Shown here piece after piece: positions 1-64,000 of a stretch of 64,000 nt of DNA (the first letter of the stretch is position 1; the number at the start of each line of letters is the position of its first letter). The translations under genes were made by a program, and so were the position numbers. The DNA is taken from the NCBI RefSeq assembly GCF_001953865.1, contig NZ_MQUQ01000008.1:1-64000 (forward strand), read 5' to 3'. The notes under the pieces were generated by a model. That model did no database searches. It was not told where the DNA came from and saw only the letters and a program-made list of their open reading frames with translations. This DNA is from Amycolatopsis coloradensis (GTDB lineage Bacteria > Actinomycetota > Actinomycetes > Mycobacteriales > Pseudonocardiaceae).

Positions 1-44
1 GCCACTTTCGGGACATCTGATGTCCCGAAAGTGGCTTTCGCGAC
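1..44. repeat. Nested palindromic repeat, family A, copy 1 (cut by window edge)
   Basis: This is the right-hand 44 bases of a 57-bp element whose full copies lie at 21865, 42663 and 57346. It reads as a long inverted repeat centred on GACATCTGATGTC, and each arm itself contains a small palindrome (CGAAAG-TGG-CTTTCG in the right arm). It sits 30 bases beyond the stop codon of the MFS gene at 74, so it could act as that gene's terminator hairpin. The left end lies outside the window. Confidence 0.85.
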
Positions 45-73
45 CTGCCCCGGTGCGGGTGGCGTGGCACTGT

Positions 74-1333
74 CTACTGAGGACTCGCGGCGGGGAACGT
101 GAACTGCGCGGGGTTCTGCGGCACCCAGAACGCCATCACGGCGGCGAGGAAGGTGGTGCCGATGAGGAACCCGAACGCGGCGGTGTAAGAGAAAGCGTCG
201 GCGAGCCAGCCCATCGCCACCGGGGCGACCGCGCCCGCCACCTGGCCGCCGAAGTTCATCACGCCCATGCCGATCCCGGTGACCTCCGTGGGCAGCACGC
301 GTAACGGCAGGCCGAAGACGGCCATCGTCGCCATGCCGAACACCGCGAGGGCGAGCGTTTCGTAGAGGGTGAACTCCGCCGTGCTGTCCGCGTTGACCAT
401 CAGGATCAGCAGCACCACGGTCGCCATCGCGATCGAGCTCAGGTACCAGCGGCCGTGGTCGTGGAAGTAGCGGTCGAACAGCCAGCCGCCGAGGATGGTG
501 GTGCCGATGCTGACCAGCATCGGGATCGCGGCGAGGACACCGGTCTGGCTCAGTGTCAGGCCCCGCGTCTCCAGCAGATAACTGGGGACCCAGGTGATCA
601 GGCCGTAGTTCAGCATGTTGGTGACGCAGAACAGCAGGGTGAACTTCCAGACCACGAAGGACTTCAGTACCTGTTTGCGCGAGACCGCGGGCGGCGCCGT
701 CTCGTCACGGGGTAGACTGCTCAGCTCCTTGGGAAGCGCTTTCGGCAACAGCGTCCAGACGATCACGCCGATGATCGCACCGATCCCCGCCATCCAGAAG
801 AACGTGTGCCGCCAGCCGATCGCCATCAGCAGCGGCCCGACGATCAGCGGCGCCAGCCCCGCGCCGATCCCGCCGGCGGACAGCATCACGCCGGTCACCG
901 TCGCACGGTTGCCGGGGGTGGTCCGTTCCGCGATCGCCTTGAACGAGGCCGCCGGGAAAAGCCCTTGGCACACCCCGAAAAGGCCGCGGACGACCAGCAG
1001 CATGCCGAAGGTGCCCGCCAACCCGGTCATCGCGGTGAACGCCGACCAGAGCAGCAAGGTCACCAGCATCGGCCCGCGAGAGCCGTACCGGTCGGCGAGG
1101 AAACCCGCCGGGATCTGGCAGACCATGTAGACCAGCGCGAACACGGTCACGAGCCAGCCTTGCTGGGTCTTGCTGAGGTCGAATTCGGCGCCGATCATCG
1201 GCAGCGCCATCCCGATCGAGAACCGGTCGATGTAGTCGACCGCCCAGGCGAAGACCATCACCACCATGGTGATGAGCGCCGTCCGGTTGATCCGCCGCGC
1301 TGTCCAGGTGTCCTCTTTGACCACTGTCGTCAT
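74..1333 (-). CDS. MFS transporter (ACS-like, organic anion or amino-acid type)
   Basis: A 419-residue, 12-helix major facilitator. The N-terminal segment with WAVDYIDRFSIGMALP followed by DLSKTQQGW is typical of the anion:cation symporter (hexuronate/galactonate-like) branch of the MFS. I chose the ATG at 1333 because GGAGG lies 7 bases upstream; the reading frame stays open 46 codons further but without a site. It is the last gene of a minus-strand run (deacylase, M20 peptidase, GNAT, racemase, PucR, MFS), so the likely cargo is an amino acid, N-acyl amino acid or related carboxylate. That cargo is inferred from context only. Confidence 0.85.
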   Translation of the reverse strand: MTTVVKEDTWTARRINRTALITMVVMVFAWAVDYIDRFSIGMALPMIGAEFDLSKTQQGWLVTVFALVYMVCQIPAGFLADRYGSRGPMLVTLLLWSAFTAMTGLAGTFGMLLVVRGLFGVCQGLFPAASFKAIAERTTPGNRATVTGVMLSAGGIGAGLAPLIVGPLLMAIGWRHTFFWMAGIGAIIGVIVWTLLPKALPKELSSLPRDETAPPAVSRKQVLKSFVVWKFTLLFCVTNMLNYGLITWVPSYLLETRGLTLSQTGVLAAIPMLVSIGTTILGGWLFDRYFHDHGRWYLSSIAMATVVLLILMVNADSTAEFTLYETLALAVFGMATMAVFGLPLRVLPTEVTGIGMGVMNFGGQVAGAVAPVAMGWLADAFSYTAAFGFLIGTTFLAAVMAFWVPQNPAQFTFPAASPQ

Positions 1334-1483
1334 GGCGCCTCCGCGGAAACGTTGGGAGAGAAGGAGAACGGCGCCGCCGTGGCGCCGATCACTCATTCTG
1401 AACAGCGGGTGGCGAGCAGAGTTCGTGCGTTCCCACGAACATCCGGAGGTCTTTCGGGCGCGGTGGACCAACTCCGCCGGTGG

Positions 1484-3154
1484 TCAGGACTCCTCGGCCG
1501 GCGCCCCGGTCTGGGTGTCACGGGGCAGTAGCCGGAGTTGCAGCATGGCCGCGAACCGCTCCCCCGCGTCGTCGAGGTCGATCTCGCCGACCTCGGCGAG
1601 GCGCCGCAGCCGGTACCGGAAGGTGTTCGGGTGGACGTAAGCCGCGGCGGACGCGGCACCGATGTCACCGAAGGCGTCCAGCCAGCACCGCAGGGTGTGC
1701 ACCAGTTGTGACTGATGCTGAGCGTCGTAGGCGAGAAGCCGCGCGACAGGCCCTGTCGCGACGTCTCCCCTCGCCACGGCGAGATCGGCCAGCTCCAGCA
1801 TGAGCGCGTCGACGTGGACGTCTTCCACGGTCGCGACGCGTTTCGCGCGGGCGTTGGTGAGCAGCACGCGCAATGCCCGGTCGGCGCCGTCACGCGAGGC
1901 ACGCAGGCCGGAGCCGTCGAGCGCGAGCGGTCCGATGCCGATCGCGGCCGCCGCCCGGCGTCCGGTGCGCTCCAGGAAGGTCGACGCGACCCGAACCGAA
2001 CGCTCCTGGCAGTCGGCGTGACTGCCAGGCATCGGGACGATTCCGTAAGCGACGTCGCCGACGAGGGCGACGGCCGAACGCGGCTGGACGGCACTGAGGT
2101 GCATGGCCAGCGCGTCGGCGACCCGCTGGCGGTCGGCGACCAGTCGGAGATCGTCGTCCGGGGCGGACGCGCCGAGCAGCCCCATGGCGAGCACGATCGA
2201 CGGCTGGCCGAGCAGGCCCAGCCGGGCGATGGCCTCCGGAGCCCCGGCCCCGCCTTCGAGCGCCGTGCTCACCAGATCCGCACGCAGCCGCCGTTCGACG
2301 TCGGCACCCGCGCGCAGCCGGAGCATGTGCAGCGCGACCAGCTTGGCGGCGTCGATGAACGCCTGGGTCCGCTCCTCGCTGAGCGGTTCCCGGACCGCTG
2401 CCCAGATCGACCCGAGCACTTCGTCGCCAGCGCGGACGGCGAGCGCCACACGCGGGATGGTGATCTCGTTGTCGTCGTAACGCTGCGGATCGACGTAGAC
2501 AGGTGTGTGGTCGCGGTACAGCCTCTCGAAGACACCGTCCCGTTCCAGACCGCGGGTGAACCGCTCCGGCACCTGCCTGCCGAGGATGGTCTCGACCCGG
2601 GACGGGTCCGCTTCGTCTTGGCGCCCGGAAAACGAGAGGACCCGCGAGTTGCGGTCCTCGATGGTCACCGGCGCGTCCAGCAGCGCCGCGACCGCGTTGG
2701 CCAGTGCGAAAAGATCACCGGACGGCATCCCGCCGAGGGTCTGCGGCGAGACCTCACCGACGTCTCCCTCGGCGAGCAACGTCCTGAGCATGGCGGCGAG
2801 CTGGGCCCAGGAGGCGCCGCGCGCGAGCCCGAGCAGGGCGACCCCGGACGAGTCCGCGGCGCGCCGGAGTTCCGGCGTCGGGGTGACGGGAGACCGGACG
2901 ACGAGCGCCGCCGCGCCGCTCGCACCCACGTCGTGCAAGAGGCGGACGATCTCGTCGGGATCCCGCACCCCGACGCCGAGCACGACGGCCTTGGCGGGAA
3001 ATTCGGACTCGTCGTGCGGATCGTGGATGACCACCCCGCCGAGCTGCTTGCGGGTGGTCCGGCCGACCGCGATCGGCTCCAGGAGCACGTCCCCGAGGTC
3101 TTCGAGGACGCGCCCCAAACTCGTATGTGGCTTGCTGGGCACCGGTGTCAGCAC
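1484..3154 (-). CDS. PucR/CdaR family transcriptional regulator
   Basis: A 556-residue regulator. The N-terminal third (about 10-130) matches the PucR purine-catabolism sensor domain, the middle is a GGDEF-like CdaR region, and the last 60 residues carry the PucR-type helix-turn-helix with the signature AYVHPNTFRYRLRRL. The start is GTG at 3154 with a run of G just upstream. PucR-family activators usually respond to the substrate of neighbouring catabolic genes. Here the gene lies 76 bases after the racemase and 150 bases before the MFS transporter, all on one strand, so it is the candidate regulator of the whole N-acyl-amino-acid set. Confidence 0.9.
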   Translation of the reverse strand: MLTPVPSKPHTSLGRVLEDLGDVLLEPIAVGRTTRKQLGGVVIHDPHDESEFPAKAVVLGVGVRDPDEIVRLLHDVGASGAAALVVRSPVTPTPELRRAADSSGVALLGLARGASWAQLAAMLRTLLAEGDVGEVSPQTLGGMPSGDLFALANAVAALLDAPVTIEDRNSRVLSFSGRQDEADPSRVETILGRQVPERFTRGLERDGVFERLYRDHTPVYVDPQRYDDNEITIPRVALAVRAGDEVLGSIWAAVREPLSEERTQAFIDAAKLVALHMLRLRAGADVERRLRADLVSTALEGGAGAPEAIARLGLLGQPSIVLAMGLLGASAPDDDLRLVADRQRVADALAMHLSAVQPRSAVALVGDVAYGIVPMPGSHADCQERSVRVASTFLERTGRRAAAAIGIGPLALDGSGLRASRDGADRALRVLLTNARAKRVATVEDVHVDALMLELADLAVARGDVATGPVARLLAYDAQHQSQLVHTLRCWLDAFGDIGAASAAAYVHPNTFRYRLRRLAEVGEIDLDDAGERFAAMLQLRLLPRDTQTGAPAEES

Positions 3155-3230
3155 CCCCCGAAGTTAAACTCGGTTTCGCCGAACCGATCGGTCCGTCTCA
3201 ACCAAATCTAACCCCGGGATTCGTAGCACG

Positions 3231-4337
3231 CTACGAACTGATCCACGCCTTCGCCTTCGTGACCTCGTCCAGCAGATCCGGGATCGGGGTCACGCCGAGG
3301 CCTGGCCCGGTCGGGACCGGGAGATGTCCGGACTCCAGTACGAACGGCTCGGTGATGTCCGTGCGGTAGAACCGGCCGGACGCCGACGTGTCACCAGGAA
3401 GGGTGAAGCCCGGCAGCGAGGCGAGCGCGACGTTCGCCGCCCGGCCGAGACCGGTCTCGATCATCCCGCCGCACCACACCGCGACCCCGTGTGCCGCGCA
3501 GACGTCATGCACCCGGCGGGCTTCGAGGTAGCCGCCGACACGGCCCGGTTTGATGTTGACGATCTGGCAAGCGCCGAGCTTGATCGCGTCGGCGGCGGAC
3601 CTCGCGGACACGATCGACTCGTCGAGGCAGATCGGTGTCCGGATCCGCTTGGCCAGTTCGGCGTGGCCGAGGACGTCCTCCTCCTCCAGTGGCTGCTCGA
3701 TCAGCAGGAGGTCGAACGGGTCCAACCTGCCCAGCAGCGGCGCGTCACCGAGGGTGTACGCGGTGTTCGCGTCGACCTGGAGCAACACGTCTTCGCCGAA
3801 GCGCTCCCGCACCTGACGCACCGGCTCGACGTCCCAGCCCGGTTCGATCTTCAGCTTGATGCGGACATAGCCCTCGTCCAGGTACCCGCCGACGACGTCG
3901 AGCAACTGCGGGATCGAGTCCATGATCCCGACCGAGACCCCGCAAGCCACCGAGTCGCGGGTCGACCCGAGTTCCGCCGCGAAGGACCTGTCGTGCGCAC
4001 GGAGTTCGGCGTCGAGGACAGCCATCTCCAGCGCGGCCTTCGCCATCCGGTGGCCCTTGAACTTCGCCAGCAGCGGCGTCACCTTGTACGCGGTCACGTC
4101 CTCGGCCGCCAGCAGGGCCGGGATCAAATGGTTCCGCAGCACGTGCTCGGCGGCGTCGTTGTACTCCGACGAGTAGAGCGGAGCCTCCATCGCGACGCAT
4201 TCGCCCCAGCCCTCGCCCGTCGGCGTCACCGCGCGTACGAGCAGCAGCTCCCGTTCCGCCTGTGTCCCGAACGACGTCCGGAACGGGGCCACGAGCGGCA
4301 TCCGGACCCGGCGCAGTTCCACACCGCTGAGTTTCAC
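3231..4337 (-). CDS. N-acyl(succinyl)amino-acid racemase / o-succinylbenzoate synthase, enolase superfamily
   Basis: A 368-residue enolase-superfamily protein, the exact length of the Amycolatopsis N-acylamino-acid racemase (NAAAR). The KxK pair is K161 and K163, the metal ligands are D189, E214 and D239, and the partner base is K263, all at family numbering. Members interconvert N-acyl or N-succinyl D- and L-amino acids and many also make o-succinylbenzoate for menaquinone. Context argues for the amino-acid role: no men genes are near, while a GNAT acyltransferase and an M20 deacylase are. The start is GTG at 4337 with AAGGAG six bases upstream, overlapping the GNAT stop by 4 bases (GTGA), so the two are translationally coupled. 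Confidence 0.95.
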   Translation of the reverse strand: MKLSGVELRRVRMPLVAPFRTSFGTQAERELLLVRAVTPTGEGWGECVAMEAPLYSSEYNDAAEHVLRNHLIPALLAAEDVTAYKVTPLLAKFKGHRMAKAALEMAVLDAELRAHDRSFAAELGSTRDSVACGVSVGIMDSIPQLLDVVGGYLDEGYVRIKLKIEPGWDVEPVRQVRERFGEDVLLQVDANTAYTLGDAPLLGRLDPFDLLLIEQPLEEEDVLGHAELAKRIRTPICLDESIVSARSAADAIKLGACQIVNIKPGRVGGYLEARRVHDVCAAHGVAVWCGGMIETGLGRAANVALASLPGFTLPGDTSASGRFYRTDITEPFVLESGHLPVPTGPGLGVTPIPDLLDEVTKAKAWISS

Positions 4338-5218
4338 GACTGCTCCTTCGAGATCACGTACCAGCCGGCACGATCGAAACCGGCGACCTTGGCGTTGTCC
4401 GCCATCAGTCCGCCGAGGACTTCGCGCAGGGCGACACGCCACGCGTTGCCGCGACCGGGATCGGTGCGGCGTAACCGTTCGACATCCGGGGGAACGCCCA
4501 CGAGCACGGTCGGTGTGTCGGCGGACCCGATGACCGGGCCGCCGTCGGAGTCGACCGAGAGTGCCTTCGCCGCGCCCAGCGCTTCCGCGTCGATCAGGAC
4601 AGGTTCACCGGAGGCGGCGGCGCGGACGTCCGGGCTCGTCAGGTCCCAGCCGACCATCAGCCGGTCGGTGTCGCCCGAGCCGTTGATGCCGTCCTCCATC
4701 GGACCGTAGAAGTCGGGCAGGTAACCGATCGGCCGCGCACTGAGCTTCGTCAGGTTGAAGTAAGCGTTGCGCCGCACCAGCGGGTCAAAGGTCCAGGTGA
4801 TCAACGAGACGTCCTGGTGCAGCGCCCAGCCACGCTGGTGCAGTTTGAGCGCGGCCCCGATTCCCCGGCCCGCGCCGGCGTCGGCGACCCCGGCGATATG
4901 ACTGTGCAGGCTCGCTTTCCCCGGGTTGCCGAAGAAACCGAAGCAGGCCCCCAGGAGTTCGCCGTGCTCGAACGCCCCCGCGACGTAATTCCCGGCCGTG
5001 GACATCGCACGGAGCAGTTCCGTGCTCACCGGCCGGGCGCCGGGCGCGAACTTCCAGATCGACTCGAACAGGCCGACCACCGCCGCCAGATCGGCGATTT
5101 CGGTGAGTTCGCGGATTTCGACGCCCGAAGCCACGGCCGCGGCCCGTGCGGTGGCGGCGGCTTCGTCGCGCACCTCCCGGGCAACCAGGCTTTCCGTATT
5201 CGTCGCAAGATTCGTCAC
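4334..5218 (-). CDS. GNAT-family N-acyltransferase (likely amino-acid N-succinyl/acyltransferase)
   Basis: A 294-residue GNAT-fold protein of the type found beside enolase-family racemases. The central region has a GAGRGIGAALK acyl-CoA pyrophosphate loop (about residues 135-145) and the conserved WTFDPL and AYFNLTKLSA stretches. In Geobacillus a GNAT succinyltransferase, an N-succinylamino-acid racemase and a desuccinylase together turn D- into L-amino acids, and the same three activities are adjacent here. The start is GTG at 5218 with AAAGGA eight bases upstream. Its stop overlaps the racemase start by 4 bases. The acyl donor (succinyl-CoA or another) cannot be told from sequence. Confidence 0.85.
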   Translation of the reverse strand: MTNLATNTESLVAREVRDEAAATARAAAVASGVEIRELTEIADLAAVVGLFESIWKFAPGARPVSTELLRAMSTAGNYVAGAFEHGELLGACFGFFGNPGKASLHSHIAGVADAGAGRGIGAALKLHQRGWALHQDVSLITWTFDPLVRRNAYFNLTKLSARPIGYLPDFYGPMEDGINGSGDTDRLMVGWDLTSPDVRAAASGEPVLIDAEALGAAKALSVDSDGGPVIGSADTPTVLVGVPPDVERLRRTDPGRGNAWRVALREVLGGLMADNAKVAGFDRAGWYVISKEQS

Positions 5219-5249
5219 GGGACAATCCTTTCCCGGCCCGGCGGCCGAG

Positions 5250-6392
5250 TCACTGTCGTGCCGTACCAGATTCGCCCGCGGGATTCGTCGCGCCGGACGG
5301 ACCTCGCTTCGCGAGGACGTTTTCCACCAGCGCGCCGAGCAAAGCGGTGCGCCGCGGCAATTCCGCGACGACGACGTGTTCGTCATCCGCGTGTGCCCCG
5401 CCGCCGACGGCACCGAGACCGTCGAGAGTGGGAATCCCCATCCCAGCGGTGTAATTGCCGTCCGAGGCGCCGCCGACCGACGCCGAAGTCAGCTCGCCGA
5501 GGCCGAGTTCGCCCGCCAATTCCTGGGCCAGCGCGAACAATCCCGCCGACGAACCCTCTTCCAAGGGCGGCCGGTTGATCCCGCCGGTGACGCGGACCTC
5601 CGCGCCCTCCAAAACCGGCCGGAGTTCCCGCATCGCCCGGTCGACCCGGAGTTGCTCGGCCTCGTTCCACACCCGGACGTCGACCGCCACGCTCGCGGCC
5701 GCCGGAACGGTGTTCACCGTCGTTCCCGCCGAGACGACCGTGGGGGTCACACTGGTCCCGGCTTCCGGGTCGGCGATCGCGGCCGCCGCGAGGACCTGGT
5801 GGGCGATCTCGATCCCCGCGTTGATCCCCTTCTCCGGTTCGAGCCCGGCGTGCGAGGCCCGGCCGACGACCTCGATCCGATACTGGGAAACACCTTTGCG
5901 GCGGCATTTCAGCGCGCCGCCGTCGGCCGAGGCCTCCAGTACGAACGCCGCGTCGCAACCGGCCGCCGTCTCTTCGATGAGAGCACGGGAAGACGGCGAG
6001 CCGATTTCCTCGTCGCCGGTGACCAAAATGGACAGTCCGGTGCGGTCGGGTACCGTCGCGGCGGCGTGCAACGCCATCACGACCCCGGCCTTCATGTCGA
6101 AGCAGCCAGGGCCGCGCAAGACGCCGTCCCGCACGGAGAACGGGTGAGTCTCCAGAGAACCGTGGGGCCACACCGTGTCATGGTGCCCCAGGAGCAGCAC
6201 GCGCGCCGGTCCGTCGCCGAACCGCCAGCGCAGATGGGTGACGCCGTCGACGACGATCCGCTCCGGCTCCACGCCGAGCAGTCTCCGGCCGACACCCGCG
6301 ACCACCTCGGCGCTGCGGGCGACGGCGTCGTGATCCGAAGACGGGGACTCGCAACGGATCAGGGTCTCGATGTCTGCGAGCAGTTCGCTCAC
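5250..6392 (-). CDS. M20 family metallopeptidase (carboxypeptidase G2-like deacylase)
   Basis: A 380-residue dinuclear zinc M20 hydrolase. It has HHDTVWP (first ligand and catalytic Asp), GPGCFDMKAG (bridging Asp), GDEEIGS (catalytic Glu and ligand Glu) and, near the C-terminus, GGGAHADDEH supplying the last histidine. The insert between about 175 and 290 is the dimerisation domain. The family removes N-acyl groups or C-terminal glutamate. Next to the racemase the expected job is L-specific removal of the N-acyl (succinyl) group. The start is GTG at 6392, overlapping the stop of the upstream amidohydrolase by 4 bases (GTGA). Confidence 0.9.
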   Translation of the reverse strand: MSELLADIETLIRCESPSSDHDAVARSAEVVAGVGRRLLGVEPERIVVDGVTHLRWRFGDGPARVLLLGHHDTVWPHGSLETHPFSVRDGVLRGPGCFDMKAGVVMALHAAATVPDRTGLSILVTGDEEIGSPSSRALIEETAAGCDAAFVLEASADGGALKCRRKGVSQYRIEVVGRASHAGLEPEKGINAGIEIAHQVLAAAAIADPEAGTSVTPTVVSAGTTVNTVPAAASVAVDVRVWNEAEQLRVDRAMRELRPVLEGAEVRVTGGINRPPLEEGSSAGLFALAQELAGELGLGELTSASVGGASDGNYTAGMGIPTLDGLGAVGGGAHADDEHVVVAELPRRTALLGALVENVLAKRGPSGATNPAGESGTARQ

Positions 6393-7864
6393 CGCGGCTC
6401 ACCCCGCAGTGGCTCGCCGGGGAAGGCGTCGGCGCGCAGGTTCCCGTCGGTGACCACCGGAACGCCCGAAACGAACAGGTGCCGGACGCCGACGGACGGC
6501 CGGATCGGGTCGACGTAGGTCGCCGCGTCGGTGATGACGTCCGGGTCGATCACGACGATGTCCGCGTCGGCCCCGACGTCGAGCCTGCCCTTTGCCCGCG
6601 CTGCCGGGGCGACCTCGTCGAGGACACGCGCCGGCAGGTAGGAGCAGCGCCGGAACGCCTCCAGCCAGGTCCACGCCTTGCTTTCCCGCACCATGAGGCG
6701 CAACGTCTTGGCGTACGTGCCGGCCGTGCGCGGATGCGTCGCCCCGCCGGGCGGCAGCGGCCATTCGGTGCTCTCGCTGGTGCCGTCCTTCCAGTACACG
6801 GGCAGGGCGTCGCTGGCGACGATGGCGTCGGGGAACACGAGCGCCTGACGCAGCAGTTCGAGGTCGCGGGGGTTGCCCTCGTCGAGGAACTCCAGGATGC
6901 ACGGCGCACCCGAATCCTCGGCACGCACCTGGAGCAGGCGTTTCTCGTCCGCGATCCGCTCCCCCGTCTCCAGCATGATCACACTGGACGGTGAGAGCCC
7001 CTTCATCTTCAGCCGCTCGGGCGAGAGGAAGGCGGCGCCGATCCCCGTGCTTCCCGCGCCGTACGGATAGGCCTCCACGGTCACCCTCGACCCGGCCGAA
7101 CGGCTCGCCTCCAGCGCGGCGAGCACCCGGTCGATCTGGTGGCCGGACGTGCTGTTCACATGGCAGTGGTGCATCGCGGCGCCGGTCTCGGCCGCGACGA
7201 TCGCGATTTCCTCCGACCCGTCGACAGGGGTCGCGGGATCCACCTCGACCAGTTCCCGGACGTGCGTGTAGGTCGGCGCCTCGGCCTCCTTGGCGAGCCG
7301 CGCGAGAGCCACGAACTCAGCAGGGTCCGTCAGAGGCGCATAACCGAGCAGCACGCCGACGCCGAGCGCACCCGCGGCCAGCTCACCCTCCACGAGGGAC
7401 AGCCAGCCCTTCAGTTCGGCGGGCGACGAAGACCGTTGCCAGGCGGGGTTCCCGAGCACCGCGAGGCCGCTGTCGATGTTCGCGTCGGGCTCGATCCCGG
7501 CGAGCACCTGTGCCCTGGCGGAGCCCCACGACGCGGAAAACCCGTAGTGCAGCGGACGTCCTGCCGCGGCGGCTTCGGCGTACGCGCGCTCGATCGGCAT
7601 CAGCCCGGCTTCGAGATCGAGCGCGGTGGTGACGCCGTCCATCGCCTGTAGCCGCTGGCCCGCGATGGTGTGCACGTGACTGTGCAGATCGATGAAACCT
7701 GGTCCGACGACGAGCCCGGAGACGTCGATCTCCCTGTCGCCGGGCTGCGCGGCCAGACCCTCCCCCACGGCGGTGACCACCCCGCCGGATACCAGCACGT
7801 CGGCCGTGCCGTCGAACCCCGTCGCCGGATCGATGACACGACCGCCACGCAAGAGTGTCCGCAT
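6389..7864 (-). CDS. Amidohydrolase of the N-acyl-D-amino-acid deacylase family
   Basis: A 491-residue amidohydrolase-superfamily enzyme with the metal motif HSHVH near residue 60 inside GPGFIDLHSHVH, and the late SDALPVYWKDG segment typical of D-aminoacylases. The family removes the acyl group from N-acyl-D-amino acids or D-glutamate derivatives. It is the first gene of the minus-strand unit: ATG at 7864 with AGGAGG seven bases upstream, and its stop overlaps the M20 start by 4 bases. Combined with the racemase and the M20 enzyme it would let both enantiomers of an N-acyl amino acid be used. Substrate preference is not visible. Confidence 0.85.
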   Translation of the reverse strand: MRTLLRGGRVIDPATGFDGTADVLVSGGVVTAVGEGLAAQPGDREIDVSGLVVGPGFIDLHSHVHTIAGQRLQAMDGVTTALDLEAGLMPIERAYAEAAAAGRPLHYGFSASWGSARAQVLAGIEPDANIDSGLAVLGNPAWQRSSSPAELKGWLSLVEGELAAGALGVGVLLGYAPLTDPAEFVALARLAKEAEAPTYTHVRELVEVDPATPVDGSEEIAIVAAETGAAMHHCHVNSTSGHQIDRVLAALEASRSAGSRVTVEAYPYGAGSTGIGAAFLSPERLKMKGLSPSSVIMLETGERIADEKRLLQVRAEDSGAPCILEFLDEGNPRDLELLRQALVFPDAIVASDALPVYWKDGTSESTEWPLPPGGATHPRTAGTYAKTLRLMVRESKAWTWLEAFRRCSYLPARVLDEVAPAARAKGRLDVGADADIVVIDPDVITDAATYVDPIRPSVGVRHLFVSGVPVVTDGNLRADAFPGEPLRGEPR

Positions 7865-7994
7865 TGCTTAGCCTCCTAGATCGCCTCGTTCATGGCGACA
7901 CTAGGAGGTTTCGCGAGACGTCCGTTCGTAGCCGGCGACGAATCCGCGCCACCGGATCCATCCGCCCGGACGAACGTTCAAGCCGGGCTTCGCC

Positions 7995-8036
7995 GCGTGT
8001 CGTCCGTTCCATCACGCGTGTCGTCCGTCCAGTCAC
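7995..8036. repeat. Two tandem 21-bp repeats
   Basis: Two back-to-back 21-bp units (GCGTGTCGTCCGT followed by TCCATCAC or CCAGTCAC) lie in the 239-base gap upstream of the deacylase operon. The second half closely matches the 21-bp tandem units at 48814-48876, which also carry GCCGTCCAGTCAC. They face the promoter side of the gene at 7864 but sit 130 bases from it. No function is evident. Confidence 0.7.
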
Positions 8037-8103
8037 ACGAAATCGCCATCCGCGCACCGGCGACCACAGTTGGCTCTATCCGCCCCTACCACTCACGAGG
8101 CCG

Positions 8104-9471
8104 CTAGCGGCCGTGGTGCTCCGAAATGATCTCGGCGTACCGGTGCCCACTCGCCTTGACCGTGCGGATCTGGGTGTCGTAGTCGACCCGCACGAGCCCG
8201 AACCGTTTGCTCAGCCCACTGTCCCACTCGAAGTTGTCGAGCAGAGACCAGGCGAAGTACCCCTTCACCGGAGCCCCGGCTTCGGCCGCCCCGGCCACCG
8301 CGCTCAGATGTTCTTCGAGGTAGGCGATGCGGTCGGCGTCGTCGATCGAGCCGTCCTCGGCGACCTTGTCGTCGAAGGCGGCGCCGCTCTCGGTGACGTA
8401 GATGGCCCGGGCGCCGTATTCATCGGCGAGCCGGTGGATCAGGTCCGCCAGCCCCTGGCCGTGGATCTCCCAGCCCATCGCGGTGGTGGCGGCTCCCTCG
8501 ACGGGCACCTGCCTGGCGCGCGGCGCGGAACCGTTCGGGTCGTCCTCGACGATCTGCCGGAAGTAGTAGTTCAGCCCGTGGTAGCCGACCGGAGCCGAGA
8601 TCACCTCGAGATCGTCCCCGAGCACGGGCGGCTCGACACCGTAGACCTCGATCATGTCCGCCGGGTAGCCGCGGCCGTTCGACGGATCGAGCCACCAGCG
8701 GTTGACGTGTCCGTCCATCCTGGCCGCCGCCTCGACGTCCTCGACGGAGTCCGACGCGGGCTCGATCCCGCTGAGGTTGACCACCAACCCGACGTTCGCG
8801 GGCTCGGCGGCGTTCGCGGTGATCGCTTGCACGCCGAGGCCGTGCGCCAGCAGAAGGTGGTGGGAAGCATGGATGGCCTGTTTCAGGTCCTTGATCCCGG
8901 GCGCGAAACGCCCTTCGAGGTAGCCGAGCCACGCCGAACACAACGGTTCGTTGACGGTGTTCCAGTCCTTGACGCGGTCACCGAGTTTCGCCGCGACGAC
9001 GGCCGCGTAGTCGGCGAAGGCGTAGACCGTGTCGCGCTCGGGCCAGCCGCCCTTGGCCTGGAGTACCGAGGGCAGGTCCCAGTGGAACAACGTGACGAAC
9101 GGCCGGATCCCGGCTTCGAGCAACGCGTCGACCAGTCGATCGTAGTGGTCGAGGCCGAGCGCGTTGACCTCGCCGCGCCCGGTGGGGATCACCCGCGGCC
9201 AAGCGACCGAGAAGCGGTAGGCGTCGAGACCCAGTTGCCTCATGATCCCGAGATCCTCCGGCCAGCGCCGGTAGTGATCGCACGCGACGTCGGCGGTGTC
9301 GCCGTTCAGGACGGCACCCGGGACCCGGACGAAGTCGTCCCAAATGGACGGGAGGCGGCCGTCGACGTCGACGGCGCCTTCGACCTGGTACGAGGCGGTG
9401 GCCGCACCCCACAGGAAATCGGCGGGCAGGTGCAGATTCAAGACAGACCTCTCTTCGACGATGCGAGTCAT
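8104..9471 (-). CDS. GH1 family beta-glucosidase
   Basis: A 455-residue glycoside hydrolase family 1 enzyme. The acid/base glutamate is in [15 protein letters not shown] (about 170) and the nucleophile is in YVTESGAAF (about 355), where the usual ITENG asparagine is serine. The N-terminal [15 protein letters not shown] and the C-terminal [16 protein letters not shown] aglycone/glycone motifs are intact. There is no signal peptide, so it acts on sugars imported by the linked ABC transporter. The start is ATG at 9471, overlapping the permease stop by 4 bases (ATGA). It is the last gene of a four-gene uptake-and-hydrolysis operon. Confidence 0.95.
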
Positions 9472-10307
9472 TTGACGGCGCCGGCGGTGAGCCCGGCGAC
9501 GAGGTAGCGCTGGAGCAGGAGGAAACCGGCGACGACCGGGACGGACACGATCAGCGAGGCGGCCATGACCTGGTTCCAGTAGACCTGGACCTGGGTGGAG
9601 TACTCCTGGAGGCCGACGGCGAGGGTCCGCGTGCCCGAGTCGGTCATCACCGACGCGAACAGGACCTCGCCCCAGGCCGTCATGAACGAGTAGATCCCCA
9701 CCGCCACGATGCCCGGCATCGCCGCGGGGACGACCACGCGGATCAGCGCGCCGAGCGGCCCGGTGCCGTCGACCATCGCCGCCTCGTCCAGTTCCTTGGG
9801 GATCGAGTCGATGTAGCCGGCGAGCATCCAGATGGCGAACGGCAGTGAGAAGGTCAGGTAGGTGATGATCAGCCCGAGCCGGGAGCCGTACAGGACGATG
9901 CCCGTGGTGTTGCCGATGTTGACGAAGATGAGGAACAGCGGCAGCAGGAACAGGATGCCGGGGAACATCTGCGTGGACAGCACGGTCAGCTTGAAGAAGT
10001 TCTTGCCCCGGAACCGGAAACGGCTCAGCGCGTAGGCCGCGAAGATCGCGATCACCACCGAGAGGATCGCCGCCGAACCGGAGATGACCAGACTGTTCAC
10101 GAAGTATTCGGCGAGCGGGATGGTCTCCCAGATGTCGAAGAACGGCTGGATGGTCAGCGTCGTCGGGAACCACTCCCACTTGCCTTGCACGTCCCCGAGC
10201 GGCTTCAGCGACGAGGAGACCATCGCGTAAAGCGGCACCAAGGTGAACAGGGCGAGGAAACCGAGGACGAAGCGACGGGCCCACGGGACCCAGCGAGGAT
10301 CAGACAA
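9468..10307 (-). CDS. Carbohydrate ABC transporter permease (MalG type)
   Basis: A 279-residue inner-membrane permease with six predicted helices and the cytoplasmic EAA loop ([20 protein letters not shown], about residues 178-197) that docks the ATPase. The start is TTG at 10307 with AAGGAA about six bases upstream, overlapping the partner permease by 8 bases. No ATP-binding subunit is encoded here, so the importer must use a shared MsiK-like ATPase encoded elsewhere, as is common in actinomycetes. Confidence 0.93.
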
Positions 10308-11253
10308 CGGTGTTCCTTCTCATCGTCAGTCCCAAGTAGACGGTGCTGACGATGAGAAGGAACACCAGCAACAGCACCGACATCGCCGAACCGAGACCGA
10401 AGTTCCAGGTCACGAAGGAACTCTGGTAGATGTGGATCGAGATCAGCGACGCCTCCTTCGGCGCGGACGCTCCGAAAAGGACATACGGCGTGTTGAAGTC
10501 GTTGAAGGTCCAGAGGAACAGCACCAGCAGCAGGACCTGGTTGACCGGGCGCAGCATCGGCTGGGTGATCGCCTGGAACTGCCGCCACCAGCCCGCGCCG
10601 TCGATCGACGCCGCCTCGTACAGTTCGCCGGGGATGTTCTGCAGCCCGGCCATCACGATCAGGAACGCGAACGGCCAGTTGCGCCAGACCGAGACGACCA
10701 CCAGCGACCAGAAGCTGTTGTCCCCGATGAGCCAGAAGGAATCGGTGCCCAGCAGGCTGTTCACCAGGCCGGTGTCGCGCTGGAACATGAACGACCAGGT
10801 GATCACCGCGGCGTACATCGGCAGCGCGTACGGCACCAGGAACAAGGTGCGGAGCACGCCGCGGCCGCGGAAGTTCTTCTGCATCAGCACGGCGGCCGAG
10901 GTCCCGAAGAGCCAGCAGAACCCGACCGAGAGGACCGTGTAGAGGACGCTGATCCAGAACGAGCCCAGCAGCGCCTTCCCCGCCGCGGAATTGAAGTCCA
11001 GGACGAACTCGTAGTTGTCCAGTCCCGCCGCCGGTGCGGACGAGAAGTCCCGGATGGAGAACTGCGTCAGCTTGAAGAAGCTCATCACGAGCCCGGCGAT
11101 CATCGGGATCACGTGGACGAGCAGTTCGAGCAGGATCGCGGGGAGCAGGAGCAGATACGGCAGCGCGACCCGGCGCCGCTTGCGCCGGACGCGCTGGGGC
11201 CCTGGCGCCCCGGCCACTTTCACGGCCGGGGCGTTGTCGAGAGCGGTCGGCAT
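10300..11253 (-). CDS. Carbohydrate ABC transporter permease (MalF type)
   Basis: A 317-residue sugar permease with a basic N-terminus (VRRKRRR) before the first helix and an EAA loop (YEAASIDGAGWWRQFQAITQP). I start it at ATG 11253, which shares one base with the stop of the solute-binding protein gene (TGATG); a TTG one codon earlier is also possible. It forms the heterodimeric channel with the gene at 9468. Confidence 0.93.
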   Translation of the reverse strand: MPTALDNAPAVKVAGAPGPQRVRRKRRRVALPYLLLLPAILLELLVHVIPMIAGLVMSFFKLTQFSIRDFSSAPAAGLDNYEFVLDFNSAAGKALLGSFWISVLYTVLSVGFCWLFGTSAAVLMQKNFRGRGVLRTLFLVPYALPMYAAVITWSFMFQRDTGLVNSLLGTDSFWLIGDNSFWSLVVVSVWRNWPFAFLIVMAGLQNIPGELYEAASIDGAGWWRQFQAITQPMLRPVNQVLLLVLFLWTFNDFNTPYVLFGASAPKEASLISIHIYQSSFVTWNFGLGSAMSVLLLVFLLIVSTVYLGLTMRRNTVV

Positions 11254-12566
11254 CAACTACCGGCCGCGATCTGCTGATCCGCTTGGTTCAGCTGGTCCCG
11301 GATCTTGGCGTCGTCGACCGGTTCGCCGGCCGCGACGTCGGCGAACATCGCCTTCATCGCGGTGCCGATCAGGGTCTCGAACTGCGACTCCTGCGGGACC
11401 TGCGGCATCGGCTCCGCCGAATTCGCGAGGACACTCTGGAAGACCTTGACGTCGTCGGTCTGGAACGCCGCGTCGCTGTAGGCGTCCTGGACGGTCGGCA
11501 GCGAGCCGTAGGTCTTGTTGAGCAGTGCCTGCTCCGGAGCCGAGACCATGAACTTCACGAAGTCCAGTGCGGCGTCGGGGTTCTTCGTGTTCTTGAAGAC
11601 CGACATGTTGATCCCCGCGACGAAGCTCGTCACTTTCCGGCCGTTCGGCGGCGCGGCGGCGGGCAGCGGGATCGGCGCGACGCCGAGGTTCGCCATGTCC
11701 ATCCCGATGTTCTTGAACGAGCCCGCGGAAGCCTGGTTCATGAACATCGCGGCCTTGCCGTCCGACAGATCCTTGAGAGACTTCGCGGTGTCGGCGTACT
11801 CGGCGTTGGACGGATTGACGATCTTGTCCTTCTGCATCAGGTCGACGAACCGCCGCACGGCCGCGACCGACGGATCCGAAGCCAGCTGCGGCTTGCCATC
11901 GGGAGTGAAGAACTGCGCGCCCTGCTGGGCTCCGAGGATCGCCGCGTGGTGGCTGTTCTCGGTGACCTGGCCCGCCTGGAGCGACATACCCCACTGACCC
12001 TTGTCGGGTTTGGTGAGCTTCTTGCCGTCACCGACGAGTTCTTCCCAGGTGGCTGGCGGCTTGGTGATACCGGCCTCGGCGAAGAGTTTCTTGTTGTAGT
12101 ACAGGCCGTACGCCTGGCCGTAGAGCGGTACGCCGACCGGCGGCTGGCCGCTCGCCCCGGTGGCCGCCAGTGACGGGCCGAGGAACCGGGACTTGCCCCC
12201 GATCTTCTCCAGCGCGGCGTCGTCGAACGGCAAGAACGCCCCGGTCGCCTGAAGCGAAGCCGACCAGGTGTTGCCGATGTTGAGCACGTCCGGCCCCTTG
12301 CCCGACGTGGTGGCCGCGAGGATCCGGTTGAGCAGATCCGTCCACGGGACGACCTCGAGCTTGACCTTGATCCCGGAGGACTTCTCGAACTTGTCGAGTT
12401 CCGGCTGGAGGGCCGCCTTGTCGTTGTCGAGACTGGTGCCCTGGTTGGACGCCCAGTACACGAGCTCCTGGGGAGCGCTGGACGACGTGCCGCCGCCACC
12501 GCACGCCGTCGTGGTGGCGGCCGCCAGCGCCAGGACGAGCGCTGGAGCGATCTTTCCGATTCGCAT
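11253..12566 (-). CDS. Extracellular sugar-binding lipoprotein of an ABC importer
   Basis: A 437-residue family 1 solute-binding protein with a short lipoprotein signal peptide: basic MRIGK, a hydrophobic stretch, then a lipobox ending in TTAC-G at about Cys22. It is expected to be anchored outside the membrane and to deliver an oligo- or disaccharide to the two permeases. The linked intracellular beta-glucosidase suggests a beta-linked glucoside such as cellobiose. The start is ATG at 12566 with GAGGA about seven bases upstream. An operator-like palindrome lies 66 bases upstream. Confidence 0.93.
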   Translation of the reverse strand: MRIGKIAPALVLALAAATTTACGGGGTSSSAPQELVYWASNQGTSLDNDKAALQPELDKFEKSSGIKVKLEVVPWTDLLNRILAATTSGKGPDVLNIGNTWSASLQATGAFLPFDDAALEKIGGKSRFLGPSLAATGASGQPPVGVPLYGQAYGLYYNKKLFAEAGITKPPATWEELVGDGKKLTKPDKGQWGMSLQAGQVTENSHHAAILGAQQGAQFFTPDGKPQLASDPSVAAVRRFVDLMQKDKIVNPSNAEYADTAKSLKDLSDGKAAMFMNQASAGSFKNIGMDMANLGVAPIPLPAAAPPNGRKVTSFVAGINMSVFKNTKNPDAALDFVKFMVSAPEQALLNKTYGSLPTVQDAYSDAAFQTDDVKVFQSVLANSAEPMPQVPQESQFETLIGTAMKAMFADVAAGEPVDDAKIRDQLNQADQQIAAGS

Positions 12567-12631
12567 CGATGGTCCTCGGGGTGAGTGGCCAAGCCGCGTC
12601 CGGAACCTGTGATCCGGGACACGCCTTATTT

Positions 12632-12652
12632 CAGGGCTTGAGTTAAGCCCTG
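12632..12652. promoter_or_regulatory. Operator-like palindrome upstream of the sugar importer operon
   Basis: CAGGGCTT-GAGTT-AAGCCCTG: perfect 8-bp arms with a 5-bp spacer, 66 bases upstream of the solute-binding protein start. The position suits a repressor site over the promoter. No LacI gene lies in the window, so the cognate regulator is unknown; the nearest regulator is the GntR at 13289. Confidence 0.55.
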
Positions 12653-12756
12653 GGCCACCTTGCCGTCAAGCCCCTGGACGCCATTTCGTCCCGCTCGCGC
12701 CGAGGGCTGGCGATTGCCACGTCAGCCGGGTTGCCGGTGGATCAGCACCGTACCGG

Positions 12757-13278
12757 TCACCAGGGGGTTCCGCCCAGGGTCGCAGGGCCGCGATCGACGG
12801 TGATCACCTTCTCGTGACGATAGGAGTCGAGGTCCATGTGGAGCCATGACTCCCCTGGCCGGGCTCGGTGGAACCGGAACGTCCCGTTCGTACTGTTGGC
12901 ACCGACGACGCACCGGACGGGAACCGGTGCCGTCCGGGCGATCTCGAGCGCGAACCCGAGGCCGTGACGCAGCATCAGGACCTGGTCCGCTTCGGAGATC
13001 ACCGGCTCGCCGTCGGGCAGGCTACCCACCTCGATCGGCAGATGGTCTTCAAGATGGAAGCTGCTGACGAAGCACTCCCAACCGGTCAGGTCGGCATGCG
13101 TTCCCGGCGGCCGTCCGGCCCAATCGGGAATCCCGCCGAGGGTGATGACTCCATCGGTCACCACGATCTCTTCGGCGAGCATCTCCCGCAACTCCGGCGC
13201 CAGCCGGTCAGGCGGCATCGCGGCGGCCTGAGAACCCAGCGCCTCCGCGGCGAGGTCGTTCAGACGGACGTTGAGCAC
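12757..13278 (-). CDS. Conserved hypothetical protein, co-transcribed with GntR
   Basis: A 173-residue soluble protein I do not recognise. It has no signal peptide or membrane segment. It contains IPDWAGRPPGTHADLTGWECF and a C-terminal stretch with HLDLDSYRHEK-like character (LHMDLDSYRHEK). It starts at GTG 13278, only 10 bases after the GntR stop, with AAGGG about nine bases upstream, so it is read with the regulator. No function is claimed. Confidence 0.7.
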   Translation of the reverse strand: MLNVRLNDLAAEALGSQAAAMPPDRLAPELREMLAEEIVVTDGVITLGGIPDWAGRPPGTHADLTGWECFVSSFHLEDHLPIEVGSLPDGEPVISEADQVLMLRHGLGFALEIARTAPVPVRCVVGANSTNGTFRFHRARPGESWLHMDLDSYRHEKVITVDRGPATLGGTPW

Positions 13279-13288
13279 CTCGAGCCCT

Positions 13289-13945
13289 TCATTTCCCGGT
13301 CAGTACATCGAGGGCTTGCCCGCGATGGACAGCGAACAGTTCGAGCGCCTTCTCCCCGTCTCGGGCACGAAGAGCCGACGCGAGCCGCCGGTGCTCCGCC
13401 GGGATGCTCGCGAGATAGCCCTCGGAGTTCACGCCGATCCGGGTCAGCAGGAACAAGTGCACCTGCGACCGGATGGCCTGCCACGCCTCGATGAGCCGCC
13501 GATGCCCGGAAGCCGCGTAGACCGCGTCGTGGAAGTCGATGTCGCAGCGCACCATCTCGTGCTCGTCGCGCGCCCGGCCCATCCGCTCGACGACCTCGTC
13601 GAGCGCCGCCAGATCCGCGTCCGAGGCGGATGCGACCACCAGGCGGACAGCGAGCTGTTCCAACGCCGAGCGGAGGCTGTCGAGTTCGGCGACGTCCACA
13701 TCGGACAGTGTCGTGACGATCGCGCCGCGATGCCATTCACTGCGCACCAGGCCCTCGCGCTCCAGTTTGAGCAACGCCTCGCGCACCGGGCCACGGCTGA
13801 CACCCAGCGCCTCCGAAAGTTCCACCTCGCGCAGCTGCGCGCCGGGCGGGTAGGCGCCACCGAAAATGGCGTCCCTGACCCGGTCGGCGACCTCGTCGGC
13901 CAGCCCTCGGCGGCGGGCGGGCACCACCCGGCCGGGTTCGCTCAT
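13289..13945 (-). CDS. GntR family transcriptional regulator (FadR/FCD subfamily)
   Basis: A 218-residue regulator with a winged helix (LREVELSEALGVSRGPVREALLKLEREGLV, about 35-65) followed by an all-helical FCD ligand domain whose metal-type residues include DIDFHDAVY and AEHRRL. The ATG at 13945 has GGGAGG six bases upstream and is preferred over the ATG two codons earlier, which the site touches directly. It is divergent from the VOC gene at 14013, with a perfect palindrome between them, so it probably controls that gene and itself. Confidence 0.9.
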   Translation of the reverse strand: MSEPGRVVPARRRGLADEVADRVRDAIFGGAYPPGAQLREVELSEALGVSRGPVREALLKLEREGLVRSEWHRGAIVTTLSDVDVAELDSLRSALEQLAVRLVVASASDADLAALDEVVERMGRARDEHEMVRCDIDFHDAVYAASGHRRLIEAWQAIRSQVHLFLLTRIGVNSEGYLASIPAEHRRLASALRARDGEKALELFAVHRGQALDVLTGK

Positions 13946-13995
13946 CGTCATCCTCCCTCGGGAAGACTCGATCGTAGCGACCTTCACTTTGTCCT

Positions 13996-14007
13996 AATGT
14001 TAACATT
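13996..14007. promoter_or_regulatory. Perfect 12-bp palindrome, probable GntR operator
   Basis: AATGTTAACATT is an AT-rich perfect dyad in a GC-rich background. It lies 5 bases before the VOC start and 50 bases before the divergent GntR start. FCD-type GntR proteins bind short dyads of this length, so autoregulation plus control of the VOC gene is likely. Confidence 0.6.
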
Positions 14008-14012
14008 GAGAC

Positions 14013-14444
14013 ATGAGTATCCTCGACTCTCCCATCCCGCGTTTCCACCTCGCCATGCCCGTCGACGACCTGGCCGCCGCGCGCACCTTCTACGGCGAAG
14101 TCCTCGGCCTCGAACAGGGCCGCAGCTCGGACTCCTGGATCGACTGGAACCTCCACGGCCACCAGTTCGTCACGCACCTCGCGCCGGAACGGCCACAGCG
14201 GATCCACAACCCCGTCGACGGCCATGACGTGCCCGTCCCCCACTTCGGGCTGATCCTCGCCGTGCCGGAGTTCCGGAAGCTGGCGGACCGGCTCCGCGCC
14301 GCGGGCACCGAGTTCGTCATCGAGCCCTACGTCCGGTTCGAAGGGCAGACCGGCGAACAGTGGACGATGTTCCTGCTGGATCCGGCAGGCAACGCGCTGG
14401 AGTTCAAAGCCTTCGCCGACGACTCACAGGTCTTCGCTTCCTGA
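14013..14444 (+). CDS. VOC (glyoxalase/dioxygenase fold) family protein
   Basis: A 143-residue vicinal-oxygen-chelate protein. [23 protein letters not shown] opens the first beta-alpha-beta-beta-beta module and [15 protein letters not shown] closes the second. Candidate metal ligands are H12, a central His and the Glu of LEFKAF. Family members are lyases, isomerases or extradiol dioxygenases; the substrate is not apparent. The start codon lies just downstream of the palindrome and no strong ribosome site is visible. Confidence 0.85.
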
Positions 14445-14456
14445 CCGGCCGTCTCG

Positions 14457-14496
14457 CCGTACTGATCGATAACCTACACATTATCGATCAGTACGG
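14457..14496. promoter_or_regulatory. Long perfect inverted repeat between the VOC and cupin genes
   Basis: Perfect 16-bp arms (CCGTACTGATCGATAA and its complement) flank an 8-base spacer. The arms are unusually AT-rich for this genome. The position is 12 bases after the VOC stop and about 87 bases before the cupin start. It could be an operator for the cupin gene (the arms contain TGATCGATAA) or a terminator for the VOC gene. The lack of a T run and the AT-rich arms favour an operator. Confidence 0.6.
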
Positions 14497-14583
14497 TTTC
14501 CCGCATTGATCAAGGCCTGCCGCCGGGGAAAGCTTGTTCCTGTCAGCGAGCCCGCTGAACACGGAAACCAAGGAGACACCACC

Positions 14584-15063
14584 ATGTTCGACCCCATCCT
14601 CCTCAGGGCCGCCGACGCCGAGATCGTCAGCGACGCGCCGGGAAGCGACATCACGCTGCTGGCCGACTCGGACACCACCGACGGGGGCTTCACCGCGAAC
14701 CGCGCGACTCTGAAGGACGGTGTCTTCGGTACCCCAGCCCACTTCCACACCCGCGCGACCGAGTTCTTCTTCGTACTCGAAGGAAAGCTCCAGGTGCTCG
14801 TCGACGAAACCCTGCACATCCTCGAGAAAGGCGACTTCCTCGCCGTGCCACCCCAGGTGCCGCACGCGTTCGGGCCCGCCGCCGGGTCGGACGCCGACGT
14901 CCTGGTGACCTTCACGCCGGGCATGGCCCGCTTCGACTACTACCGGCTTCTCGACCGGGTCGCCCGCGGCGAAGCCGATCCTTCGGAGATCGCCGCGTCT
15001 TCGAAGCAGTACGACAACCACTACGTCGACAGCCCGCTCTGGCGTGCCGCCCGCGGCCAGTGA
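14584..15063 (+). CDS. Cupin-domain protein
   Basis: A 159-residue single-domain cupin. Motif 1 reads GTPAHFHTRATEFFFVLEGKL (two His and a Glu as metal ligands) and motif 2 is GDFLAVPPQVPHAFGP with the last His. The start is ATG 14584 with AAGGAG 10 bases upstream. Small cupins of this type serve as isomerases, dioxygenases or sugar-binding domains; nothing here fixes the substrate. Confidence 0.88.
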   Translation: MFDPILLRAADAEIVSDAPGSDITLLADSDTTDGGFTANRATLKDGVFGTPAHFHTRATEFFFVLEGKLQVLVDETLHILEKGDFLAVPPQVPHAFGPAAGSDADVLVTFTPGMARFDYYRLLDRVARGEADPSEIAASSKQYDNHYVDSPLWRAARGQ

Positions 15064-15066
15064 GCG

Positions 15067-15474
15067 TCAGTCGATGACCGCGGTCGCTTCGACCTCGACC
15101 AGATGCTCAGGCACGTCGAGCGCCGCGACACCGATCAGCGTGCCCGGCGGGACCGGGGTGACGCCCAGCTTGGTGGCGGCCCGGTCCACACCTTCGAGGA
15201 ACAGCGCGAGTTTGTCCGGGGTCCAGTCGACGACGTAGACGGTCATCTTCGCGACGTCGTCGAAGGTGGCGCCGGCCTCCGCGAGCGCGACACCGATGTT
15301 CAGGTAGCACTGTTCGACTTGGGCGGCGAGATCGCCTTCGCCGACAGTGACACCGGCGGCGTCCCAGGCGACCTGCCCGGCGATGAAGACCAGCTTCGAC
15401 CCGGTCGCGATCGAAACCTGCCGGTAGGCGGGGATCTCCGGCAGCCCCGCGGGATTCACCAGGGTGATGGCCAT
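15067..15474 (-). CDS. RidA family protein (reactive imine deaminase)
   Basis: A 135-residue YjgF/YER057c/UK114 protein. It keeps IAGQVAWDAAG and KMTVYVVDW, and the C-terminal region PPGTLIGVAALDVPEHLVEVEATAV carries a Glu in the family's catalytic position. The usual substrate-binding Arg of RidA proper is not obvious (LIGVAAL), so this is probably a Rid2-7 subgroup member. It is divergent from the HxlR regulator at 15576 across 101 bases, which suggests control by it. Confidence 0.88.
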   Translation of the reverse strand: MAITLVNPAGLPEIPAYRQVSIATGSKLVFIAGQVAWDAAGVTVGEGDLAAQVEQCYLNIGVALAEAGATFDDVAKMTVYVVDWTPDKLALFLEGVDRAATKLGVTPVPPGTLIGVAALDVPEHLVEVEATAVID

Positions 15475-15575
15475 GCTGTCGCACTCCTTGCTTAGGTCAC
15501 TTATGGTTACCCAGAAACTGTAGGAGAGTGTGGAGCGACCTGGAAGAACGCACTTTTTCGTGACTGGGGAACCCG

Positions 15576-15971
15576 ATGGTGACCAAGCAGCTCAGCAGTA
15601 CTGCGGACGACGCGGATCTGACGCGGGCGGACTCGCTGGCGCGGGAGATCTTCTCCGACGTAGCCAACAAGTGGGCGCTCCTGATCATCGAGATGATCGG
15701 CGACCGCACGCGACGGTTCACCGAACTGCGGAACGACATCGAGGGCATCAGCCACAAGATGCTCACCCAGAACCTGCGCATGCTGGAACGCAACGGCCTG
15801 CTCGAACGGACCGTGCATCCGACAGTGCCGCCTCGCGTCGACTACACCCTCACCGAGGCGGGGCATGGTCTGCGGGCGACGGTCGACGGGATGTGCGACT
15901 GGACCCACCGCTTCCTCGGCCACATCGAACACTCACGTCGCCGGTTCGACGCGCCCGCCGACGGGAACTGA
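15576..15971 (+). CDS. HxlR family transcriptional regulator
   Basis: A 131-residue winged-helix protein of the HxlR (YodB/HypR) family: VANKWALLIIEMIGDRTRRFTELRNDIEGISHKMLTQNLRMLERNGLLER is the family core. Many such proteins sense electrophiles through an N-terminal Cys. This one has no Cys near the N-terminus (only one in the C-terminal CDWTHRF), so thiol sensing of that kind is unlikely. It is divergent from the RidA gene. Confidence 0.9.
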   Translation: MVTKQLSSTADDADLTRADSLAREIFSDVANKWALLIIEMIGDRTRRFTELRNDIEGISHKMLTQNLRMLERNGLLERTVHPTVPPRVDYTLTEAGHGLRATVDGMCDWTHRFLGHIEHSRRRFDAPADGN

Positions 15972-16007
15972 AGGAGACTTTCGCATGCGGGGAAAGTCCC
16001 CCTTCCG

Positions 16008-16859
16008 CTAGGGAAGCCGGACGACCCGCAGGAAAGCGGGCAGCAACCACGGCCGCGGACCGCCGATGACGATCTTGCGCGTCAGCGCGGAACGCACCTT
16101 GCCGATCCGGTGGAACAGCATCAGGTTCAGCGACGCCGGATCGAACGAGATCCGTGCGTCGACAGGGCCGCCGGGCTCCTCGACCGTGACCCGGCCCCGA
16201 TGCAGCACCAGCACGACCGGAGACGTGTACGCCGACCGGAAGGCCACGGCGATCCGCCTTTCCCGCGGCGGCTCGTCGGTGTCTATAAGGTGCCCGACGC
16301 CATGGGTCAGGACGCCGACGAGGAAGAGTTCGAAGAACAGCGCCGCGTCACCCGGCGGGATCGTCCACGGCAGTTTCACCGCCTTGGCGATGTCCCAGCC
16401 GTGGATCTGTAGTTCGTTGACCAGGTGCGCGAGGACGCCGGCCAATGGCACCTTCGAGTCACCGAGCCAGTCCAGCGGGGTGGCCGGATCGGCATCCTCG
16501 GTCACTCGCAGTACTTCATCGATGGCAGCGAGCAATTCCGGCACCAGCACGCCGATGTCGCGTTCGGGAAAGTCCTTCAGCACCAAGGTGTTCAGTACGG
16601 AAACCGTGTCCACAGTGGTCCTTCGAACTTGGCCCTGCGCGCGGTCGTCCAGCAGCGGGGCCGTGTCCGGCCGCGCCAGGGACCGGTACATCTTCGCGAT
16701 CAACGCGACATGGGCGACGGTGTCGGCCACCGTCCACTCCGCGGTGACCATCGCGCCGGGATCCGGAACGCGGGCGACCATTTCCGCGAATCGCGCGCCC
16801 GTCACCCGATAGGCTCGTCGTACCGATCGCCATTGATCCGCCGTGATCTCTCTCGTCAC
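16008..16859 (-). CDS. Maleylpyruvate isomerase N-terminal (DinB-fold) domain protein
   Basis: A 283-residue protein with the mycothiol-dependent maleylpyruvate-isomerase/DinB-like helical bundle. MVTAEWTVADTVAHVALIAKMY near residue 45 and VPLAGVLAHLVNELQIHGWDIAKA near 150 carry the three His positions of the metal site. The C-terminal 90 residues resemble an SCP2-like domain. The start is GTG 16859. Such proteins perform thiol-transfer or isomerisation using mycothiol; the exact substrate is unknown. It is a single gene, tail-to-tail with the HxlR gene. Confidence 0.8.
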   Translation of the reverse strand: MTREITADQWRSVRRAYRVTGARFAEMVARVPDPGAMVTAEWTVADTVAHVALIAKMYRSLARPDTAPLLDDRAQGQVRRTTVDTVSVLNTLVLKDFPERDIGVLVPELLAAIDEVLRVTEDADPATPLDWLGDSKVPLAGVLAHLVNELQIHGWDIAKAVKLPWTIPPGDAALFFELFLVGVLTHGVGHLIDTDEPPRERRIAVAFRSAYTSPVVLVLHRGRVTVEEPGGPVDARISFDPASLNLMLFHRIGKVRSALTRKIVIGGPRPWLLPAFLRVVRLP

Positions 16860-17078
16860 AGCGCGATTTTACCGTGTCACGGCCGGAAATCCGTTCGCTC
16901 GCGTGCGGTTTCGAAATCCGCTCACAGCGAAGTGACCGTACTCACTACGGAAATCGACGTGACACGCACCGACCGGCCCAGGCAGACTGAACTACAGATA
17001 AGCCTCGCCTTCGCTGCCACCGTTGACGGTGGTCGGATGCGCCCACGCGGACAGCGCCCTTCCAGGAGCCCCCCAAAG

Positions 17079-18527
17079 ATGACCGAGACCTTGCCCGAAA
17101 CCACCCATGACCAGGAAAGGGCTCCGGCGCGCGCCGGGCTCCTGATCGGGGTCCTGGTTCTTTCCGCGTTCGTGATGATCCTCAACGAGACCATCCTGAG
17201 CGTCGCGCTGCGTGACCTGACCGTCGACCTCCAGGTCCCGACCACCACCGTGCAGTGGCTGACCAGTGGCTTCCTGCTCACCATGGCGGTCGTCATCCCG
17301 ATCACCGGGTTCCTGCTCGAACGGTTCACCCCGCGACAGGTCTTCCTCGCCTCGCTGACCCTGTTCAGCACCGGCACCCTGGTCAGCGCTCTCGCCCCGG
17401 GTTTCGCGCTCCTGCTGACCGGCCGGGTCATCCAGGCGTGCGGTACGGCCGTCATGCTCCCGCTGCTGATGACGACGGTGATGCGCCTCGTCCCGGTGGA
17501 GAAGCGCGGCGCCACGATGGGCACGATCACCATCGTCATCGCGGTCGCCCCCGCCATTGGCCCGACCATCGGCGGCGCGGTGCTGTCGTCGCTGGGCTGG
17601 CGCTGGATGTTCTGGATCGTGCTGCCGCTCTCGCTCGCGGCGCTGGTGGTCGGCATCCTGCAACTGCGGCTGCACAGCGACACCCGCAAGGTACCGCTGG
17701 ACGTGCTGTCGGTGGTCCTGTCCGCTCTCGGTTTCGGCGGCGTGCTGTACGGCCTGTCGGTGTCCGGCGAGTCGGCGGGCGGGCACCAGCCGGTGCCACC
17801 GTGGCTGCCGATCGTCGTGGGCGCCGTGGCACTCGTGGTGTTCACCTGGCGCCAATTGCGCCTGCAGAAGGAAGATCGCGCGCTCCTGGACCTGCGTCCG
17901 TTCACCCACCGCAGCTTCGTCGTCTCGCTGGTGCTGACGGCGCTGCTGTTCATGTGCCTGCTCGGCGCCGCGGCGATCCTGCTTCCGCTGTACTTGCAGA
18001 CCGTCCTGCACACCAGCACGTTCGTCAGCGGGCTCGCGGTGCTTCCCGGCGGCCTGGTCCTCGGGCTGCTCGGCCGCCCGGTCGGCGCGCTGTACGACCG
18101 TTTCGGCCCCCGGCCCTTGGTCATTCCCGGCGCGGCCGCGATGGCGGTCTCGCTGTGGCTGTTCGCCCTGCTCGGCCCGGAGTCACCGCTGATCGCGGTC
18201 ATCGCCATCCACGTCCTCCTGATGGGTGGACTGGGCCTGATGATGACGCCGCTGATGACCGAGTCCCTCGGTTCGCTGCCCGAGCACCTCTACTCACACG
18301 GCAGCGCGATCCTCGCCACCCTGCAGCAACTCGCCGGCGCGCTCGGCACCGCCATGTTCATCGCGGTGGCCACGGCGAGCACGGTGACGGCCGGGGCCGC
18401 CAGCCCCGACGCGGCGGGTATCCGCACCACCTTCATGGTCGCCGGCTGTGTCGGCCTGGCCGCGTTCGTCGGTTCCCTGTTCGTCAAGAAGAACAGCGGT
18501 GCCTCCGCGGTGACCGCCCACCACTGA
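17079..18527 (+). CDS. DHA2 family multidrug efflux MFS transporter (14 TM)
   Basis: A 482-residue exporter of the EmrB/QacA drug:H+ antiporter-2 class. It has motif C-like GPTIGGAVLSSLGWRWMFW after helix 5 and LNETILSVALRDL in helix 1, in place of the usual D-T/N motif. ATG 17079 follows an AGGAG about ten bases upstream; the frame is open far upstream but that part is antisense to the gene at 16008. It ends just before a strong hairpin at 18537. Confidence 0.9.
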   Translation: MTETLPETTHDQERAPARAGLLIGVLVLSAFVMILNETILSVALRDLTVDLQVPTTTVQWLTSGFLLTMAVVIPITGFLLERFTPRQVFLASLTLFSTGTLVSALAPGFALLLTGRVIQACGTAVMLPLLMTTVMRLVPVEKRGATMGTITIVIAVAPAIGPTIGGAVLSSLGWRWMFWIVLPLSLAALVVGILQLRLHSDTRKVPLDVLSVVLSALGFGGVLYGLSVSGESAGGHQPVPPWLPIVVGAVALVVFTWRQLRLQKEDRALLDLRPFTHRSFVVSLVLTALLFMCLLGAAAILLPLYLQTVLHTSTFVSGLAVLPGGLVLGLLGRPVGALYDRFGPRPLVIPGAAAMAVSLWLFALLGPESPLIAVIAIHVLLMGGLGLMMTPLMTESLGSLPEHLYSHGSAILATLQQLAGALGTAMFIAVATASTVTAGAASPDAAGIRTTFMVAGCVGLAAFVGSLFVKKNSGASAVTAHH

Positions 18528-18532
18528 CCCAC

Positions 18533-19660
18533 TCATCGCGCGCCCGCCGTGACCTCCACCGGAGGGACGGCGGGCGCGCGGCGTTCGAGGACTTTCCGGC
18601 CGTAGGCGATGGCGGGCTGCTCGACCCATCGGCGCAGCGCGCAGGCGAACAGCAGGGCGACCCCGGTGGTCGCGGCGGCCTTGGCGAAACCGCTGGGCAG
18701 CAGCCAGCCCGTCACCCCGGCGGCGCCGGTCTGGACGAGGTAAAGCGCGTAGGACCGATCACCGACGAAGGTTATCGGCCTGCTCGAGAGCAGCGTCCGG
18801 ATCGGGCCCGGCGAGACGACGGCCACGAGCAGCAGTGCCGAACCCGAAGCGTAGACCGGGACCACGAACTGCCAGTGCCCGCCGAGTGCCTTCACCAGCG
18901 GTCCGACGGAGAACTGCAACACGACGAACCCGCACCCGATCACCGTGGCGACGGCGGGACTGGTCAGCGGCCGGACCACGGCGAACCCGCGCGGATGGTG
19001 GAGCGCCATCGCCAGCAGGCAGCCGATGACCAGCGAGCAGTAGTGCACCGAAAGGCTCGCCCAGGTGTGTGACGGTGCCAGCGGCAGCGCGAACAGCACC
19101 ACACCGAGGACGGCCGACGCGCCGAACAGCAGGCGCAACGCGGTCTTCCCGCTTCGCGCGAACGACGTGAGCACCAGCAGCGCGGGCCACACCAGGTAGA
19201 ACTTCTCCTCCACCCCGAGCGACCACGACGTCGGATAGGGCGTGTTGAAGTCGACGAGTTCGTTGCCGAAGACGAGGTAGTACGGCATGGCATCGGCGAG
19301 CCTGCTGCTCTGGTACGTCCCGCCGAGGGTCACCGCGAGCGTCGTCAGCGCCAGGAGCAGGAAGTACACCGGCATGATCCGGAAGACCCGGCGGAGGTAG
19401 AACGCCCGCAGCGAGATCCGGCCGGTCCTGCCCTCTTCGCGCAGGGACAGCGTGGTGATCAGGAATCCGGACAGCACGAAGAACAGCTGCACGGCGATCC
19501 AGCCCTGCAAAGGGTCCATGATGGGACCGCCGTAGTGGAAGAACACGACGGCGACGGCGGCGAGCGCGCGCACGCCGGTAAGACCGGGGAACCAGGACGA
19601 GGCCAGGTAGCCGGTGTGGCTGAGCGGCCGCCACCAGGAGCGGCGCGAGAGGTCGGACAT
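18533..19660 (-). CDS. Membrane acyltransferase 3 family protein
   Basis: A 375-residue integral membrane O-acyltransferase with about ten helices. It opens with GLTGVRALAAVAVVFFHYGG, whose R-A-x-A...H pattern is the acyltransferase-3 active-site motif, and has the FFVLSGFLI and GVEEKFYLVWPALL family segments. Relatives acetylate or acylate cell-surface sugars and antibiotics. It ends with a Pro/Ala/Arg tail inside the terminator hairpin. It is not coupled to neighbours and its acceptor is unknown. Confidence 0.9.
   Translation of the reverse strand: MSDLSRRSWWRPLSHTGYLASSWFPGLTGVRALAAVAVVFFHYGGPIMDPLQGWIAVQLFFVLSGFLITTLSLREEGRTGRISLRAFYLRRVFRIMPVYFLLLALTTLAVTLGGTYQSSRLADAMPYYLVFGNELVDFNTPYPTSWSLGVEEKFYLVWPALLVLTSFARSGKTALRLLFGASAVLGVVLFALPLAPSHTWASLSVHYCSLVIGCLLAMALHHPRGFAVVRPLTSPAVATVIGCGFVVLQFSVGPLVKALGGHWQFVVPVYASGSALLLVAVVSPGPIRTLLSSRPITFVGDRSYALYLVQTGAAGVTGWLLPSGFAKAAATTGVALLFACALRRWVEQPAIAYGRKVLERRAPAVPPVEVTAGAR
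18537..18580. terminator. Bidirectional hairpin overlapping the 3' end of the acyltransferase gene
   Basis: Perfect 14-bp arms CGCGCGCCCGCCGT / ACGGCGGGCGCGCG flank a 16-base loop that holds its own small stem (CCTCC-ACC-GGAGG). It follows the plus-strand MFS stop by 9 bases and encodes the last codons of the minus-strand acyltransferase, so one structure may stop both transcripts. Confidence 0.7.
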
Positions 19661-19717
19661 GGCCCGTAGGTTCGGGCCCGGACGCTGAACCGAAGCTTAA
19701 GGAAGCTGAAGACGTCT

Positions 19718-21112
19718 TCAGTTTCGTGTTTCCGCCGACGGCAGCCGGACCACGAGGCGGGCACCACCCTCGTGGTCGGTGACCGCCGCGGTGCCGCCGT
19801 GCGAGTGGGCGATGTCGGCGACGATCGCCAGCCCGAGACCGGCGCCACCTTCGTCGCGCGCGCGTCCGTCGTCCAGCCGCACGAACCGGTCGAACACCCG
19901 CTCGCGGTCCGCGGCGGGGATTCCGGGCCCGTCGTCGGTGACGGTCAGCACGCAGGTTCCGTCCACTGTGGACAGCGAGACCACGACGCCGGTAGTGGTG
20001 TGCCGTTGCGCGTTGTCCACGAGATTGCGGAGCAGTCGCTCAAGCCGTCCCCGATTCCCGAGTACGACCGGCTCCCCCTCGATGTCCGCCCGCACACCCT
20101 GCCGTCCGGAGAGACAGGACTCGACCACTTCGGACAGCCGGACCGGGGTGAGCCGTTCCGGGCCGGAGTTGTCCAGCTTTCCGAGGAGTACGAGATCGGC
20201 GACGAGGTCCTGTAGCCGGGTGATGTCGAGCAGCGCGTTCTCGCAGGCGTCGCGCCAGTCCAGCCGGTCCGGATGCGCGAGCAGCACTTCCAGTTGTGTC
20301 CGCAGCGAGGCGAGCGGTGTGCGCAGTTCGTGCGACGCGTCCGAGGTGAACCGGCTCTGCCTGGTGACGGCCGTGTCGAGGCGGGTGAGCATCGTGTTCA
20401 TGGTTTCCGCGAGCTTCGCGATCTCGTCCCCGCTGTCCGGGGCCGGGACCCGGCGGGAGAGGTCGTGCGCGCCGATTTCCGCGACCTCGGAACGGATCGC
20501 CTCGACCGGGCGCAGCGACCGGCGGACCGCGAGCCACGCGATCACGCCGATCAGCAGGGCGATCACCGGGACGCCCACCAGCAGTGTCATGCGCACCACG
20601 TCGAGCGCCGCCTGTCCGGACTCGTCGACCACGGCGGCGGCGAAGATCCGGTACTTGCTGTCGCCGCTCGTCTCGCCCGCGACGTGCACGCGGGTCTCGG
20701 TGATTTCGACGTCACGGCCAAGGGTCCGCCGGCATCCGACCGACCCCGGCATCGCGAGGTCGACGTCGCCGGGCCGGAGGATCGCCACGGAATCGCCGTG
20801 CTGGAAGCCGTCCGCCGGGACGAGCGCGCCGTGTCTCAGCCCGGGACAGGTGATGAGCCGCTTCCCGGTCTGATCGACCACCTCGTAGGCCGAGTCCCGC
20901 ACGAGGAGCCGCAGCTCGGCCGGGGCGGCGCCGGTGTTCAGTACCTGGACGATCGCGGCCGCGCGTTCCCTCGCCACCTGCGCGGCGCCGTTCTCCAGCC
21001 GGTTCTGGGCGTCGAGCACGAGCCAGGCCGACACGACGCCGAGCGCCAGTATCGAGGTCACGAAGGAGGTCAGCGCGACCCGGAAGCGGGTCGACCGCCA
21101 GAACCTACGCAC
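19718..21112 (-). CDS. Two-component sensor histidine kinase
   Basis: A 464-residue membrane kinase: TM1 at about 12-34, an extracytoplasmic sensor of about 135 residues, TM2 at about 173-195, a HAMP linker, then the dimerisation/phosphoacceptor box SHELRTPLA (His near 260), the N box NLVDNAQRH, G1 DDGPGIP and G2 GAGLGLAI. The sensor region has two cysteines (in LITCPGL and VGCRRT) that could form a disulfide. The start is GTG 21112, overlapping the response regulator stop by 8 bases, so the pair is translationally coupled. Confidence 0.93.
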   Translation of the reverse strand: MRRFWRSTRFRVALTSFVTSILALGVVSAWLVLDAQNRLENGAAQVARERAAAIVQVLNTGAAPAELRLLVRDSAYEVVDQTGKRLITCPGLRHGALVPADGFQHGDSVAILRPGDVDLAMPGSVGCRRTLGRDVEITETRVHVAGETSGDSKYRIFAAAVVDESGQAALDVVRMTLLVGVPVIALLIGVIAWLAVRRSLRPVEAIRSEVAEIGAHDLSRRVPAPDSGDEIAKLAETMNTMLTRLDTAVTRQSRFTSDASHELRTPLASLRTQLEVLLAHPDRLDWRDACENALLDITRLQDLVADLVLLGKLDNSGPERLTPVRLSEVVESCLSGRQGVRADIEGEPVVLGNRGRLERLLRNLVDNAQRHTTTGVVVSLSTVDGTCVLTVTDDGPGIPAADRERVFDRFVRLDDGRARDEGGAGLGLAIVADIAHSHGGTAAVTDHEGGARLVVRLPSAETRN

Positions 21113-21782
21113 CGGAACCCACCACGTGATAGCCGGCGCCGCGCACCGTCCGGATCGTCTCCACCCCGAACGGCAGGTCGATCTTGCGCCGCAACGCGCT
21201 CATGTGGACCTCCACCAGGTTCGCGGTCGCCGACGCCGCGAAGTCCCACAGGCTTTCCAGCAGTTCGGCCTTGGTGACCACCTCGCCCGGCCGCCGCATC
21301 AGGTACGCGAGCAACGCGAACTCCTTGGTGGTCAACGAGATCTCGGCGGGACCACGGCGGCAACTGTGACTCGCCTGGTCGAGTTCGAGGTCCCCGAGCC
21401 GCAGGATGCCCGGCCGGATCGCTCCCCCGCGCCGGATCAGGGCCCGGAGCCGGGAAAGCAGCACGCCGTAGGAGAACGGTTTCGGCAGGAAATCGTCGGC
21501 GCCGGTGTCCAGCGCTTCGATTTCGTCGTCCTCGCCGTCTTTCGCGGTCAGCATCAGGATCGGGGTGGCGTCGCCGCGCTCGCGCAGCCTCCGGCAGACG
21601 CGATAACCGTTGAGACCCGGCAGCATGATGTCGAGGATCATCACGGAGTACGGATTCTCTTCGGCGTACCAGAGCGCGTCACGGCCGTTGTGCGCGACGT
21701 CCACGGCGTAGCCCTCGGCGCTCAGCCCCGCCCGCAGTGATTCGGCCAGCCGCCGCTCGTCCTCCACGAGCAAGATCCTCAT
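21105..21782 (-). CDS. OmpR/PhoB family response regulator
   Basis: A 225-residue two-domain regulator: receiver domain with the acidic pair E7/D8, phospho-acceptor D51 in MILDIML and the KPFSYGVLL lysine, then a winged-helix DNA-binding domain (LTTKEFALLAYLMRRPGEVVTKAELLE, ending IRTVRGAGYHV). It is the first gene of the two-gene operon with the kinase at 19718. The target genes are not evident; neither flanking gene is obviously linked. Confidence 0.94.
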   Translation of the reverse strand: MRILLVEDERRLAESLRAGLSAEGYAVDVAHNGRDALWYAEENPYSVMILDIMLPGLNGYRVCRRLRERGDATPILMLTAKDGEDDEIEALDTGADDFLPKPFSYGVLLSRLRALIRRGGAIRPGILRLGDLELDQASHSCRRGPAEISLTTKEFALLAYLMRRPGEVVTKAELLESLWDFAASATANLVEVHMSALRRKIDLPFGVETIRTVRGAGYHVVGSGA

Positions 21783-21864
21783 CCGCTCACGATCCCATAC
21801 GCCCGGGTACGGACGCCCTCATGGCACGGTGAACCCCGCTGCGTGGCGTTCGCCGCCGCCCGGG

Positions 21865-21921
21865 GTGTCGCGAAAGCCACTTTCACGACGTCTGATGTCC
21901 CGAAAGTGGCTTTCGCGACAC
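21865..21921. repeat. Nested palindromic repeat, family A, copy 2
   Basis: A full 57-bp element from GTGTCGCGAAAGCC to its complement. The left arm carries three differences from the other copies (TTTCACGACG instead of TTTCGGGACA), so this copy's long stem is imperfect. It lies between the response regulator start and the SDR stop, both minus strand. Confidence 0.9.
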
Positions 21922-21957
21922 GGTCACCGGGCACTCTCCACGCCTTCACTGACCGAG

Positions 21958-23424
21958 CTACGAGCCGCCGGCTTCTCCTTGTGCCGCACCGGTGATGTTG
22001 CGGGCCATGCCGCCGAAGACGACGCCGTGGAACGGCGCGACGCCCTTCCAGTAGGCGTGCCCGGCCAGTCCGTGCGGCTCGAACACCGCCCGCTGCCGGT
22101 AGATCGTCCCACCGTCCTCATCGGACTCGACGCCGAGTTCGAGCCAGGCACGCCCCGGCAGTTTCATCTCCGCCCGCAATCGCAGCAGACGCGGCCGGTC
22201 CAGGTATTCGACGCGCCACCAGTCCAGCGCTTCGCCGAGATGCAGCCGTCGAGGATCCCTGCGGCCGCGCCGCAGTCCCACGCCGCCGGCGAGCCGGTCC
22301 GCCCAGCCGCGGATCGACCACGCCAGCGGGAACGAGTACCAGCCGTGTTCCCCGCCGATGGACTCGATGACGTCCCACAGCGCCTCCGGCGTGGCGTCCG
22401 TCCTCTGTTCGCGTTTGTCCTCGTAGACGGTCCCGCCCGCCCAGTCCGGATCGCTCGGCAGCGGATCCGACGGCGCGGACCCGGTCGAGGCGTCGGACCA
22501 GCGGGTCGGCACGTCGGCGTTACGGATCCGGGTGAGCGCCAGTTCGACGGCGTGTTCGTAGTGGGTCAGGCCCGCTTCCGGGTCGGGGATGTGCTCGGCG
22601 ATCGCCTGGTCGTGGCAGACCACTTCGTGTACCAGCGACTCGATCAGTGGCACCGCGATCGACTTCGGCACCGGCGTGACCAGGTTGACCCACTGCGCGG
22701 ACAACCACGGCGTCAGCACCGACACGGGGACGACGGCTCGCCTCGGGAGACCGGCGACGACGGCGTAGCGGCGCATCATGTCCAAATAGGTCAGGACGTC
22801 GGGGCCACCGATGTCGAAGGCGCCATTCACCTCCGACGGCAGCCCGGCGGCGTGCACGAGGTAGTGCAGCACGTCCCGGATCGCGATCGGCTGGATGCGG
22901 TTGTGCACCCACCGCGGGGTGATCATCGCCGGGAGCCGCTCGGTCAGGTAGCGCAGCATCTCGAAGCTCGCCGAGCCCGAACCGATGATCACCGCGGCCT
23001 GCAGGACGATGGCGGGAACCCCGGAATCCAGCAGGACCTGGCCCACCTCGGCCCGCGACGCCAGATGCGGCGACAACTCCTCGTCGTCCGGCACGATGCC
23101 GCCGAGGTAGACCAGCCGCCGCACGCCCGCCGTCTTCGCGGCCTCGGCCACCGTCCGCGCCGCTTCCCTGTCGACCTCCACGAAATCCTTGCGTGACAAG
23201 GAATGCACCAGGTAGTAGACGACCTCGCCGTCGGCCAGCGCGGCCTCGATCGAGGCCGGGTCGGTGACGTCGCCGCGTTCGACCTCGACACGGTCGCGCC
23301 AGGGCTCTTCGGCGACCTTCTCCGGGGAGCGCGCCACCACTCGGACCTCATGGCCCGCCTCCAGCAGTTGCGGCACCAGCCGCCCACCGACATATCCCGT
23401 CGCACCGAGCACCACACATCGCAT
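21958..23424 (-). CDS. NAD(P)-binding SDR-type protein with C-terminal DUF2867
   Basis: A 488-residue protein. The N-terminal 300 residues are an atypical short-chain dehydrogenase/NmrA-like Rossmann domain (MRCVVLGATGYVGGRLVP, later VHSLSRKDFVEVDREAA), and the C-terminal 150 residues match DUF2867. The domain begins at ATG 23424, but a GTG at 23439 overlaps the MarR stop by 4 bases (GTGA) and may be the true coupled start, adding five residues. Co-transcribed with MarR, it is probably part of a stress or membrane-lipid response shared with the divergent MMPL exporter. Confidence 0.85.
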   Translation of the reverse strand: MRCVVLGATGYVGGRLVPQLLEAGHEVRVVARSPEKVAEEPWRDRVEVERGDVTDPASIEAALADGEVVYYLVHSLSRKDFVEVDREAARTVAEAAKTAGVRRLVYLGGIVPDDEELSPHLASRAEVGQVLLDSGVPAIVLQAAVIIGSGSASFEMLRYLTERLPAMITPRWVHNRIQPIAIRDVLHYLVHAAGLPSEVNGAFDIGGPDVLTYLDMMRRYAVVAGLPRRAVVPVSVLTPWLSAQWVNLVTPVPKSIAVPLIESLVHEVVCHDQAIAEHIPDPEAGLTHYEHAVELALTRIRNADVPTRWSDASTGSAPSDPLPSDPDWAGGTVYEDKREQRTDATPEALWDVIESIGGEHGWYSFPLAWSIRGWADRLAGGVGLRRGRRDPRRLHLGEALDWWRVEYLDRPRLLRLRAEMKLPGRAWLELGVESDEDGGTIYRQRAVFEPHGLAGHAYWKGVAPFHGVVFGGMARNITGAAQGEAGGS

Positions 23425-23435
23425 TCCCCGAGTGT

Positions 23436-23909
23436 TCACGGTGCCAGTCGTCCGCGCACCTCCACGGTCGCGGCGATGCTGCTCCGGAGGAAGCGCGCGA
23501 CCGTCCGCCGTTCGTCCTCCCCCAGGTCCTCCCACGCGGCGGAGAAGCGCTCGCCGAGCGGCAGGAAGAACTCGGCGCCGATCCGGCGGGCCTGGTCGTG
23601 CATCCGCAACTCGACCTTGCGCCGGTCGGTCGCGCTCCGGTCGCGGTAGAGGTGCCCGGCCCGTTCCAGCCGGTCCAGCACCGCCGTCGTCGCCGACGCG
23701 CTCAGGTGCAAGGCGGCCGCGAGCCTGCTCGGGCTCATCGGGTCCCCCATCCTGGCCGCGTCCATGATCACCGCGAGCGCGTTGAGGTCGGTCCGGTGCA
23801 GACCGTGCGCCTCGCCGAACATCTCGGCGAACCGGTCCGACTCGACGGTCAGCTTCCGCAGCAGGAGGACGAGCACGTCGTCCGTGACCTGTTCGACGTC
23901 CTCAGGCAT
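23436..23909 (-). CDS. MarR family transcriptional regulator
   Basis: A 157-residue winged-helix repressor: SPSRLAAALHLSASATTAVLDRLERAGHLYRDRSATDRRKVEL is the recognition helix and wing of the family (the DxR wing is DRRK). It is divergent from the MMPL gene at 24016, and the 106-base gap holds a clear dyad, so it most likely represses both itself with the SDR gene and the exporter. Confidence 0.93.
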   Translation of the reverse strand: MPEDVEQVTDDVLVLLLRKLTVESDRFAEMFGEAHGLHRTDLNALAVIMDAARMGDPMSPSRLAAALHLSASATTAVLDRLERAGHLYRDRSATDRRKVELRMHDQARRIGAEFFLPLGERFSAAWEDLGEDERRTVARFLRSSIAATVEVRGRLAP

Positions 23910-23958
23910 GCCCCGAACCTCCCCGAATGTTGCCCCGTCCGGGTGACGACTCTACTAT

Positions 23959-23971
23959 TTCGATGGTCGAA
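23959..23971. promoter_or_regulatory. MarR operator-like dyad
   Basis: TTCGA-TGG-TCGAA, nested inside a wider imperfect repeat CTACTATTTCGA...TCGAAGTAG (23952-23991). It is centred in the MarR-MMPL divergent promoter region, the classic place for a MarR dimer site. Confidence 0.65.
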
Positions 23972-24015
23972 CTATTCACTCGTCGAAGTAGCACTGTCAC
24001 GGGAGCCATCCGTCC

Positions 24016-26058
24016 ATGATCTCGGAAGTCGAACGCCCCGCCCGCACGCGGTCACGTCTGCGGTGGCTGCTCCCCGCACTCGTCGCGGTCGCGTGGCTGA
24101 TCTTCGGCGGGTTCAGCGGCCCGTACGCCGGGAAACTGAGCCAGGTCACGGAGAACGACAGCAGCAGCTTCCTGCCCGCTTCCGCCGAGGCGACCGAGGT
24201 CAGCGAACTCCAGAAGCAGTTCTCCAGCGCCGCCGTCATCCCGGCGATCGTCGTCGCCGAGCGCCCCTCGGGACTGACCGACGGCGACAAGCGGTTCCTC
24301 GCCGACCGGACGTCGAACGCGCGCCTCGTTCCCGCACCGGGCAGCGCCGCCGGAGCGCAGGTCGTCGTCCTGTTCGACGCCGCGAGCGATCCCGGTGACA
24401 GTGTCGAGGCCTTGCGAGACGCGCTCGCCCGCGACACACCCGACGGGTTGAAGGTGCTCGTGACCGGCCCCGCCGCGCAGGTCGCCGACCTCAAGGAGGC
24501 GTTCGGCGGGATCGACGGGCTGCTGCTCCTGGTCGCGGGCGCGGTGGTCGCGCTCATCCTGATCATCGTCTACCGGAGCCCGCTGCTCCCCCTGCTCGTC
24601 CTGCTGTCGGCCGTGTTCGCGCTGGGAACGGCAAGTCTCGCGGTGTACCTGCTCGCGGACCACGACGTGCTGGCGTTGAACGGGCAGAGCCAGGGAATCC
24701 TGTTCATCCTCGTCTTCGGCGCCGCCACCGACTACGCGCTCCTGATGATCTCGCGCTATCGCGAAGAACTCCGGACGACCGAGGACGCCCGCGCCGCCTT
24801 CCGCACGGCCTGGCGCTCGACCATCGAACCGATCGCGGCGTCCGCCGGAACGGTGATCCTCGGTGTCCTCTGCCTGCTGTTCAGCGACCTGAACTCCAAC
24901 AAGGGCCTCGGCCCGGTCGCGGCCATCGGTATCGGCGCCGCCTTCCTGACGACCATCACGTTCCTTCCCGCGGTCCTGGCCCTGTGCGGGCGCAACGCCT
25001 TCTGGCCCTTCCGGCCGGAGGTGGCTCAGCTCAGTGAAAAGACCGACGGGTTGTGGGGCCGCGTCGCGGGCTGGATCGCCCGCGCGCCACGCACGATCTG
25101 GATCGTCACGACCGTCGTCCTGCTCGCCGGCGGCGCGTTCCTCCCCCAGCTCAAGGCCTCCGGCACCGCGCAGTCCGACGTCTTCCTCACCCCGGTCGAC
25201 TCCGTGGCGGGACAGGAAGTTCTGTCACGCTACTTCCCTGGCGGTTCCGGCTCCCCCACGGTGATCATCGCGCCAGCCGGCCAGGCTCAGGCCGTGACCG
25301 CGCTGGCGCGTGTGCCCGGCGTCTCCGACGTCCGCCAGAGCCCCGTCCCGGAAGCCGGAGGACTCGCGAAGATCGACGTGGTGCTGGCGGATCCCCCGGA
25401 TTCCGACGCGGCGGTCGCCACCGTGGAACGGATCCGCGAGGCTGTGCACACCGTCGACGGCACCAAGGTCGGCGGGCCGACGGCGACCCTGCTCGACACC
25501 AGGAAGACGTCCGAGCACGATCGCCTGCTGATCATCCCGATCGTCCTGGTCGTGATCTTCCTCGTGCTTGCCCTGCTGCTGCGGTCGCTGCTCGCGCCAC
25601 TGTTGCTCATCGGCACGGTGGTGCTGTCCTTCGCCGCGACCATGGGTGTCTCGGCGCTGATGTTCAACCACGTCTTCGACTTTCCCGGCGCAGACCCTGT
25701 CGTCCCGCTGTTCGGCTTCGTCTTCCTTGTCGCACTGGGGATCGACTACAACATCTTCCTGATGACGCGAGTCCGCGAAGAGGCGGGCAGGATCGGAACC
25801 GGAGACGGAACCCTGCGCGGCCTGCGCGTCACCGGCGGCGTGATCACGTCCGCGGGTGTCGTACTGGCCGCGACCTTCGCCGCGTTGGCCGTCCTGCCCA
25901 TCCTTTTCCTGGCTCAGCTGGCGTTCATCGTCGCGTTCGGCGTGCTGCTGGATACGCTCCTGGTGCGGTCGCTGCTGGTACCGGCGCTGGCAGTGGACGT
26001 CGGCCGGAAGATCTGGTGGCCGTCGAAACTGGCGAAAGCCGAACAGCCCGTAGCCTGA
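24016..26058 (+). CDS. MMPL family RND-type membrane exporter
   Basis: A 680-residue, two-fold repeated protein with 12 predicted helices. Each half starts with a single helix, then a large extracytoplasmic loop, then a five-helix bundle; the signature FVFLVALGIDYNIFLMTRVREE lies in the second half and FGAATDYALLMISRYREE in the first. Actinobacterial MMPL proteins export lipids, polyketides or drugs using the proton gradient. Divergence from a MarR repressor suggests induction by its own cargo. Its stop shares a base with the start of the small repeat protein downstream. Confidence 0.93.
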   Translation: MISEVERPARTRSRLRWLLPALVAVAWLIFGGFSGPYAGKLSQVTENDSSSFLPASAEATEVSELQKQFSSAAVIPAIVVAERPSGLTDGDKRFLADRTSNARLVPAPGSAAGAQVVVLFDAASDPGDSVEALRDALARDTPDGLKVLVTGPAAQVADLKEAFGGIDGLLLLVAGAVVALILIIVYRSPLLPLLVLLSAVFALGTASLAVYLLADHDVLALNGQSQGILFILVFGAATDYALLMISRYREELRTTEDARAAFRTAWRSTIEPIAASAGTVILGVLCLLFSDLNSNKGLGPVAAIGIGAAFLTTITFLPAVLALCGRNAFWPFRPEVAQLSEKTDGLWGRVAGWIARAPRTIWIVTTVVLLAGGAFLPQLKASGTAQSDVFLTPVDSVAGQEVLSRYFPGGSGSPTVIIAPAGQAQAVTALARVPGVSDVRQSPVPEAGGLAKIDVVLADPPDSDAAVATVERIREAVHTVDGTKVGGPTATLLDTRKTSEHDRLLIIPIVLVVIFLVLALLLRSLLAPLLLIGTVVLSFAATMGVSALMFNHVFDFPGADPVVPLFGFVFLVALGIDYNIFLMTRVREEAGRIGTGDGTLRGLRVTGGVITSAGVVLAATFAALAVLPILFLAQLAFIVAFGVLLDTLLVRSLLVPALAVDVGRKIWWPSKLAKAEQPVA

Positions 26059-26318
26059 TGACCATGAGCGAGCTGGACGACTTGCGAGAGCGCGCCGCGG
26101 CCGGCGACCGCGACGCCGTCGACGAACTGATCGAACTCGCCGGTGAACGCGGCGACCTGGGCGAACTCCGGCGGCTGGCCGACGACGGCAGCGGTGACGC
26201 GGCGGACCAGCTGATCGAAACGGCGACCGAGCTGGGTGCGCTGGACGAGCTGCGGCGGCTGGCCGGACAAGGGAACCGGACGGCGGCGGAGCAGTTGGCC
26301 GAACTCACCGAGGAGTAG
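26058..26318 (+). CDS. Small protein made of three tandem ~28-residue repeats
   Basis: An 86-residue acidic, wholly helical-looking protein. It is almost entirely three repeats of about 28 residues with the pattern LRRLAxxGxxDAADQLIExAxExGxLDE (starting near residues 6, 35 and 63); the last is shortened. The layout recalls short Sel1/TPR-like helical repeats. ATG 26058 overlaps the MMPL stop (TGATG); a second ATG lies two codons on. Coupling to the exporter suggests an accessory or regulatory partner, which is inference. Confidence 0.7.
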   Translation: MTMSELDDLRERAAAGDRDAVDELIELAGERGDLGELRRLADDGSGDAADQLIETATELGALDELRRLAGQGNRTAAEQLAELTEE

Positions 26319-26427
26319 CGGCTCGTATCGCCGGGATCAGCAGGGAAAGCGCGGCCACGAGCGCGATGCCGCGCATGACGCCCGCGACCGAGACAGCGGC
26401 CTGGTGGCACGCGAACGCTCCGGGCGC
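26305..26427 (-). pseudogene. Possible C-terminal remnant of a membrane transporter
   Basis: On the minus strand a frame ending at 26305 encodes a hydrophobic C-terminus (VMRGIALVAALSLLIPAIR) like the last helix of DHA2-type MFS proteins. No matching upstream part or start exists. It overlaps the tail of the small repeat protein. This is a weak call based only on hydrophobicity and resemblance. Confidence 0.25.
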
Positions 26428-26475
26428 AGCGTTCTCTCCCTGACGATACCGCTCGGCGAGCGTCTGTTTTGACGG

Positions 26476-26744
26476 TCAGAGATTGATCAGCTCGATGGTC
26501 ACCTTCGCTACGTCACCCTCCTCGAGTCCTTCGGCCTTTCGGACCGCTTTCTTGACCGGCAGCACGTAACTACCGCGTTGGGAGTCCGGGAAGATCGACG
26601 TCTTCCACTCGCTGCCACCGATACCGACACCGACGCGCACCGCGCCAAACCCGCGACGCGGGCCGTCGGTAATTTCGCGGATCTCCTCGGAGACGTCTTG
26701 GGGCGGCTGACGAAGGTCCAGGTCTCCTCACGGCGGGCGTCCAG
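26476..26744 (-). pseudogene. DUF1905 protein, frameshifted and without start
   Basis: The frame ending at 26476 encodes VSEEIREITDGPRRGFGAV...SYVLPVKKAVRKAEGLEEGD, a clear DUF1905 domain. Its N-terminal part (RREETWTFVSRP) is in another frame: restoring one C in the run around 26700 would join them. No start codon with a ribosome site is found upstream before the palindrome at 26788. The gene is therefore broken by a single-base deletion and has lost its 5' end. Confidence 0.75.
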
Positions 26745-26787
26745 TTCCGGACGGTCGGGACCCGCGAGCCGTGAATGGCTCCTCCCC

Positions 26788-26846
26788 AAGTACGTGAAGG
26801 ACCCCTTCCTGTACCTAGGCGCAAGCAAGGGGTCCTTCACGTACTT
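26788..26846. repeat. Nested palindromic repeat, family C
   Basis: Perfect 20-bp arms (AAGTACGTGAAGGACCCCTT and its complement) flank a 19-base loop. As in families A and B, each arm contains a smaller near-palindrome of the form GAAGG-N3-CCTTC. It sits just upstream of the broken DUF1905 gene, where that gene's 5' end should be. Confidence 0.85.
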
Positions 26847-26883
26847 CAGGCGACCAGGGCACCGGTATCGAGAGGATCGGTGC

Positions 26884-26908
26884 GGTCGTGAGTGGTGTTT
26901 CGGGTCGG
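26884..26908. repeat. Short dispersed motif GGTCGTGAGTGGTG, family D
   Basis: GGTCGTGAGTGGTGTTTCGG. Related copies are at 42581 (GGTCTCGTGAGTGGCGTTTCGG), 48548 and 57246. Here it lies 37 bases from the family C palindrome. Confidence 0.55.
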
Positions 26909-27181
26909 AGCGGACCGGTATTTGCCTACCCGCACCGGTCCCGGCCGCAACCAGCGGGTAGCCGCAACAGCACCGAACTGCGCCTCGACCGCAAGTGCGG
27001 CAAACGTGACCTCGACTTCAACCTTCGCGAAGCCGACCGCGACCACGTCATGAACACCGACGAAACGACCCGGGTCCGCGCCCAGGACTTGATCGAGCAG
27101 CAAGGTCACCTGCGGATCGGCAACACCCGTTTGGCCGCGACCGAGACCGCTGCCCTAATCCAGCGTTGGATGCCGCAGTGA
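26888..27181 (+). CDS. Hypothetical protein or gene fragment
   Basis: A 97-codon frame. From about 26950 its codons have the strong G/C third-position bias of real genes here, and the encoded part (TELRLDRKCGKRDLDFNL, later LRIGNTRLAATETAALIQ) looks like an ordinary soluble domain end. The first 20 codons lie in the repeat-derived stretch and look non-coding, so this is probably the 3' part of a gene whose start was lost. It overlaps the TetR gene tail-to-tail by 27 bases. I do not recognise the family. Confidence 0.35.
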   Translation: MSGVSGRSGPVFAYPHRSRPQPAGSRNSTELRLDRKCGKRDLDFNLREADRDHVMNTDETTRVRAQDLIEQQGHLRIGNTRLAATETAALIQRWMPQ

Positions 27182-27790
27182 GCGGCTCGTCTTCGCGCCG
27201 AGCACGCGCGAGGCCATCCACGCCAGTGCGTCGGCCGTGCGTGCCGGAGTGTCCGACGGCTGCATGATGTGGCTGAGCACCGTCCGGACCACGACGTCGA
27301 TGGCGACGTCGAGCTGCGCGGGGTCCAGCGGCGGATCGTAGGCGCGCACGCGGCCGCGCAGCATGATCGTCGCTTCGCTCAGCAGACTGCCGGCGCGGAC
27401 CGTCAGCAGCGGCAGCAATTCGGTGTCGGCGCCGTGCGTTGCCGAAACGATGGCACGCAGCAGGAGGTTGTCGTCGGCGAGTTCGAGGACGCCGCGGACG
27501 GCGTCGTGGATCGCCTCGATGAGGTCGTCGGGGTGCCGCTCGAAAGCGTCCTGGACGACCGAGAGGAACCGGGCGAGTTCATGCGAGATCATCGCTTCGG
27601 CCAGCTGACTCTTCGAGCCGAGTTCGTTGTAGACGGTCTGACGGCTGACGCCGACGATCTCCGCGAGTTTGCTCATCGTCACCGAGGACCAGCCGGAGCG
27701 CACGGTCAGTTCGATCGCCGACGCGACGATCGGCAGACGGTACGGACCACCCGTGACCGTGACTGACGGTGCCTCGTTCATGATCGTCAT
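27155..27790 (-). CDS. TetR family regulator, probably of the alkane hydroxylase genes
   Basis: A 211-residue TetR protein with HTH MSKLAEIVGVSRQTVYNELGSKSQLAEAM (about 38-66) and a helical ligand domain. Its place downstream of alkB-rubredoxin matches the AlkX-type TetR of actinobacterial alk operons, which represses alkB until alkane or fatty-acid products appear. ATG 27790 is used; an ATG three codons later is also possible. A large inverted repeat in front of alkB (29580-29643) is the candidate target. Confidence 0.85.
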   Translation of the reverse strand: MTIMNEAPSVTVTGGPYRLPIVASAIELTVRSGWSSVTMSKLAEIVGVSRQTVYNELGSKSQLAEAMISHELARFLSVVQDAFERHPDDLIEAIHDAVRGVLELADDNLLLRAIVSATHGADTELLPLLTVRAGSLLSEATIMLRGRVRAYDPPLDPAQLDVAIDVVVRTVLSHIMQPSDTPARTADALAWMASRVLGAKTSRSLRHPTLD

Positions 27791-27989
27791 TCTAGGCTGT
27801 GCCTCTCAAAGCGCGCTTTCGGATTTTCACAGCCGGGCCGCGGCGCCGACTGGTCACTCAACGGCCCGCCACCGCAAACCCGAGGTCTCCGGCCGAAAAG
27901 AAACGCGCGCGTCGCCAGCGCCTCGGGCCACGGCGCCCGCCCGGCGATGTGGCGGCGGTACTTCATGATCTCGCGCGGCCGGTCGACGG

Positions 27990-28163
27990 TCAGCGCGCCC
28001 AGGAATCGACGGCCGCCGGCAGATCCTGGCGGTGCTCCTCACCGGGCCGCTCGTCCAACACCACGACCGTGCCGTCGTCGCCGACCTCGAAGAAGCCGGG
28101 CGCCATCGCCTCGCACATGCCCAGTCCGTCGCATCTCGCGCGGTCCGCCTCGATCTTCATCAT
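27990..28163 (-). pseudogene. 3Fe-4S-type ferredoxin truncated by a frameshift
   Basis: The first 57 residues match small P450-type ferredoxins (MKIEADRARCDGLGMCEAMAPGFFEVGDDG) but the reading ends at AAVDSWAR-stop. Family members continue ...AVxxCPxxAL, supplying the last cluster cysteine. Reading the same bases one frame over gives a cysteine-containing continuation (DSCGALTVDRP if one base is added near 28008). So a one-base deletion has probably removed the final cysteine. The start ATG at 28163 overlaps the AlkB-rubredoxin stop by 4 bases, so it was built as a coupled electron carrier. Confidence 0.7.
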
Positions 28164-29560
28164 GCTCCGACCCTTCCCGGCGCCACGAAGTCGACCTTCT
28201 CCCGCACCCCGCAGTCCGGACAGCACCATGCGTCCGGGATCGCCGACCACGGTGTACCGGCGAGGAAACCCTCACGCGGGTCGCCGAGCTTCTCGTCGTA
28301 GACGTAGCCACAGCCAGGGCACATCCCGCCTTCGGTCGCGTCGCCGTGCGTGTCGGCGACGACTCGCGACGGCGCTGTCACGCGGGTCCCGTACCGCGCC
28401 AGGATCTTGCCGCGTTTCGACGGCTGGATGTTGGCGCGCGAGATGTCGCCGTCGAAATGGGCGAGCACGCGCGGGTCCATCACCCGGCGCCAGACCGGCG
28501 GGAACAGGGCCAGCACGATCATCCCGGCGTAGCCCGTCGGCAGGACCGGCGATTCCGCGAAATCGCGCAGCGTCTGGTAACGGCGAGTCGGGTTGGCGTG
28601 GTGGTCGCTGTGCCGCTGCAGGTGGTAGAGCAGGACGTTGGTGGCGATGTTGTTGGAATTCCAGCTGTGACTGGGATCCACTCGTTCGTAGCGCCGCCGG
28701 TTCGGCGAGCCGATCTTCTGCCGCCGCATACCGTAGTGCTCCGTGTAGTTCACGACTTCCAGCAGCGAGAATCCGATCACCGCCTGGATCACCAGGTACG
28801 GCAGGATCCCGACACCCAGCCAGGCGATCATCGCCGCCCACAGCACCGCCGACATCAGCCAGGCGTTGAGCACGTCGTTGCCGATCCGGAACGGGTGCCG
28901 GTCACGCCGCGCGTACCGCTTGCGTTCCAGGCCCCACGCGGATTTCAGCGAGCCGAACACCGTGCGCGGCCAGAACCGGTAGAAGCTCTCCCCCACCCGG
29001 CTGCTCGCCGGATCCTCCGGGGTCGCCACCCGGACGTGGTGGCCGCGATTGTGCTCGATGTAGAAATGGCCGTAGAAGCTCTGTGCCAACGCGATCTTCG
29101 ACAACCAGCGCTCGTGACTTTCCTTCTTGTGCCCCAGTTCGTGCGCGGTGTTGATGCCGATGCCGCCGATGCAGCCGATCGAGATGGCGAGGCCGATCTT
29201 GTGCACAACGGACAGGTCGCCTCGGGAGATCAGCCAGAACGCGGCCACGAAACCCGCGTACTGGATGGGCAGGAACGCGAAGGTGATCCACCGGTAGTAG
29301 CGGTCCTTGTCCAGCCGTTCGATGACATCATCCGGCGGGTTGTCGCGGTCCAGCCCGGCGATCAGGTCGATCAGCGGCACGACCACCAGGATCACGATCG
29401 GCCCGATCCAGAACCACACCCCCCAGCCGGTGGCCGCGTGCAGCCCGATGGCGAGGAACGCGAGCGAGGGGACCACCAGCCCGATCATCCACAGGTATCG
29501 CTTGCGGTCGGTCCATCGGTCGGTCGAGCCCGCCGGGATCGTGCCCGTCATCTCGCTCAT
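28160..29560 (-). CDS. alkB: Alkane 1-monooxygenase (AlkB) fused to rubredoxin
   Basis: A 466-residue fusion. Residues 1 to about 400 are the diiron membrane hydroxylase with six helices and all histidine boxes: HELGHKKESHE, EHNRGHH, LQRHSDHHA and the NYTEHYG signature. The last ~55 residues are a rubredoxin with MCPGCGYVYDE and WCCPDCGV (two CxxC pairs binding iron). It converts terminal alkanes to 1-alkanols using electrons passed from rubredoxin. I start at ATG 29560 with GGAGGAGGG just upstream; five earlier codons are open. Fusions of this kind are known in Dietzia, Nocardioides and Prauserella. Confidence 0.95.
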   Translation of the reverse strand: MSEMTGTIPAGSTDRWTDRKRYLWMIGLVVPSLAFLAIGLHAATGWGVWFWIGPIVILVVVPLIDLIAGLDRDNPPDDVIERLDKDRYYRWITFAFLPIQYAGFVAAFWLISRGDLSVVHKIGLAISIGCIGGIGINTAHELGHKKESHERWLSKIALAQSFYGHFYIEHNRGHHVRVATPEDPASSRVGESFYRFWPRTVFGSLKSAWGLERKRYARRDRHPFRIGNDVLNAWLMSAVLWAAMIAWLGVGILPYLVIQAVIGFSLLEVVNYTEHYGMRRQKIGSPNRRRYERVDPSHSWNSNNIATNVLLYHLQRHSDHHANPTRRYQTLRDFAESPVLPTGYAGMIVLALFPPVWRRVMDPRVLAHFDGDISRANIQPSKRGKILARYGTRVTAPSRVVADTHGDATEGGMCPGCGYVYDEKLGDPREGFLAGTPWSAIPDAWCCPDCGVREKVDFVAPGRVGA

Positions 29561-29579
29561 CGCACCCTCCTCCATTGGC

Positions 29580-29643
29580 TGGGTTTACAAAACTGTAGGT
29601 GATGTACACCCTGTTCGACAAGTTGTCATATTTTGTAAACCCA
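29580..29643. promoter_or_regulatory. Inverted repeat in the alkB promoter region
   Basis: Perfect 13-bp arms TGGGTTTACAAAA / TTTTGTAAACCCA lie 38 bases apart directly upstream of alkB, with a smaller dyad-like GTGATGTACAC between them. Two half-sites spaced by about five helical turns from arm centre to arm centre suit a looping or paired-dimer repressor. The linked TetR at 27155 is the obvious candidate. Confidence 0.6.
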
Positions 29644-29752
29644 CCGTTGCTTTTCTTGGTGAAAAGTCGGCGATATCTTGCCTTCGTTAGGAAACTTACT
29701 TAACTTGTGATGAACCGCCGCGATTCACTTCGTCCGCCTCGAAGGAGCGCGA

Positions 29753-30763
29753 ATGCCCCGATCATCCCGCCGGATCCGAGCCGCCGCCGTGGCCACCGTC
29801 GCCGCGGCCCTGCTGGTCCTGCCCGGCACGACGGCCACCGCGAGCACCACGGCGAACAGCCCTTGGCCAGGCGGTTCCACCGTCACGAACGCGGACGGCT
29901 CGAACGTCTTCGGCGGCAACCTGAGTGGCTTGTCGTTCGAAGGCCAGAACGTCCTGTGGGCGGTGAAGAACGGACCCGGCACGCTGTATCGCCTCGTGCG
30001 CAACGGCTCGAAATGGCAGCCGGACACCACCAACGGCTGGTCGTCGGGCAAGCAGCTGCGCTACCGCAACGGCAAGGGAGACCCCGACGCCGAAGCCGTC
30101 GTCGCCACCCCGGACGGCGTGGTCGCGGCCACCGAACGCGACGGCGACAAGGACAAGACGAGCGCGCTCAAGGTGCTCCGGTACGACGTCTCCGGCTCGG
30201 CCAAGAGCCTCACCGCCAAGGCCGAATGGGATCTGACGGCGGACTTGCCGAAGGTTTCGGCCAACGACGGCCTCGAAGCCGTCTCGTGGGTCCCGGACAG
30301 CGCCCTCACCGCGAAGGGTTTCGTGGACGAGCGCACCAAGGCGCCGTACAACCCGGGCACCTACCCCGGCCACGGCACCGGCCTCTACTTCGTCGGCCTG
30401 GAGAGCAACGGGAAGATCTACGCCTACGCGCTCGACCAGGCAGGCGGGAAATACACCCGCGTGGCGAGTTTCGCCAGCGGACTCGACTCGATCATGGATC
30501 TCGAGTTCGAGGCTTCGACCGGACGGCTGTGGGCGGTCTGCGACGACAACTGTGGCGGTGACTCGACGATGCTCGCCGTCTCCGCACAGGGCAAGTTCGC
30601 CGTGACGGCCACTCACGACCGGCCGAGCGGGATGCCGGACTACAACAACGAGGGCTTCGCGATCGCGCCCACCTGCGCCTCGGGGAGCAAGCAGGCGGTC
30701 TGGGCCGACGACGGGAACGAGGGCGGCCACGCGCTCCGGGCGGGCACCGTGTCCTGCGGCTGA
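29753..30763 (+). CDS. Secreted phytase-like/esterase-like beta-propeller protein
   Basis: A 336-residue protein with a Sec signal peptide (MPRSSRRIRAAAVATVAAALLVLPGTTATA, cleavage near 30). The mature part has regularly spaced short strands and the acidic motifs DPDAEAVV, NDGLEAVSW, MDLEFEAST and NNEGFAI, a pattern seen in the phytase-like/SdiA-regulated propeller group where such D-E-A/G motifs close each blade. Two C-terminal cysteine pairs (CDDNC, and C...C at the end) could form disulfides. It probably acts outside the cell; the substrate is unknown. It is followed by a perfect terminator. Confidence 0.75.
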   Translation: MPRSSRRIRAAAVATVAAALLVLPGTTATASTTANSPWPGGSTVTNADGSNVFGGNLSGLSFEGQNVLWAVKNGPGTLYRLVRNGSKWQPDTTNGWSSGKQLRYRNGKGDPDAEAVVATPDGVVAATERDGDKDKTSALKVLRYDVSGSAKSLTAKAEWDLTADLPKVSANDGLEAVSWVPDSALTAKGFVDERTKAPYNPGTYPGHGTGLYFVGLESNGKIYAYALDQAGGKYTRVASFASGLDSIMDLEFEASTGRLWAVCDDNCGGDSTMLAVSAQGKFAVTATHDRPSGMPDYNNEGFAIAPTCASGSKQAVWADDGNEGGHALRAGTVSCG

Positions 30764-30767
30764 ACCG

Positions 30768-30812
30768 GCACTGATTCCGGCGCGAATCCTCGGTCCGCGC
30801 CGGAATCAGTGC
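30768..30812. terminator. Strong hairpin terminator
   Basis: Perfect 17-bp arms GCACTGATTCCGGCGCG / complement with an 11-base loop, starting 4 bases after the stop of the secreted protein gene. Confidence 0.85.
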
Positions 30813-31035
30813 ACCGATTTCCGCCTTCGCCGGAATGAAATCCGCCTCGCTCGTGATTTTTCCCGCTTCGGCCATTCCGTTGCTTCTGCTGTCCACGGCA
30901 CTCGCGGGTGGCGGCGTCGCCGTCCTGAGCCGCGATGACGGCAGCGTGGACACGCTTATCTTGTGGGACAACAAGAATCCAGGTGGGAGCCGGGCGCTAC
31001 GGGTCCGGCTCGATCGAAAGTTTCGCGCTGAAAAG

Positions 31036-31191
31036 GTGAACAGCCGCTTGTTCGCGATTCGGGCGGGCCGCGGCCAGGCAGTCCTCCCGGCCACGCTGTA
31101 CTCCGCGGAGCTCTACTTCGACGCCGCCGGCCTCATCACCCAGGCCGGGCACGCCGAACTGCTGACGATACTCGCGGCGGGCGAGGTGTGA
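31036..31191 (+). CDS. Possible small ORF or gene fragment
   Basis: From a GTG at 31036 (or a TTG at 31048 preceded by AAGGTGA) the frame encodes about 50 residues (ATLYSAELYFDAAGLITQAG near the middle) with nearly 90% G/C at third positions by my count, so it looks truly coding. The longer frame back to 30835 is poor. The stop overlaps another GTG (GTGA at 31188). It may be a remnant in a decayed stretch. No family recognised. Confidence 0.3.
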   Translation: MNSRLFAIRAGRGQAVLPATLYSAELYFDAAGLITQAGHAELLTILAAGEV

Positions 31192-31265
31192 ACGACCGGC
31201 GAGGCCGGCGACGGGTCCCGCGCCGGAGCGCCGATCCCGCCACCGCCTTGCCGTTGCTCAGCCGA

Positions 31266-31457
31266 TCACCTGGCTTCGGCCAAGGGTGGGACGACGCAGC
31301 AAGCCCCGGTGAAGCATCTGAAGGCGTCCACCCGTGCCTTGTTGGTCCAGTTGTCGAAGCGGTCGATCACCAGGTCGACCTCGCCACTCGGCAGGGCGGT
31401 GTCGATTCCGAGGCCGGAGAAGAGCAAACGGAGGTTTTCGGAGGTTTCGTTCTTCAT
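31266..31457 (-). CDS. Small 63-residue protein with a Cys-rich C-terminus
   Basis: ATG 31457 is preceded by GGGAG nine bases upstream. The N-terminal 45 residues are acidic and leader-like (MKNETSENLRLLFSGLGID) and the end is RCFTGACCVVPPLAEAR with three cysteines plus a threonine. About 84% of third positions are G or C, which supports real coding. The shape (acidic front, short Cys/Thr-containing tail) resembles a ribosomal-peptide precursor, but no modifying enzyme gene is adjacent, so that reading is speculative. It sits in a decayed stretch beside a KatG tail. Confidence 0.5.
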   Translation of the reverse strand: MKNETSENLRLLFSGLGIDTALPSGEVDLVIDRFDNWTNKARVDAFRCFTGACCVVPPLAEAR

Positions 31458-31652
31458 GCGACTCGCTCCCAGGCGTTCGGTGTTTCGTCGGCAGCGAAAT
31501 CGTCCGTCACGAGGGCCTTCGCATCCAGTGCTATCCATCATTCCGGCTTCATGCTTTTCGACTACGCCGGATGCGCGGCACGGTTACCCCGAAAGCAGGC
31601 CGGGCCGGCCGCCGAGTGCGGCCGCCCGGTGCAAGCCGAGTTCAGGCTCGGA

Positions 31653-31730
31653 TCACGCCACGTAGTACCGGTCGAGGTTCATGACCTTGTCCCACGCCGC
31701 CACGAAGTCGCGGGCGAACGAGGTCGGCAC
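31653..31730 (-). pseudogene. C-terminal remnant of catalase-peroxidase KatG
   Basis: The last 25 codons of a gene survive: FARDFVAAWDKVMNLDRYYVA-stop closely matches the C-terminus of KatG (…DFVxAWxKVMNLDRFD). The sequence upstream does not continue the KatG frame but runs into the family B palindrome at 31786, so the rest of the gene is gone. Confidence 0.7.
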
Positions 31731-31785
31731 GGGTCCCGGTCCACTTGACCTCGCCCTGCGGGCGCGAACGGCCCGGGTGCGACGG

Positions 31786-31840
31786 TGTCCTGAAGGCCAC
31801 CTTCAGGAGACTCACCGTCTCAAAGGTGGCCTTCAGGACA
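31786..31840. repeat. Nested palindromic repeat, family B
   Basis: Perfect 18-bp arms TGTCCTGAAGGCCACCTT / complement, 19 bases apart. The left arm extends into an internal palindrome TGAAGG-CCA-CCTTCA, the same architecture as family A with a different sequence. It lies next to the KatG remnant. A single-unit relative is at 63175. Confidence 0.8.
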
Positions 31841-31933
31841 GCCGGCACCTTGCCGCTCACGCCTGCCCCGCCTCCTGCCGCAAGTAGTCCTCCAGTTGCG
31901 GTGGATGCGCGTGCAATCACCGCAACCAGTCCT

Positions 31934-33391
31934 CTACTCGTCGCGCGCCAGCAGCTCCCGCACCCGCTCCTGCAACGCCTCCCGCGGGTACGCGTTCACC
32001 TGCGCGCCCGCCATCCGCACCGGGTCGCCGAAGAAGAAGTACTCGTACAGCGACTCCCGCCCGGCGAAGCTCGAGACCGACGCGTCGAACGCGAGCTTGA
32101 ACAACCGCGCGCGGTCCTTGGCGGGCAGGGTGGCCGACTGGAGGTAGGTGTCGATGTCGGGACGGCCCTCCGCGTCGAAGTCCGCTTCACCCGGTAGTGC
32201 CATGAGGCCGGACGCCGAGAACTTGCGGATGATCTCGGTCAGCCGCGGCGAAACCTTGGTGGGGTACCAGTTCCTGGCGGCGTTGAGGACCTCCCACTTG
32301 GGCAGGAAGACGCCGTCCTCGCTCACCGCGCCGTCGGCCTCCGCCGCGCGCAGCACGGCCTTCTCGATCTCGACGTAGGAGATCAGCTCCGACAGGTCCT
32401 GCTGGATGTGCTGGAACCCGCCGATCCCGATCGCGGCGGCGATTTCGCTGGCGAGCCCGAGGTAGAACTCGGTCTTGGCCAGTGTGCGCGTGACGACCTG
32501 GTGGGTCATGAGCGCACCCGCGCCGGTCTCGGAATACCAGGCGTTGCACAGCTCCGGATGCCCCAGCAGGAAGACCCGCTCGTTCGGGACGAACACGTCG
32601 TCGAACACCACAACCGCGTCCATCTCCTCGAAGCGCGACGCGAGCGGCTCGTCGAACCGCGAGCGGCCGTGGTCGAGCCCGGCACGGCAGAAGTACTTGA
32701 GCCCTGGCGCGTCGTTCGGGACGGCGAAGGCATAGGAGTACGGGGCGTCCTCAGGGGTGCCGCGCAGGACTGTCGACGGGAACACCAGCAGTTCGTCGGC
32801 GATCGGCGCGATCGTGGCGAGCATCCGGGCACCGCGGACGACGATGCCGTCCTCCCGCTCCTCGACCACCTTCGCCGAAAGGTTTCCGCCGCCCTGTTGA
32901 CTTCCGGACACCGAACGGTTGACCTGCGGCGGGATCAGCGTGTGCGTCGCGAGAAGGTCGTTTTCGCGTGCCATCTCGTAGTACTTCTCAATGCGCTCGC
33001 CGAAGACGGGATCGGCCTGGGAGAAGAACTTCTTCGCGGTCGAAAGCGCGGTGAGCGACGAGTTCATGTAGTCGCCGGTGCGGCCGAGAAAACCGCCTGC
33101 GTACTGGGCCCACACGGAAAACGCGGCGCGACGGCGTTTGAGGTCCTCCTCGTTGCGCGGCACCAGGAACGAGGTGCCGACCCGCTCCCCCGTGGTCGGC
33201 GACTCGTAGGTGAGGACGTCGCGGTGCGCCGGGTCGTGCTGGAGGTCGAACAGCTTCGCGTAGGTCAGCGCGTTGTTCCGGAAGGCCGCGTGCTCGGCGA
33301 CCTTCGAGGTCACCTTCTCGCCGTCGACGTACAGCTCCGGCGTCATCGCGTTGAGCTTGTCGAGGTACTGCTGTCCGGTACGGGCTCCCAT
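31934..33391 (-). CDS. hpaB: 4-hydroxyphenylacetate 3-monooxygenase, oxygenase component
   Basis: A 485-residue two-component FADH2-dependent hydroxylase (acyl-CoA-dehydrogenase-like fold). Conserved stretches include GRTGDYMNSSL, HTLIPPQVNRS, FDDVFVPNERVFL and HQVVTRTLAKTEFYLGLA. It adds the second ring hydroxyl of 4-hydroxyphenylacetate to give homoprotocatechuate. ATG 33391 has AAGGAG seven bases upstream; the longer frame upstream is antisense noise. It follows the reductase by 29 bases and feeds the ring-cleavage genes at 36205-42527. Confidence 0.93.
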   Translation of the reverse strand: MGARTGQQYLDKLNAMTPELYVDGEKVTSKVAEHAAFRNNALTYAKLFDLQHDPAHRDVLTYESPTTGERVGTSFLVPRNEEDLKRRRAAFSVWAQYAGGFLGRTGDYMNSSLTALSTAKKFFSQADPVFGERIEKYYEMARENDLLATHTLIPPQVNRSVSGSQQGGGNLSAKVVEEREDGIVVRGARMLATIAPIADELLVFPSTVLRGTPEDAPYSYAFAVPNDAPGLKYFCRAGLDHGRSRFDEPLASRFEEMDAVVVFDDVFVPNERVFLLGHPELCNAWYSETGAGALMTHQVVTRTLAKTEFYLGLASEIAAAIGIGGFQHIQQDLSELISYVEIEKAVLRAAEADGAVSEDGVFLPKWEVLNAARNWYPTKVSPRLTEIIRKFSASGLMALPGEADFDAEGRPDIDTYLQSATLPAKDRARLFKLAFDASVSSFAGRESLYEYFFFGDPVRMAGAQVNAYPREALQERVRELLARDE

Positions 33392-33420
33392 GTCGTGCTC
33401 CTTCTCGGGGGACGTCGTTG

Positions 33421-33954
33421 TCAGAACAGGGATTCGTGGCCTTGCGCGGATTCGTGGATGGTCGAGAACCGTCCGTCGACGAAGCCGAGCGCGTCGCCTG
33501 AGCGGTAGTCGAACTCCAGCACCTCGCCGAGGAACAGGGTGTGGTCGCCGCCGTCGTAGGCGGCCCACGGCGTGCAGTCGAACCAGCTGAGAACGCCGCC
33601 GAGTCGCGGTGCGTGCCCGCCCTCGACCCACACCGGCGCTCCTTCGGGAGACGGACGGCCGGCGAAGTTCATCGCGAGCGCCTCTTGTTCCGCGCCGAGG
33701 ACGTTGACCGCGAACGGGCGGCCTTCGAGCAGGTCGTGACTCTTCACGGTGCGCTGGATCGAAACGAGCACGAGCGGCGGATCCATCGAGACCGCGGTGA
33801 AGGAGTTCACCGTCAGGCCGTGCCGTTTCGTCGCGGCGTCGAAGGTCACCACCGCGACGCCGGTCGCGAACCGACCAAGACAGCCCCGGAAGAACTGCGC
33901 GGCCGGGCGATACAGCTTCGAACCAGGCGAAAAACCACTTTCGCGTGACATCAT
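33421..33954 (-). CDS. hpaC: Flavin reductase component of the HpaBC monooxygenase
   Basis: A 177-residue flavin reductase-like split-barrel protein: RFATGVAVVTFDAATKRHGLTVNSFTAVSMDPPLVLVSI is the family FMN/FAD-binding core. It supplies reduced flavin to HpaB, with which it is co-transcribed. Starts at the first of two adjacent ATGs with AGGA eight bases upstream. Divergent from the IclR gene at 34015 across 60 bases that hold two dyads. Confidence 0.9.
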   Translation of the reverse strand: MMSRESGFSPGSKLYRPAAQFFRGCLGRFATGVAVVTFDAATKRHGLTVNSFTAVSMDPPLVLVSIQRTVKSHDLLEGRPFAVNVLGAEQEALAMNFAGRPSPEGAPVWVEGGHAPRLGGVLSWFDCTPWAAYDGGDHTLFLGEVLEFDYRSGDALGFVDGRFSTIHESAQGHESLF

Positions 33955-33975
33955 CGTCGGATTCCTGTTCTATAA

Positions 33976-33992
33976 TCGAACAGCTAGTTCAA
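33976..33992. promoter_or_regulatory. IclR operator-like dyad
   Basis: TCGAACAGCTAGTTCAA: GAAC-N5-GTTC, in the middle of the hpaC/IclR divergent promoter region. IclR proteins bind imperfect palindromes of about this size in front of the genes they control. Confidence 0.5.
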
Positions 33993-34004
33993 CTATCGAA
34001 ATGG

Positions 34005-34016
34005 ATCGTATACGAT
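34005..34016. promoter_or_regulatory. Perfect palindrome overlapping the IclR start, possible FCD-GntR site
   Basis: ATCGTATACGAT reads into the IclR start codon (34015). FCD-type GntR regulators often recognise GTATAC-centred dyads, and a GntR of that class is in the same cluster at 37659. A related TATACG sequence occurs at about 36160 in the MHS/FAH promoter region. Confidence 0.5.
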
Positions 34017-34704
34017 GGTTTCGGAGTCCCGCAAGGCTTCAAGCGCGTCCCAGACCCTCAGCCGCGGCATCCGCGTGCTCGAAGTCCTTGCCGACGCACA
34101 GGAAGCGCTCAGCGTCGACCAGATCGCCGAACGGCTCGGCGTGCATCGCTCGATCGCGTACCGGCTCGTCCGCACGCTCGAAGACCACGGGCTCCTCACC
34201 CGGGAACCCGCCGGCAAGTTCGAACTCGGCACGCGACTGGCCGCCCTCGCCGCGGGGATCAAACACGACCTGCAAGCCGCCGCACTGCCCGAATTGACCG
34301 CGGTCGCGAACGAACTCGGCATGACGTGTTTCGTGGCGGTGATGGACCGCGAAGAGTGCGTGACCCTGGTCAGCGTGGAACCCCGGCACGCCGTCGCGTC
34401 GGTCGCGCAGCGCCCGGGGTCCCGGCATCCGTTCACCGCGGGCGCCCCCGGCCGCGCGATCCTTTCCCAGCTGCCGTCGGAGGACTGGACGGACGATGTA
34501 CGGGAAGTGGCCGCCCGTGGCTACGCGGACAGCCATGGCGAAGTGATCGAGAACCTCAGCGCGGTCGCGGTGCCGCTTCCCCTGCGCGGCCACAACCCCG
34601 CGGCGCTCGCGGTCGTCTATCTCTCCAGCACGCGAACCGCCGCCGAGCTCGCGGAGCGGCTCAAGGCGGCGGCGAAGGCCGTCCGTGACGCCCTCGGCGG
34701 ATAG
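34015..34704 (+). CDS. IclR family transcriptional regulator of the hpa cluster
   Basis: A 229-residue protein: N-terminal winged helix LSVDQIAERLGVHRSIAYRLVRTLEDHGLL and a C-terminal GAF-like effector domain (RHPFTAGAPGRAILSQLP). IclR proteins commonly activate aromatic catabolism genes when the substrate binds. It lies between the monooxygenase genes and the transporter/lower-pathway genes, divergent from hpaC. Confidence 0.9.
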   Translation: MVSESRKASSASQTLSRGIRVLEVLADAQEALSVDQIAERLGVHRSIAYRLVRTLEDHGLLTREPAGKFELGTRLAALAAGIKHDLQAAALPELTAVANELGMTCFVAVMDREECVTLVSVEPRHAVASVAQRPGSRHPFTAGAPGRAILSQLPSEDWTDDVREVAARGYADSHGEVIENLSAVAVPLPLRGHNPAALAVVYLSSTRTAAELAERLKAAAKAVRDALGG

Positions 34705-34737
34705 GCGTCACGGACGGGGTCTACTTCGAGAACCCGA

Positions 34738-36111
34738 TCACTTCGAGAACCGCAGCGGGCTCACCGCCTGCTCGGCTTCGTGGTCCGGGCCGAGCGGGAT
34801 CCCCGACCTGTCCCGCAGGAGCAAGGTGGCGATGAGGCCGACGACCGTCATGCCCGCCAGGTAGACGGCGACGGACAGCGACGTGCCGGTCGCGCCGACC
34901 AGCGCGGTGGCGATCGTCGGCGCGAACGCGCCACCGAGGATCGCGCCGAGCGCGTAGGAGATCGAGACGCCGGAGAACCGGATCGACGCGGGGAACAGTT
35001 CGGCGTAGAACGCCGCCTGCTGACCGTAGGTGAAGCCGAGCCCCACACTGAGGATGATCAGGCCCAGCGCCAGCAGCACGATGTTCCCGGTGTCCACCAA
35101 CGGAAAGAGGACCGCGACGCCGGCGAGCTGGGCGATCCAGCCCACCACGTACGTGCGTCGTCTGCCGATCCGGTCGGACACCGCACCCGCCGCCCACGTC
35201 GAGACCAGCCAGGTCGCCGCGGACGCGGTCACCGCCCACAGCACCGGACCGCGGTCGAGGCCGATGGGGCCCTTCGGGTTGGTCGCGTAGTTCTGGATGT
35301 AGCCGCCGGTGGTCATGTAGCCGACCGCGTTGTTGCCCGCGAACACCAGCGCGGCCACCAGGACGAGCACGGCGTGCTTGCGGAACAGCTGGATGATCGG
35401 GGTCCGGGTGCGCTCACGCCGTTCGGCGATCTCCCGGAAGACCGGGCTCTCCTCGACGCGGCGCCGGACGTAGTGACCGACCAGGATCAGCCCGACACTG
35501 AGCAGGAACGGGATCCGCCAGCCCCAGTCGAGGAACGCCTGGCCGGGGACGAGCAGGCTGGTCAGCGCCAGGACCCCGGAAGCCAGCAGCAGGCCGAGCG
35601 GGACGCCGATCTGCGGCGAGGCGCCGAAAAGTCCTCGGCGCTGCGGAGGCGCGTGTTCGACGGCCATCAGGACGGCGCCGCCCCATTCGCCACCCGCCGA
35701 GACACCTTGCAGGACACGCAGCAGGATCAGCAGCACCGGTGCCAGGACACCGATCTGGTCGAACGTCGGGAGCACGCCGATGAGCGTGGTCGCCGCACCC
35801 ATCAGGATCAGCGTGAGCACCAGGACCACGCGGCGGCCGTACTTGTCGCCGAAGTGGCCGGCGAGGAAGGCGCCGAGCGGGCGGAACAGGAAGCTCACGC
35901 CCACGGTGGCGAAGGAGACCAAGGTGCTGTTCGCCCCGAGGCCGGAGAAGAACAACTTGCCGAAGACAAGACCGGCCGCGGACGCGTAGACGAAGAAGTC
36001 GTACCACTCGACTGTGGTGCCGACGACGGTCGCGAACGCGACCCTGCGCCGGTCCGCGGACGGGGGCGCGGTGCGCCCGGGCGTGCGCTCGTCCTGCGCT
36101 GGGTTCGACAC
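34738..36111 (-). CDS. MHS-family MFS symporter, likely 4-hydroxyphenylacetate uptake
   Basis: A 457-residue metabolite:H+ symporter (ShiA/ProP-like) with 12 helices: FATVVGTTVEWYDFFVYASAAGL in helix 1, GDKYGRRVVL in the first cytoplasmic loop and LQGVSAGGEWGGAVLMAVEHAP between helices 4 and 5. The GTG at 36111 has AAGGAG six bases upstream. It is divergent from the FAH-RraA gene and convergent with IclR, inside the hpa cluster, so the aromatic acid is the likely cargo. Confidence 0.9.
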   Translation of the reverse strand: MSNPAQDERTPGRTAPPSADRRRVAFATVVGTTVEWYDFFVYASAAGLVFGKLFFSGLGANSTLVSFATVGVSFLFRPLGAFLAGHFGDKYGRRVVLVLTLILMGAATTLIGVLPTFDQIGVLAPVLLILLRVLQGVSAGGEWGGAVLMAVEHAPPQRRGLFGASPQIGVPLGLLLASGVLALTSLLVPGQAFLDWGWRIPFLLSVGLILVGHYVRRRVEESPVFREIAERRERTRTPIIQLFRKHAVLVLVAALVFAGNNAVGYMTTGGYIQNYATNPKGPIGLDRGPVLWAVTASAATWLVSTWAAGAVSDRIGRRRTYVVGWIAQLAGVAVLFPLVDTGNIVLLALGLIILSVGLGFTYGQQAAFYAELFPASIRFSGVSISYALGAILGGAFAPTIATALVGATGTSLSVAVYLAGMTVVGLIATLLLRDRSGIPLGPDHEAEQAVSPLRFSK

Positions 36112-36204
36112 GTGGACTCCTTCGTCGTCGGCCGCCTTGCCACTGTGGCACGGAATCATATACGTTATTAGATACGAAGCAAGGGGTGAGGAGTTCAGGG
36201 AAAC

Positions 36205-37677
36205 ATGGACACTTACGAGGCAACGGCGTCCTCAGGACGTGAGTCCGGTCCGCTGGGCACCCGGCCGGGCAAGATCATCGCGGTCCATCTCAGCTACGCG
36301 TCACGGGCCGAGCAGCGCGGGCGGCGTCCGGCGAACCCGTCGTACTTCTTCAAGCCGTCGAGTTCGATCGGCGCTTCCGGGGGCACGGTCGAACGCCCGG
36401 CAGGGACCGAACTGCTGGCCTTCGAAGGCGAGATCGCGCTGGTCATCGGCACCGCGGCCCGGTGGGTCGAACCGGACAAAGCTTGGGAGCACGTCGCCGC
36501 GGTCACCGCCGCGAACGACTTCGGCCTCTACGACCTGCGCGCCGCGGACAAGGGCTCCAACGTCCGGTCCAAGGGCGGTGACGGCTACACCCCGCTCGGT
36601 CCCGGCCTTATCGACGCGCGCGACGTCGACCCCTCCGCCCTGCGCATCCGAACCTGGGTGAACGGCGATCTGGTGCAGGAGGACACCACGGCCGGGCTGA
36701 TCTTCCCGCTGCGGCAGTTCGTCTCCGACCTCTCCCAGCACTTCACCCTCGAACCCGGCGACATCATCCTCACCGGCACCCCCGCCGGGTCCACGGTGGT
36801 CTCCCCCGGCGACGTCGTGGTGGTCGAAGTGGACGTTCCCGGCACCTCCGCCAGCAGTGGACGCCTCCACACCACCGTCACCCAGGGAAGCCGGTCGTTC
36901 TCCGACATCGGCAGCCTCCCCGAGGTCGACGCCAAACAGCGCGCCGAAGCCTGGGGCACTCCGCTCGAAGAAAGCGCGCCCGCGCTCAACGAGGCACTTC
37001 GCGCCAAACTGCTGCGCGCGCCGGTGGCGGGTCTGTCCGCCCAGCTTCGCAAGCGCGGGCTGAACAACGTCGCGATCGACGGCGTGCGCCCCAACCTGCC
37101 CGGCTCGAAGATCGTCGGCACGGCAAGGACCCTGCGCTTCGTCCCCAACCGCGAAGACCTCTTCAAGTCCCACGGCGGCGGCTACAACGCCCAGAAGCGC
37201 CTGTTCGACTCGGTCGGCACCGGCGAGGTGATCGTCATCGAGGCCAGGGGCGACAAGGGTTCCGGAACGCTCGGGGACATCCTCGCGTTGCGGGCACGGT
37301 ATCTCGGCGCGGCCGGGGTGGTCACCGACGGCGGGGTCCGCGACTTCGACGCCGTCGCCGCGACCGGCCTCCCGGTGTTCTCGCAGGGCGCGCATCCGGC
37401 GGTCCTCGGCCGCAAACACGTGCCGTGGGACACCGACGTCGCCGTCGCCTGCGGCGGGGCGACGGTGCTGCCCGGCGACATCATCGTCGGCGACGACGAC
37501 GGCGTGGTCGTCATCCCGCCGGACATCGCCGAAGAGATCGCCGACGCGACTCTCGTCCAGGAGGACGAGGACGCCTGGATCGCCGAGCAGGTCGGCCAGG
37601 GTCGCGCGATCGAGGGGCTCTTCCCGCTCAACCCGTTGTGGCGGGAAAGGTATGAGGCATGGCAGAAGAAGCAGTGA
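36205..37677 (+). CDS. Fusion of fumarylacetoacetate-hydrolase domain and RraA-like domain (HpaG-type step)
   Basis: A 490-residue fusion. Residues ~20-235 are an FAH-family domain with metal-site Glu residues in FEGEIALVIG, then NDFGLYDLRAAD, SKGGDGYTPLGPGL and LTGTPAGSTVV. Residues ~255-485 are an RraA-like domain with GTLGDILALRARYLGAAGVVTDGGVRDFDAV, the site seen in RraA-type oxaloacetate decarboxylases and HMG/CHA aldolases. Classical HpaG is two FAH domains doing decarboxylation and isomerisation in homoprotocatechuate breakdown. Here one FAH domain is replaced by RraA, so RraA may do the decarboxylation. This is the first gene of the six-gene lower pathway operon and overlaps GntR by 19 bases. 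Confidence 0.85.
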   Translation: MDTYEATASSGRESGPLGTRPGKIIAVHLSYASRAEQRGRRPANPSYFFKPSSSIGASGGTVERPAGTELLAFEGEIALVIGTAARWVEPDKAWEHVAAVTAANDFGLYDLRAADKGSNVRSKGGDGYTPLGPGLIDARDVDPSALRIRTWVNGDLVQEDTTAGLIFPLRQFVSDLSQHFTLEPGDIILTGTPAGSTVVSPGDVVVVEVDVPGTSASSGRLHTTVTQGSRSFSDIGSLPEVDAKQRAEAWGTPLEESAPALNEALRAKLLRAPVAGLSAQLRKRGLNNVAIDGVRPNLPGSKIVGTARTLRFVPNREDLFKSHGGGYNAQKRLFDSVGTGEVIVIEARGDKGSGTLGDILALRARYLGAAGVVTDGGVRDFDAVAATGLPVFSQGAHPAVLGRKHVPWDTDVAVACGGATVLPGDIIVGDDDGVVVIPPDIAEEIADATLVQEDEDAWIAEQVGQGRAIEGLFPLNPLWRERYEAWQKKQ

Positions 37678-38330
37678 AGACGACCAGCAAGTCCGAACTC
37701 GCCTACGAGTGGCTGCGTGAGCGGATCGCCCGGCACGAGTACGGACCCGGCTACCGGCTCGTCCTCGCCGAGATCGCCGGCGCGCTCGACATGAGCGTCG
37801 TCCCGGTGCGTGAGGCGATCCGGCGGCTGGAGGCCGAACGGCTGGTGACCTTCGAGCGCAACGTCGGCGCCCGGGTGGCGATGGTGGACCAGAACGAATA
37901 CGTCCACGCCATGCAGACCCTCGGCGTGGTCGAAGGTGTCGCCACCGCGCTGTCCGCGCCGGGATTGTCCGAAGGGGACATCGCGAAGGCGCGCCGGGTG
38001 AACGAGCGGATGATCACCCTGCTCGACCATTTCGACGCGCACGAGTTCACCGCGCTGAACCAGCAGTTCCACTCGCTGCTCTTCGAGTGCTGCCCCAATC
38101 CGCAGATCCTCGACCTCGTGCACCAGGGCTGGACACGGCTGTCCGGACTGCGTGACTCCACGTTCGCGTTCGTCCCCGACCGCGCGCACCGGTCGGTCGA
38201 GGAGCACGAACAGATCCTCCGGCTGATCTCCGAGAAAGCCGACCCGCTCGACATCGAATTCACCGCGCGCAATCACCGCTGGGCCACCATGCAGGCCTTT
38301 TTGGACGCTCGAGAGCGCGCGAACCGTTGA
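37659..38330 (+). CDS. GntR family regulator (FCD subfamily) of the hpa lower pathway
   Basis: A 223-residue regulator with winged helix LAEIAGALDMSVVPVREAIRRLEAERLVTF and an FCD domain ending RNHRWATMQAF. It starts inside the 3' end of the FAH-RraA gene (19-base overlap) and precedes hpaE by 13 bases, so it is embedded in the operon it probably controls. Confidence 0.9.
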   Translation: MAEEAVKTTSKSELAYEWLRERIARHEYGPGYRLVLAEIAGALDMSVVPVREAIRRLEAERLVTFERNVGARVAMVDQNEYVHAMQTLGVVEGVATALSAPGLSEGDIAKARRVNERMITLLDHFDAHEFTALNQQFHSLLFECCPNPQILDLVHQGWTRLSGLRDSTFAFVPDRAHRSVEEHEQILRLISEKADPLDIEFTARNHRWATMQAFLDARERANR

Positions 38331-38343
38331 CTGAGGAGGAATT

Positions 38344-39849
38344 TTGACCACCACGACTCCCCGGCCGATTCCGGACGGTGTCCCGGAGCGGATCCGGCAC
38401 TACATCGGCGGCGAACTCGTCGATTCGGCCGACGGCGCCGTTTTCGACGTGCTCGACCCGGTGACCAACGAGACCTACGTACAGGCCGCCGCGGGCAAGA
38501 AGGCCGACATCGACCGCGCCGTCGCCGCCGCGCGGAAGGCGTTCACCGAGGGACCGTGGCCGAAGCTGCTGCCGCGTGAGCGCTCGCGTGTGCTGAACCG
38601 CATCGCCGACCTCGTCGAATCGCGGGACAAGCGGCTGGCCGCGCTGGAGAGTTTCGACTCGGGTCTGCCGATCTCGCAGGCGCTGGGCCAGGCCCGCCGG
38701 GCCGCGGAGAACTTCCGGTTCTTCGCCGATTTGATCGTCGCGCAGGCCGACGACACCTACAAGGTGCCCGGCCGCCAGGTGAACTACGTCAACCGCAAGC
38801 CGATCGGCGTCGCCGGGCTGATCACGCCGTGGAACACGCCGTTCATGCTGGAGTCGTGGAAGCTCGCCCCCGCGCTGGCGACCGGCAACACCGTCGTGCT
38901 CAAACCCGCGGAGTTCACCCCGCTTTCGGCGTCGCTGTGGGCGGGGATCTTCGAAGAGGCCGGGCTGCCGCCGGGCGTGTTCAACCTGGTCAACGGCTTC
39001 GGCGAGGACGCCGGCGACGCGCTGGTGAAGCACCCGGACGTCCCGCTGATCTCGTTCACCGGCGAGAGCGGCACCGGCAGCCTGATCTTCGGGAACGCGG
39101 CACCGTTCCTCAAAGGACTGTCGATGGAACTGGGCGGCAAGTCGCCAGCCATCGTCTTCGCCGACGCCGACCTGGAAACCGCAATCGACGCGACGATCTT
39201 CGGTGTGTTCTCGCTCAACGGCGAGCGCTGCACCGCGGGCAGCCGGATTCTGGTCGAGCGCGCGATCTACGACGAGTTCGTCGAGCGCTACGCCGCGCAG
39301 GCCGAACGCGTCGTCGTCGGCGACCCGAGCGACCCGGCGACCGAGGTCGGCGCGCTGGTGCACCCCGAGCACTACGACAAGGTCATGAAGTACATCGAGA
39401 TCGGGAAAACCGAAGGCAGGCTCGTCGCCGGCGGCGGCCGCCCGGACGGCTTCCCGACCGGGAACTACGTGGCGCCGACGGTGTTCGCCGACGTCGAACC
39501 GGACGCCCGGATCTTCCAGGAGGAGATCTTCGGCCCGGTCGTCGCGATCACGCCGTTCGACAGCGAAGAAGAGGCGCTCGAACTCGCGAACAACACGAAG
39601 TACGGGCTCGCCGCGTACGTCTGGACCAACGATCTCAAGCGGGCGCACAACTTCGCGCAGGCCGTCGAGGCCGGGATGGTGTGGCTCAACTCGAACAACG
39701 TCCGTGACCTGCGCACGCCCTTCGGTGGTGTGAAGGCTTCCGGGCTGGGGCACGAGGGCGGCTACCGCTCGATCGACTTCTACACCGACCAGCAGGCAGT
39801 GCACATCAATCTCGGCGAGGTGCACAACCCCGCCTTCGGCAAGGGCTGA
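38344..39849 (+). CDS. hpaE: 5-carboxymethyl-2-hydroxymuconate semialdehyde dehydrogenase
   Basis: A 501-residue NAD-dependent aldehyde dehydrogenase. The cofactor/catalytic Glu is in MELGGKSP and the nucleophilic Cys in FSLNGERCTAGSR. It oxidises the ring-cleavage product of homoprotocatechuate. The start is TTG at 38344 with GAGGAG about six bases upstream. It lies between GntR and hpaD on the same transcript. Confidence 0.92.
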   Translation: MTTTTPRPIPDGVPERIRHYIGGELVDSADGAVFDVLDPVTNETYVQAAAGKKADIDRAVAAARKAFTEGPWPKLLPRERSRVLNRIADLVESRDKRLAALESFDSGLPISQALGQARRAAENFRFFADLIVAQADDTYKVPGRQVNYVNRKPIGVAGLITPWNTPFMLESWKLAPALATGNTVVLKPAEFTPLSASLWAGIFEEAGLPPGVFNLVNGFGEDAGDALVKHPDVPLISFTGESGTGSLIFGNAAPFLKGLSMELGGKSPAIVFADADLETAIDATIFGVFSLNGERCTAGSRILVERAIYDEFVERYAAQAERVVVGDPSDPATEVGALVHPEHYDKVMKYIEIGKTEGRLVAGGGRPDGFPTGNYVAPTVFADVEPDARIFQEEIFGPVVAITPFDSEEEALELANNTKYGLAAYVWTNDLKRAHNFAQAVEAGMVWLNSNNVRDLRTPFGGVKASGLGHEGGYRSIDFYTDQQAVHINLGEVHNPAFGKG

Positions 39850-39879
39850 TCCGTTCCCCCGTCCACAAAGGATTCCGCA

Positions 39880-40974
39880 ATGACCCCCATCCCCACGCCG
39901 TCCTCACCACCGCCGGACGTCCTGCGCTGCGCGTACATGGAACTCGTCGTCACCGATTTGGCGCGGTCTCGCGCGTTCTACGCCGACGTCCTCGGACTGA
40001 CGGTGACCGAAGAGGACGACAGCACGGTCAGCCTCCGCACGATCGACGAGTTCATCCACCACAACCTCGTGCTGCGCCAGGGCCCGGTCGCCGCGGTCGC
40101 GGCGTTCTCGTACCGGGTGCGGTCGCCGGAGGACCTGGACAAGGCTGTCGCGTTCTACACCGAATTGGGCTGCCGGGTCGAACGCAACGAGAACGGCTTC
40201 ACCAAGGGCATCGGTGACTCGGTGCGCGTGCAGGACCCGCTCGGCTTCCCGCTCGAGTTCTTCCACGACGTCCAGCACGTCGACAGGCTCAGCTGGCGCT
40301 ACGACCTGCACGTCCCTGGCGCGCTGGTCCGGCTCGACCACTTCAACCAGGTCACCCCGGACGTGCCGCGCGCGGTGAAGCACATGGAAGACCTCAACTT
40401 CCGTGTCACCGAAGACATCCAGGACGATCAGGGCATCACCTACGCGGCGTGGATGCGCCGCAAGCCGACCGTGCACGACACCGCGATGACCGGCGGCGAC
40501 GGGCCGCGTATGCACCACGTCGCGTTCGCCACGCACGAGAAGCACAACATCCTGTCCATCTGCGACAAACTCGGCTCGTTGCGGATGTCGGACCACATCG
40601 AACGCGGCCCCGGCAGGCACGGCGTGTCGAACGCGTTCTACCTCTACCTGCGCGACCCCGACGGGCACCGCGTCGAGATCTACACGCAGGACTACTACAC
40701 CGGCGACCCGGACAACCCGGTCGTCACCTGGGACGTGCACGACAACCAGCGTCGCGACTGGTGGGGGACGCCGGTGGTCCCTTCCTGGTACACCGACGCC
40801 TCCCTCGTGCTCGACCTCGACGGCAAACCGCAGCCGGTTGCCGCGAGGACCGAGGAGAGCGAACTGGAGGTCACCATCGGCGCCGACGGTTTCTCCTACA
40901 CCCGCAAGGGTGACGACGAAGGCGAACTGCCGGCCTGGAAACAGGGCGAGTACAAACTCGGCAACCAGCTCTGA
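39880..40974 (+). CDS. hpaD: 3,4-dihydroxyphenylacetate 2,3-dioxygenase (VOC extradiol type)
   Basis: A 364-residue type I extradiol dioxygenase made of two VOC modules. Expected iron ligands are the His in LVRLDHFNQV (about 154), the His in MHHVAFATHEK (about 213) and the Glu in HRVEIYTQDYY (about 267). It opens the homoprotocatechuate ring next to the hydroxyls. It lies 30 bases after hpaE and 9 bases before hpaH. Confidence 0.93.
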   Translation: MTPIPTPSSPPPDVLRCAYMELVVTDLARSRAFYADVLGLTVTEEDDSTVSLRTIDEFIHHNLVLRQGPVAAVAAFSYRVRSPEDLDKAVAFYTELGCRVERNENGFTKGIGDSVRVQDPLGFPLEFFHDVQHVDRLSWRYDLHVPGALVRLDHFNQVTPDVPRAVKHMEDLNFRVTEDIQDDQGITYAAWMRRKPTVHDTAMTGGDGPRMHHVAFATHEKHNILSICDKLGSLRMSDHIERGPGRHGVSNAFYLYLRDPDGHRVEIYTQDYYTGDPDNPVVTWDVHDNQRRDWWGTPVVPSWYTDASLVLDLDGKPQPVAARTEESELEVTIGADGFSYTRKGDDEGELPAWKQGEYKLGNQL

Positions 40975-40983
40975 GGCGGGGAC

Positions 40984-41769
40984 ATGCTCGAACAGGAAAC
41001 GATCACCGCGATCGCCGACGAACTGGCGGCCGCGGAGGAGGCCCGGGAAACGATCCCGCTGCTGACGGCACGCTATCCGGACATGACCGTCGAGGACTCC
41101 TACGCCGTGCAGAACGAATGGCGGCGCCGGGGCATCGCGGCGGGGCGCCGTCCTGTCGGCCGCAAGATCGGGCTCACCTCGAAAGTCATGCAAGCCGCCA
41201 CCGGGATCACCGAACCCGACTACGGCGCCATCTTCGCGGACATGGTGTTCGAGAACGGTGCCGTGATCGAACACAGCCGGTTCTCGAACGTGCGCATCGA
41301 GGTCGAACTGGCCTTCGTGCTCCGCGATTCGCTCGCGGGCCCGGACGCCACGGTGTTCGACGTGCTGCGTGCGACCGAGTACGTCGTGCCCGCGCTGGAG
41401 ATCCTGTCCTCGCGCATCGAGATGGCGGGCCGGACCATTGTGGACACGATCAGCGACAACGCGGCCATGGGCGGGATGGTCTACGGAGGCAACCCGGTCG
41501 CCGTGGACGCCGTCGACCTGCGGTGGGTTTCGGCGCTGTTGTATCGCAACGAAACCATCGAGGAATCCGGCGTCGCCGCCGCGGTGCTGAACCATCCCGC
41601 CAACGGCGTCGCCTGGCTCGCGAACAAACTCGCGCAACACGGTGACGAACTCGACCCTGGTGACATCGTGCTGGCCGGATCGTTCACCCGGCCGATGTGG
41701 GTGCACCCCGGCGACACCGTGACCGCCGACTACCGGGACCTGGGGGCGATCACATGCCGCTTCGTCTAG
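40984..41769 (+). CDS. hpaH: 2-oxo-hept-4-ene-1,7-dioate hydratase
   Basis: A 261-residue FAH-superfamily hydratase like HpaH/MhpD. Conserved: GRKIGLTSKVMQ, PDYGAIFADM, RIEVELAFVLRDSLAGPDAT and DIVLAGSFTRPMWVHPGDTV. It adds water to the C7 intermediate before aldol cleavage. Its 3' end overlaps hpaI by 16 bases. Confidence 0.92.
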   Translation: MLEQETITAIADELAAAEEARETIPLLTARYPDMTVEDSYAVQNEWRRRGIAAGRRPVGRKIGLTSKVMQAATGITEPDYGAIFADMVFENGAVIEHSRFSNVRIEVELAFVLRDSLAGPDATVFDVLRATEYVVPALEILSSRIEMAGRTIVDTISDNAAMGGMVYGGNPVAVDAVDLRWVSALLYRNETIEESGVAAAVLNHPANGVAWLANKLAQHGDELDPGDIVLAGSFTRPMWVHPGDTVTADYRDLGAITCRFV

Positions 41770-42527
41770 ACCCGCCGTTCCGGACACGGCTGGCCGAGTC
41801 CGGGCGGCCGCGGATCGGCATGTGGGTCACGTCGGGCAGCCCGGTGGTCGCGGAGATCTGCGCGGGCTCCGGACTCGACTGGCTGCTCGTCGACACCGAG
41901 CACTCCCCCGCCGGGCTCGAAACGGTGCAAGCGTTGCTCCAGACGATCGCCGCGTATCCCATCACTCCGATGGTGCGTGCTCCGTCTGGTGACGCGGTCG
42001 CGCTGAAGCAGTTGCTCGACCTGGGCGCGCAGAACCTGCTGGTGCCCATGGTCGACAGCGCCGAGGAAGCGGAGGCCGTCGTGCGGGCTGTGCGCTATCC
42101 GCCGCGAGGCGTGCGCGGCGTCGGCAGCGCTCTCTCCCGGTCCGCGCGCTGGAATCGGGTCGCGGGCTACCTCACGAACGTCGACGAGCACACGTCGCTG
42201 TTCGTCCAGATCGAGTCGACGGCGGGTGTCACGGCCGCCGCCGAGATCGCCGCGGTCGACGGCGTCGACGGCGTGTTCGTCGGACCGTCCGACCTGGCCG
42301 CGTCGATGGGGCTACTCGGACAGCAGACGCATCCCGACGTCACGGCGGCCGTCCTCGGCACTTTCGAGGCCGTACGGGCGCAAGGGAAACCGGTGGGTGT
42401 CAACGCCTTCGACCCTGCGCAGGCCCAGCGCTATCTCGACGCCGGTGCCGCGTTCGTCCTGGTCGGCGCGGATGTCACCTTGCTGGCCCAGGGGTCGGAA
42501 GCGCTGGCGCGGCGGCATTCTGGTTGA
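41754..42527 (+). CDS. hpaI: 4-hydroxy-2-oxoheptane-1,7-dioate aldolase
   Basis: A 257-residue class II pyruvate aldolase of the HpcH/HpaI family: GMWVTSGSPVVAEICAGSGLDWLLVDTEHSPAGLE, the metal-site Glu in VQIESTAGV and Asp in VFVGPSDLAASMG. It splits the C7 acid into pyruvate and succinate semialdehyde, the last step of the cluster. ATG 41754 lies inside the end of hpaH; the frame is open further upstream but that part is hpaH sequence. Confidence 0.93.
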   Translation: MPLRLDPPFRTRLAESGRPRIGMWVTSGSPVVAEICAGSGLDWLLVDTEHSPAGLETVQALLQTIAAYPITPMVRAPSGDAVALKQLLDLGAQNLLVPMVDSAEEAEAVVRAVRYPPRGVRGVGSALSRSARWNRVAGYLTNVDEHTSLFVQIESTAGVTAAAEIAAVDGVDGVFVGPSDLAASMGLLGQQTHPDVTAAVLGTFEAVRAQGKPVGVNAFDPAQAQRYLDAGAAFVLVGADVTLLAQGSEALARRHSG

Positions 42528-42580
42528 GGTTGGCTTGCGGGAAGCCCTGATCGACCAGGGCGCCGGTGGCCGTTGGGGCG

Positions 42581-42605
42581 GGTCTCGTGAGTGGCGTTTC
42601 GGATC
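42581..42605. repeat. Short dispersed motif, family D
   Basis: GGTCTCGTGAGTGGCGTTTCGG in the 265-base gap between hpaI and the convergent MFS gene, about 60 bases before the family A palindrome. Confidence 0.5.
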
Positions 42606-42662
42606 AAAGCCAAGAGTGTTCTAGGTACCTACAGGATTCCGCCTCATAACTACCTGGTGGCA

Positions 42663-42719
42663 GTGTCGCGAAAGCCACTTTCGGGACATCAGAAGTCCCG
42701 AAAGTGGCTTTCGCGACAC
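42663..42719. repeat. Nested palindromic repeat, family A, copy 3
   Basis: A 57-bp element with near-perfect arms; the centre reads GACATCAGAAGTC instead of GACATCTGATGTC. It lies between the ends of two convergent genes, a natural site for a bidirectional terminator. Confidence 0.9.
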
Positions 42720-42792
42720 CCTGGATGGTGGCCGCGCTCGACGCCTGAGTAACTCGCGAGCGGTAAAGACGGGTTGGAACCGCCCCAAGCAC

Positions 42793-44157
42793 TCACGACC
42801 CGACCGACTCACTCATCTCCAAGCTCGCCGGAAGCCGAAGAGCGGCGACAAGACCGCCAACGGCGACAAGACCGATGAACCCGAAAACCACACCGAAAGC
42901 CAACGTCGGATTGAAGCCGAGACCAGCAAGAACCGCGCCGGTCACCGCCACCCCCGCCACCGCGCCCACCTGCCTCACCGTGTTGAACAAGCCCGACGCA
43001 CCACCAGCGGCGCCCGGAGCCACGGACGCCATCGCGATCGCGGACAGCGGCGACCAGGCCATCGCGTTGGCCGCGCCCAGTAGCGCCGCTCCGGCAGTGA
43101 TCCACCACGGATTCAGCTTCAGCACGACCACAAGACCGATGAGCAGCAAGCTCATCGCGAGCAGGCTCATCCCGAGAATCGCGGGTCCGCGCCCACCCAC
43201 CCTGTCGACCCACCGGCCGCACGGCGGCGACAGCAGGATCGCCAAGACGGCGTCCGGTGCCATGACCATCGCCGCCTCGATCGGTCCGAAACCGCGCACT
43301 TCTTGGATGTAGAGCATGGTGGGTAGCGCCATCGCGAGGACAGTCGCGCCGAGGGACGCCATCGCGAGGCTCGCCGCCGAGTATCCGGACGAGCGATAGA
43401 GATGCAGTGGCGCGAGTGCGTTCGCTCCTTCGCCGCGTTCTCGAAAGTAGAAACAAACGAGCAGCACGACGGCGATGACGGTCGCCGGTAGCGACAAGGA
43501 ACTCCAGGACAGCAAGGCCCACACCAGAAGGCTCAATCCCGCCGTGCTCAACGCGGCGCCGAGCAAGTCGAAACGCGCGACGCCTCCCTGGCTGCCTGGG
43601 ATCAGGCGAATCCCCAGCACGACGGCGACCAGGCAGAGCGGAACGTTGACCCAGAAGATCCATCGCCAATCCAGGCTCGCGGTCAGCAGCCCGCCCAGGA
43701 TGGGCCCGAGCAACGTGGCGGCGGCCGCGACCGAACCCCAGATGCCGAAGGCGCGGCCACGTTCGTCCTCGGCGAAGAGCCGCCGGATCAACGTAAGTGG
43801 CTGAGGGGACATCGCGGCGGCCGCCAGGCCTTGCAGGACCCTGAAGGCGATGAGCCAGCCGATCGAAGACGCGAGCCCGCACAGCGCGGAGGTGACGGCG
43901 AAGGCCCCCATGCCGAAGAGATAGACGCGCTTCGGATCGAAGAGGTCGCCGAGTCGGCCGGCGACCAGCAAAGGAACCGAAAACGCCAGCAGGTAGCCAG
44001 CCGTCACCCAGAACAGTCCGGCGACGCCTCCCCCGAGATCGGCTTGGATGCTGGGGCTCGCGACGGCGACGATCGTCGTATCGAGCAGGATTACGAAGAA
44101 CCCGGCGAGCAGGGCCATGAGCCCGCCCCATCGCGACGGAAGAAGCACGCCCATCAC
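42793..44157 (-). CDS. DHA2-type MFS exporter
   Basis: A 454-residue EmrB/QacA-like transporter: AGFFVILLDTTIVAVASPSIQADL in helix 1 (motif D1), RLGDLFDPKRVYLFG in the first loop and LGPILGGLLTASLDWRWIFWVNVPL as motif C. Start is GTG 44157 or the ATG immediately after it; no clear ribosome site is visible for either. No regulator is adjacent, so the exported drug or metabolite is unknown. Confidence 0.88.
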   Translation of the reverse strand: MMGVLLPSRWGGLMALLAGFFVILLDTTIVAVASPSIQADLGGGVAGLFWVTAGYLLAFSVPLLVAGRLGDLFDPKRVYLFGMGAFAVTSALCGLASSIGWLIAFRVLQGLAAAAMSPQPLTLIRRLFAEDERGRAFGIWGSVAAAATLLGPILGGLLTASLDWRWIFWVNVPLCLVAVVLGIRLIPGSQGGVARFDLLGAALSTAGLSLLVWALLSWSSLSLPATVIAVVLLVCFYFRERGEGANALAPLHLYRSSGYSAASLAMASLGATVLAMALPTMLYIQEVRGFGPIEAAMVMAPDAVLAILLSPPCGRWVDRVGGRGPAILGMSLLAMSLLLIGLVVVLKLNPWWITAGAALLGAANAMAWSPLSAIAMASVAPGAAGGASGLFNTVRQVGAVAGVAVTGAVLAGLGFNPTLAFGVVFGFIGLVAVGGLVAALRLPASLEMSESVGS

Positions 44158-44351
44158 GATAAGGCCACGGACCCCGGTCGTCGCAACAAGGCTCGTCCAC
44201 CCCGCGAGTTGTAAGCCGATGGCTTCCGCACCGCGGCCCTCGGCACCGCGATCAACTTCGCGACCGATCTGAAGACTGTATCGACGCCGACACCCTTCTC
44301 CGGGCGAAATAGCGATCGCGATCAGGACGAACGCGGTTTAGGGTTCGGTTC

Positions 44352-44903
44352 ATGACCGTTCTTCCGCGCGGTGGCCGCCCCGCCGAGGCTTTGGTGGCCG
44401 TCGAAGCGAGTATCGAGCATCGCTGGCGGCTGCTTCTCGCGGAATACGGTGTCACCGCCGGGACAAAGGCGGAGATCGACCTCGCCGAAATGGTCGTGGC
44501 GGACACGTCCGCGTTCGCCTGGCGGGTGGTCGACGCCGCGCTGTGCAGGTTGCGGTGCACCGACTGCGGCAACGAACTCGGCGCGGGTCCCACCGGCTGC
44601 GGGAAATGCGACCAGGCCGACGGTTTCCGGTTCGCGGCCATCGAGGTCGACAAGCAGGCGACACCGCCGGGCACCGAGCACGGGCTCCGGGTCGCCGCCG
44701 CTGTCGCCCGCACCCGGCACCGCTACGGAGCGCGGGCCCGCTGCGGCTTCGAACTCGGACTTCCCGATCTGCTCGAAGGCAAACTGTCCAGCACGGCACA
44801 GGCGCAGGCGTACCGGGCGGCGATCAACAAGCTCTCCGAAGAGGAGTGCGAACGTGTGACCTCCTTCGAGGAGGTCGTCGCTAAACGCTTCGGAACACGA
44901 TAG
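44352..44903 (+). CDS. Hypothetical protein with a four-cysteine zinc-ribbon-like motif
   Basis: A 183-residue soluble protein I do not recognise. CTDCGNELGAGPTGCGKC in the middle (about residues 73-90) has two CxxC pairs spaced like a small zinc knuckle. The rest is mostly helical. It is alone on the plus strand and overlaps the VOC gene at 44881 tail-to-tail by 23 bases. Confidence 0.65.
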   Translation: MTVLPRGGRPAEALVAVEASIEHRWRLLLAEYGVTAGTKAEIDLAEMVVADTSAFAWRVVDAALCRLRCTDCGNELGAGPTGCGKCDQADGFRFAAIEVDKQATPPGTEHGLRVAAAVARTRHRYGARARCGFELGLPDLLEGKLSSTAQAQAYRAAINKLSEEECERVTSFEEVVAKRFGTR

Positions 44904-45849
44904 CCGCGCCGAGTGCCTCCGCCGATGGGACGAACGGTGCGCCGTCCGTGGTCCTACCGAGCGAGAATCCCTTACCGCGCAAAAAATCCTCAGTGGCGAA
45001 GACGTCACGGACGCCGACGGCGCAGGCGACCATGGCCGGCACTACGGCCGCGCGCTCTCCCGGCAACAGCTCTTCCAGCCGGGAAGCCGGTACCAGGATC
45101 AGCCGGCCGGCATCGAGGTCGAAGGCCCAGGCTGGTCCGTCCGGTCGGACCGGCGCGCCGAGATAACGCTCGTAGCGCGCCACGACCTTTGTGAGTTCGT
45201 CGTCGGCGACGCACAGCACGGCTTCCATCAGGGCGATCGCCCCGTTGGGATGCTCCGAAGACCGGCTGCCCTGTATCTCGCCGTCGAGGTCCGCGACCAC
45301 GCCGACCCGGCCTTCTTCCACCGAGCCCGGCCGGGTCCCGGCGCCGTCGATCTCCAGATACCGGACCGTTTCGGCCACGGTGCCCGCCTCGGTCTCGACC
45401 GGGCGCCGTACCGTGTTCACTCCGCCGTGCCCGACTTCCGACGCCGTCAGCCGCGTCGCGACAGCGTCGATGTCTGGCGACGAGAACATCAGGATGTGCA
45501 GGCCCTCAAAGCGATCAAGGCAGGCCGCCAGGTTCGCGCTCGTCGTGGCGATCCGCTCGACGATGACCGGCAGCACTTCGGGTGGCGCCGTCAGCGGGAC
45601 GACGTTCGCGTCGGGCGGCACCGCGTCGCCCTCGCGTACGGGCGTGGCGAGTTCGAGAAACCCGTCCGCGAAGTCGGCGTGCGTGTTCGCCGCGCCGAAC
45701 GGCTCCGGTTCGCCGCCTTCCGCGCGGGCCATGGCCGGATAGCTCGGGGGCGCCACCAAGAATCCCAGCCGCCGGTAGCGCTCGAGCGCGGACGACAGAT
45801 CGCCGACGACGTGGCCGACATGGTGCAGACGTGCGATGTCTCGTCCCAT
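44881..45849 (-). CDS. VOC-superfamily protein with glyoxalase-like domain
   Basis: A 322-residue protein whose N-terminal half begins ARLHHVGHVVGDLSSALERYRRLGFLV, the classic VOC opening with a His ligand. The middle and C-terminal parts (YERYLGAPVRP, FATEDFLRGKGFSLGRT) look like further, diverged VOC repeats, as in glyoxalase_3 proteins. Substrate unknown. ATG 45849 is used because the homologous region starts there; the open frame further upstream is antisense noise. It follows the gene at 45873 by 23 bases. Confidence 0.75.
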   Translation of the reverse strand: MGRDIARLHHVGHVVGDLSSALERYRRLGFLVAPPSYPAMARAEGGEPEPFGAANTHADFADGFLELATPVREGDAVPPDANVVPLTAPPEVLPVIVERIATTSANLAACLDRFEGLHILMFSSPDIDAVATRLTASEVGHGGVNTVRRPVETEAGTVAETVRYLEIDGAGTRPGSVEEGRVGVVADLDGEIQGSRSSEHPNGAIALMEAVLCVADDELTKVVARYERYLGAPVRPDGPAWAFDLDAGRLILVPASRLEELLPGERAAVVPAMVACAVGVRDVFATEDFLRGKGFSLGRTTDGAPFVPSAEALGAAIVFRSV

Positions 45850-45872
45850 GCCGGCCAGCCTAAGGCGTCGGC

Positions 45873-46277
45873 TCAGTAGTCGTCGCGTCCGGTGAACTGC
45901 TGCTCCAGCAGCTCCGCCGAACCCGCGACGAGTTCGAGCGGGTCGGTGAACTCGTTGATGTCGAGGTTCACCAGCGGCAGGGAATGGCGCAGCACCAGGT
46001 GTTCGCCCATCACCACCAGTCCCCCGACGACGATCGTGTTGCCGACCTCGGTCAGCACGGTGGCCAGGTCGACCTCGTCGATCCGCGCGAACGGCGTCGC
46101 GATCTGCACCCAGTCTTCGCGGCGGTCGAAGATCTCCCGCGCGATGACGACGGTCTGGGCCCGCTCCTCGTAATCGTCGTCGCCGTAGGACAACCGAATG
46201 CGGATTTCGTCCGTTTCGTCCTTTATCACCCGATATTCGTGTCGTACGAACGCGACCAGATCGGCCCATTCCGCCAT
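45873..46277 (-). CDS. YbjN-like/secretion-chaperone-fold hypothetical protein
   Basis: A 134-residue acidic protein without signal peptide. The pattern of RIRLSYGDDDYEERAQTVVIAREIF...GNTIVVGGLVVMGEHLVLRHSLPL resembles the compact alpha-beta fold of YbjN/type III chaperone-like proteins common in actinomycetes. No specific function can be assigned. It is probably co-transcribed with the VOC gene downstream. Confidence 0.6.
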   Translation of the reverse strand: MAEWADLVAFVRHEYRVIKDETDEIRIRLSYGDDDYEERAQTVVIAREIFDRREDWVQIATPFARIDEVDLATVLTEVGNTIVVGGLVVMGEHLVLRHSLPLVNLDINEFTDPLELVAGSAELLEQQFTGRDDY

Positions 46278-46381
46278 GAATTCAGTCTCCCTCGCAGTCG
46301 AAGATCAAGAATAGCGACTACCAAAGCAGAGAAACGTGAGTCAGCCCGACATCACTCGGACAGCGGCGGCACCGTGCCGAC

Positions 46382-46697
46382 GTGAAAAGCATCCGGAACG
46401 GCCTGGTTCCGGCACTGGGCATCACGATGACGGCGTTCGGCGTAGCGGCGCGCGAAGGCGACGACGGCGGGACGCCCACGGTGTCGGACCGAACGCGAAG
46501 GTCGAGCTATCACTGGCGACGTTCCCCGAAGTCGGTTGCGAGGGCCTGATTCCCGAGTACGAGCGACCGCAGCCGAACATCAAGATCACCCACCGCAAGA
46601 CCGGCCAGGGCGGGCCGCACCACCAGGACTGATCACGAAACTGGCGGCGGGTTCCGGCCTCGCCGACGTCACCGCGGTCGAGAAAGGGCATCTGTGA
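46382..46697 (+). pseudogene. Solute-binding protein (ABC sugar importer), multiply frameshifted
   Basis: Three consecutive frames, read in turn, spell the start of a family 1 solute-binding lipoprotein: a signal peptide (SIRNGLVPALGITMTAFGVAA) whose lipobox Cys is gone, then PNAKVELSLATFPEV...YERPQPNIKITHRKTGQGG, then LITKLAAGSGLADVTAVEKGHL followed by a stop. At least two single-base losses (near 46485 and 46629) and loss of the remaining ~75% of the gene make it dead. Confidence 0.75.
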
Positions 46698-46913
46698 GTC
46701 CGGCGAGCTTCGGCAGGTCTTGTTATGGTGGCGGAGGAGCTGATCAACGAGCGTGGAGACCAGACGTGGCAGGTGAAGACGACATCTCCGGGTGAGCCGG
46801 AGTTGCCAGGCCACCGGCGATAACGCCGATGTGGCCATTTCGTCGTTCCCTCAAGCCACGTCCACCGCGGTGCTGCCCCAAGGCGCCCGCTGTCTTTTCA
46901 CGAGGTCATTTTC

Positions 46914-48533
46914 ATGCCAGACGCCTTTGTCGTCGTGTCCGCCCTGTCCTTCGCCTGGCCGGACGACACCCCCGTCTTCGACGACCTGTCCTTCACCGTG
47001 CCCGGTGGCCGCACCGGCCTCGTCGCACCCAACGGGGCGGGCAAGAGCACGCTGCTCAAACTGATCGCCGGCGAGCTGCGGCCGCTCTCCGGGACCGTCT
47101 CCACCCAGGGAGTCCTCGGCTATCTGCCGCAGTCGCTGCCGCTCACCGCCGACCTGGACGTGGCCGAGGTACTGGGCATCGCGCCGCAGCTCGCCGCCCT
47201 GAGCGCCATCGAGTCCGGCGACGCGAGCGACGAGCACTTCACCACCATCGGCACCGACTGGGACATCGAGGAACGCACGCGCGCCCAGCTCGACAGGCTC
47301 GGTCTCGACGGCATCTCACTGGACCGGAGCCTGCGCACGTTGAGCGGTGGGCAGATCATCTCCCTGGGTCTGGCAGCGCAATTGGTGAAGCGGCCCGACA
47401 TCCTGCTGCTGGACGAACCGACCAACAACCTCGACCTCGACGCCCGCCGCAAGCTCTACGGCGTGCTGGAAGACTGGTCCGGCTGCCTGCTGCTGGTGAG
47501 TCACGACCGGGAGCTGCTCGACCGGATGGACCGGATCGCCGAACTCGACCGCGGCGATCTCCGGTATCACGGCGGGAACTTCACCCAGTACGAAGCGGCG
47601 GTCAAGGCCGAGCAGGAGGTCGCCGAGCGCAACGTCCGCAGTGCCGAGCAGGAGGTCAAACGCGAGAAGCGGGAGATGCAGCAGGCGCGCGAGCGGGCCT
47701 CGCGGCGGGCGGGCAACGCTGCCCGCAACCTCGGCAGCGCCGGCCTGCCGAAGATCTTCGCCGGAACCATGAAACGCAACGCCCAGGAATCCGCCGGCAA
47801 GGCGAACGAGACGCACGCCGCGCGGGTCAGCGAGGCGAAGAACCGCCTCGACGACGCCGAACGCACCCTCCGCGACGACCAGAAGATCGCGCTGATCCTG
47901 CCGGGCACCCACGTCCCCGCCGGGCGCACGGTGTTCCACGGCGAGCGCATCCAAGTCCGCTACGGCGACCGGAACGTCTTCGCGAGCGACGGGATCGACC
48001 TGACGATCCGAGGCCCCGAACGGATCGCACTGATCGGCGGCAACGGCACCGGCAAGTCGACGCTCCTGCGGGTGCTCAACGGAGACCTGTCACCCTCCAG
48101 CGGCGTGCTGAAACGAGCCGACGGCCGGATCGCGTATCTCTCGCAGCGACTGGACCTGCTGGACCTGGACCGGACCATCGCCGAGAACTTCGCGTCGTTC
48201 GCCCCGAACCTTCCCGAGTCGCAACGGATGACCTTGCTCGCCCGGTTCCTGTTCCGCGGCGCGCGAAGCCAGCTCCCCGTCGGCGTTCTCTCCGGAGGCG
48301 AACGACTGCGGGCCACCCTGGCCTGCGTCCTGTTCGCCGAACCCGCGCCTCAATTGCTGCTGCTGGACGAGCCGACGAACAATCTCGACCTGGTCAGCGT
48401 CGGGCAGTTGGAGAGCGCGCTCGCGGCGTATCAGGGGGCTTTCGTGGTCGTGAGCCACGATGAGCGGTTCCTGACCGAGATCAAGGTGGATCGGCGGGTG
48501 CGGTTGGCCGATGGGGTTCTCGTGGAGTCTTGA
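46914..48533 (+). CDS. ABC-F family ATPase (antibiotic-resistance type)
   Basis: A 539-residue duplicated ATP-binding protein with no membrane segment: Walker A GAGKSTLLK and GTGKSTLLR, signature LSGGQ and LSGGE, Walker B LLLDEPTNNLD twice, and the charged linker between (about 240-330) characteristic of ABC-F proteins. ABC-F factors act on the ribosome; close relatives displace macrolide, lincosamide or related drugs. The start ATG has GAGG eight bases upstream. A short upstream frame from ATG 46829 overlaps the start and could serve as an attenuating leader, which is speculative. Confidence 0.9.
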   Translation: MPDAFVVVSALSFAWPDDTPVFDDLSFTVPGGRTGLVAPNGAGKSTLLKLIAGELRPLSGTVSTQGVLGYLPQSLPLTADLDVAEVLGIAPQLAALSAIESGDASDEHFTTIGTDWDIEERTRAQLDRLGLDGISLDRSLRTLSGGQIISLGLAAQLVKRPDILLLDEPTNNLDLDARRKLYGVLEDWSGCLLLVSHDRELLDRMDRIAELDRGDLRYHGGNFTQYEAAVKAEQEVAERNVRSAEQEVKREKREMQQARERASRRAGNAARNLGSAGLPKIFAGTMKRNAQESAGKANETHAARVSEAKNRLDDAERTLRDDQKIALILPGTHVPAGRTVFHGERIQVRYGDRNVFASDGIDLTIRGPERIALIGGNGTGKSTLLRVLNGDLSPSSGVLKRADGRIAYLSQRLDLLDLDRTIAENFASFAPNLPESQRMTLLARFLFRGARSQLPVGVLSGGERLRATLACVLFAEPAPQLLLLDEPTNNLDLVSVGQLESALAAYQGAFVVVSHDERFLTEIKVDRRVRLADGVLVES

Positions 48534-48547
48534 GCCCGGCGGTGCGG

Positions 48548-48561
48548 GGTCGTGAGTGGTG
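48548..48561. repeat. Short dispersed motif, family D
   Basis: GGTCGTGAGTGGTG, identical over 14 bases to the copy at 26884, located 15 bases after the ABC-F stop codon. Confidence 0.5.
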
Positions 48562-48813
48562 ACTCGTGTTCTTAATGCGGCGTGGCGGGCTAGGCGGCGG
48601 GAATGACTTCGCCGGGGAGGCCGGTCTCGGATCTTGATCGAAGGAGCCCGGCACAGCCGAGCAGGCTCCCCTCGACCAGACCGAACCCGCCACATTGCCT
48701 TCACCCTCAAGAGAAGTCTTATTGCCGCTCACGACCAACTCGCTCCACGGCGTTCCGGGATCTGGTCGGATAGGGGGCCTTGACTTCTTTCCACAGACCG
48801 TGACGGCGGTTGC

Positions 48814-48876
48814 GCGTGATCGCCGTCCAATCACGAGTGATCGCCGTCTGATCACGCATGATCGCCGTCCAGTCAC
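48814..48876. repeat. Three tandem 21-bp repeats
   Basis: Units at 48814, 48835 and 48856 of the form G(C/A)(G/A)TGATCGCCGTC-N3-TCAC, with three or four differences between neighbours. The same sequence family occurs twice at 7995-8036. There are no spacers, so it is a simple direct repeat and not a CRISPR. Confidence 0.8.
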
Positions 48877-48968
48877 GTGTAAGACCCGAAGGATCACGCG
48901 ACACTAGGCACCGCTCCGAGGTAACAAAATTACGAACACTTGTTCGACAGTATTGCGGTATTGTGGGT

Positions 48969-49345
48969 GTGTCCCAGACGGTCCTTCCCGAGTTGCCGCA
49001 GGAGCTGTGGCGCGCTGGCAAGCTGAAGCTTGCCCATAGCGTGCAGCAGTTCCTGCAGCTGATGCGGGTGGCGTCCGCCGGGGGCAATATCTGGCGGAGA
49101 TCGAATTTCGTGGCGTGAAAGACTTGTACGGCTATGCGACGACGGTGGCATGGTTCGCCGACATCGCCGGGCTGAGCCACGGTGAAGCGCGGCCGTACGT
49201 GACTCATGCTGTCGAACTGATCCGACGCGTGCTGCGGATGGCACCGAGATTCCGGCGTTCGCGGCCGCGGCCGCGGAGGGTGTGATCGGCGGGGAGCGAT
49301 CAAGCAGATCCTGGAAATCCTGCGGCAGATCCTCCCCAAGAAAAG
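48969..49345 (+). pseudogene. DUF222 (13E12 family) protein, frameshifted remnant
   Basis: Successive frames encode PELPQELWRAGKLKLAHSV, then YLAEIEFRGVKDLYGYATTV followed by WFADIAGLSHGEARPYV, then ADGTEIPAFAAAAAEGVIGG and IKQILEILRQI, the N-terminal DUF222 domain usually followed by an HNH nuclease. At least three frameshifts break it and the nuclease part is absent. From 49346 to 49586 I see no recognisable gene, only a short frame ending RTDTLYNAHIRHVFPDIQ. Confidence 0.7.
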
Positions 49346-49586
49346 GTCCCGCTTCCGCTCAGCGAAGGCTGGGGGTTCCTGCGAGCAGAAGCGGGAGTTT
49401 ATGGCCGGTACGGTGGGCCGCCTCTCGGCGAGTGGCACGACATGGCTCCGGCCGAACCGGTATTCCATGAAGGCGGAGGTTGAGGCCCGGGGGCACCATC
49501 CGTACCGACACTCTCTACAACGCACATATCCGCCACGTGTTCCCCGACATCCAGTGACGCACGTCAACACACGTTCGCAGTAACGC

Positions 49587-49931
49587 TCAACAGGGCGGCG
49601 GAACCTGCGCGACCAATTCCTCCGGTGCGGAAAGCCGCCACGCTTCGTAGACCAGTTCGGTCAGCTCGTCGGACTCGATGCCGTCGAGGTGAACGACCAC
49701 CCAGCCGAAGCCCCCGGTGGTGAACTGCACTTCGAAGACGTCGGGCCGTTCGGCCACGAGCGCCTCCTGCTCGGACAGCGTCTGCTTCAGGCCGACGGTC
49801 TGGGTCCGCGGCCAGTAGTACCCGAACCGCTTGCCACGGACGCTGTACGACTCCCACTCCTTCGCGTCGGAGCGCTCGACGTCCGCGAGCGTCCCCAGCA
49901 TCCGGTGGAACTCGTCACTCCGCACACTCAC
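49587..49931 (-). CDS. MmcQ/YjbR family protein
   Basis: A 114-residue protein of the YjbR double-winged fold: YSVRGKRFGYYWPR, QEALVAERPDVFEVQFTTGGFGWVVVHLDGIESDELTELVYEAWRLSAPEELV is the family core. These proteins resemble DNA-binding or nucleoid-associated folds but have no settled function. GTG 49931 follows a GGGGG run six bases upstream; the frame before it is divergent-promoter sequence. Confidence 0.85.
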   Translation of the reverse strand: MSVRSDEFHRMLGTLADVERSDAKEWESYSVRGKRFGYYWPRTQTVGLKQTLSEQEALVAERPDVFEVQFTTGGFGWVVVHLDGIESDELTELVYEAWRLSAPEELVAQVPPPC

Positions 49932-50051
49932 CTGAACCCCCAAAGTCGGCGGCCACAGTGTAAGCGAACCGTCCGGCAAAGCCTGTCCTGAGTAGACGAA
50001 AGGCCGGGGCGGTAGATTTTCGGTGACTCGACTCGACCTGGGGAGCTGCGA

Positions 50052-50681
50052 ATGGACCGACCTGCCACGGCTGCGGAGTTGTTCGACGCCATCGGTTCCG
50101 CCTACGAGGACGTCTTCGGCCGGGCACCGGTGGTCGACAGGGCACTGCGGCACCTGCTGGAAACGCTGCCGCCGTCGTCGAGGGTGCTCGACATCGGCAG
50201 CGGAACCGGCAGGCCTGTCGCCGAGGAACTAGCTGCCGCGGGGCATCGGGTGACCGGGCTCGACGTGTCACCGGTGATGATCGGCCTGGCGCGTGAACAG
50301 GTCCCCGCCGCGACCTTCGTCCATGTCGATGTGCGTGAGTGGACCTCGCCGCCGGAGTCCTGGGAGGCGGTCTGCGCGTTCTTCCCGTTCTTGCAGATGC
50401 CGCGTGAGGACACCGAGGCCGTACTCGCCGACATCGCGCGCTGGCTGGCGCCGGGCGGTCTGCTCGCGCTGGTCACCGTTCCGCGGGACGTCGAGGACCT
50501 GCCGGTGGAGTTCTTCGGCCGCACCTTCCACGAGACCAGTTTCGCGCCGGACGACCTCGTCGGGCGAGTCCGAGCGGCCGGACTCGAAGTCACCGGGACG
50601 CACTCCGAGATCTTCACCGCGGACGAGCCTGGGACACCGCCGGAAGAACATCTCCTGATCACCGCTCGCCGCCCGGGCTGA
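50052..50681 (+). CDS. SAM-dependent methyltransferase
   Basis: A 209-residue class I methyltransferase: motif I VLDIGSGTGRPVAEELAAAG, acidic motif II GLDVSPVM, and later FVHVDVREW and LAPGGLLALVTVPRD. The substrate is unknown. It ends one base before the glycosyltransferase start, so the two are coupled. Confidence 0.88.
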   Translation: MDRPATAAELFDAIGSAYEDVFGRAPVVDRALRHLLETLPPSSRVLDIGSGTGRPVAEELAAAGHRVTGLDVSPVMIGLAREQVPAATFVHVDVREWTSPPESWEAVCAFFPFLQMPREDTEAVLADIARWLAPGGLLALVTVPRDVEDLPVEFFGRTFHETSFAPDDLVGRVRAAGLEVTGTHSEIFTADEPGTPPEEHLLITARRPG

Positions 50682-50682
50682 C

Positions 50683-51477
50683 ATGCCGGTCATCAGTGTG
50701 GTCACCCCCGTCCATCCGCCGAGTTTGCCGTACTTGGCCGAGGCGTACGAATCCCTCGCCACGCAGGAACTCCCGCCAGGTTGGGCTTGGGAATGGCTGG
50801 TGCAGGAGGACGGTGAGACCGGTCTACTCGACGGCGTCCTCCCCGCCGACGAGCGTGTGCTGCCCGGTTCAGGTCGCCGAGGCGGCCCCGGGGTCGCGCG
50901 GATGATGGCACTGACCCGGGCTTCCGGCGAGCTGATCAAAGCGCTCGACGCGGATGACGTCCTCGCGCCCGGCGCGCTCGCGCGGGATATCGCGGCACTC
51001 GCGGATCCCTCCGTCGGCTGGACCACCTGCCGGGTCCTCGACCTCTTCCCGGACGGCACCACGGCCGGCGTCGACAGCGACCCCGAGGAAGGGCCGATCG
51101 AACGCGGCGCGATCCTCCGGTACTGGCAGCGCAACGGTTACGTGTCCTCGGTGGTGGCCGGGACGCTGTGCATCCGCCGCGAACTGCTGCTGGACCTCGG
51201 CGGCTGGATGGCGCTGCCCGCGTCCGAGGACACCGGACTGATCCTCGCCGCGAACGCCTCCTCCGACGGCTACTTCGTCGCCACGTGCGGCATGTTCTAC
51301 CGGAAATGGCCGGGACAGGTCACCGCGTCCGCCGCGCACAACGACGACGCCGAGCGTCTCGCGCGGATGAGGCTGATCGAGGAACGTGCCGAGATCATGC
51401 TGGCAGGTCGACGAGGTCGAGCAGCGCCTTCGCGCACAGATCGCGGGTCTGGTCCCGGGTCAGCCCGCGGTACTTGA
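50683..51477 (+). CDS. Family 2 glycosyltransferase with an antisense-derived tail
   Basis: A 264-residue GT-A fold enzyme: ISVVTPVHPPSLPYLAEAYESLATQ opens the nucleotide-sugar domain, with EDGETG and the DDV of KALDADDVLAPGA as the DXD-like metal site, and the acceptor-region SEDTGLIL. The last 27 codons (from about 51395) run antisense through the TetR gene and are Arg/Gly/Ser-rich and unlike the family, so the gene has probably lost its own stop. Coupled to the methyltransferase upstream. Confidence 0.85.
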   Translation: MPVISVVTPVHPPSLPYLAEAYESLATQELPPGWAWEWLVQEDGETGLLDGVLPADERVLPGSGRRGGPGVARMMALTRASGELIKALDADDVLAPGALARDIAALADPSVGWTTCRVLDLFPDGTTAGVDSDPEEGPIERGAILRYWQRNGYVSSVVAGTLCIRRELLLDLGGWMALPASEDTGLILAANASSDGYFVATCGMFYRKWPGQVTASAAHNDDAERLARMRLIEERAEIMLAGRRGRAAPSRTDRGSGPGSARGT

Positions 51478-51991
51478 GCCAGTCGAGGCAGACCGCGACG
51501 ACGAAGGCGAGCCAGCCGCGGACGGTCACTCGCAGGGTCTCCGGCGGCTCGCCGTCCGGGCACAGCACCGCCAGGATCCGGCGGCCCTGTTCGGCGAAGT
51601 TGTGGTCCAGGATCTCCCGGACGTCGTCAACAGCGATGGCCGTGCCCGCGTGCAGTGCCCGGTAGCCGTCTTCGTTGGCCTCGACGTAGCGGAGATACGC
51701 GTCGAGCCCCGCCATCAACTGCTCCGCGACCGGCAGCGTGGGATCGGTCCTCGTCATGTCGAGCAGCCGTTCGCCCTCGGCCTTGATGACCTCGGTGACG
51801 AAGTCCCGTTTCGTCGGGAAGTAGTGGTAGAGCAGCCCCCGCGACACCTCGGCGATGTCCGCGACCTGCTCGATCCACACGTCGTCGTACGGCCGCTCCG
51901 CGAACAGGCGGGCACCGATCCGCAGTAACTGTTCCCGCCGCTCGGCGGTGCTCAGCCTGCTGCGGGGCCTTCCTGAGGTGCTCGGCGCCAT
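51395..51991 (-). CDS. TetR family regulator, divergent from a P450
   Basis: A 198-residue TetR protein with HTH WIEQVADIAEVSRGLLYHYFPTKRDFVTEV and a TetR_C ligand domain. Divergent from the P450 at 52082 with a 22-bp dyad between them, so it is the likely repressor of that enzyme. Its 3' end overlaps the convergent glycosyltransferase by 83 bases. Confidence 0.9.
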   Translation of the reverse strand: MAPSTSGRPRSRLSTAERREQLLRIGARLFAERPYDDVWIEQVADIAEVSRGLLYHYFPTKRDFVTEVIKAEGERLLDMTRTDPTLPVAEQLMAGLDAYLRYVEANEDGYRALHAGTAIAVDDVREILDHNFAEQGRRILAVLCPDGEPPETLRVTVRGWLAFVVAVCLDWLKYRGLTRDQTRDLCAKALLDLVDLPA

Positions 51992-52004
51992 TCGAGCATC
52001 CTAC

Positions 52005-52026
52005 TTACTTGACACGGGTTCAGTAA
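52005..52026. promoter_or_regulatory. TetR operator-like dyad before the P450 gene
   Basis: A 22-bp dyad running from TTACT to AGTAA with 8 of 11 paired positions symmetric (TTACTTGACAC / GGGTTCAGTAA). It overlaps a possible -35 element TTGACA at 52009. Position and size fit the TetR at 51395. Confidence 0.55.
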
Positions 52027-52081
52027 CACGCCAGGCTCGCTATTGGATGCCAGTTCAACAGTGCTCACCTGGAGGGGCTCG

Positions 52082-53458
52082 ATGGCCACCGCACTCCCCC
52101 ATCCCCCGCGCCGGATCCCGCTGATCGGCGACGTGCTCGGCGTTTCGCCGAAGACCCCCGTCCAGGACTCGATGCGGCACGCCGCCGAATTGGGCCCCGT
52201 CTTCGAGCGCAAGGTGTTCGGGCGCGAGATCGTCTTCGTCCACGGTGCCGAAATGGTCGCCGACCTTTCCGACGAGAAGCGGTTCGCCAAGCACATCACG
52301 CCCGCGATCGCGAACCTGCGCCCGCTCGGCGGCGACGGGTTGTTCACCGCGCACAACGAAGAGCCGAACTGGCGGCGTGCGCACGAGATCCTCGCGCCCG
52401 CCTTCAGCCGCAACGCGATGCAGGCCTACCACCCGACGATGCTGGCGATCACCCGCGAGCTGCTGGACGCGTGGGACCGGGGTGGCGAGGTCGACGTCGC
52501 GGACGACATGACCAAGCTGACGCTGGAGACCATCGGACGGACGGGCTTCGGCTACAGCTTCTCGTCGTTCGAGCGCGCCGAACCGCATCCGTTCGTCGCC
52601 GCGATGGTCCGGACGCTGCGGCACGCGCAGCGGATGGTGCTCCAGCCGCCGGTCATCGGCCCGTTCCTCAACCGGAAGGCGAACCGGCGCAACGAAGCCG
52701 ACCTCGCGTTCCTTCACTCCGTCGTCGACGAGGTCGTCGAGGCGCGCCGGGGCGACACGAGCACCGGCGACCTGCTCGGCCTGATGCTCAACACCACTCA
52801 GCCGAGCACCGGCGAGGCGCTGGACGAGGTCAACATCCGGAACCAGATCATCACCTTCCTCGTGGCCGGGCACGAGACCACCTCGGGCGCGCTGTCGTTC
52901 GCCTTGTACTACCTGGCAAGGAATCCGGACGTCCTCGCCCGTGCACAGTCCGAAGTGGACAAGGTCTGGGACGGGAACCCGGATCCGTCCTACGAGGAGG
53001 TCGCCAAGCTCCGCTACGTCCGGCGGGTGCTCGACGAGGCGCTGCGGCTCTGGCCGACGGCGCCCGCGTTCGCGCGCCAGGCACAGGTGGACACCGTCGT
53101 CGGCGGGAAGTACCCGATGCGGAAGGGACAGTGGGCCCTCGTCCTCATCCCGGCGCTGCACCGTGACCCCGTCTGGGGCGACGATCCCGAAGCGTTCGAC
53201 CCCGACCGCTTCGCCCCGGATCGCAACCGTGCCCGCCCGGCGCACGTCTACAAGCCGTTCGGCACCGGCGAACGGGCCTGCATCGGACGGCAGTTCGCCC
53301 TGCACGAGGCGACGCTGGTCCTCGGCATGCTGCTGAGCCGATACGACCTGCGCGGCGACTCGTCGTACCGGTTGAAGGTGCAGGAACTGCTGACGTTGAA
53401 ACCGGAGGGCTTCACGCTCGAAGTCTCGCTTCGCGACCGCGCGACGGTGGCCGTCTAG
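52082..53458 (+). CDS. Cytochrome P450, CYP102-like heme domain without reductase
   Basis: A 458-residue P450. I-helix FLVAGHETTSGALSFAL, K-helix ExxR in VLDEALRLWP and the heme loop FGTGERACIGRQFALHEATLVLGMLL closely resemble the heme domain of P450 BM3 (CYP102A1), a fatty-acid hydroxylase of ~1050 residues that carries a fused reductase. Here the protein stops after the heme domain, at the point where the reductase would begin, so it must borrow a partner. ATG 52082 has GGAGG seven bases upstream. It is divergent from the TetR regulator. Confidence 0.92.
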   Translation: MATALPHPPRRIPLIGDVLGVSPKTPVQDSMRHAAELGPVFERKVFGREIVFVHGAEMVADLSDEKRFAKHITPAIANLRPLGGDGLFTAHNEEPNWRRAHEILAPAFSRNAMQAYHPTMLAITRELLDAWDRGGEVDVADDMTKLTLETIGRTGFGYSFSSFERAEPHPFVAAMVRTLRHAQRMVLQPPVIGPFLNRKANRRNEADLAFLHSVVDEVVEARRGDTSTGDLLGLMLNTTQPSTGEALDEVNIRNQIITFLVAGHETTSGALSFALYYLARNPDVLARAQSEVDKVWDGNPDPSYEEVAKLRYVRRVLDEALRLWPTAPAFARQAQVDTVVGGKYPMRKGQWALVLIPALHRDPVWGDDPEAFDPDRFAPDRNRARPAHVYKPFGTGERACIGRQFALHEATLVLGMLLSRYDLRGDSSYRLKVQELLTLKPEGFTLEVSLRDRATVAV

Positions 53459-53474
53459 CCGTCGCGAGGCTTGA

Positions 53475-53918
53475 GCAGCCTGCCGGGTCGCGCGTGACGA
53501 ACCGCGCGAAGCCGCGGAAGTAGCCACGGATGCCGTCCTCAGTGGACTTGTCCGCGCGCTGGGCCCGCTGCGCGCCCTCGAAGCCCTCCGGGACCTGGTC
53601 GCACCCGGTGGCACCGTCGCGGTCTTGTCCTCCCGGCAGGGCAGCGTCTCGCTGAACACGAGGCCGGGGTTCGAGGCTTACAAGGCCAGCAAGGCCGCGC
53701 TCAACCAGCTGATGCGCAGCTACTCCGCCCGGTACGCCGACGACGGGCAAACCAAGCTCCTCATCCACCCCGGCCACAACCAGACGCCGCTCGGCGGCCC
53801 CGGCGCCCCGCTCTCCCCCGAAGAAAGCATGCCCGCCGTCGTCAACGTGCTCGAAGCACAGACCGGCGCGCAAGGCTTGCAGTTCTTGGATCTCCACGGC
53901 GAGGTCGTTCCTTGGTAG
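53475..53918 (+). pseudogene. Short-chain dehydrogenase, 5'-truncated
   Basis: The frame encodes the second half of an SDR: LRALEALRDLVAPGGTVAVLSSRQGSVS, the active-site YKASKAAL, and HPGHNQTPLGG. The N-terminal TGxxxGIG cofactor site is missing, and no start with a ribosome site exists; the frame opens just after the P450 stop. It is probably a remnant, though a short product from the TTG at 53625 cannot be excluded. Confidence 0.7.
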
Positions 53919-53991
53919 CACTCGGTCACATCTTCCCTCCGGCATCCGTCAGTGCGGTGAAAGCAAGACGGAAACCCTGGAGGAGAACATC

Positions 53992-54444
53992 ATGGAAGCA
54001 CGGATCCCGAACCCCGCCCTGGCGAACCCGGCCACCCTCAAGGCCTTGATCGCGTTGGCGGAGTCGACCGGGGACACGGGTGTCCCCAACACCACGCACT
54101 ACCTCATGCACGTCCGCGCCAGCCAGATCAACGGGTGCAGCGGCTGCCTGGAGATGCACACCAAGGAACTGCGCAAGGCCGGCGAGTCCGACGAGCGGAT
54201 CTTCACCGTGGCGGCGTGGCGTGACACGGCCTACTTCACCGACGCCGAACGCGCGGCGCTCGCGCTGGCCGAGGCCCTGACCCGGATCGCGGACCGGGCC
54301 GACCCTGTCGACGACGAGGTCTGGGACGAGGCCGCTCGCCACTACGACGAAAAGCAGCTCTCGAGTTTGGTGCTCTCCATCGCCGCCATCAACACCTGGA
54401 ACCGGCTCAACGTCGCCACGCGGCAGATCGCCGGCGCGGCCTGA
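53992..54444 (+). CDS. Carboxymuconolactone decarboxylase/AhpD family protein
   Basis: A 150-residue helical protein with the redox motif NGCSGCLEMHTKELRKAG, where the CxxC followed by xxxH matches AhpD-like peroxidase/disulfide reductases. It starts at ATG 53992 with GGAGGA upstream. It is single, and followed tail-to-tail by the Fe-S regulator gene. Confidence 0.9.
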   Translation: MEARIPNPALANPATLKALIALAESTGDTGVPNTTHYLMHVRASQINGCSGCLEMHTKELRKAGESDERIFTVAAWRDTAYFTDAERAALALAEALTRIADRADPVDDEVWDEAARHYDEKQLSSLVLSIAAINTWNRLNVATRQIAGAA

Positions 54445-54448
54445 TCGG

Positions 54449-55180
54449 CTAGCGGGCCTGCCGTAGCTCCACACAACACCCGGCCGTGCCGGGAGCGAGG
54501 ATCGCTTCCACGTTCCCGGCGCGCACGCCGGTCAGGAAACCGGCGAGGAAGGCCTGGTTGATCCCGCAGACCAGCTCCGGCGCCTCGGCGGCCAGCGGAT
54601 GGAACGGGCAGTTGCGCAGCCGGACGCAGGTCCTGGTGTCGCGGCTCGGCTCGAAGCCGTAGCGGCGAAGCACTCCTTCGGCCATGGTGAGCGCGCGTTC
54701 CACACCGAGCCTGCCCGGCCGGGTCCGGGCGCGTTCCTCCGCCCCCACCGCGAGGCCGCGCTCCCCCGCGACCCGCGACACGGCGTCCCGCGCCGTTTCA
54801 CCGGTCCCTTCGGCGAGCACGGCCTCGGCGAGGATCCCGGCCAGGATCTCGTGCCGCCGCGCCGGAAGCTGCACCTGGATGGCTTCGTCGACGGGTTCGT
54901 AGACCTTAGGTTTACGCCCTACCTTCACCACCGGACCCGCCGCGAAGCCGAACCTGAGCAGCCCGGCCGCCACGAGCTTGTCGAGGTGGAAGGCGGCGAG
55001 TTTGCGGGAGATCCCCACCGCGGCCGCCGCCTCGTCCCGCGTCACCGGCCGCCGCGCGCGCCGGACATGGGCGTACATGCCGCGGCGCAGGTCGTCGTCG
55101 AGCGCCGCCACCGCGGCGATGGACGGGACGTCGAGGCCGTCCGGATCGGACACTGTCACGTACACCACGATATCGCCCAT
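54449..55180 (-). CDS. SufR-like helix-turn-helix regulator with Fe-S cysteines
   Basis: A 243-residue regulator: N-terminal winged helix (RPVTRDEAAAAVGISRKLAAFHLDKLVAAGLL) and a C-terminal half with CVRLRNCPFHPLAAEAPELVCGINQAF and a final CC pair, the cysteine pattern of actinobacterial SufR-type Fe-S sensors. Start ATG 55180 is tentative; several GTG codons follow within ten residues and no strong ribosome site marks one. It is divergent from folE, which it may control. Confidence 0.8.
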   Translation of the reverse strand: MGDIVVYVTVSDPDGLDVPSIAAVAALDDDLRRGMYAHVRRARRPVTRDEAAAAVGISRKLAAFHLDKLVAAGLLRFGFAAGPVVKVGRKPKVYEPVDEAIQVQLPARRHEILAGILAEAVLAEGTGETARDAVSRVAGERGLAVGAEERARTRPGRLGVERALTMAEGVLRRYGFEPSRDTRTCVRLRNCPFHPLAAEAPELVCGINQAFLAGFLTGVRAGNVEAILAPGTAGCCVELRQAR

Positions 55181-55313
55181 CTCAACCGGCGGAACGTCCT
55201 GAACTGCGGATCTACCATGTAGGCTGAACCGGCAGGCGATAAAACGCCCACAATTCTTAGTCGAATAACGCTGTCGAACAGCTCTGGGGATCGCGGTCAG
55301 CCTAGGAGGCCTC

Positions 55314-55910
55314 ATGTCCACTCCCGCTCTGCGCGTCGTGCACGAACCCGGGCCGGGGCCGGACTTGGAGGCCGCCGAGGCCGCGGCCGCCGATCTCCTC
55401 ACCGCACTGGGCATTTCGCTGGACTCGGAGAGCCTTCGAGGCACGCCGGGCAGGATGGCGCGCGCGTACGCCGAACTGTTCACCCCGCGATCGTTCGACC
55501 TCACGACCTTTCCCAACGACGAGGGCTACGACGAACTCGTGCTCGCCAGGGGTATTCCGGTCCGGTCGGTCTGCGAACACCACCTGCTGCCGTTCGTCGG
55601 GGTCGCGCACGTCGGCTACCTGCCCGGCGAACGGATCCTCGGGCTGTCCAAGCTGGCCAGGATCGTCGAGCACTTCGCCTGCCGCCCGCAGGTTCAGGAG
55701 CGGCTGACGAAACAGGTCGCCGACTGGCTCGACGAGCAGCTCGAACCGCGTGGCGTCGGTGTGGTGATCGAGGCCGAGCATTCGTGCATGACCCTGCGCG
55801 GTGTCCAGGCCGCCGGTTCGAGCACCGTGACCTCCACCCTGCTCGGCACGCTGCGCGAAGACGCGCGCTCACGCCAGGAGTTCTTCGCCCTCACCGGCAT
55901 CAACGGCTGA
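55314..55910 (+). CDS. folE: GTP cyclohydrolase I
   Basis: A 198-residue FolE protein. RSVCEHHLLPFVGVAHVGYLPG carries the zinc-binding Cys and His and the following HSCMTLRGV the second Cys. It turns GTP into 7,8-dihydroneopterin triphosphate, the first step of folate (and other pterin/deazapurine) synthesis. ATG 55314 has AGGAGG five bases upstream. No other folate genes are adjacent, so this may be a second, pathway-specific copy. An 8-bp inverted repeat (TAGGCTGA at 55218, TCAGCCTA at 55297) frames its promoter. It overlaps the MFS gene tail-to-tail by 11 bases. Confidence 0.93.
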   Translation: MSTPALRVVHEPGPGPDLEAAEAAAADLLTALGISLDSESLRGTPGRMARAYAELFTPRSFDLTTFPNDEGYDELVLARGIPVRSVCEHHLLPFVGVAHVGYLPGERILGLSKLARIVEHFACRPQVQERLTKQVADWLDEQLEPRGVGVVIEAEHSCMTLRGVQAAGSSTVTSTLLGTLREDARSRQEFFALTGING

Positions 55911-57192
55911 CCGAGGGTTCCTCCGCGTAGGCCGCGGAAACGACGGCGCGGTCGAACACCCGCCAGGTGAGCGCGGTGACGATGATCGCGACCACGAAAC
56001 CCGCCCAGTACGGCGTCGTCAACCCGAACTCGGACGCCACCGCTCCCCCGAGCAGCGCGCCGACGCAGTTGCCGCCCGCGACGATGAACAGCGTGGTGCT
56101 GCCGACCCGGCCGAGCATGTCCGGCGGGGTGAGCCGCTGGCGCAGCGAACTGCCGACGATGCCCCACAGCGCGCCGTGCATCCCGAACAGGAACAACGTC
56201 ACCCCGACCATCGGCGCGTTCGTGCTCGTCGCCAGCACCAGATGGGTCCCGGCCTCGATCAGCAGCCCGATCCGCAGTGTCCAGGTCGGGGTGCACCAGG
56301 CGATCAGCCGGTCGCCGGTGACCGAGCCGAGCAGTCCACCCACCGCCATGCAGGTGAAGAGCAGGCCGTACCCGACGGCGCCGAGGTGCAACCGCTCCTT
56401 CGCCAGCAGCACCAAGACCGAGGTGGCCGCGACGAGCGTCAGGTTCAGCAGTCCGATCAGCCCGACCATGGTCCGCAGCAGGCGCTGGCCCGCGAGCCAG
56501 CGGAACCCTTCGGCCATCTCCGACCGGACCGAGCGCTTCACCGGCTCACCCGGATCGCCGCCGGGCCGCCACCGGAAGGCACCCCCGATCAGCCCGAGCA
56601 AAAGAGCGCTGACCGCGTACGTGCCGGCGTTGAGGTAGAACGGGATGCCAGCCGCGACGCCGAACAGGAATCCGCCCAACGGACCGGAAAGCATGCCGTG
56701 GGCCAGCGTCGTCCCGGCGTACAACCGCCCGTTCGCCCGCTCCAGCAACGCCTTCGGGACGATCGAGGGCAGCATGGCCCCGCCCGCTGTCCGGAACACG
56801 ACCTCACACGCGTTGATCACGAAAAGGACGGCGTACAGCAAAGCGAGGCTGACGTTCCCCGTCGTGATCGCGAGCGCCAGCAGCGCGACGGTGGGGACAC
56901 GGATCCAGTCGAGGACGATCATCAGCTTCCGCCGGTCCACCCGGTCGACCAGCACCCCGCCCGGCAGCGAGAACAGCAGCCAGGGAAGCCACGCCACCGC
57001 GAAACCGCCCGAGACCACCAGTGGTTCGTCGGTGCGGGACGCGATCAGCAGCGGCGCCGCCACCGTCGCGAGCCCACTGCCCAACGCCGACGTCGTGCTC
57101 GCCGCCCAGAGTTTCGCGTACCTGCCGTCCAGCCGTTCCCCCACCATGGGACCAAAGTAGCGAGCGGTGACCGTGCGGAGGCGGTGTTTCAC
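55900..57192 (-). CDS. MFS exporter (MefA/enterobactin-exporter-like group)
   Basis: A 430-residue 12-helix transporter: LWAASTTSALGSGLATVAAPLLIAS in helix 1, PGGVLVDRVDRRKLMI in the 2-3 loop and FRTAGGAMLPSIVPKALLERANGR after helix 4, a pattern of the macrolide/siderophore exporter branch. GTG 57192 gives the longest form; an ATG at 57147 (MVGERLDG) is also possible, and neither has a strong ribosome site. The substrate is unknown. Confidence 0.88.
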   Translation of the reverse strand: MKHRLRTVTARYFGPMVGERLDGRYAKLWAASTTSALGSGLATVAAPLLIASRTDEPLVVSGGFAVAWLPWLLFSLPGGVLVDRVDRRKLMIVLDWIRVPTVALLALAITTGNVSLALLYAVLFVINACEVVFRTAGGAMLPSIVPKALLERANGRLYAGTTLAHGMLSGPLGGFLFGVAAGIPFYLNAGTYAVSALLLGLIGGAFRWRPGGDPGEPVKRSVRSEMAEGFRWLAGQRLLRTMVGLIGLLNLTLVAATSVLVLLAKERLHLGAVGYGLLFTCMAVGGLLGSVTGDRLIAWCTPTWTLRIGLLIEAGTHLVLATSTNAPMVGVTLFLFGMHGALWGIVGSSLRQRLTPPDMLGRVGSTTLFIVAGGNCVGALLGGAVASEFGLTTPYWAGFVVAIIVTALTWRVFDRAVVSAAYAEEPSVSR

Positions 57193-57245
57193 CCACAGCT
57201 GAGCGGATGGGTGGATGCGCTACTACGGGGGCGGCGAACGTCACG

Positions 57246-57290
57246 CTCGTGAGTGATTCGGGTGGTCCAGCGACCCGGATTACTCACGAG
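57246..57290. repeat. Family D motifs in inverted pair
   Basis: CTCGTGAGTGATTCGGGT and, 9 bases on, its complement with two differences. Here two copies of the CGTGAGTG motif face each other, 55 bases from the family A palindrome. Confidence 0.6.
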
Positions 57291-57345
57291 CCATCAGCTT
57301 TTCGCCGCGACCGTGGGCATGACCGGTCGCTCCGCCGAGCCGAGC

Positions 57346-57402
57346 GTGTCGCGAAAGCCACTTTCGGGACATCTGATGTCCCGAAAGTGGCTTTCGCGAC
57401 AC
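57346..57402. repeat. Nested palindromic repeat, family A, copy 4
   Basis: A 57-bp element identical through its central 44 bases to copy 1, with perfect arms around GACATCTGATGTC. It lies between two divergent genes, so it cannot simply be a terminator here. Confidence 0.92.
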
Positions 57403-57597
57403 CGGCGACACCTGGACGCGCGGACGCCGGACGCAACGGCAGCCTGCCAGGGTTACGGCGTCCCGCTCACCACCCGCAGCATCCGAGCCGCTCCCGCCCG
57501 CTCGAACAGGACCAGCCCCGCCGCCGCCATCGCCACGGCACCGACGAGCACGGACCTCTAGACTGCCCTTCCGTTCGTCCTGGGGAGGGGAGCACGG

Positions 57598-60135
57598 ATG
57601 GTGCTGGTGCGCGACGTCGACCCGTCGATTCTGTTGAAAGGCGAGCCGCGGGGTTCGAATCCCGGTGTCTACCTGCCTCGCGACATCGACAGAATGCTCA
57701 GGGCCACGCTTTCGGCCGACCGGTTCACGCTCATCGTGTTCGAGACCAATTCGGGCGCCCGGCGAACGGCCTATGAAGCGATGCTCGCGGTGCACGCCGA
57801 AACGGAGCTGGTTGTCGAGCCGGAGATCGACGACCTCGTGCTCGACAAGAGTGACAGCCCGGCGGTGGTCTGGCTCGACACCAAGCTGCCCCAGCTGATC
57901 GGTCGCGATCCCACCTCCGTGGCCAACTGGCTCGCGGCTAACCCGGGTCGGCGCCTGCTCGGTTTGGTCGGTGCGAGCAACTACGAGAACCGGAACCTGC
58001 GCCGCGGTCTCGATCGTCTCCACCCCTCGATGCATCGCATCCTGCCGGAACTCTCCGACATCGAGCGTGCCGCGGCCGAACAGATGCACGACCGGGCGGC
58101 GGCACACACCATCGAGGAATTCACCAGCGCACGCGGGACGAGCGATGACTCAAGTACGGCGGCCGTCGATCCCTTGTCCGCCCACGTCGCCGACTACCGG
58201 CCCGACACCGACGACGGCGTCGACCGCCTCGGCATCGGCCCCGACGTGCGCATGCTCGCCGACCTGGTCGTCTCCCGGATGATCACCCCTCCCCTGTCGA
58301 TCGGCCTGTTCGGTAGCTGGGGGTCCGGCAAGAGCTTCTTCATGCGCCAGATGCAATTGCGGGTCCGTGAACTCGCCGATTCCGCGCACGAGGCCGAAAC
58401 CACCGCAGGCAGGCACGGCAGGACCGTGTCCTCCTACTGTTCGAGTGTTCGCCAGATCAGCTTCAACGCCTGGCACTACAGCGAGGCGAACCTGCTCGCC
58501 AGCCTCGCCACCCACATCTTCGACAACCTCGCCGCGAGTGGCGCCGAGAACGACCTTCAGCGCCAGGCCGACGCGCTCGCGGAACGCCGCAAGACCGAGA
58601 AGACCCTTCTCGGCAGGCTCAGCGCGGTCCGTCTCGAACGCAGAACCCTGACCGCCCAGCAGAAACAAGCGAACCGAAGGCGACGGAAGCCGCGTGAGTA
58701 CGTCCGCGCGGTCTTCGACAGTCTCACCGAAGCGGACAAGGCGTGGATCGCGTCCAGGCTCGGCGTCGACCGGCCGACCGCCGAGGATCTGGAACGCCTG
58801 GCGCGGGAGACCGGCGGGCTGCGGTCGGACGTCGCCGAATTCTGGCGACGGCTGCGGCAGGACCCGGTTCCGTTGCTGGTCCTGATCGGTGGGCTGGTGA
58901 CCGTCCTGGTCGTCACGCTGCTCGTCGGCCGGTCGCAGGTTTCGGGGGTGCTCGGCGGCCTCACCCTGGTGAGTTCCGCGCTGACCGTCGTACTGCGGAT
59001 GCGTGCCAGCGCGGGCCGGATCCACCAGGCACTCGACAAACTCGGCGGTCCGTCCATAGAGGACGAAGAGACCGAGCGGCGCCTCGCCGAACTGGACGCG
59101 GAATCCGAACGGCTCGAAAGGGCCGTCACCGAACTCGCGCCAGGACTAGACCTCGTGTCGTTCGCCGAGTCCCGGGTTTCGGACTACGTCGAACATCTGG
59201 GCGTGGTCTCGTTGCTGCGCAAGGATCTCGAGACGTTCGCGACCATGCTCGCCGAGGTACCGCACGGTTCCGGGAAGATCGAGCGGACCGTGCTCTACAT
59301 CGACGACCTCGACCGCTGCCCGCCCAAGGTCGTCATCCAGGTCCTCGAAGCCATCCACCTCCTGCTGGCACTGCCGGTGTTCGTCGTCGTGGTGGGCGTC
59401 GACTCACGCTGGCTCAAGAAAGCCGTCGAGCAGCACTACGAGGCGATGCTCGGTGACGATCCGGAAACGTTCGCCGAGAACTACCTCGAAAAGATCTTCC
59501 AGGTGCCGTTCACGTTGTCTCCCATGGACGATCCAGGGTTCGCGGGGCTCGTGCGCGGGCTCGCCGACACCGAAGGTCAGGACGCCGCACCGGCACCTTC
59601 CCCCGCCGAAGCGGATCAAACCACCGGTGCCCGCGCCCCGGCCGTTGCCGAGCCTGCTCCTCTTCGAGAGGAAGCACCGGAACGGTCGTCCGAACAGTCC
59701 ACAATAGACCTTCGACCTCCTCGACTGGTGATCTCGCAGGCGGAACTGGACTTCCTGCCCACGCTGTCTTCACTCATCCGCTCCCCTCGGGCCGCGAAGA
59801 GACTCCTGAACCTGTACCGCTTGCTGCGGGCGCGCTTCGCCGGAGAGGAACTGGCCGAGTTCCTCTCCGACGGCAACCGCGAGGCGCCGTTTCGCGCGGT
59901 GCTGGTGCTGCTCTCGGTCCACGTCGGATATCCGGAAGCCATCTCCTGGTTCGCCACCCTCGAGGGAACGGATCCCGAGGACAGCGCCCTCGAGATCGCG
60001 GAGTCACTGAACGACCACGAGCTGCGGCCGAAACTCGAACGCGGCCTGTCCGGTGCATCGTGGCCGGAACTGGCCTCGTCCTATCAACGGTGGTTGCCGC
60101 TGGTGAACCGGTTCTCGTTCGCCCGCGACGACTGA
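57598..60135 (+). CDS. KAP-family P-loop NTPase with degenerate N-terminal NTPase-like domain
   Basis: An 845-residue protein. Residues ~238-246 are Walker A (GSWGSGKSF) and ~565-575 Walker B (VLYIDDLDRCPP) of a KAP NTPase, with the usual insertion between them carrying two membrane helices (about 424-466) and coiled-coil segments. The N-terminal 170 residues resemble the STAND-like modules of actinomycete signalling proteins (YLPRDIDRMLRATLSADRFTLIVFETNSGARRTAYEAM), but the P-loop lysine is lost. A Pro/Ala/Glu-rich linker (about 660-705) precedes the C-terminal helical part. KAP proteins are membrane-tethered and some act in phage defence or programmed responses; the function here is unknown. 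Confidence 0.85.
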   Translation: MVLVRDVDPSILLKGEPRGSNPGVYLPRDIDRMLRATLSADRFTLIVFETNSGARRTAYEAMLAVHAETELVVEPEIDDLVLDKSDSPAVVWLDTKLPQLIGRDPTSVANWLAANPGRRLLGLVGASNYENRNLRRGLDRLHPSMHRILPELSDIERAAAEQMHDRAAAHTIEEFTSARGTSDDSSTAAVDPLSAHVADYRPDTDDGVDRLGIGPDVRMLADLVVSRMITPPLSIGLFGSWGSGKSFFMRQMQLRVRELADSAHEAETTAGRHGRTVSSYCSSVRQISFNAWHYSEANLLASLATHIFDNLAASGAENDLQRQADALAERRKTEKTLLGRLSAVRLERRTLTAQQKQANRRRRKPREYVRAVFDSLTEADKAWIASRLGVDRPTAEDLERLARETGGLRSDVAEFWRRLRQDPVPLLVLIGGLVTVLVVTLLVGRSQVSGVLGGLTLVSSALTVVLRMRASAGRIHQALDKLGGPSIEDEETERRLAELDAESERLERAVTELAPGLDLVSFAESRVSDYVEHLGVVSLLRKDLETFATMLAEVPHGSGKIERTVLYIDDLDRCPPKVVIQVLEAIHLLLALPVFVVVVGVDSRWLKKAVEQHYEAMLGDDPETFAENYLEKIFQVPFTLSPMDDPGFAGLVRGLADTEGQDAAPAPSPAEADQTTGARAPAVAEPAPLREEAPERSSEQSTIDLRPPRLVISQAELDFLPTLSSLIRSPRAAKRLLNLYRLLRARFAGEELAEFLSDGNREAPFRAVLVLLSVHVGYPEAISWFATLEGTDPEDSALEIAESLNDHELRPKLERGLSGASWPELASSYQRWLPLVNRFSFARDD

Positions 60136-60824
60136 TCCCGCGACCGCGCGATGTCGGGCCCGCGGTAGAGCCGCTCCGGGATCCGCGCCAGCGTCGAGGG
60201 ATGGACCTGCGGCCCGAGGCCGTAGAGCTTCTGGAAGCTCATGATCAGCGGCCGCCACCGGTCCGGGTCGATCCGGTCGTCGGTGCCCGGCAGCCGTACG
60301 TCGTCGTGGACGTGGACGCGCTGCACGCGGACCTCGAACACGAGGACACCGCCACGTTGTGCCGGGTCGTCCTCGGCGAGCGGGTGGACGGCCTCGACGA
60401 CGGCCTCCATCGTCACCGGGCATTCCGCCACGCGCGGCGGCCGCACCGTCTCGGAAGCGACCGGGGTGAGTCCGGCACGGGCGAATTTGTCGGCTTCGTG
60501 CCGATAGCCGCGCTCGTACTTGCGCGCCGGGACGGGATCCGAGCCGGTGGTCAGCGCCAGCCTGTCGACGGCGGCCGCCAGATCGTCGGAAGGGAGATTC
60601 AGAACACATTCACGGTTACGCATAAGGTTCTGCGCCGTCTTGGATTTCGCGCCGAGTCCGAGCATGCCCCGCCAGCCGAGCCAGAACGCGGACGACATCG
60701 GAGCCAAGTTCTCCGAACCTGCCTGGTCGACCGTGGAAAGGAGCACCACCGGGGTGCCGAAGTAGAGGATCCCGGGCTCAATACGGGTGTGCGCGGTCTC
60801 AGCCGCTGTCGTGGTAACTGTCAC
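60084..60824 (-). CDS. Flavin reductase-like split-barrel (FMN-binding) protein
   Basis: A 246-residue flavoprotein: PGILYFGTPVVLLSTVDQAGSENLAPMSSAFWLGW followed by LGLGAKSKTAQNLMRNRECVLNLPS is the flavin-binding core of the flavin reductase/DIM6-NTAB family. Its likely role is flavin-dependent reduction. It starts at GTG 60824, divergent from the SRPBCC-ligase gene, and its C-terminal 17 codons overlap the KAP gene tail-to-tail. Confidence 0.83.
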   Translation of the reverse strand: MTVTTTAAETAHTRIEPGILYFGTPVVLLSTVDQAGSENLAPMSSAFWLGWRGMLGLGAKSKTAQNLMRNRECVLNLPSDDLAAAVDRLALTTGSDPVPARKYERGYRHEADKFARAGLTPVASETVRPPRVAECPVTMEAVVEAVHPLAEDDPAQRGGVLVFEVRVQRVHVHDDVRLPGTDDRIDPDRWRPLIMSFQKLYGLGPQVHPSTLARIPERLYRGPDIARSRDQSSRANENRFTSGNHR

Positions 60825-61025
60825 GTTCGTCAGCTTCGCCGCGTCTCGCGACGGAGGCTGGCGAGAATCGGACGTCGCGATCAAGCGGCCTCCCACCGGT
60901 GGAACGCCTGCTCTTCGGAGTATTGCGTTCGGCCGATTGCTGGTAAGTTCGCCGGACTTGAACGACGAAGGAGGCGCCGGCAGCTGCCCGATCAACACCC
61001 GAACGCGCGTGGTGAGGCGAATCGC

Positions 61026-63095
61026 ATGCGAGACGATGTGGTCCAGGCGAGCTCGATCATCGGGCATTCTCCCGGCCAGGTTTGGGAAGTCATCGGCGAT
61101 CCCGAGTCCTACTCGAGGTTCGTCGCGGAGATCAGCTGGTGCGAGATCCGGCAGTCCGCCGAACGCGGCCGCGGTCCGAAATGCTTCGTGCGGCTGGAAC
61201 CGCGGGCGGGCGCTCTCGTCGTCGGTGACGTCGAAGCGCGGGTTTGGCGGCCCGGCGAGCACGTCGTCTGGTGCGGTGTCGAGGACAACGGCAACTGGTG
61301 CTCGATCGAGCTGAGGCAGGCTCCCGACAACGGCACCGAACTCGTCGCGCAGTTGATGCTTCCGGCGCGGCACGCGCAGCCGGTGTCCGCCGCGTCGTTC
61401 AAACGCACCGTCCGCGCGGTGGCCCGGCGGATCGATCTGCACCTTTCGGGCCGGGCGGCGCCGCCGCGGGAAGAACCCGCGCATACCAAGGCCACCACGC
61501 TGCACACGGCGAGCACGCTGATCAAGGCCGGGGTGCTCGCGGCCGCGCGGCCGGACAAGATCGCCCGACAGCTCACTTCGCTGTCGCAGTGGGGCGCCAC
61601 CGTCGCCGGCGGCTACACGGCCAACGCGGCCCGGGTGCCCGAAGACGTCGCACTGCACGACGAACGCGACATCCGGACGTTCAAGCAGGCGGCGGATCGC
61701 AGCAACCAGCTCGCGAACGCGCTGGCACTGCGCGGAGTCCGCTCCCGTGACCGGGTCGCCTTGTTGTGCCGCAACCACGCCACGATGGTCGAAGCGCTGA
61801 TCGCGTGCAGCAAGCTCGGCGTGGACGCGATCCTGCTCAACACCGGGCTTTCCGCGGGCTCGGTCGCGGACGTCATCGGACTGCACGAACCGGTCGCGGT
61901 GCTCGCCGACGACGAGTTCTCCCGCGTCATCGCCGACATCCCCGGCGATTTCCTGCGGCTGTCCACCTGGCCGGAAACCGAGAACGGCTACCCGACGATC
62001 GACCAGCTGATCGCGGGAGTGCCCGCCACCAAACTCAAGCCGGTGAACCGGATCGGCAGGCTCGTCGTCCTCACCTCGGGCACCAGCGGAACCCCCAAGG
62101 GCGCACGCCGTCCGACGCCGAAGGGTCTCGCGACGTCGGCCGCCATGCTGGACCGCATCCCGCTCCGCACCGGCGATCGCTTCGTGGTGGCCGCGCCGCT
62201 GTTCCACAGCTGGGGTCTCGCCGGAATGCAGATCGGGATGGCCGTGCGCGCGTCCTTGTCGCTGATCCGCCGGTTCGACGCCGAAGAGATATTGAGGACC
62301 ATCGCCGAACATCGCTGCGGCGTGCTGTTCGCCGTCCCGATCATGTTGCAGCGCATCCTCGACCTGCCCGAACGGGTCCGCGCCAGGTATGACCTGTCGT
62401 CGCTGCGCATCGTCGCCAGCAGCGGATCCGCGCTGCCGGGGACGATTGTCACCGAGTTCATGGACACCTTCGGCGACGTGCTCTACAACTTCTACGGCTC
62501 CACCGAGGTTTCGTGGGCCAGCATCGCCACACCCGAAGACCTCCGCGCCGCGCCCACCACCGCGGGCCGCTGCCCGCCCGGCACCCGCGTCGCCATCCTC
62601 GACGAGGACCACAACCGTGTCCCGCCGGGTTGGGAGGGACAGATCTTCGTCGGCAACGACATGCTGTTCGAGGGCTACACCGATGGCGCCGGCGTGCCCC
62701 GCGCGGAAGAGTTGATGGCGACCGGCGACGTCGGGTACCAGGACGCGTCCGGACGGCTGTTCGTCACCGGCCGGGCGGACGAGATGATCGTGTCCGGTGG
62801 CGAGAACGTGTCCCCTCGCCCGGTCGAGGAAGCCATCGTCGCGTTGCCCGGCGTCCACGAGGCGGCCGTGATCGGCGTGCCGGATCGTGAGTTCGGGCAA
62901 CGGTTCGCGGCGTACATCGTCCCGACGCGCGGCGCGCGGATGAGCGCGGAGGACGTCCGCGCCCACATCCACCGGCGACTGGCGCGGTTCGCGGTGCCGC
63001 GGGACGTGTACTTCGTGGAGGAACTGCCGCGGAACGCGACCGGGAAGGTGCTCAAACGGTTGCTGAAGGACGAAACCTGGCCGATCGACCAGTAG
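61026..63095 (+). CDS. SRPBCC domain fused to an acyl-CoA synthetase (AMP-binding)
   Basis: A 689-residue fusion. Residues ~1-140 are a START/SRPBCC lipid- or polyketide-binding domain (VVQASSIIGHSPGQVWEVIGDPESYSRFV). Residues ~170-685 are an ANL ligase: the P-loop VVLTSGTSGTPKGA, FYGSTEVSW, the hinge ATGDVGY and the catalytic Lys in NATGKVLKRLL. The ligase half resembles mycobacterial FadD12/FadD2-type enzymes. A fused binding domain could hold or select a hydrophobic acyl substrate. ATG 61026 is used, with GAGG nine bases upstream; the long upstream frame is antisense to the flavin reductase gene. Confidence 0.88.
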   Translation: MRDDVVQASSIIGHSPGQVWEVIGDPESYSRFVAEISWCEIRQSAERGRGPKCFVRLEPRAGALVVGDVEARVWRPGEHVVWCGVEDNGNWCSIELRQAPDNGTELVAQLMLPARHAQPVSAASFKRTVRAVARRIDLHLSGRAAPPREEPAHTKATTLHTASTLIKAGVLAAARPDKIARQLTSLSQWGATVAGGYTANAARVPEDVALHDERDIRTFKQAADRSNQLANALALRGVRSRDRVALLCRNHATMVEALIACSKLGVDAILLNTGLSAGSVADVIGLHEPVAVLADDEFSRVIADIPGDFLRLSTWPETENGYPTIDQLIAGVPATKLKPVNRIGRLVVLTSGTSGTPKGARRPTPKGLATSAAMLDRIPLRTGDRFVVAAPLFHSWGLAGMQIGMAVRASLSLIRRFDAEEILRTIAEHRCGVLFAVPIMLQRILDLPERVRARYDLSSLRIVASSGSALPGTIVTEFMDTFGDVLYNFYGSTEVSWASIATPEDLRAAPTTAGRCPPGTRVAILDEDHNRVPPGWEGQIFVGNDMLFEGYTDGAGVPRAEELMATGDVGYQDASGRLFVTGRADEMIVSGGENVSPRPVEEAIVALPGVHEAAVIGVPDREFGQRFAAYIVPTRGARMSAEDVRAHIHRRLARFAVPRDVYFVEELPRNATGKVLKRLLKDETWPIDQ

Positions 63096-63397
63096 CGTCC
63101 TTGTGGACTCGCTACCCGACCGCGACCAGAGGACTACTCGCGGCTGGCAAGCGTGCGGGCGAAGATGTCCGGCCGTCCTGAAGGTGGCCTCCAGGACGCC
63201 TGGCGGCAGGCCAGGTCGCCGGTCCCGGCCATTTCGTCGGCGAGGAACAACCACGAACGGTGATCGGCGAACTCCAGGCTTCATCGGGCATATACCTCGG
63301 ACGGGTCGAGAGCGCCCGTCGAACCGTCTGGTTCACTCGGTCAGGTGAAAGACGCCGCCAGCCGTCATGGTTGCGGCGGCATCCCCTCTTCTCTGGT
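63096..63397. other. Intergenic region without a clear gene
   Basis: No frame here shows convincing coding bias. It contains the half-copy palindrome at 63175. Confidence 0.55.
63175..63197. repeat. Single-unit palindrome related to family B
   Basis: GTCCTGAAGG-TGG-CCTCCAGGAC: ten-base arms with one mismatch. This is the inner unit of the family B element without the second half. Confidence 0.6.
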
Positions 63398-63443
63398 GTG
63401 TCGGTACCGGCCGGGTAGCCCCCCGAACGGCCGGTACCGACAC
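63398..63443. terminator. Strong hairpin terminator
   Basis: Perfect 15-bp arms GTGTCGGTACCGGCC / complement with a 16-base loop, 11 bases beyond the stop of the minus-strand gene that ends at 63455. Confidence 0.8.
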
Positions 63444-63454
63444 GGAAGTACCGC

Positions 63455-64000
63455 TCAACCGATCCACCAGCGGGCCTTGTAGATCCACGCGCCGTGCAGC
63501 GCCAGCTCGGCGCGTGGAAAGGCCAGCCGGACGGTGTCCGTGCACCACGTGCACAGATGTCCTTCCTGGATCGAAGCCGTCAGCACCTGTCCGGTCCGCG
63601 GGTTCGTCGACACACTCTTCACATGCGGCCGGTCGATCTCCCGCGCCCCCGCGTACCGCTGGGTGAACCCGTCGCTCGTCTTCACGTACTGGTAGACGCC
63701 CGCTTCCGTGGTCACCCACAGCAGGTCCGGCCGGTGCGGGACCGGCTGGAGGTCGTGACCGCCCTTGCTCGGCAACCGTACGGATCGCTGCTCGGTGACC
63801 ACCGGCGCGGCGGGTGTCCCGGTGACGCGCAACGCGACGAGTGCGTCGGTGCCCACTGCCCACAACACGTTCCGGCCCGCGTCCCACACCACCCCGTGCG
63901 CTCCCACCAGCGGGTACTCGGTGTACGTCGTCGAGCGCTGTCCCTGCGAAGCGGTGTAGACCCGCACCCAGCCCCCGGTGCTGGCCGCCACCGCGACGTT
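63455..64000 (-). CDS. Propeller-like protein (DUF6528-like), 3' part only
   Basis: The last 182 codons of a gene that begins beyond the window. The visible part has repeating short strands with Trp/Gly turns (GAHGVVWDAGRNVLWAVGTDALVAL, PHRPDLLWVTTEAGVYQYV) typical of a beta-propeller, and a C-terminal CTWC motif followed by AWIYKARWW. Secreted actinomycete proteins of the DUF6528 type look like this. The start and any signal peptide are not seen. Confidence 0.6.
   Translation of the reverse strand, partial: NVAVAASTGGWVRVYTASQGQRSTTYTEYPLVGAHGVVWDAGRNVLWAVGTDALVALRVTGTPAAPVVTEQRSVRLPSKGGHDLQPVPHRPDLLWVTTEAGVYQYVKTSDGFTQRYAGAREIDRPHVKSVSTNPRTGQVLTASIQEGHLCTWCTDTVRLAFPRAELALHGAWIYKARWWIG

Follow-up and report, generated by a model that had tools for sequence, protein, structure and literature searches.

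Among the described systems closest to the locus analyzed here are the following three. The Geobacillus N-succinylamino acid racemase (NSAR) pathway, attributed to Sakai et al. (2006), reportedly comprises a GNAT succinyltransferase, the racemase and an L-desuccinylase. The Amycolatopsis enzyme known as NAAAR/NSAR/OSBS (PDB entries 1SJA and 7S8W) is that of strain T-1-60. The third is the DgcN–DgcA D-glutamate pathway; DgcA is an enolase-superfamily enzyme. In excerpts of two reports, that pathway N-acylates and racemizes the D-amino acid, which exits as the L form (PMC10845958; PMC11747546). In excerpts of a further paper, the G. kaustophilus NSAR was used together with an L-succinylase and the Amycolatopsis racemase was employed in enzyme cascades (PMC7431475). 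A search of PMC full text, a scope with most subscription papers outside it, found no description of an island like the one reported below.

The window (the whole stretch analyzed, 64,000 nucleotides from Amycolatopsis coloradensis) carries six consecutive genes, all on the minus strand. The open reading frame list and coordinates place them within 74–7864, as the initial annotation had it. The features are:

6389..7864, minus strand, amidohydrolase of the PRK09061/NF006560 family (NF006560 profile); first gene, proposed to release D-residues
5250..6392, minus strand, M20 metallopeptidase (PF01546/PF07687), carboxypeptidase-G2-like; proposed N-acyl-L-amino-acid deacylase
4334..5218, minus strand, acyltransferase of predicted GNAT fold; proposed D-amino-acid N-acyltransferase
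3231..4337, minus strand, N-acyl/N-succinylamino acid racemase (NAAAR/NSAR, MR_MLE fold), matching 1SJA
1484..3154, minus strand, PucR/AdeR-type regulator (PF13556, HTH_30); proposed dyad binder
74..1333, minus strand, MFS carrier (PF07690, MFS_1; 214.7 bits)
7925..7942, no strand, dyad TTCGT-N8-ACGAA upstream of the amidohydrolase gene; an exact copy at 33 of the 42 operon loci
5284..5301, no strand, weaker dyad with one mismatch, at the 3′ end of the M20 gene and ahead of the GNAT gene; 31 of the 41 loci have it exact or one letter off
3220..3237, no strand, dyad TTCGT-N8-ACGAA that overlaps with the racemase stop and precedes pucR; an exact copy at 22 of the 29 PucR-bearing loci
1422..1439, no strand, dyad TTCGT-N8-ACGAA upstream of the MFS gene; an exact copy at 13 of the 17 MFS-bearing loci
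1..44, no strand, contig-edge hairpin repeat that, reverse-complemented, is identical to the opening 44 bases of contig C21

The family labels first given to these genes, GNAT apart, were confirmed by profile searches (NF006560, Peptidase_M20, MR_MLE, PucR HTH_30, MFS_1), and the GTGA four-base overlaps reported between the amidohydrolase and M20 genes (6389–6392) and between the GNAT and racemase genes (4334–4337) are present. The GNAT gene most likely starts at GTG 5218, 31 bp past the M20 gene, and the MFS gene at ATG 1333. Since gaps of 76 bp and about 150 bp set pucR and the MFS gene apart, each with its own upstream dyad, a single transcript across 74–7864 is not implied. The description of the unit as complete and self-contained had to be given up: base 1 is the start of contig C56, the next genes lie very probably on contig C21, and an oligopeptide importer and serine hydrolases accompany the six genes. 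The 44-base overlap between C56 and C21 is not unique by itself, because the same hairpin recurs in the window. The six genes look like one half of a bigger gene set under common regulation.

With the Geobacillus pathway the locus shares the same three activities by family, adjacent genes and an irreversible exit via an L-deacylase; it differs in its carboxypeptidase-G2-like M20 enzyme and in the added amidohydrolase, importer, serine hydrolases, PucR and dyad. The racemase aligned with 1SJA over 368 of 368 residues (735.8 bits; about 89% identity by hand count on the printed alignment), a likeness to a studied enzyme that suggests N-acyl amino acid racemase activity; unlike for 1SJA and 7S8W, the genome context is known here. 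K161, K163, D189, E214, D239, K263 and R266 are retained. By position and role, we take KxK and K263 to be the acid/base lysines, D/E/D the metal ligands and R266 the NSAR criterion residue. The same catalytic residues and R266 occur in 94 of 94 racemase homologues, K263 and R266 falling outside the matched stretch in one. N-acylation, racemization and exit as the L form are shared with DgcN–DgcA as excerpted, but the racemase scored far under the DgcA cut-off (NF042940; 81.1 versus 400 bits), and those excerpts note no linked importer or peptidases, unlike the island.

Gene order was compared at 80 amidohydrolase loci, the best 80 of 217. The order amidohydrolase–M20–GNAT–racemase on one strand was found at 37 of them and all six genes in window order at 14, too often for chance; GNAT, racemase and M20 were all present at 39. 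Genera with the operon include Amycolatopsis, Kutzneria, Streptomyces, Solihabitans and Leucobacter, and the 42 operon loci are largely from Amycolatopsis and not independent. M20 was missing from three of the 42 (L007, L022 and L048), whose genomes carry M20 homologues elsewhere (63–75%), two of them with a stop codon inside the match. At 32 of the 80 loci the flanks lacked M20, GNAT and racemase. The racemase was absent from the flanks of 38; all 28 such genomes tested carry one elsewhere (59–78%), in 15 on the same contig within 20 kb.

The GNAT protein matched no Pfam or NCBIfam model at E 0.001. Its label rests on the predicted fold (pLDDT 89.6; Foldseek gave a best E of 2.9e-8 and target TM values of up to 0.83, over about 170 of the 294 residues) and on the annotation of homologues in plasmid records. 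GNAT loci were taken as the 29 best-scoring among matches in 57 of 296 genomes, own included; the racemase adjoins the GNAT gene in 28 of 29 non-own loci. The nearest solved relative of the M20 protein is carboxypeptidase G2, with aligned metal-site motifs, and its best NCBIfam match (NF004788) stayed below the cut-off. The set of GNAT, racemase and M20 recurs in other phyla, with M20 enzymes of other subfamilies; in Lysinibacillus, Cytobacillus and Priestia, the M20 proteins next to the racemase exceed the TIGR01891 cut-off. Adjacency and recurrence together uphold the initial proposal that these three form a module for N-acyl D-to-L conversion.

Three exact dyads occur in the window (0.07 expected), one each ahead of the genes for the amidohydrolase, PucR and the MFS carrier. 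The 42 operon loci hold 84 exact dyads, as against one in 40 control stretches, which were picked by hand at round-number positions on contigs from those genomes, at a distance from the island. Spacers other than N8, in the range 4 to 13, gave at most two sites. Exact dyads numbered only five in the 38 amidohydrolase loci without racemase; none was found at the lone PucR locus L216, nor at L046, L048, L081 and L084, three of which have PucR in or near the island. Genome-wide, 28 sites were counted, three inside the window. The other copies were rejected as regulon members, 12 of the 15 sites examined among the 25 outside the window lying in coding-like frames (the remaining ones of the 15 are L211, L213 and L214). 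The binder is most likely the PucR of the island; its best NCBIfam match was AdeR (127.6 bits, cut-off 700).

Contig C21 carries serine hydrolases, an oligopeptide ABC importer and an S9 peptidase fusion. In A. oliviviridis the whole order, C21-type genes included, is found on one contig (L012 and L222), and a plasmid from Streptomyces carries this gene set in a single run, the MFS gene and one hydrolase gene having moved upstream. Flank genes were scored with author-set bit thresholds, full flanks being available for 72 of the 80 loci. Serine hydrolases were present in the flanks of 57 of the 80 amidohydrolase loci and of 23 of the 35 full-flank loci without racemase (importer genes, 33 and 21, respectively); both were absent from the 40 controls at these thresholds, below which control L166 has a more distant Opp importer and two further controls have weak Opp or S9 matches. 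A strong binding-protein match lay near the locus in 15 of 19 genomes tested, a count worked out by hand from coordinates with the twentieth locus (L032) left out; L008, L022, L041 and L046 had none. The binding protein starts with a lipobox-like stretch. Island hydrolase domains comprise two class-A-like and two S12-type domains of the beta-lactamase/DD-peptidase superfamily. The C21 PF13354 proteins have SxxK, SDN and KTG.

Starting from gene content, order, conservation, racemase residues and dyads, all read at the sequence level, we infer the substrates and stereospecificities of every step, the DNA binder, the C56–C21 join and the D-residues in the peptides. The window would then hold the proximal half of an island, controlled by PucR, that takes up and recycles D-amino-acid-containing peptides (probability roughly 0.55). 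The importer would take up peptides, and the serine hydrolases, S9 fusion and amidohydrolase would cleave them in the cytoplasm to free D-residues. With acyl-CoA, the GNAT enzyme would convert a D-amino acid to its N-acyl form, the racemase would interconvert N-acyl-D and N-acyl-L forms, and M20 would deacylate only the L form, so that net flux would be drawn to L-amino acids. A regulator, most likely PucR, would act at TTCGT-N8-ACGAA. If correct, D-amino-acid conversion would be tied to peptide uptake, with a regulator–operator pair ready at hand. A more tentative extension, possible but in our judgment doubtful, is an undescribed regulon with which actinobacteria would feed on D-residue peptides of peptidoglycan or nonribosomal origin. 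Here PucR, sensing a D-amino acid or peptide, would bind the dyad, and the amidohydrolase would be a new class of D-residue-releasing hydrolase (e.g., an L-X-D-Y dipeptidase) with Glu85 replacing a lost cysteine in the metal site.

The amidohydrolase scored 651.6 bits with NF006560 (cut-off 340) and belongs to that subfamily, which has no function assigned in NCBIfam and would gain clear candidate substrates if the island reading is right. Its fold is of the D-aminoacylase type (Z 36.4–37.0 to nine D-aminoacylase-type and PpOngB entries; others listed, 31.1 or less), closest to N-acyl-D-glutamate deacylase (3GIP) and D-aminoacylase (1M7J), both at Z about 37 over 424–425 residues and 2.6 Å. 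These two and two annotated D-aminoacylases have NCG, with a cysteine that we take to be a metal-site residue, whereas the window enzyme has LEAG and four cousins LE(A/V)G; the lysine of the D-aminoacylase HHK is also absent. Filing as a D-aminoacylase was rejected for these two losses; invariant Glu85 lies one alignment column before the lost cysteine. The initial annotation had called the enzyme a D-specific deacylase that also catches the N-acyl-D product, closing a D-to-L conversion operon. The GNAT–racemase–M20 core and the fold agree with such an operon, but a D-deacylase beside the GNAT enzyme would undo its work in a futile cycle, both residues are missing and further genes accompany the unit, which makes it unlikely.

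Somewhat less likely still is scavenging of N-acyl amino acids and N-acyl peptides. The S9 fusion present in the island would free N-acyl amino acids, whose D forms would be deacylated by the amidohydrolase and whose L forms by M20; the racemase would balance the two forms and the GNAT enzyme would be secondary. Four of the 80 loci have amidohydrolase and M20 with neither GNAT nor racemase in the flanks (direct tandem in L038 and L062), as scavenging would allow, but GNAT is the racemase's most constant partner even where the stretch shows no amidohydrolase.

The racemase passed the TIGR01928 menC cut-off (314.6 versus 200.65 bits), and an excerpt of a 2014 review gives o-succinylbenzoate synthase (OSBS) as the relevant physiological role of the Amycolatopsis enzyme (PMC4215206). 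As the role in menaquinone synthesis here, OSBS is very improbable and was rejected: a dedicated actinobacterial OSBS lies on contig C45 (NF002782; 447 bits, cut-off 288) and menB, over cut-off, on contig C7, so the racemase is not the sole OSBS of this menaquinone-making genome. R266 is kept, and the seven window proteins scanned around the racemase include no men gene. No men cluster was recognized around the dedicated OSBS, only MoeA and OSBS being named among ten frames scanned. Because the genome has this separate OSBS and menB, the racemase probably serves the known N-acyl D- to L-amino-acid route; with the island and the common dyad, its physiological role becomes directly testable.

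A self-protective role, in which the beta-lactamase-like enzymes would do the work and break down peptide or beta-lactam antibiotics, would suit the four hydrolase domains and the DD-peptidase, ClbP and alkaline D-peptidase among the S12-type PDB relatives, but was rejected as a main role and is highly improbable, since the serine hydrolases, C21 PF13354 proteins included, have no evident signal peptide (N-termini read by eye), those PF13354 proteins lack the class A ExxLN (E..LN) pattern and the coupling of importer and amino-acid conversion suggests nutrition.

The peptide step of the recycling island is weakened by the esterase relatives of the S12-type hydrolase (PF00144, a family that also includes esterases; best NCBIfam match, ester hydrolase AcmB, 119.6 versus 550 bits; best PDB match, 'IS11'; carboxylesterases also listed beside DD-peptidases) and by the amino-acid-type transporters that adjoin the racemase in other phyla. 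The D. radiodurans racemase adjoins a family 3 (amino-acid-type) binding protein and that of Sulfitobacter an annotated amino-acid ABC transporter, not a peptide importer in either case. Nitratireductor has the racemase/menC family without GNAT, and Cytobacillus has it with no annotated GNAT nearby. In favor of the recycling island, Deinococcus sp. QL22 has racemase, GNAT, two permeases, a binding protein and a PF00144 hydrolase, and an Arthrobacter plasmid combines M20, GNAT and racemase with serine hydrolases and an M19 dipeptidase.

Six genes lie on the minus strand at the start of the window. Five were assigned by HMM search; the GNAT received no HMM assignment and was placed by its predicted structure.

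74-1333, minus strand, MFS (HMM-assigned)
1484-3154, minus strand, PucR (HMM-assigned)
3231-4337, minus strand, racemase (HMM-assigned)
4334-5218, minus strand, GNAT (predicted structure)
5250-6392, minus strand, M20 (HMM-assigned)
6389-7864, minus strand, amidohydrolase (HMM-assigned)

GTGA overlaps were present in the window sequence at both claimed junctions, amidohydrolase/M20 and GNAT/racemase. The GNAT starts 31 bp past the M20, and gaps of 76 bp and about 150 bp lie ahead of PucR and MFS, respectively. In these individual parts (genes and overlaps) the initial annotation was correct, and its core interpretation, N-acyl D-to-L conversion by GNAT, racemase and M20, was right; this core of the island is already known. 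The unit had also been called complete and self-contained, which was not borne out: base 1 of the window is the start of its contig, and further genes of the unit very probably lie on a second contig of the same genome (C21). A search limited to open-access papers found no report of the island and its regulator.

The predicted structure of the GNAT (pLDDT 89.6) has the GNAT fold across about 170 residues and a C-terminal part, and its best matches in a structure search included phosphinothricin-acetyltransferase-type enzymes. An alignment of the racemase to the solved Amycolatopsis NAAAR/NSAR covers 368 of 368 residues (about 89% identity, counted by hand). The enzyme keeps the KxK and K263 lysines, the three metal ligands and R266, as do 94 of 94 homologues (K263 and R266 uncovered in one). 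R266 is presumably a marker of racemase specificity; one solved chain, 7S8W, has Q at the aligned position. Passages of a 2014 review (PMC4215206) give OSBS as the relevant function of the Amycolatopsis enzyme. This role is unlikely for the racemase here, because the actinobacterial OSBS model (cut-off 288) matches a different gene of the same genome at 447 bits and menB is present, with a score above its cut-off.

The best structural matches of the amidohydrolase were N-acyl-D-glutamate deacylase, D-aminoacylases and the carbohydrate deacetylase PpOngB (Z 36.4-37.0), the remaining listed matches having Z of 31.1 or less. In the alignment, the NCG cysteine of D-aminoacylases falls on LEAG and the HHK lysine has no counterpart; Glu85, beside the lost-cysteine position, is invariant in 31 sequences. 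Since both the cysteine and the lysine are missing, the protein should not be filed as a D-aminoacylase, and the D-specific deacylase of the initial annotation was not upheld. A D-acylase working on what the GNAT produces would make a pair that merely burns acyl-CoA. If the amidohydrolase instead freed D-residues from small peptides at a step before the GNAT, no such futile cycle would arise, and this role suits the importer. Some relatives of D-aminoacylases accept L-X-D-Y dipeptides. Neighbourhoods of distant cousins (39-51% identity) hint at D-residues: DAO-type oxidoreductases were found in L142 and L144 (one best matching D-amino acid dehydrogenase, below the cut-off) and MlrC-type M81 peptidases upstream in L142 and L143. 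DAO-type or DJ-1 genes occurred near other cousins among L141-L144. In three alphaproteobacteria of this set a CobW-type GTPase gene follows that of the cousin, which may be a metalloenzyme served by a dedicated metallochaperone.

In related genomes, for example at L005, L012 and L015, MFS is followed by a gene for a class-A beta-lactamase-like protein. The orthologue of this protein in the present genome (89%) is encoded right at the beginning of C21, ahead of further hydrolase and importer genes.

C21 125-1036, PF13354 hydrolase
C21 1157-2545, PF00144 (S12-type) hydrolase
C21 2542-3429, second PF13354 hydrolase
C21 3454-5052, SBP_bac_5 binding protein
C21, after the binding protein, OppB, then OppC/D, then OppF
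C21 (stretch L118) 8918-12229, S9 peptidase fused to a PF00144 domain, 1103 residues

The S9 part of the fusion has an equivalent position in L222, L140 and L154. The first 44 bases of C21 and of the window's contig (C56) are identical, one as the reverse complement, and we only infer the join because these bases sit in a hairpin repeat with other copies in the window. The copies (arms GCGAAAGCCACTTTC / GAAAGTGGCTTTCGC) were located at 27-41 (contig edge), 21870-21916, 42668-42714 and 57351-57397. The copy at the contig end probably broke the assembly there. The join is supported by A. oliviviridis, in which the whole gene order is on a single contig (L012 and L222), and by a Streptomyces plasmid carrying the same genes in one run, with MFS and one hydrolase upstream. 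The binding protein was near the locus in 15 of 19 searched genomes (all except L008, L022, L041 and L046), on the same strand in 14, by coordinates. Upstream of the island and on its strand, a GH1 beta-glucosidase and sugar ABC transporter cluster occupies window 8104-12566. The GH1 gene is probably outside the island, since it was near it in only 8 of the best 80 loci (of 217).

Gene context was scored around the 80 closest amidohydrolase homologues (best 80 of 217 found), and compared with 40 hand-chosen stretches of 17.5 kb from the same genomes, using our own bit-score thresholds for presence. Serine hydrolases of the C21 kind were near 57 of these 80 and importer genes near 33, versus 0 of 40 controls for each. 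Below threshold, control L166 had a more distant Opp importer (OppF 171 bits), and L175 and L176 had weaker Opp or S9 matches. Among full-flank loci without the racemase (n = 35), 23 had serine hydrolases and 21 importer genes. From these counts, the amidohydrolase accompanies peptide uptake and serine hydrolases even without an adjacent racemase.

M20, GNAT and racemase were all in the flanks of 39 of the best 80 loci (of 217), in window order on one strand in 37 (L046 and L081 are rearranged); all six genes were in window order in 14 of the 80. GNAT and racemase without M20 were found in 3, M20 only in 4, other partial sets in 2 (of which L040 sits on a contig of 4.3 kb) and none of the three in 32. 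For the 38 loci lacking a flanking racemase, 28 of 28 tested genomes encode one elsewhere (59-78% identity), less than 20 kb away on the same contig in 15. A GNAT homologue was present in 57 of 296 genomes of the phylum, this one included, and among best-scoring hits the racemase neighboured the GNAT in 28 of 29 other loci (exception, L089).

An alignment of 16 amidohydrolase upstream regions revealed conserved half-sites. The exact dyad TTCGT-N8-ACGAA occurs three times in the 64-kb window (0.07 expected), a number reached in 0 of 100 shuffles.

1422, dyad upstream of MFS
3220, dyad upstream of PucR
7925, dyad upstream of the amidohydrolase

The whole genome has 28 sites in 9.05 Mb, and 12 of 15 inspected outside the window sit in coding-like frames. 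Exact dyads numbered 84 in 0.72 Mb of the 42 loci with a flanking racemase, 1 in 0.70 Mb of the 40 controls and 5 in 0.63 Mb of the 38 loci without it, the loci being related and the counts hence not independent. Spacer letters vary and the spacing is constant; other spacers from 4 to 13 gave at most 2 sites in the 42 loci. The amidohydrolase had an exact upstream dyad in 33 of 42 loci, PucR in 22 of 29, MFS in 13 of 17 and GNAT in 11 of 41 (38, 27, 16 and 31, respectively, with at most one mismatch); L046, L048, L081 and L084 had no exact dyad. PucR homologues were found in 11 of 11 genomes tested, and the Streptomyces plasmid has four dyads, among them one ahead of each of two PucR genes. 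For PucR genes with no island adjoining, a dyad was just upstream in L217 and none was upstream in L216. PucR is thus the likely candidate for binding the dyad. In Flexivirga, exact dyads precede an amidohydrolase and a serine hydrolase (L051:7882 and L051:11178), with no racemase in the flanks.

Peptides would probably be imported and cut inside the cell, the D-amino acid acylated and racemized, and the L form deacylated. No signal peptides were evident in the hydrolases (N-termini read by eye). The class-A-like pair has SxxK, SDN and KTG motifs and lacks the ExxLN pattern. Assignment of the serine hydrolases as D-peptidases is the weakest step, because the S12-type hydrolase also has esterase relatives. 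Acylation, racemization and L-deacylation are the sole steps that rest on a described pathway, that of Geobacillus. Enzyme tandems appear in PMC7431475. The DgcN-DgcA D-Glu route of other bacteria (PMC10845958 and PMC11747546) follows the same logic; the window racemase scored far below the DgcA model.

Related sets were found in other taxa. Deinococcus sp. QL22 has, in a row, racemase, GNAT, two permeases, binding protein and PF00144 hydrolase; an Arthrobacter plasmid, from the window's own phylum, combines serine hydrolases, M19 dipeptidase, PucR homologue, M20, GNAT and racemase; and on a Lysinibacillus plasmid a peptide MFS carrier is encoded together with M20, GNAT and racemase. Against a general link to peptides stand D. 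radiodurans pMP1, where racemase and GNAT are separated by a binding protein of family 3 (amino-acid-type), Sulfitobacter, with an annotated amino-acid transporter, Nitratireductor, with a racemase/menC family member without GNAT, and Cytobacillus, with M20-racemase and no annotated GNAT nearby. The M20 is carboxypeptidase-G2-like in the window, over the TIGR01891 cut-off in Lysinibacillus, Cytobacillus and Priestia, and PRK06446-like (below the cut-off) in D. ficus; these differing subfamilies suggest that M20 enzymes were recruited repeatedly for the same step. A plasmid labelled Stenotrophomonas rhizophila (L152, CP031730.1) has annotated genes and positions practically as in the Lysinibacillus fusiformis plasmid (L150), and the organism of that record may be misassigned.
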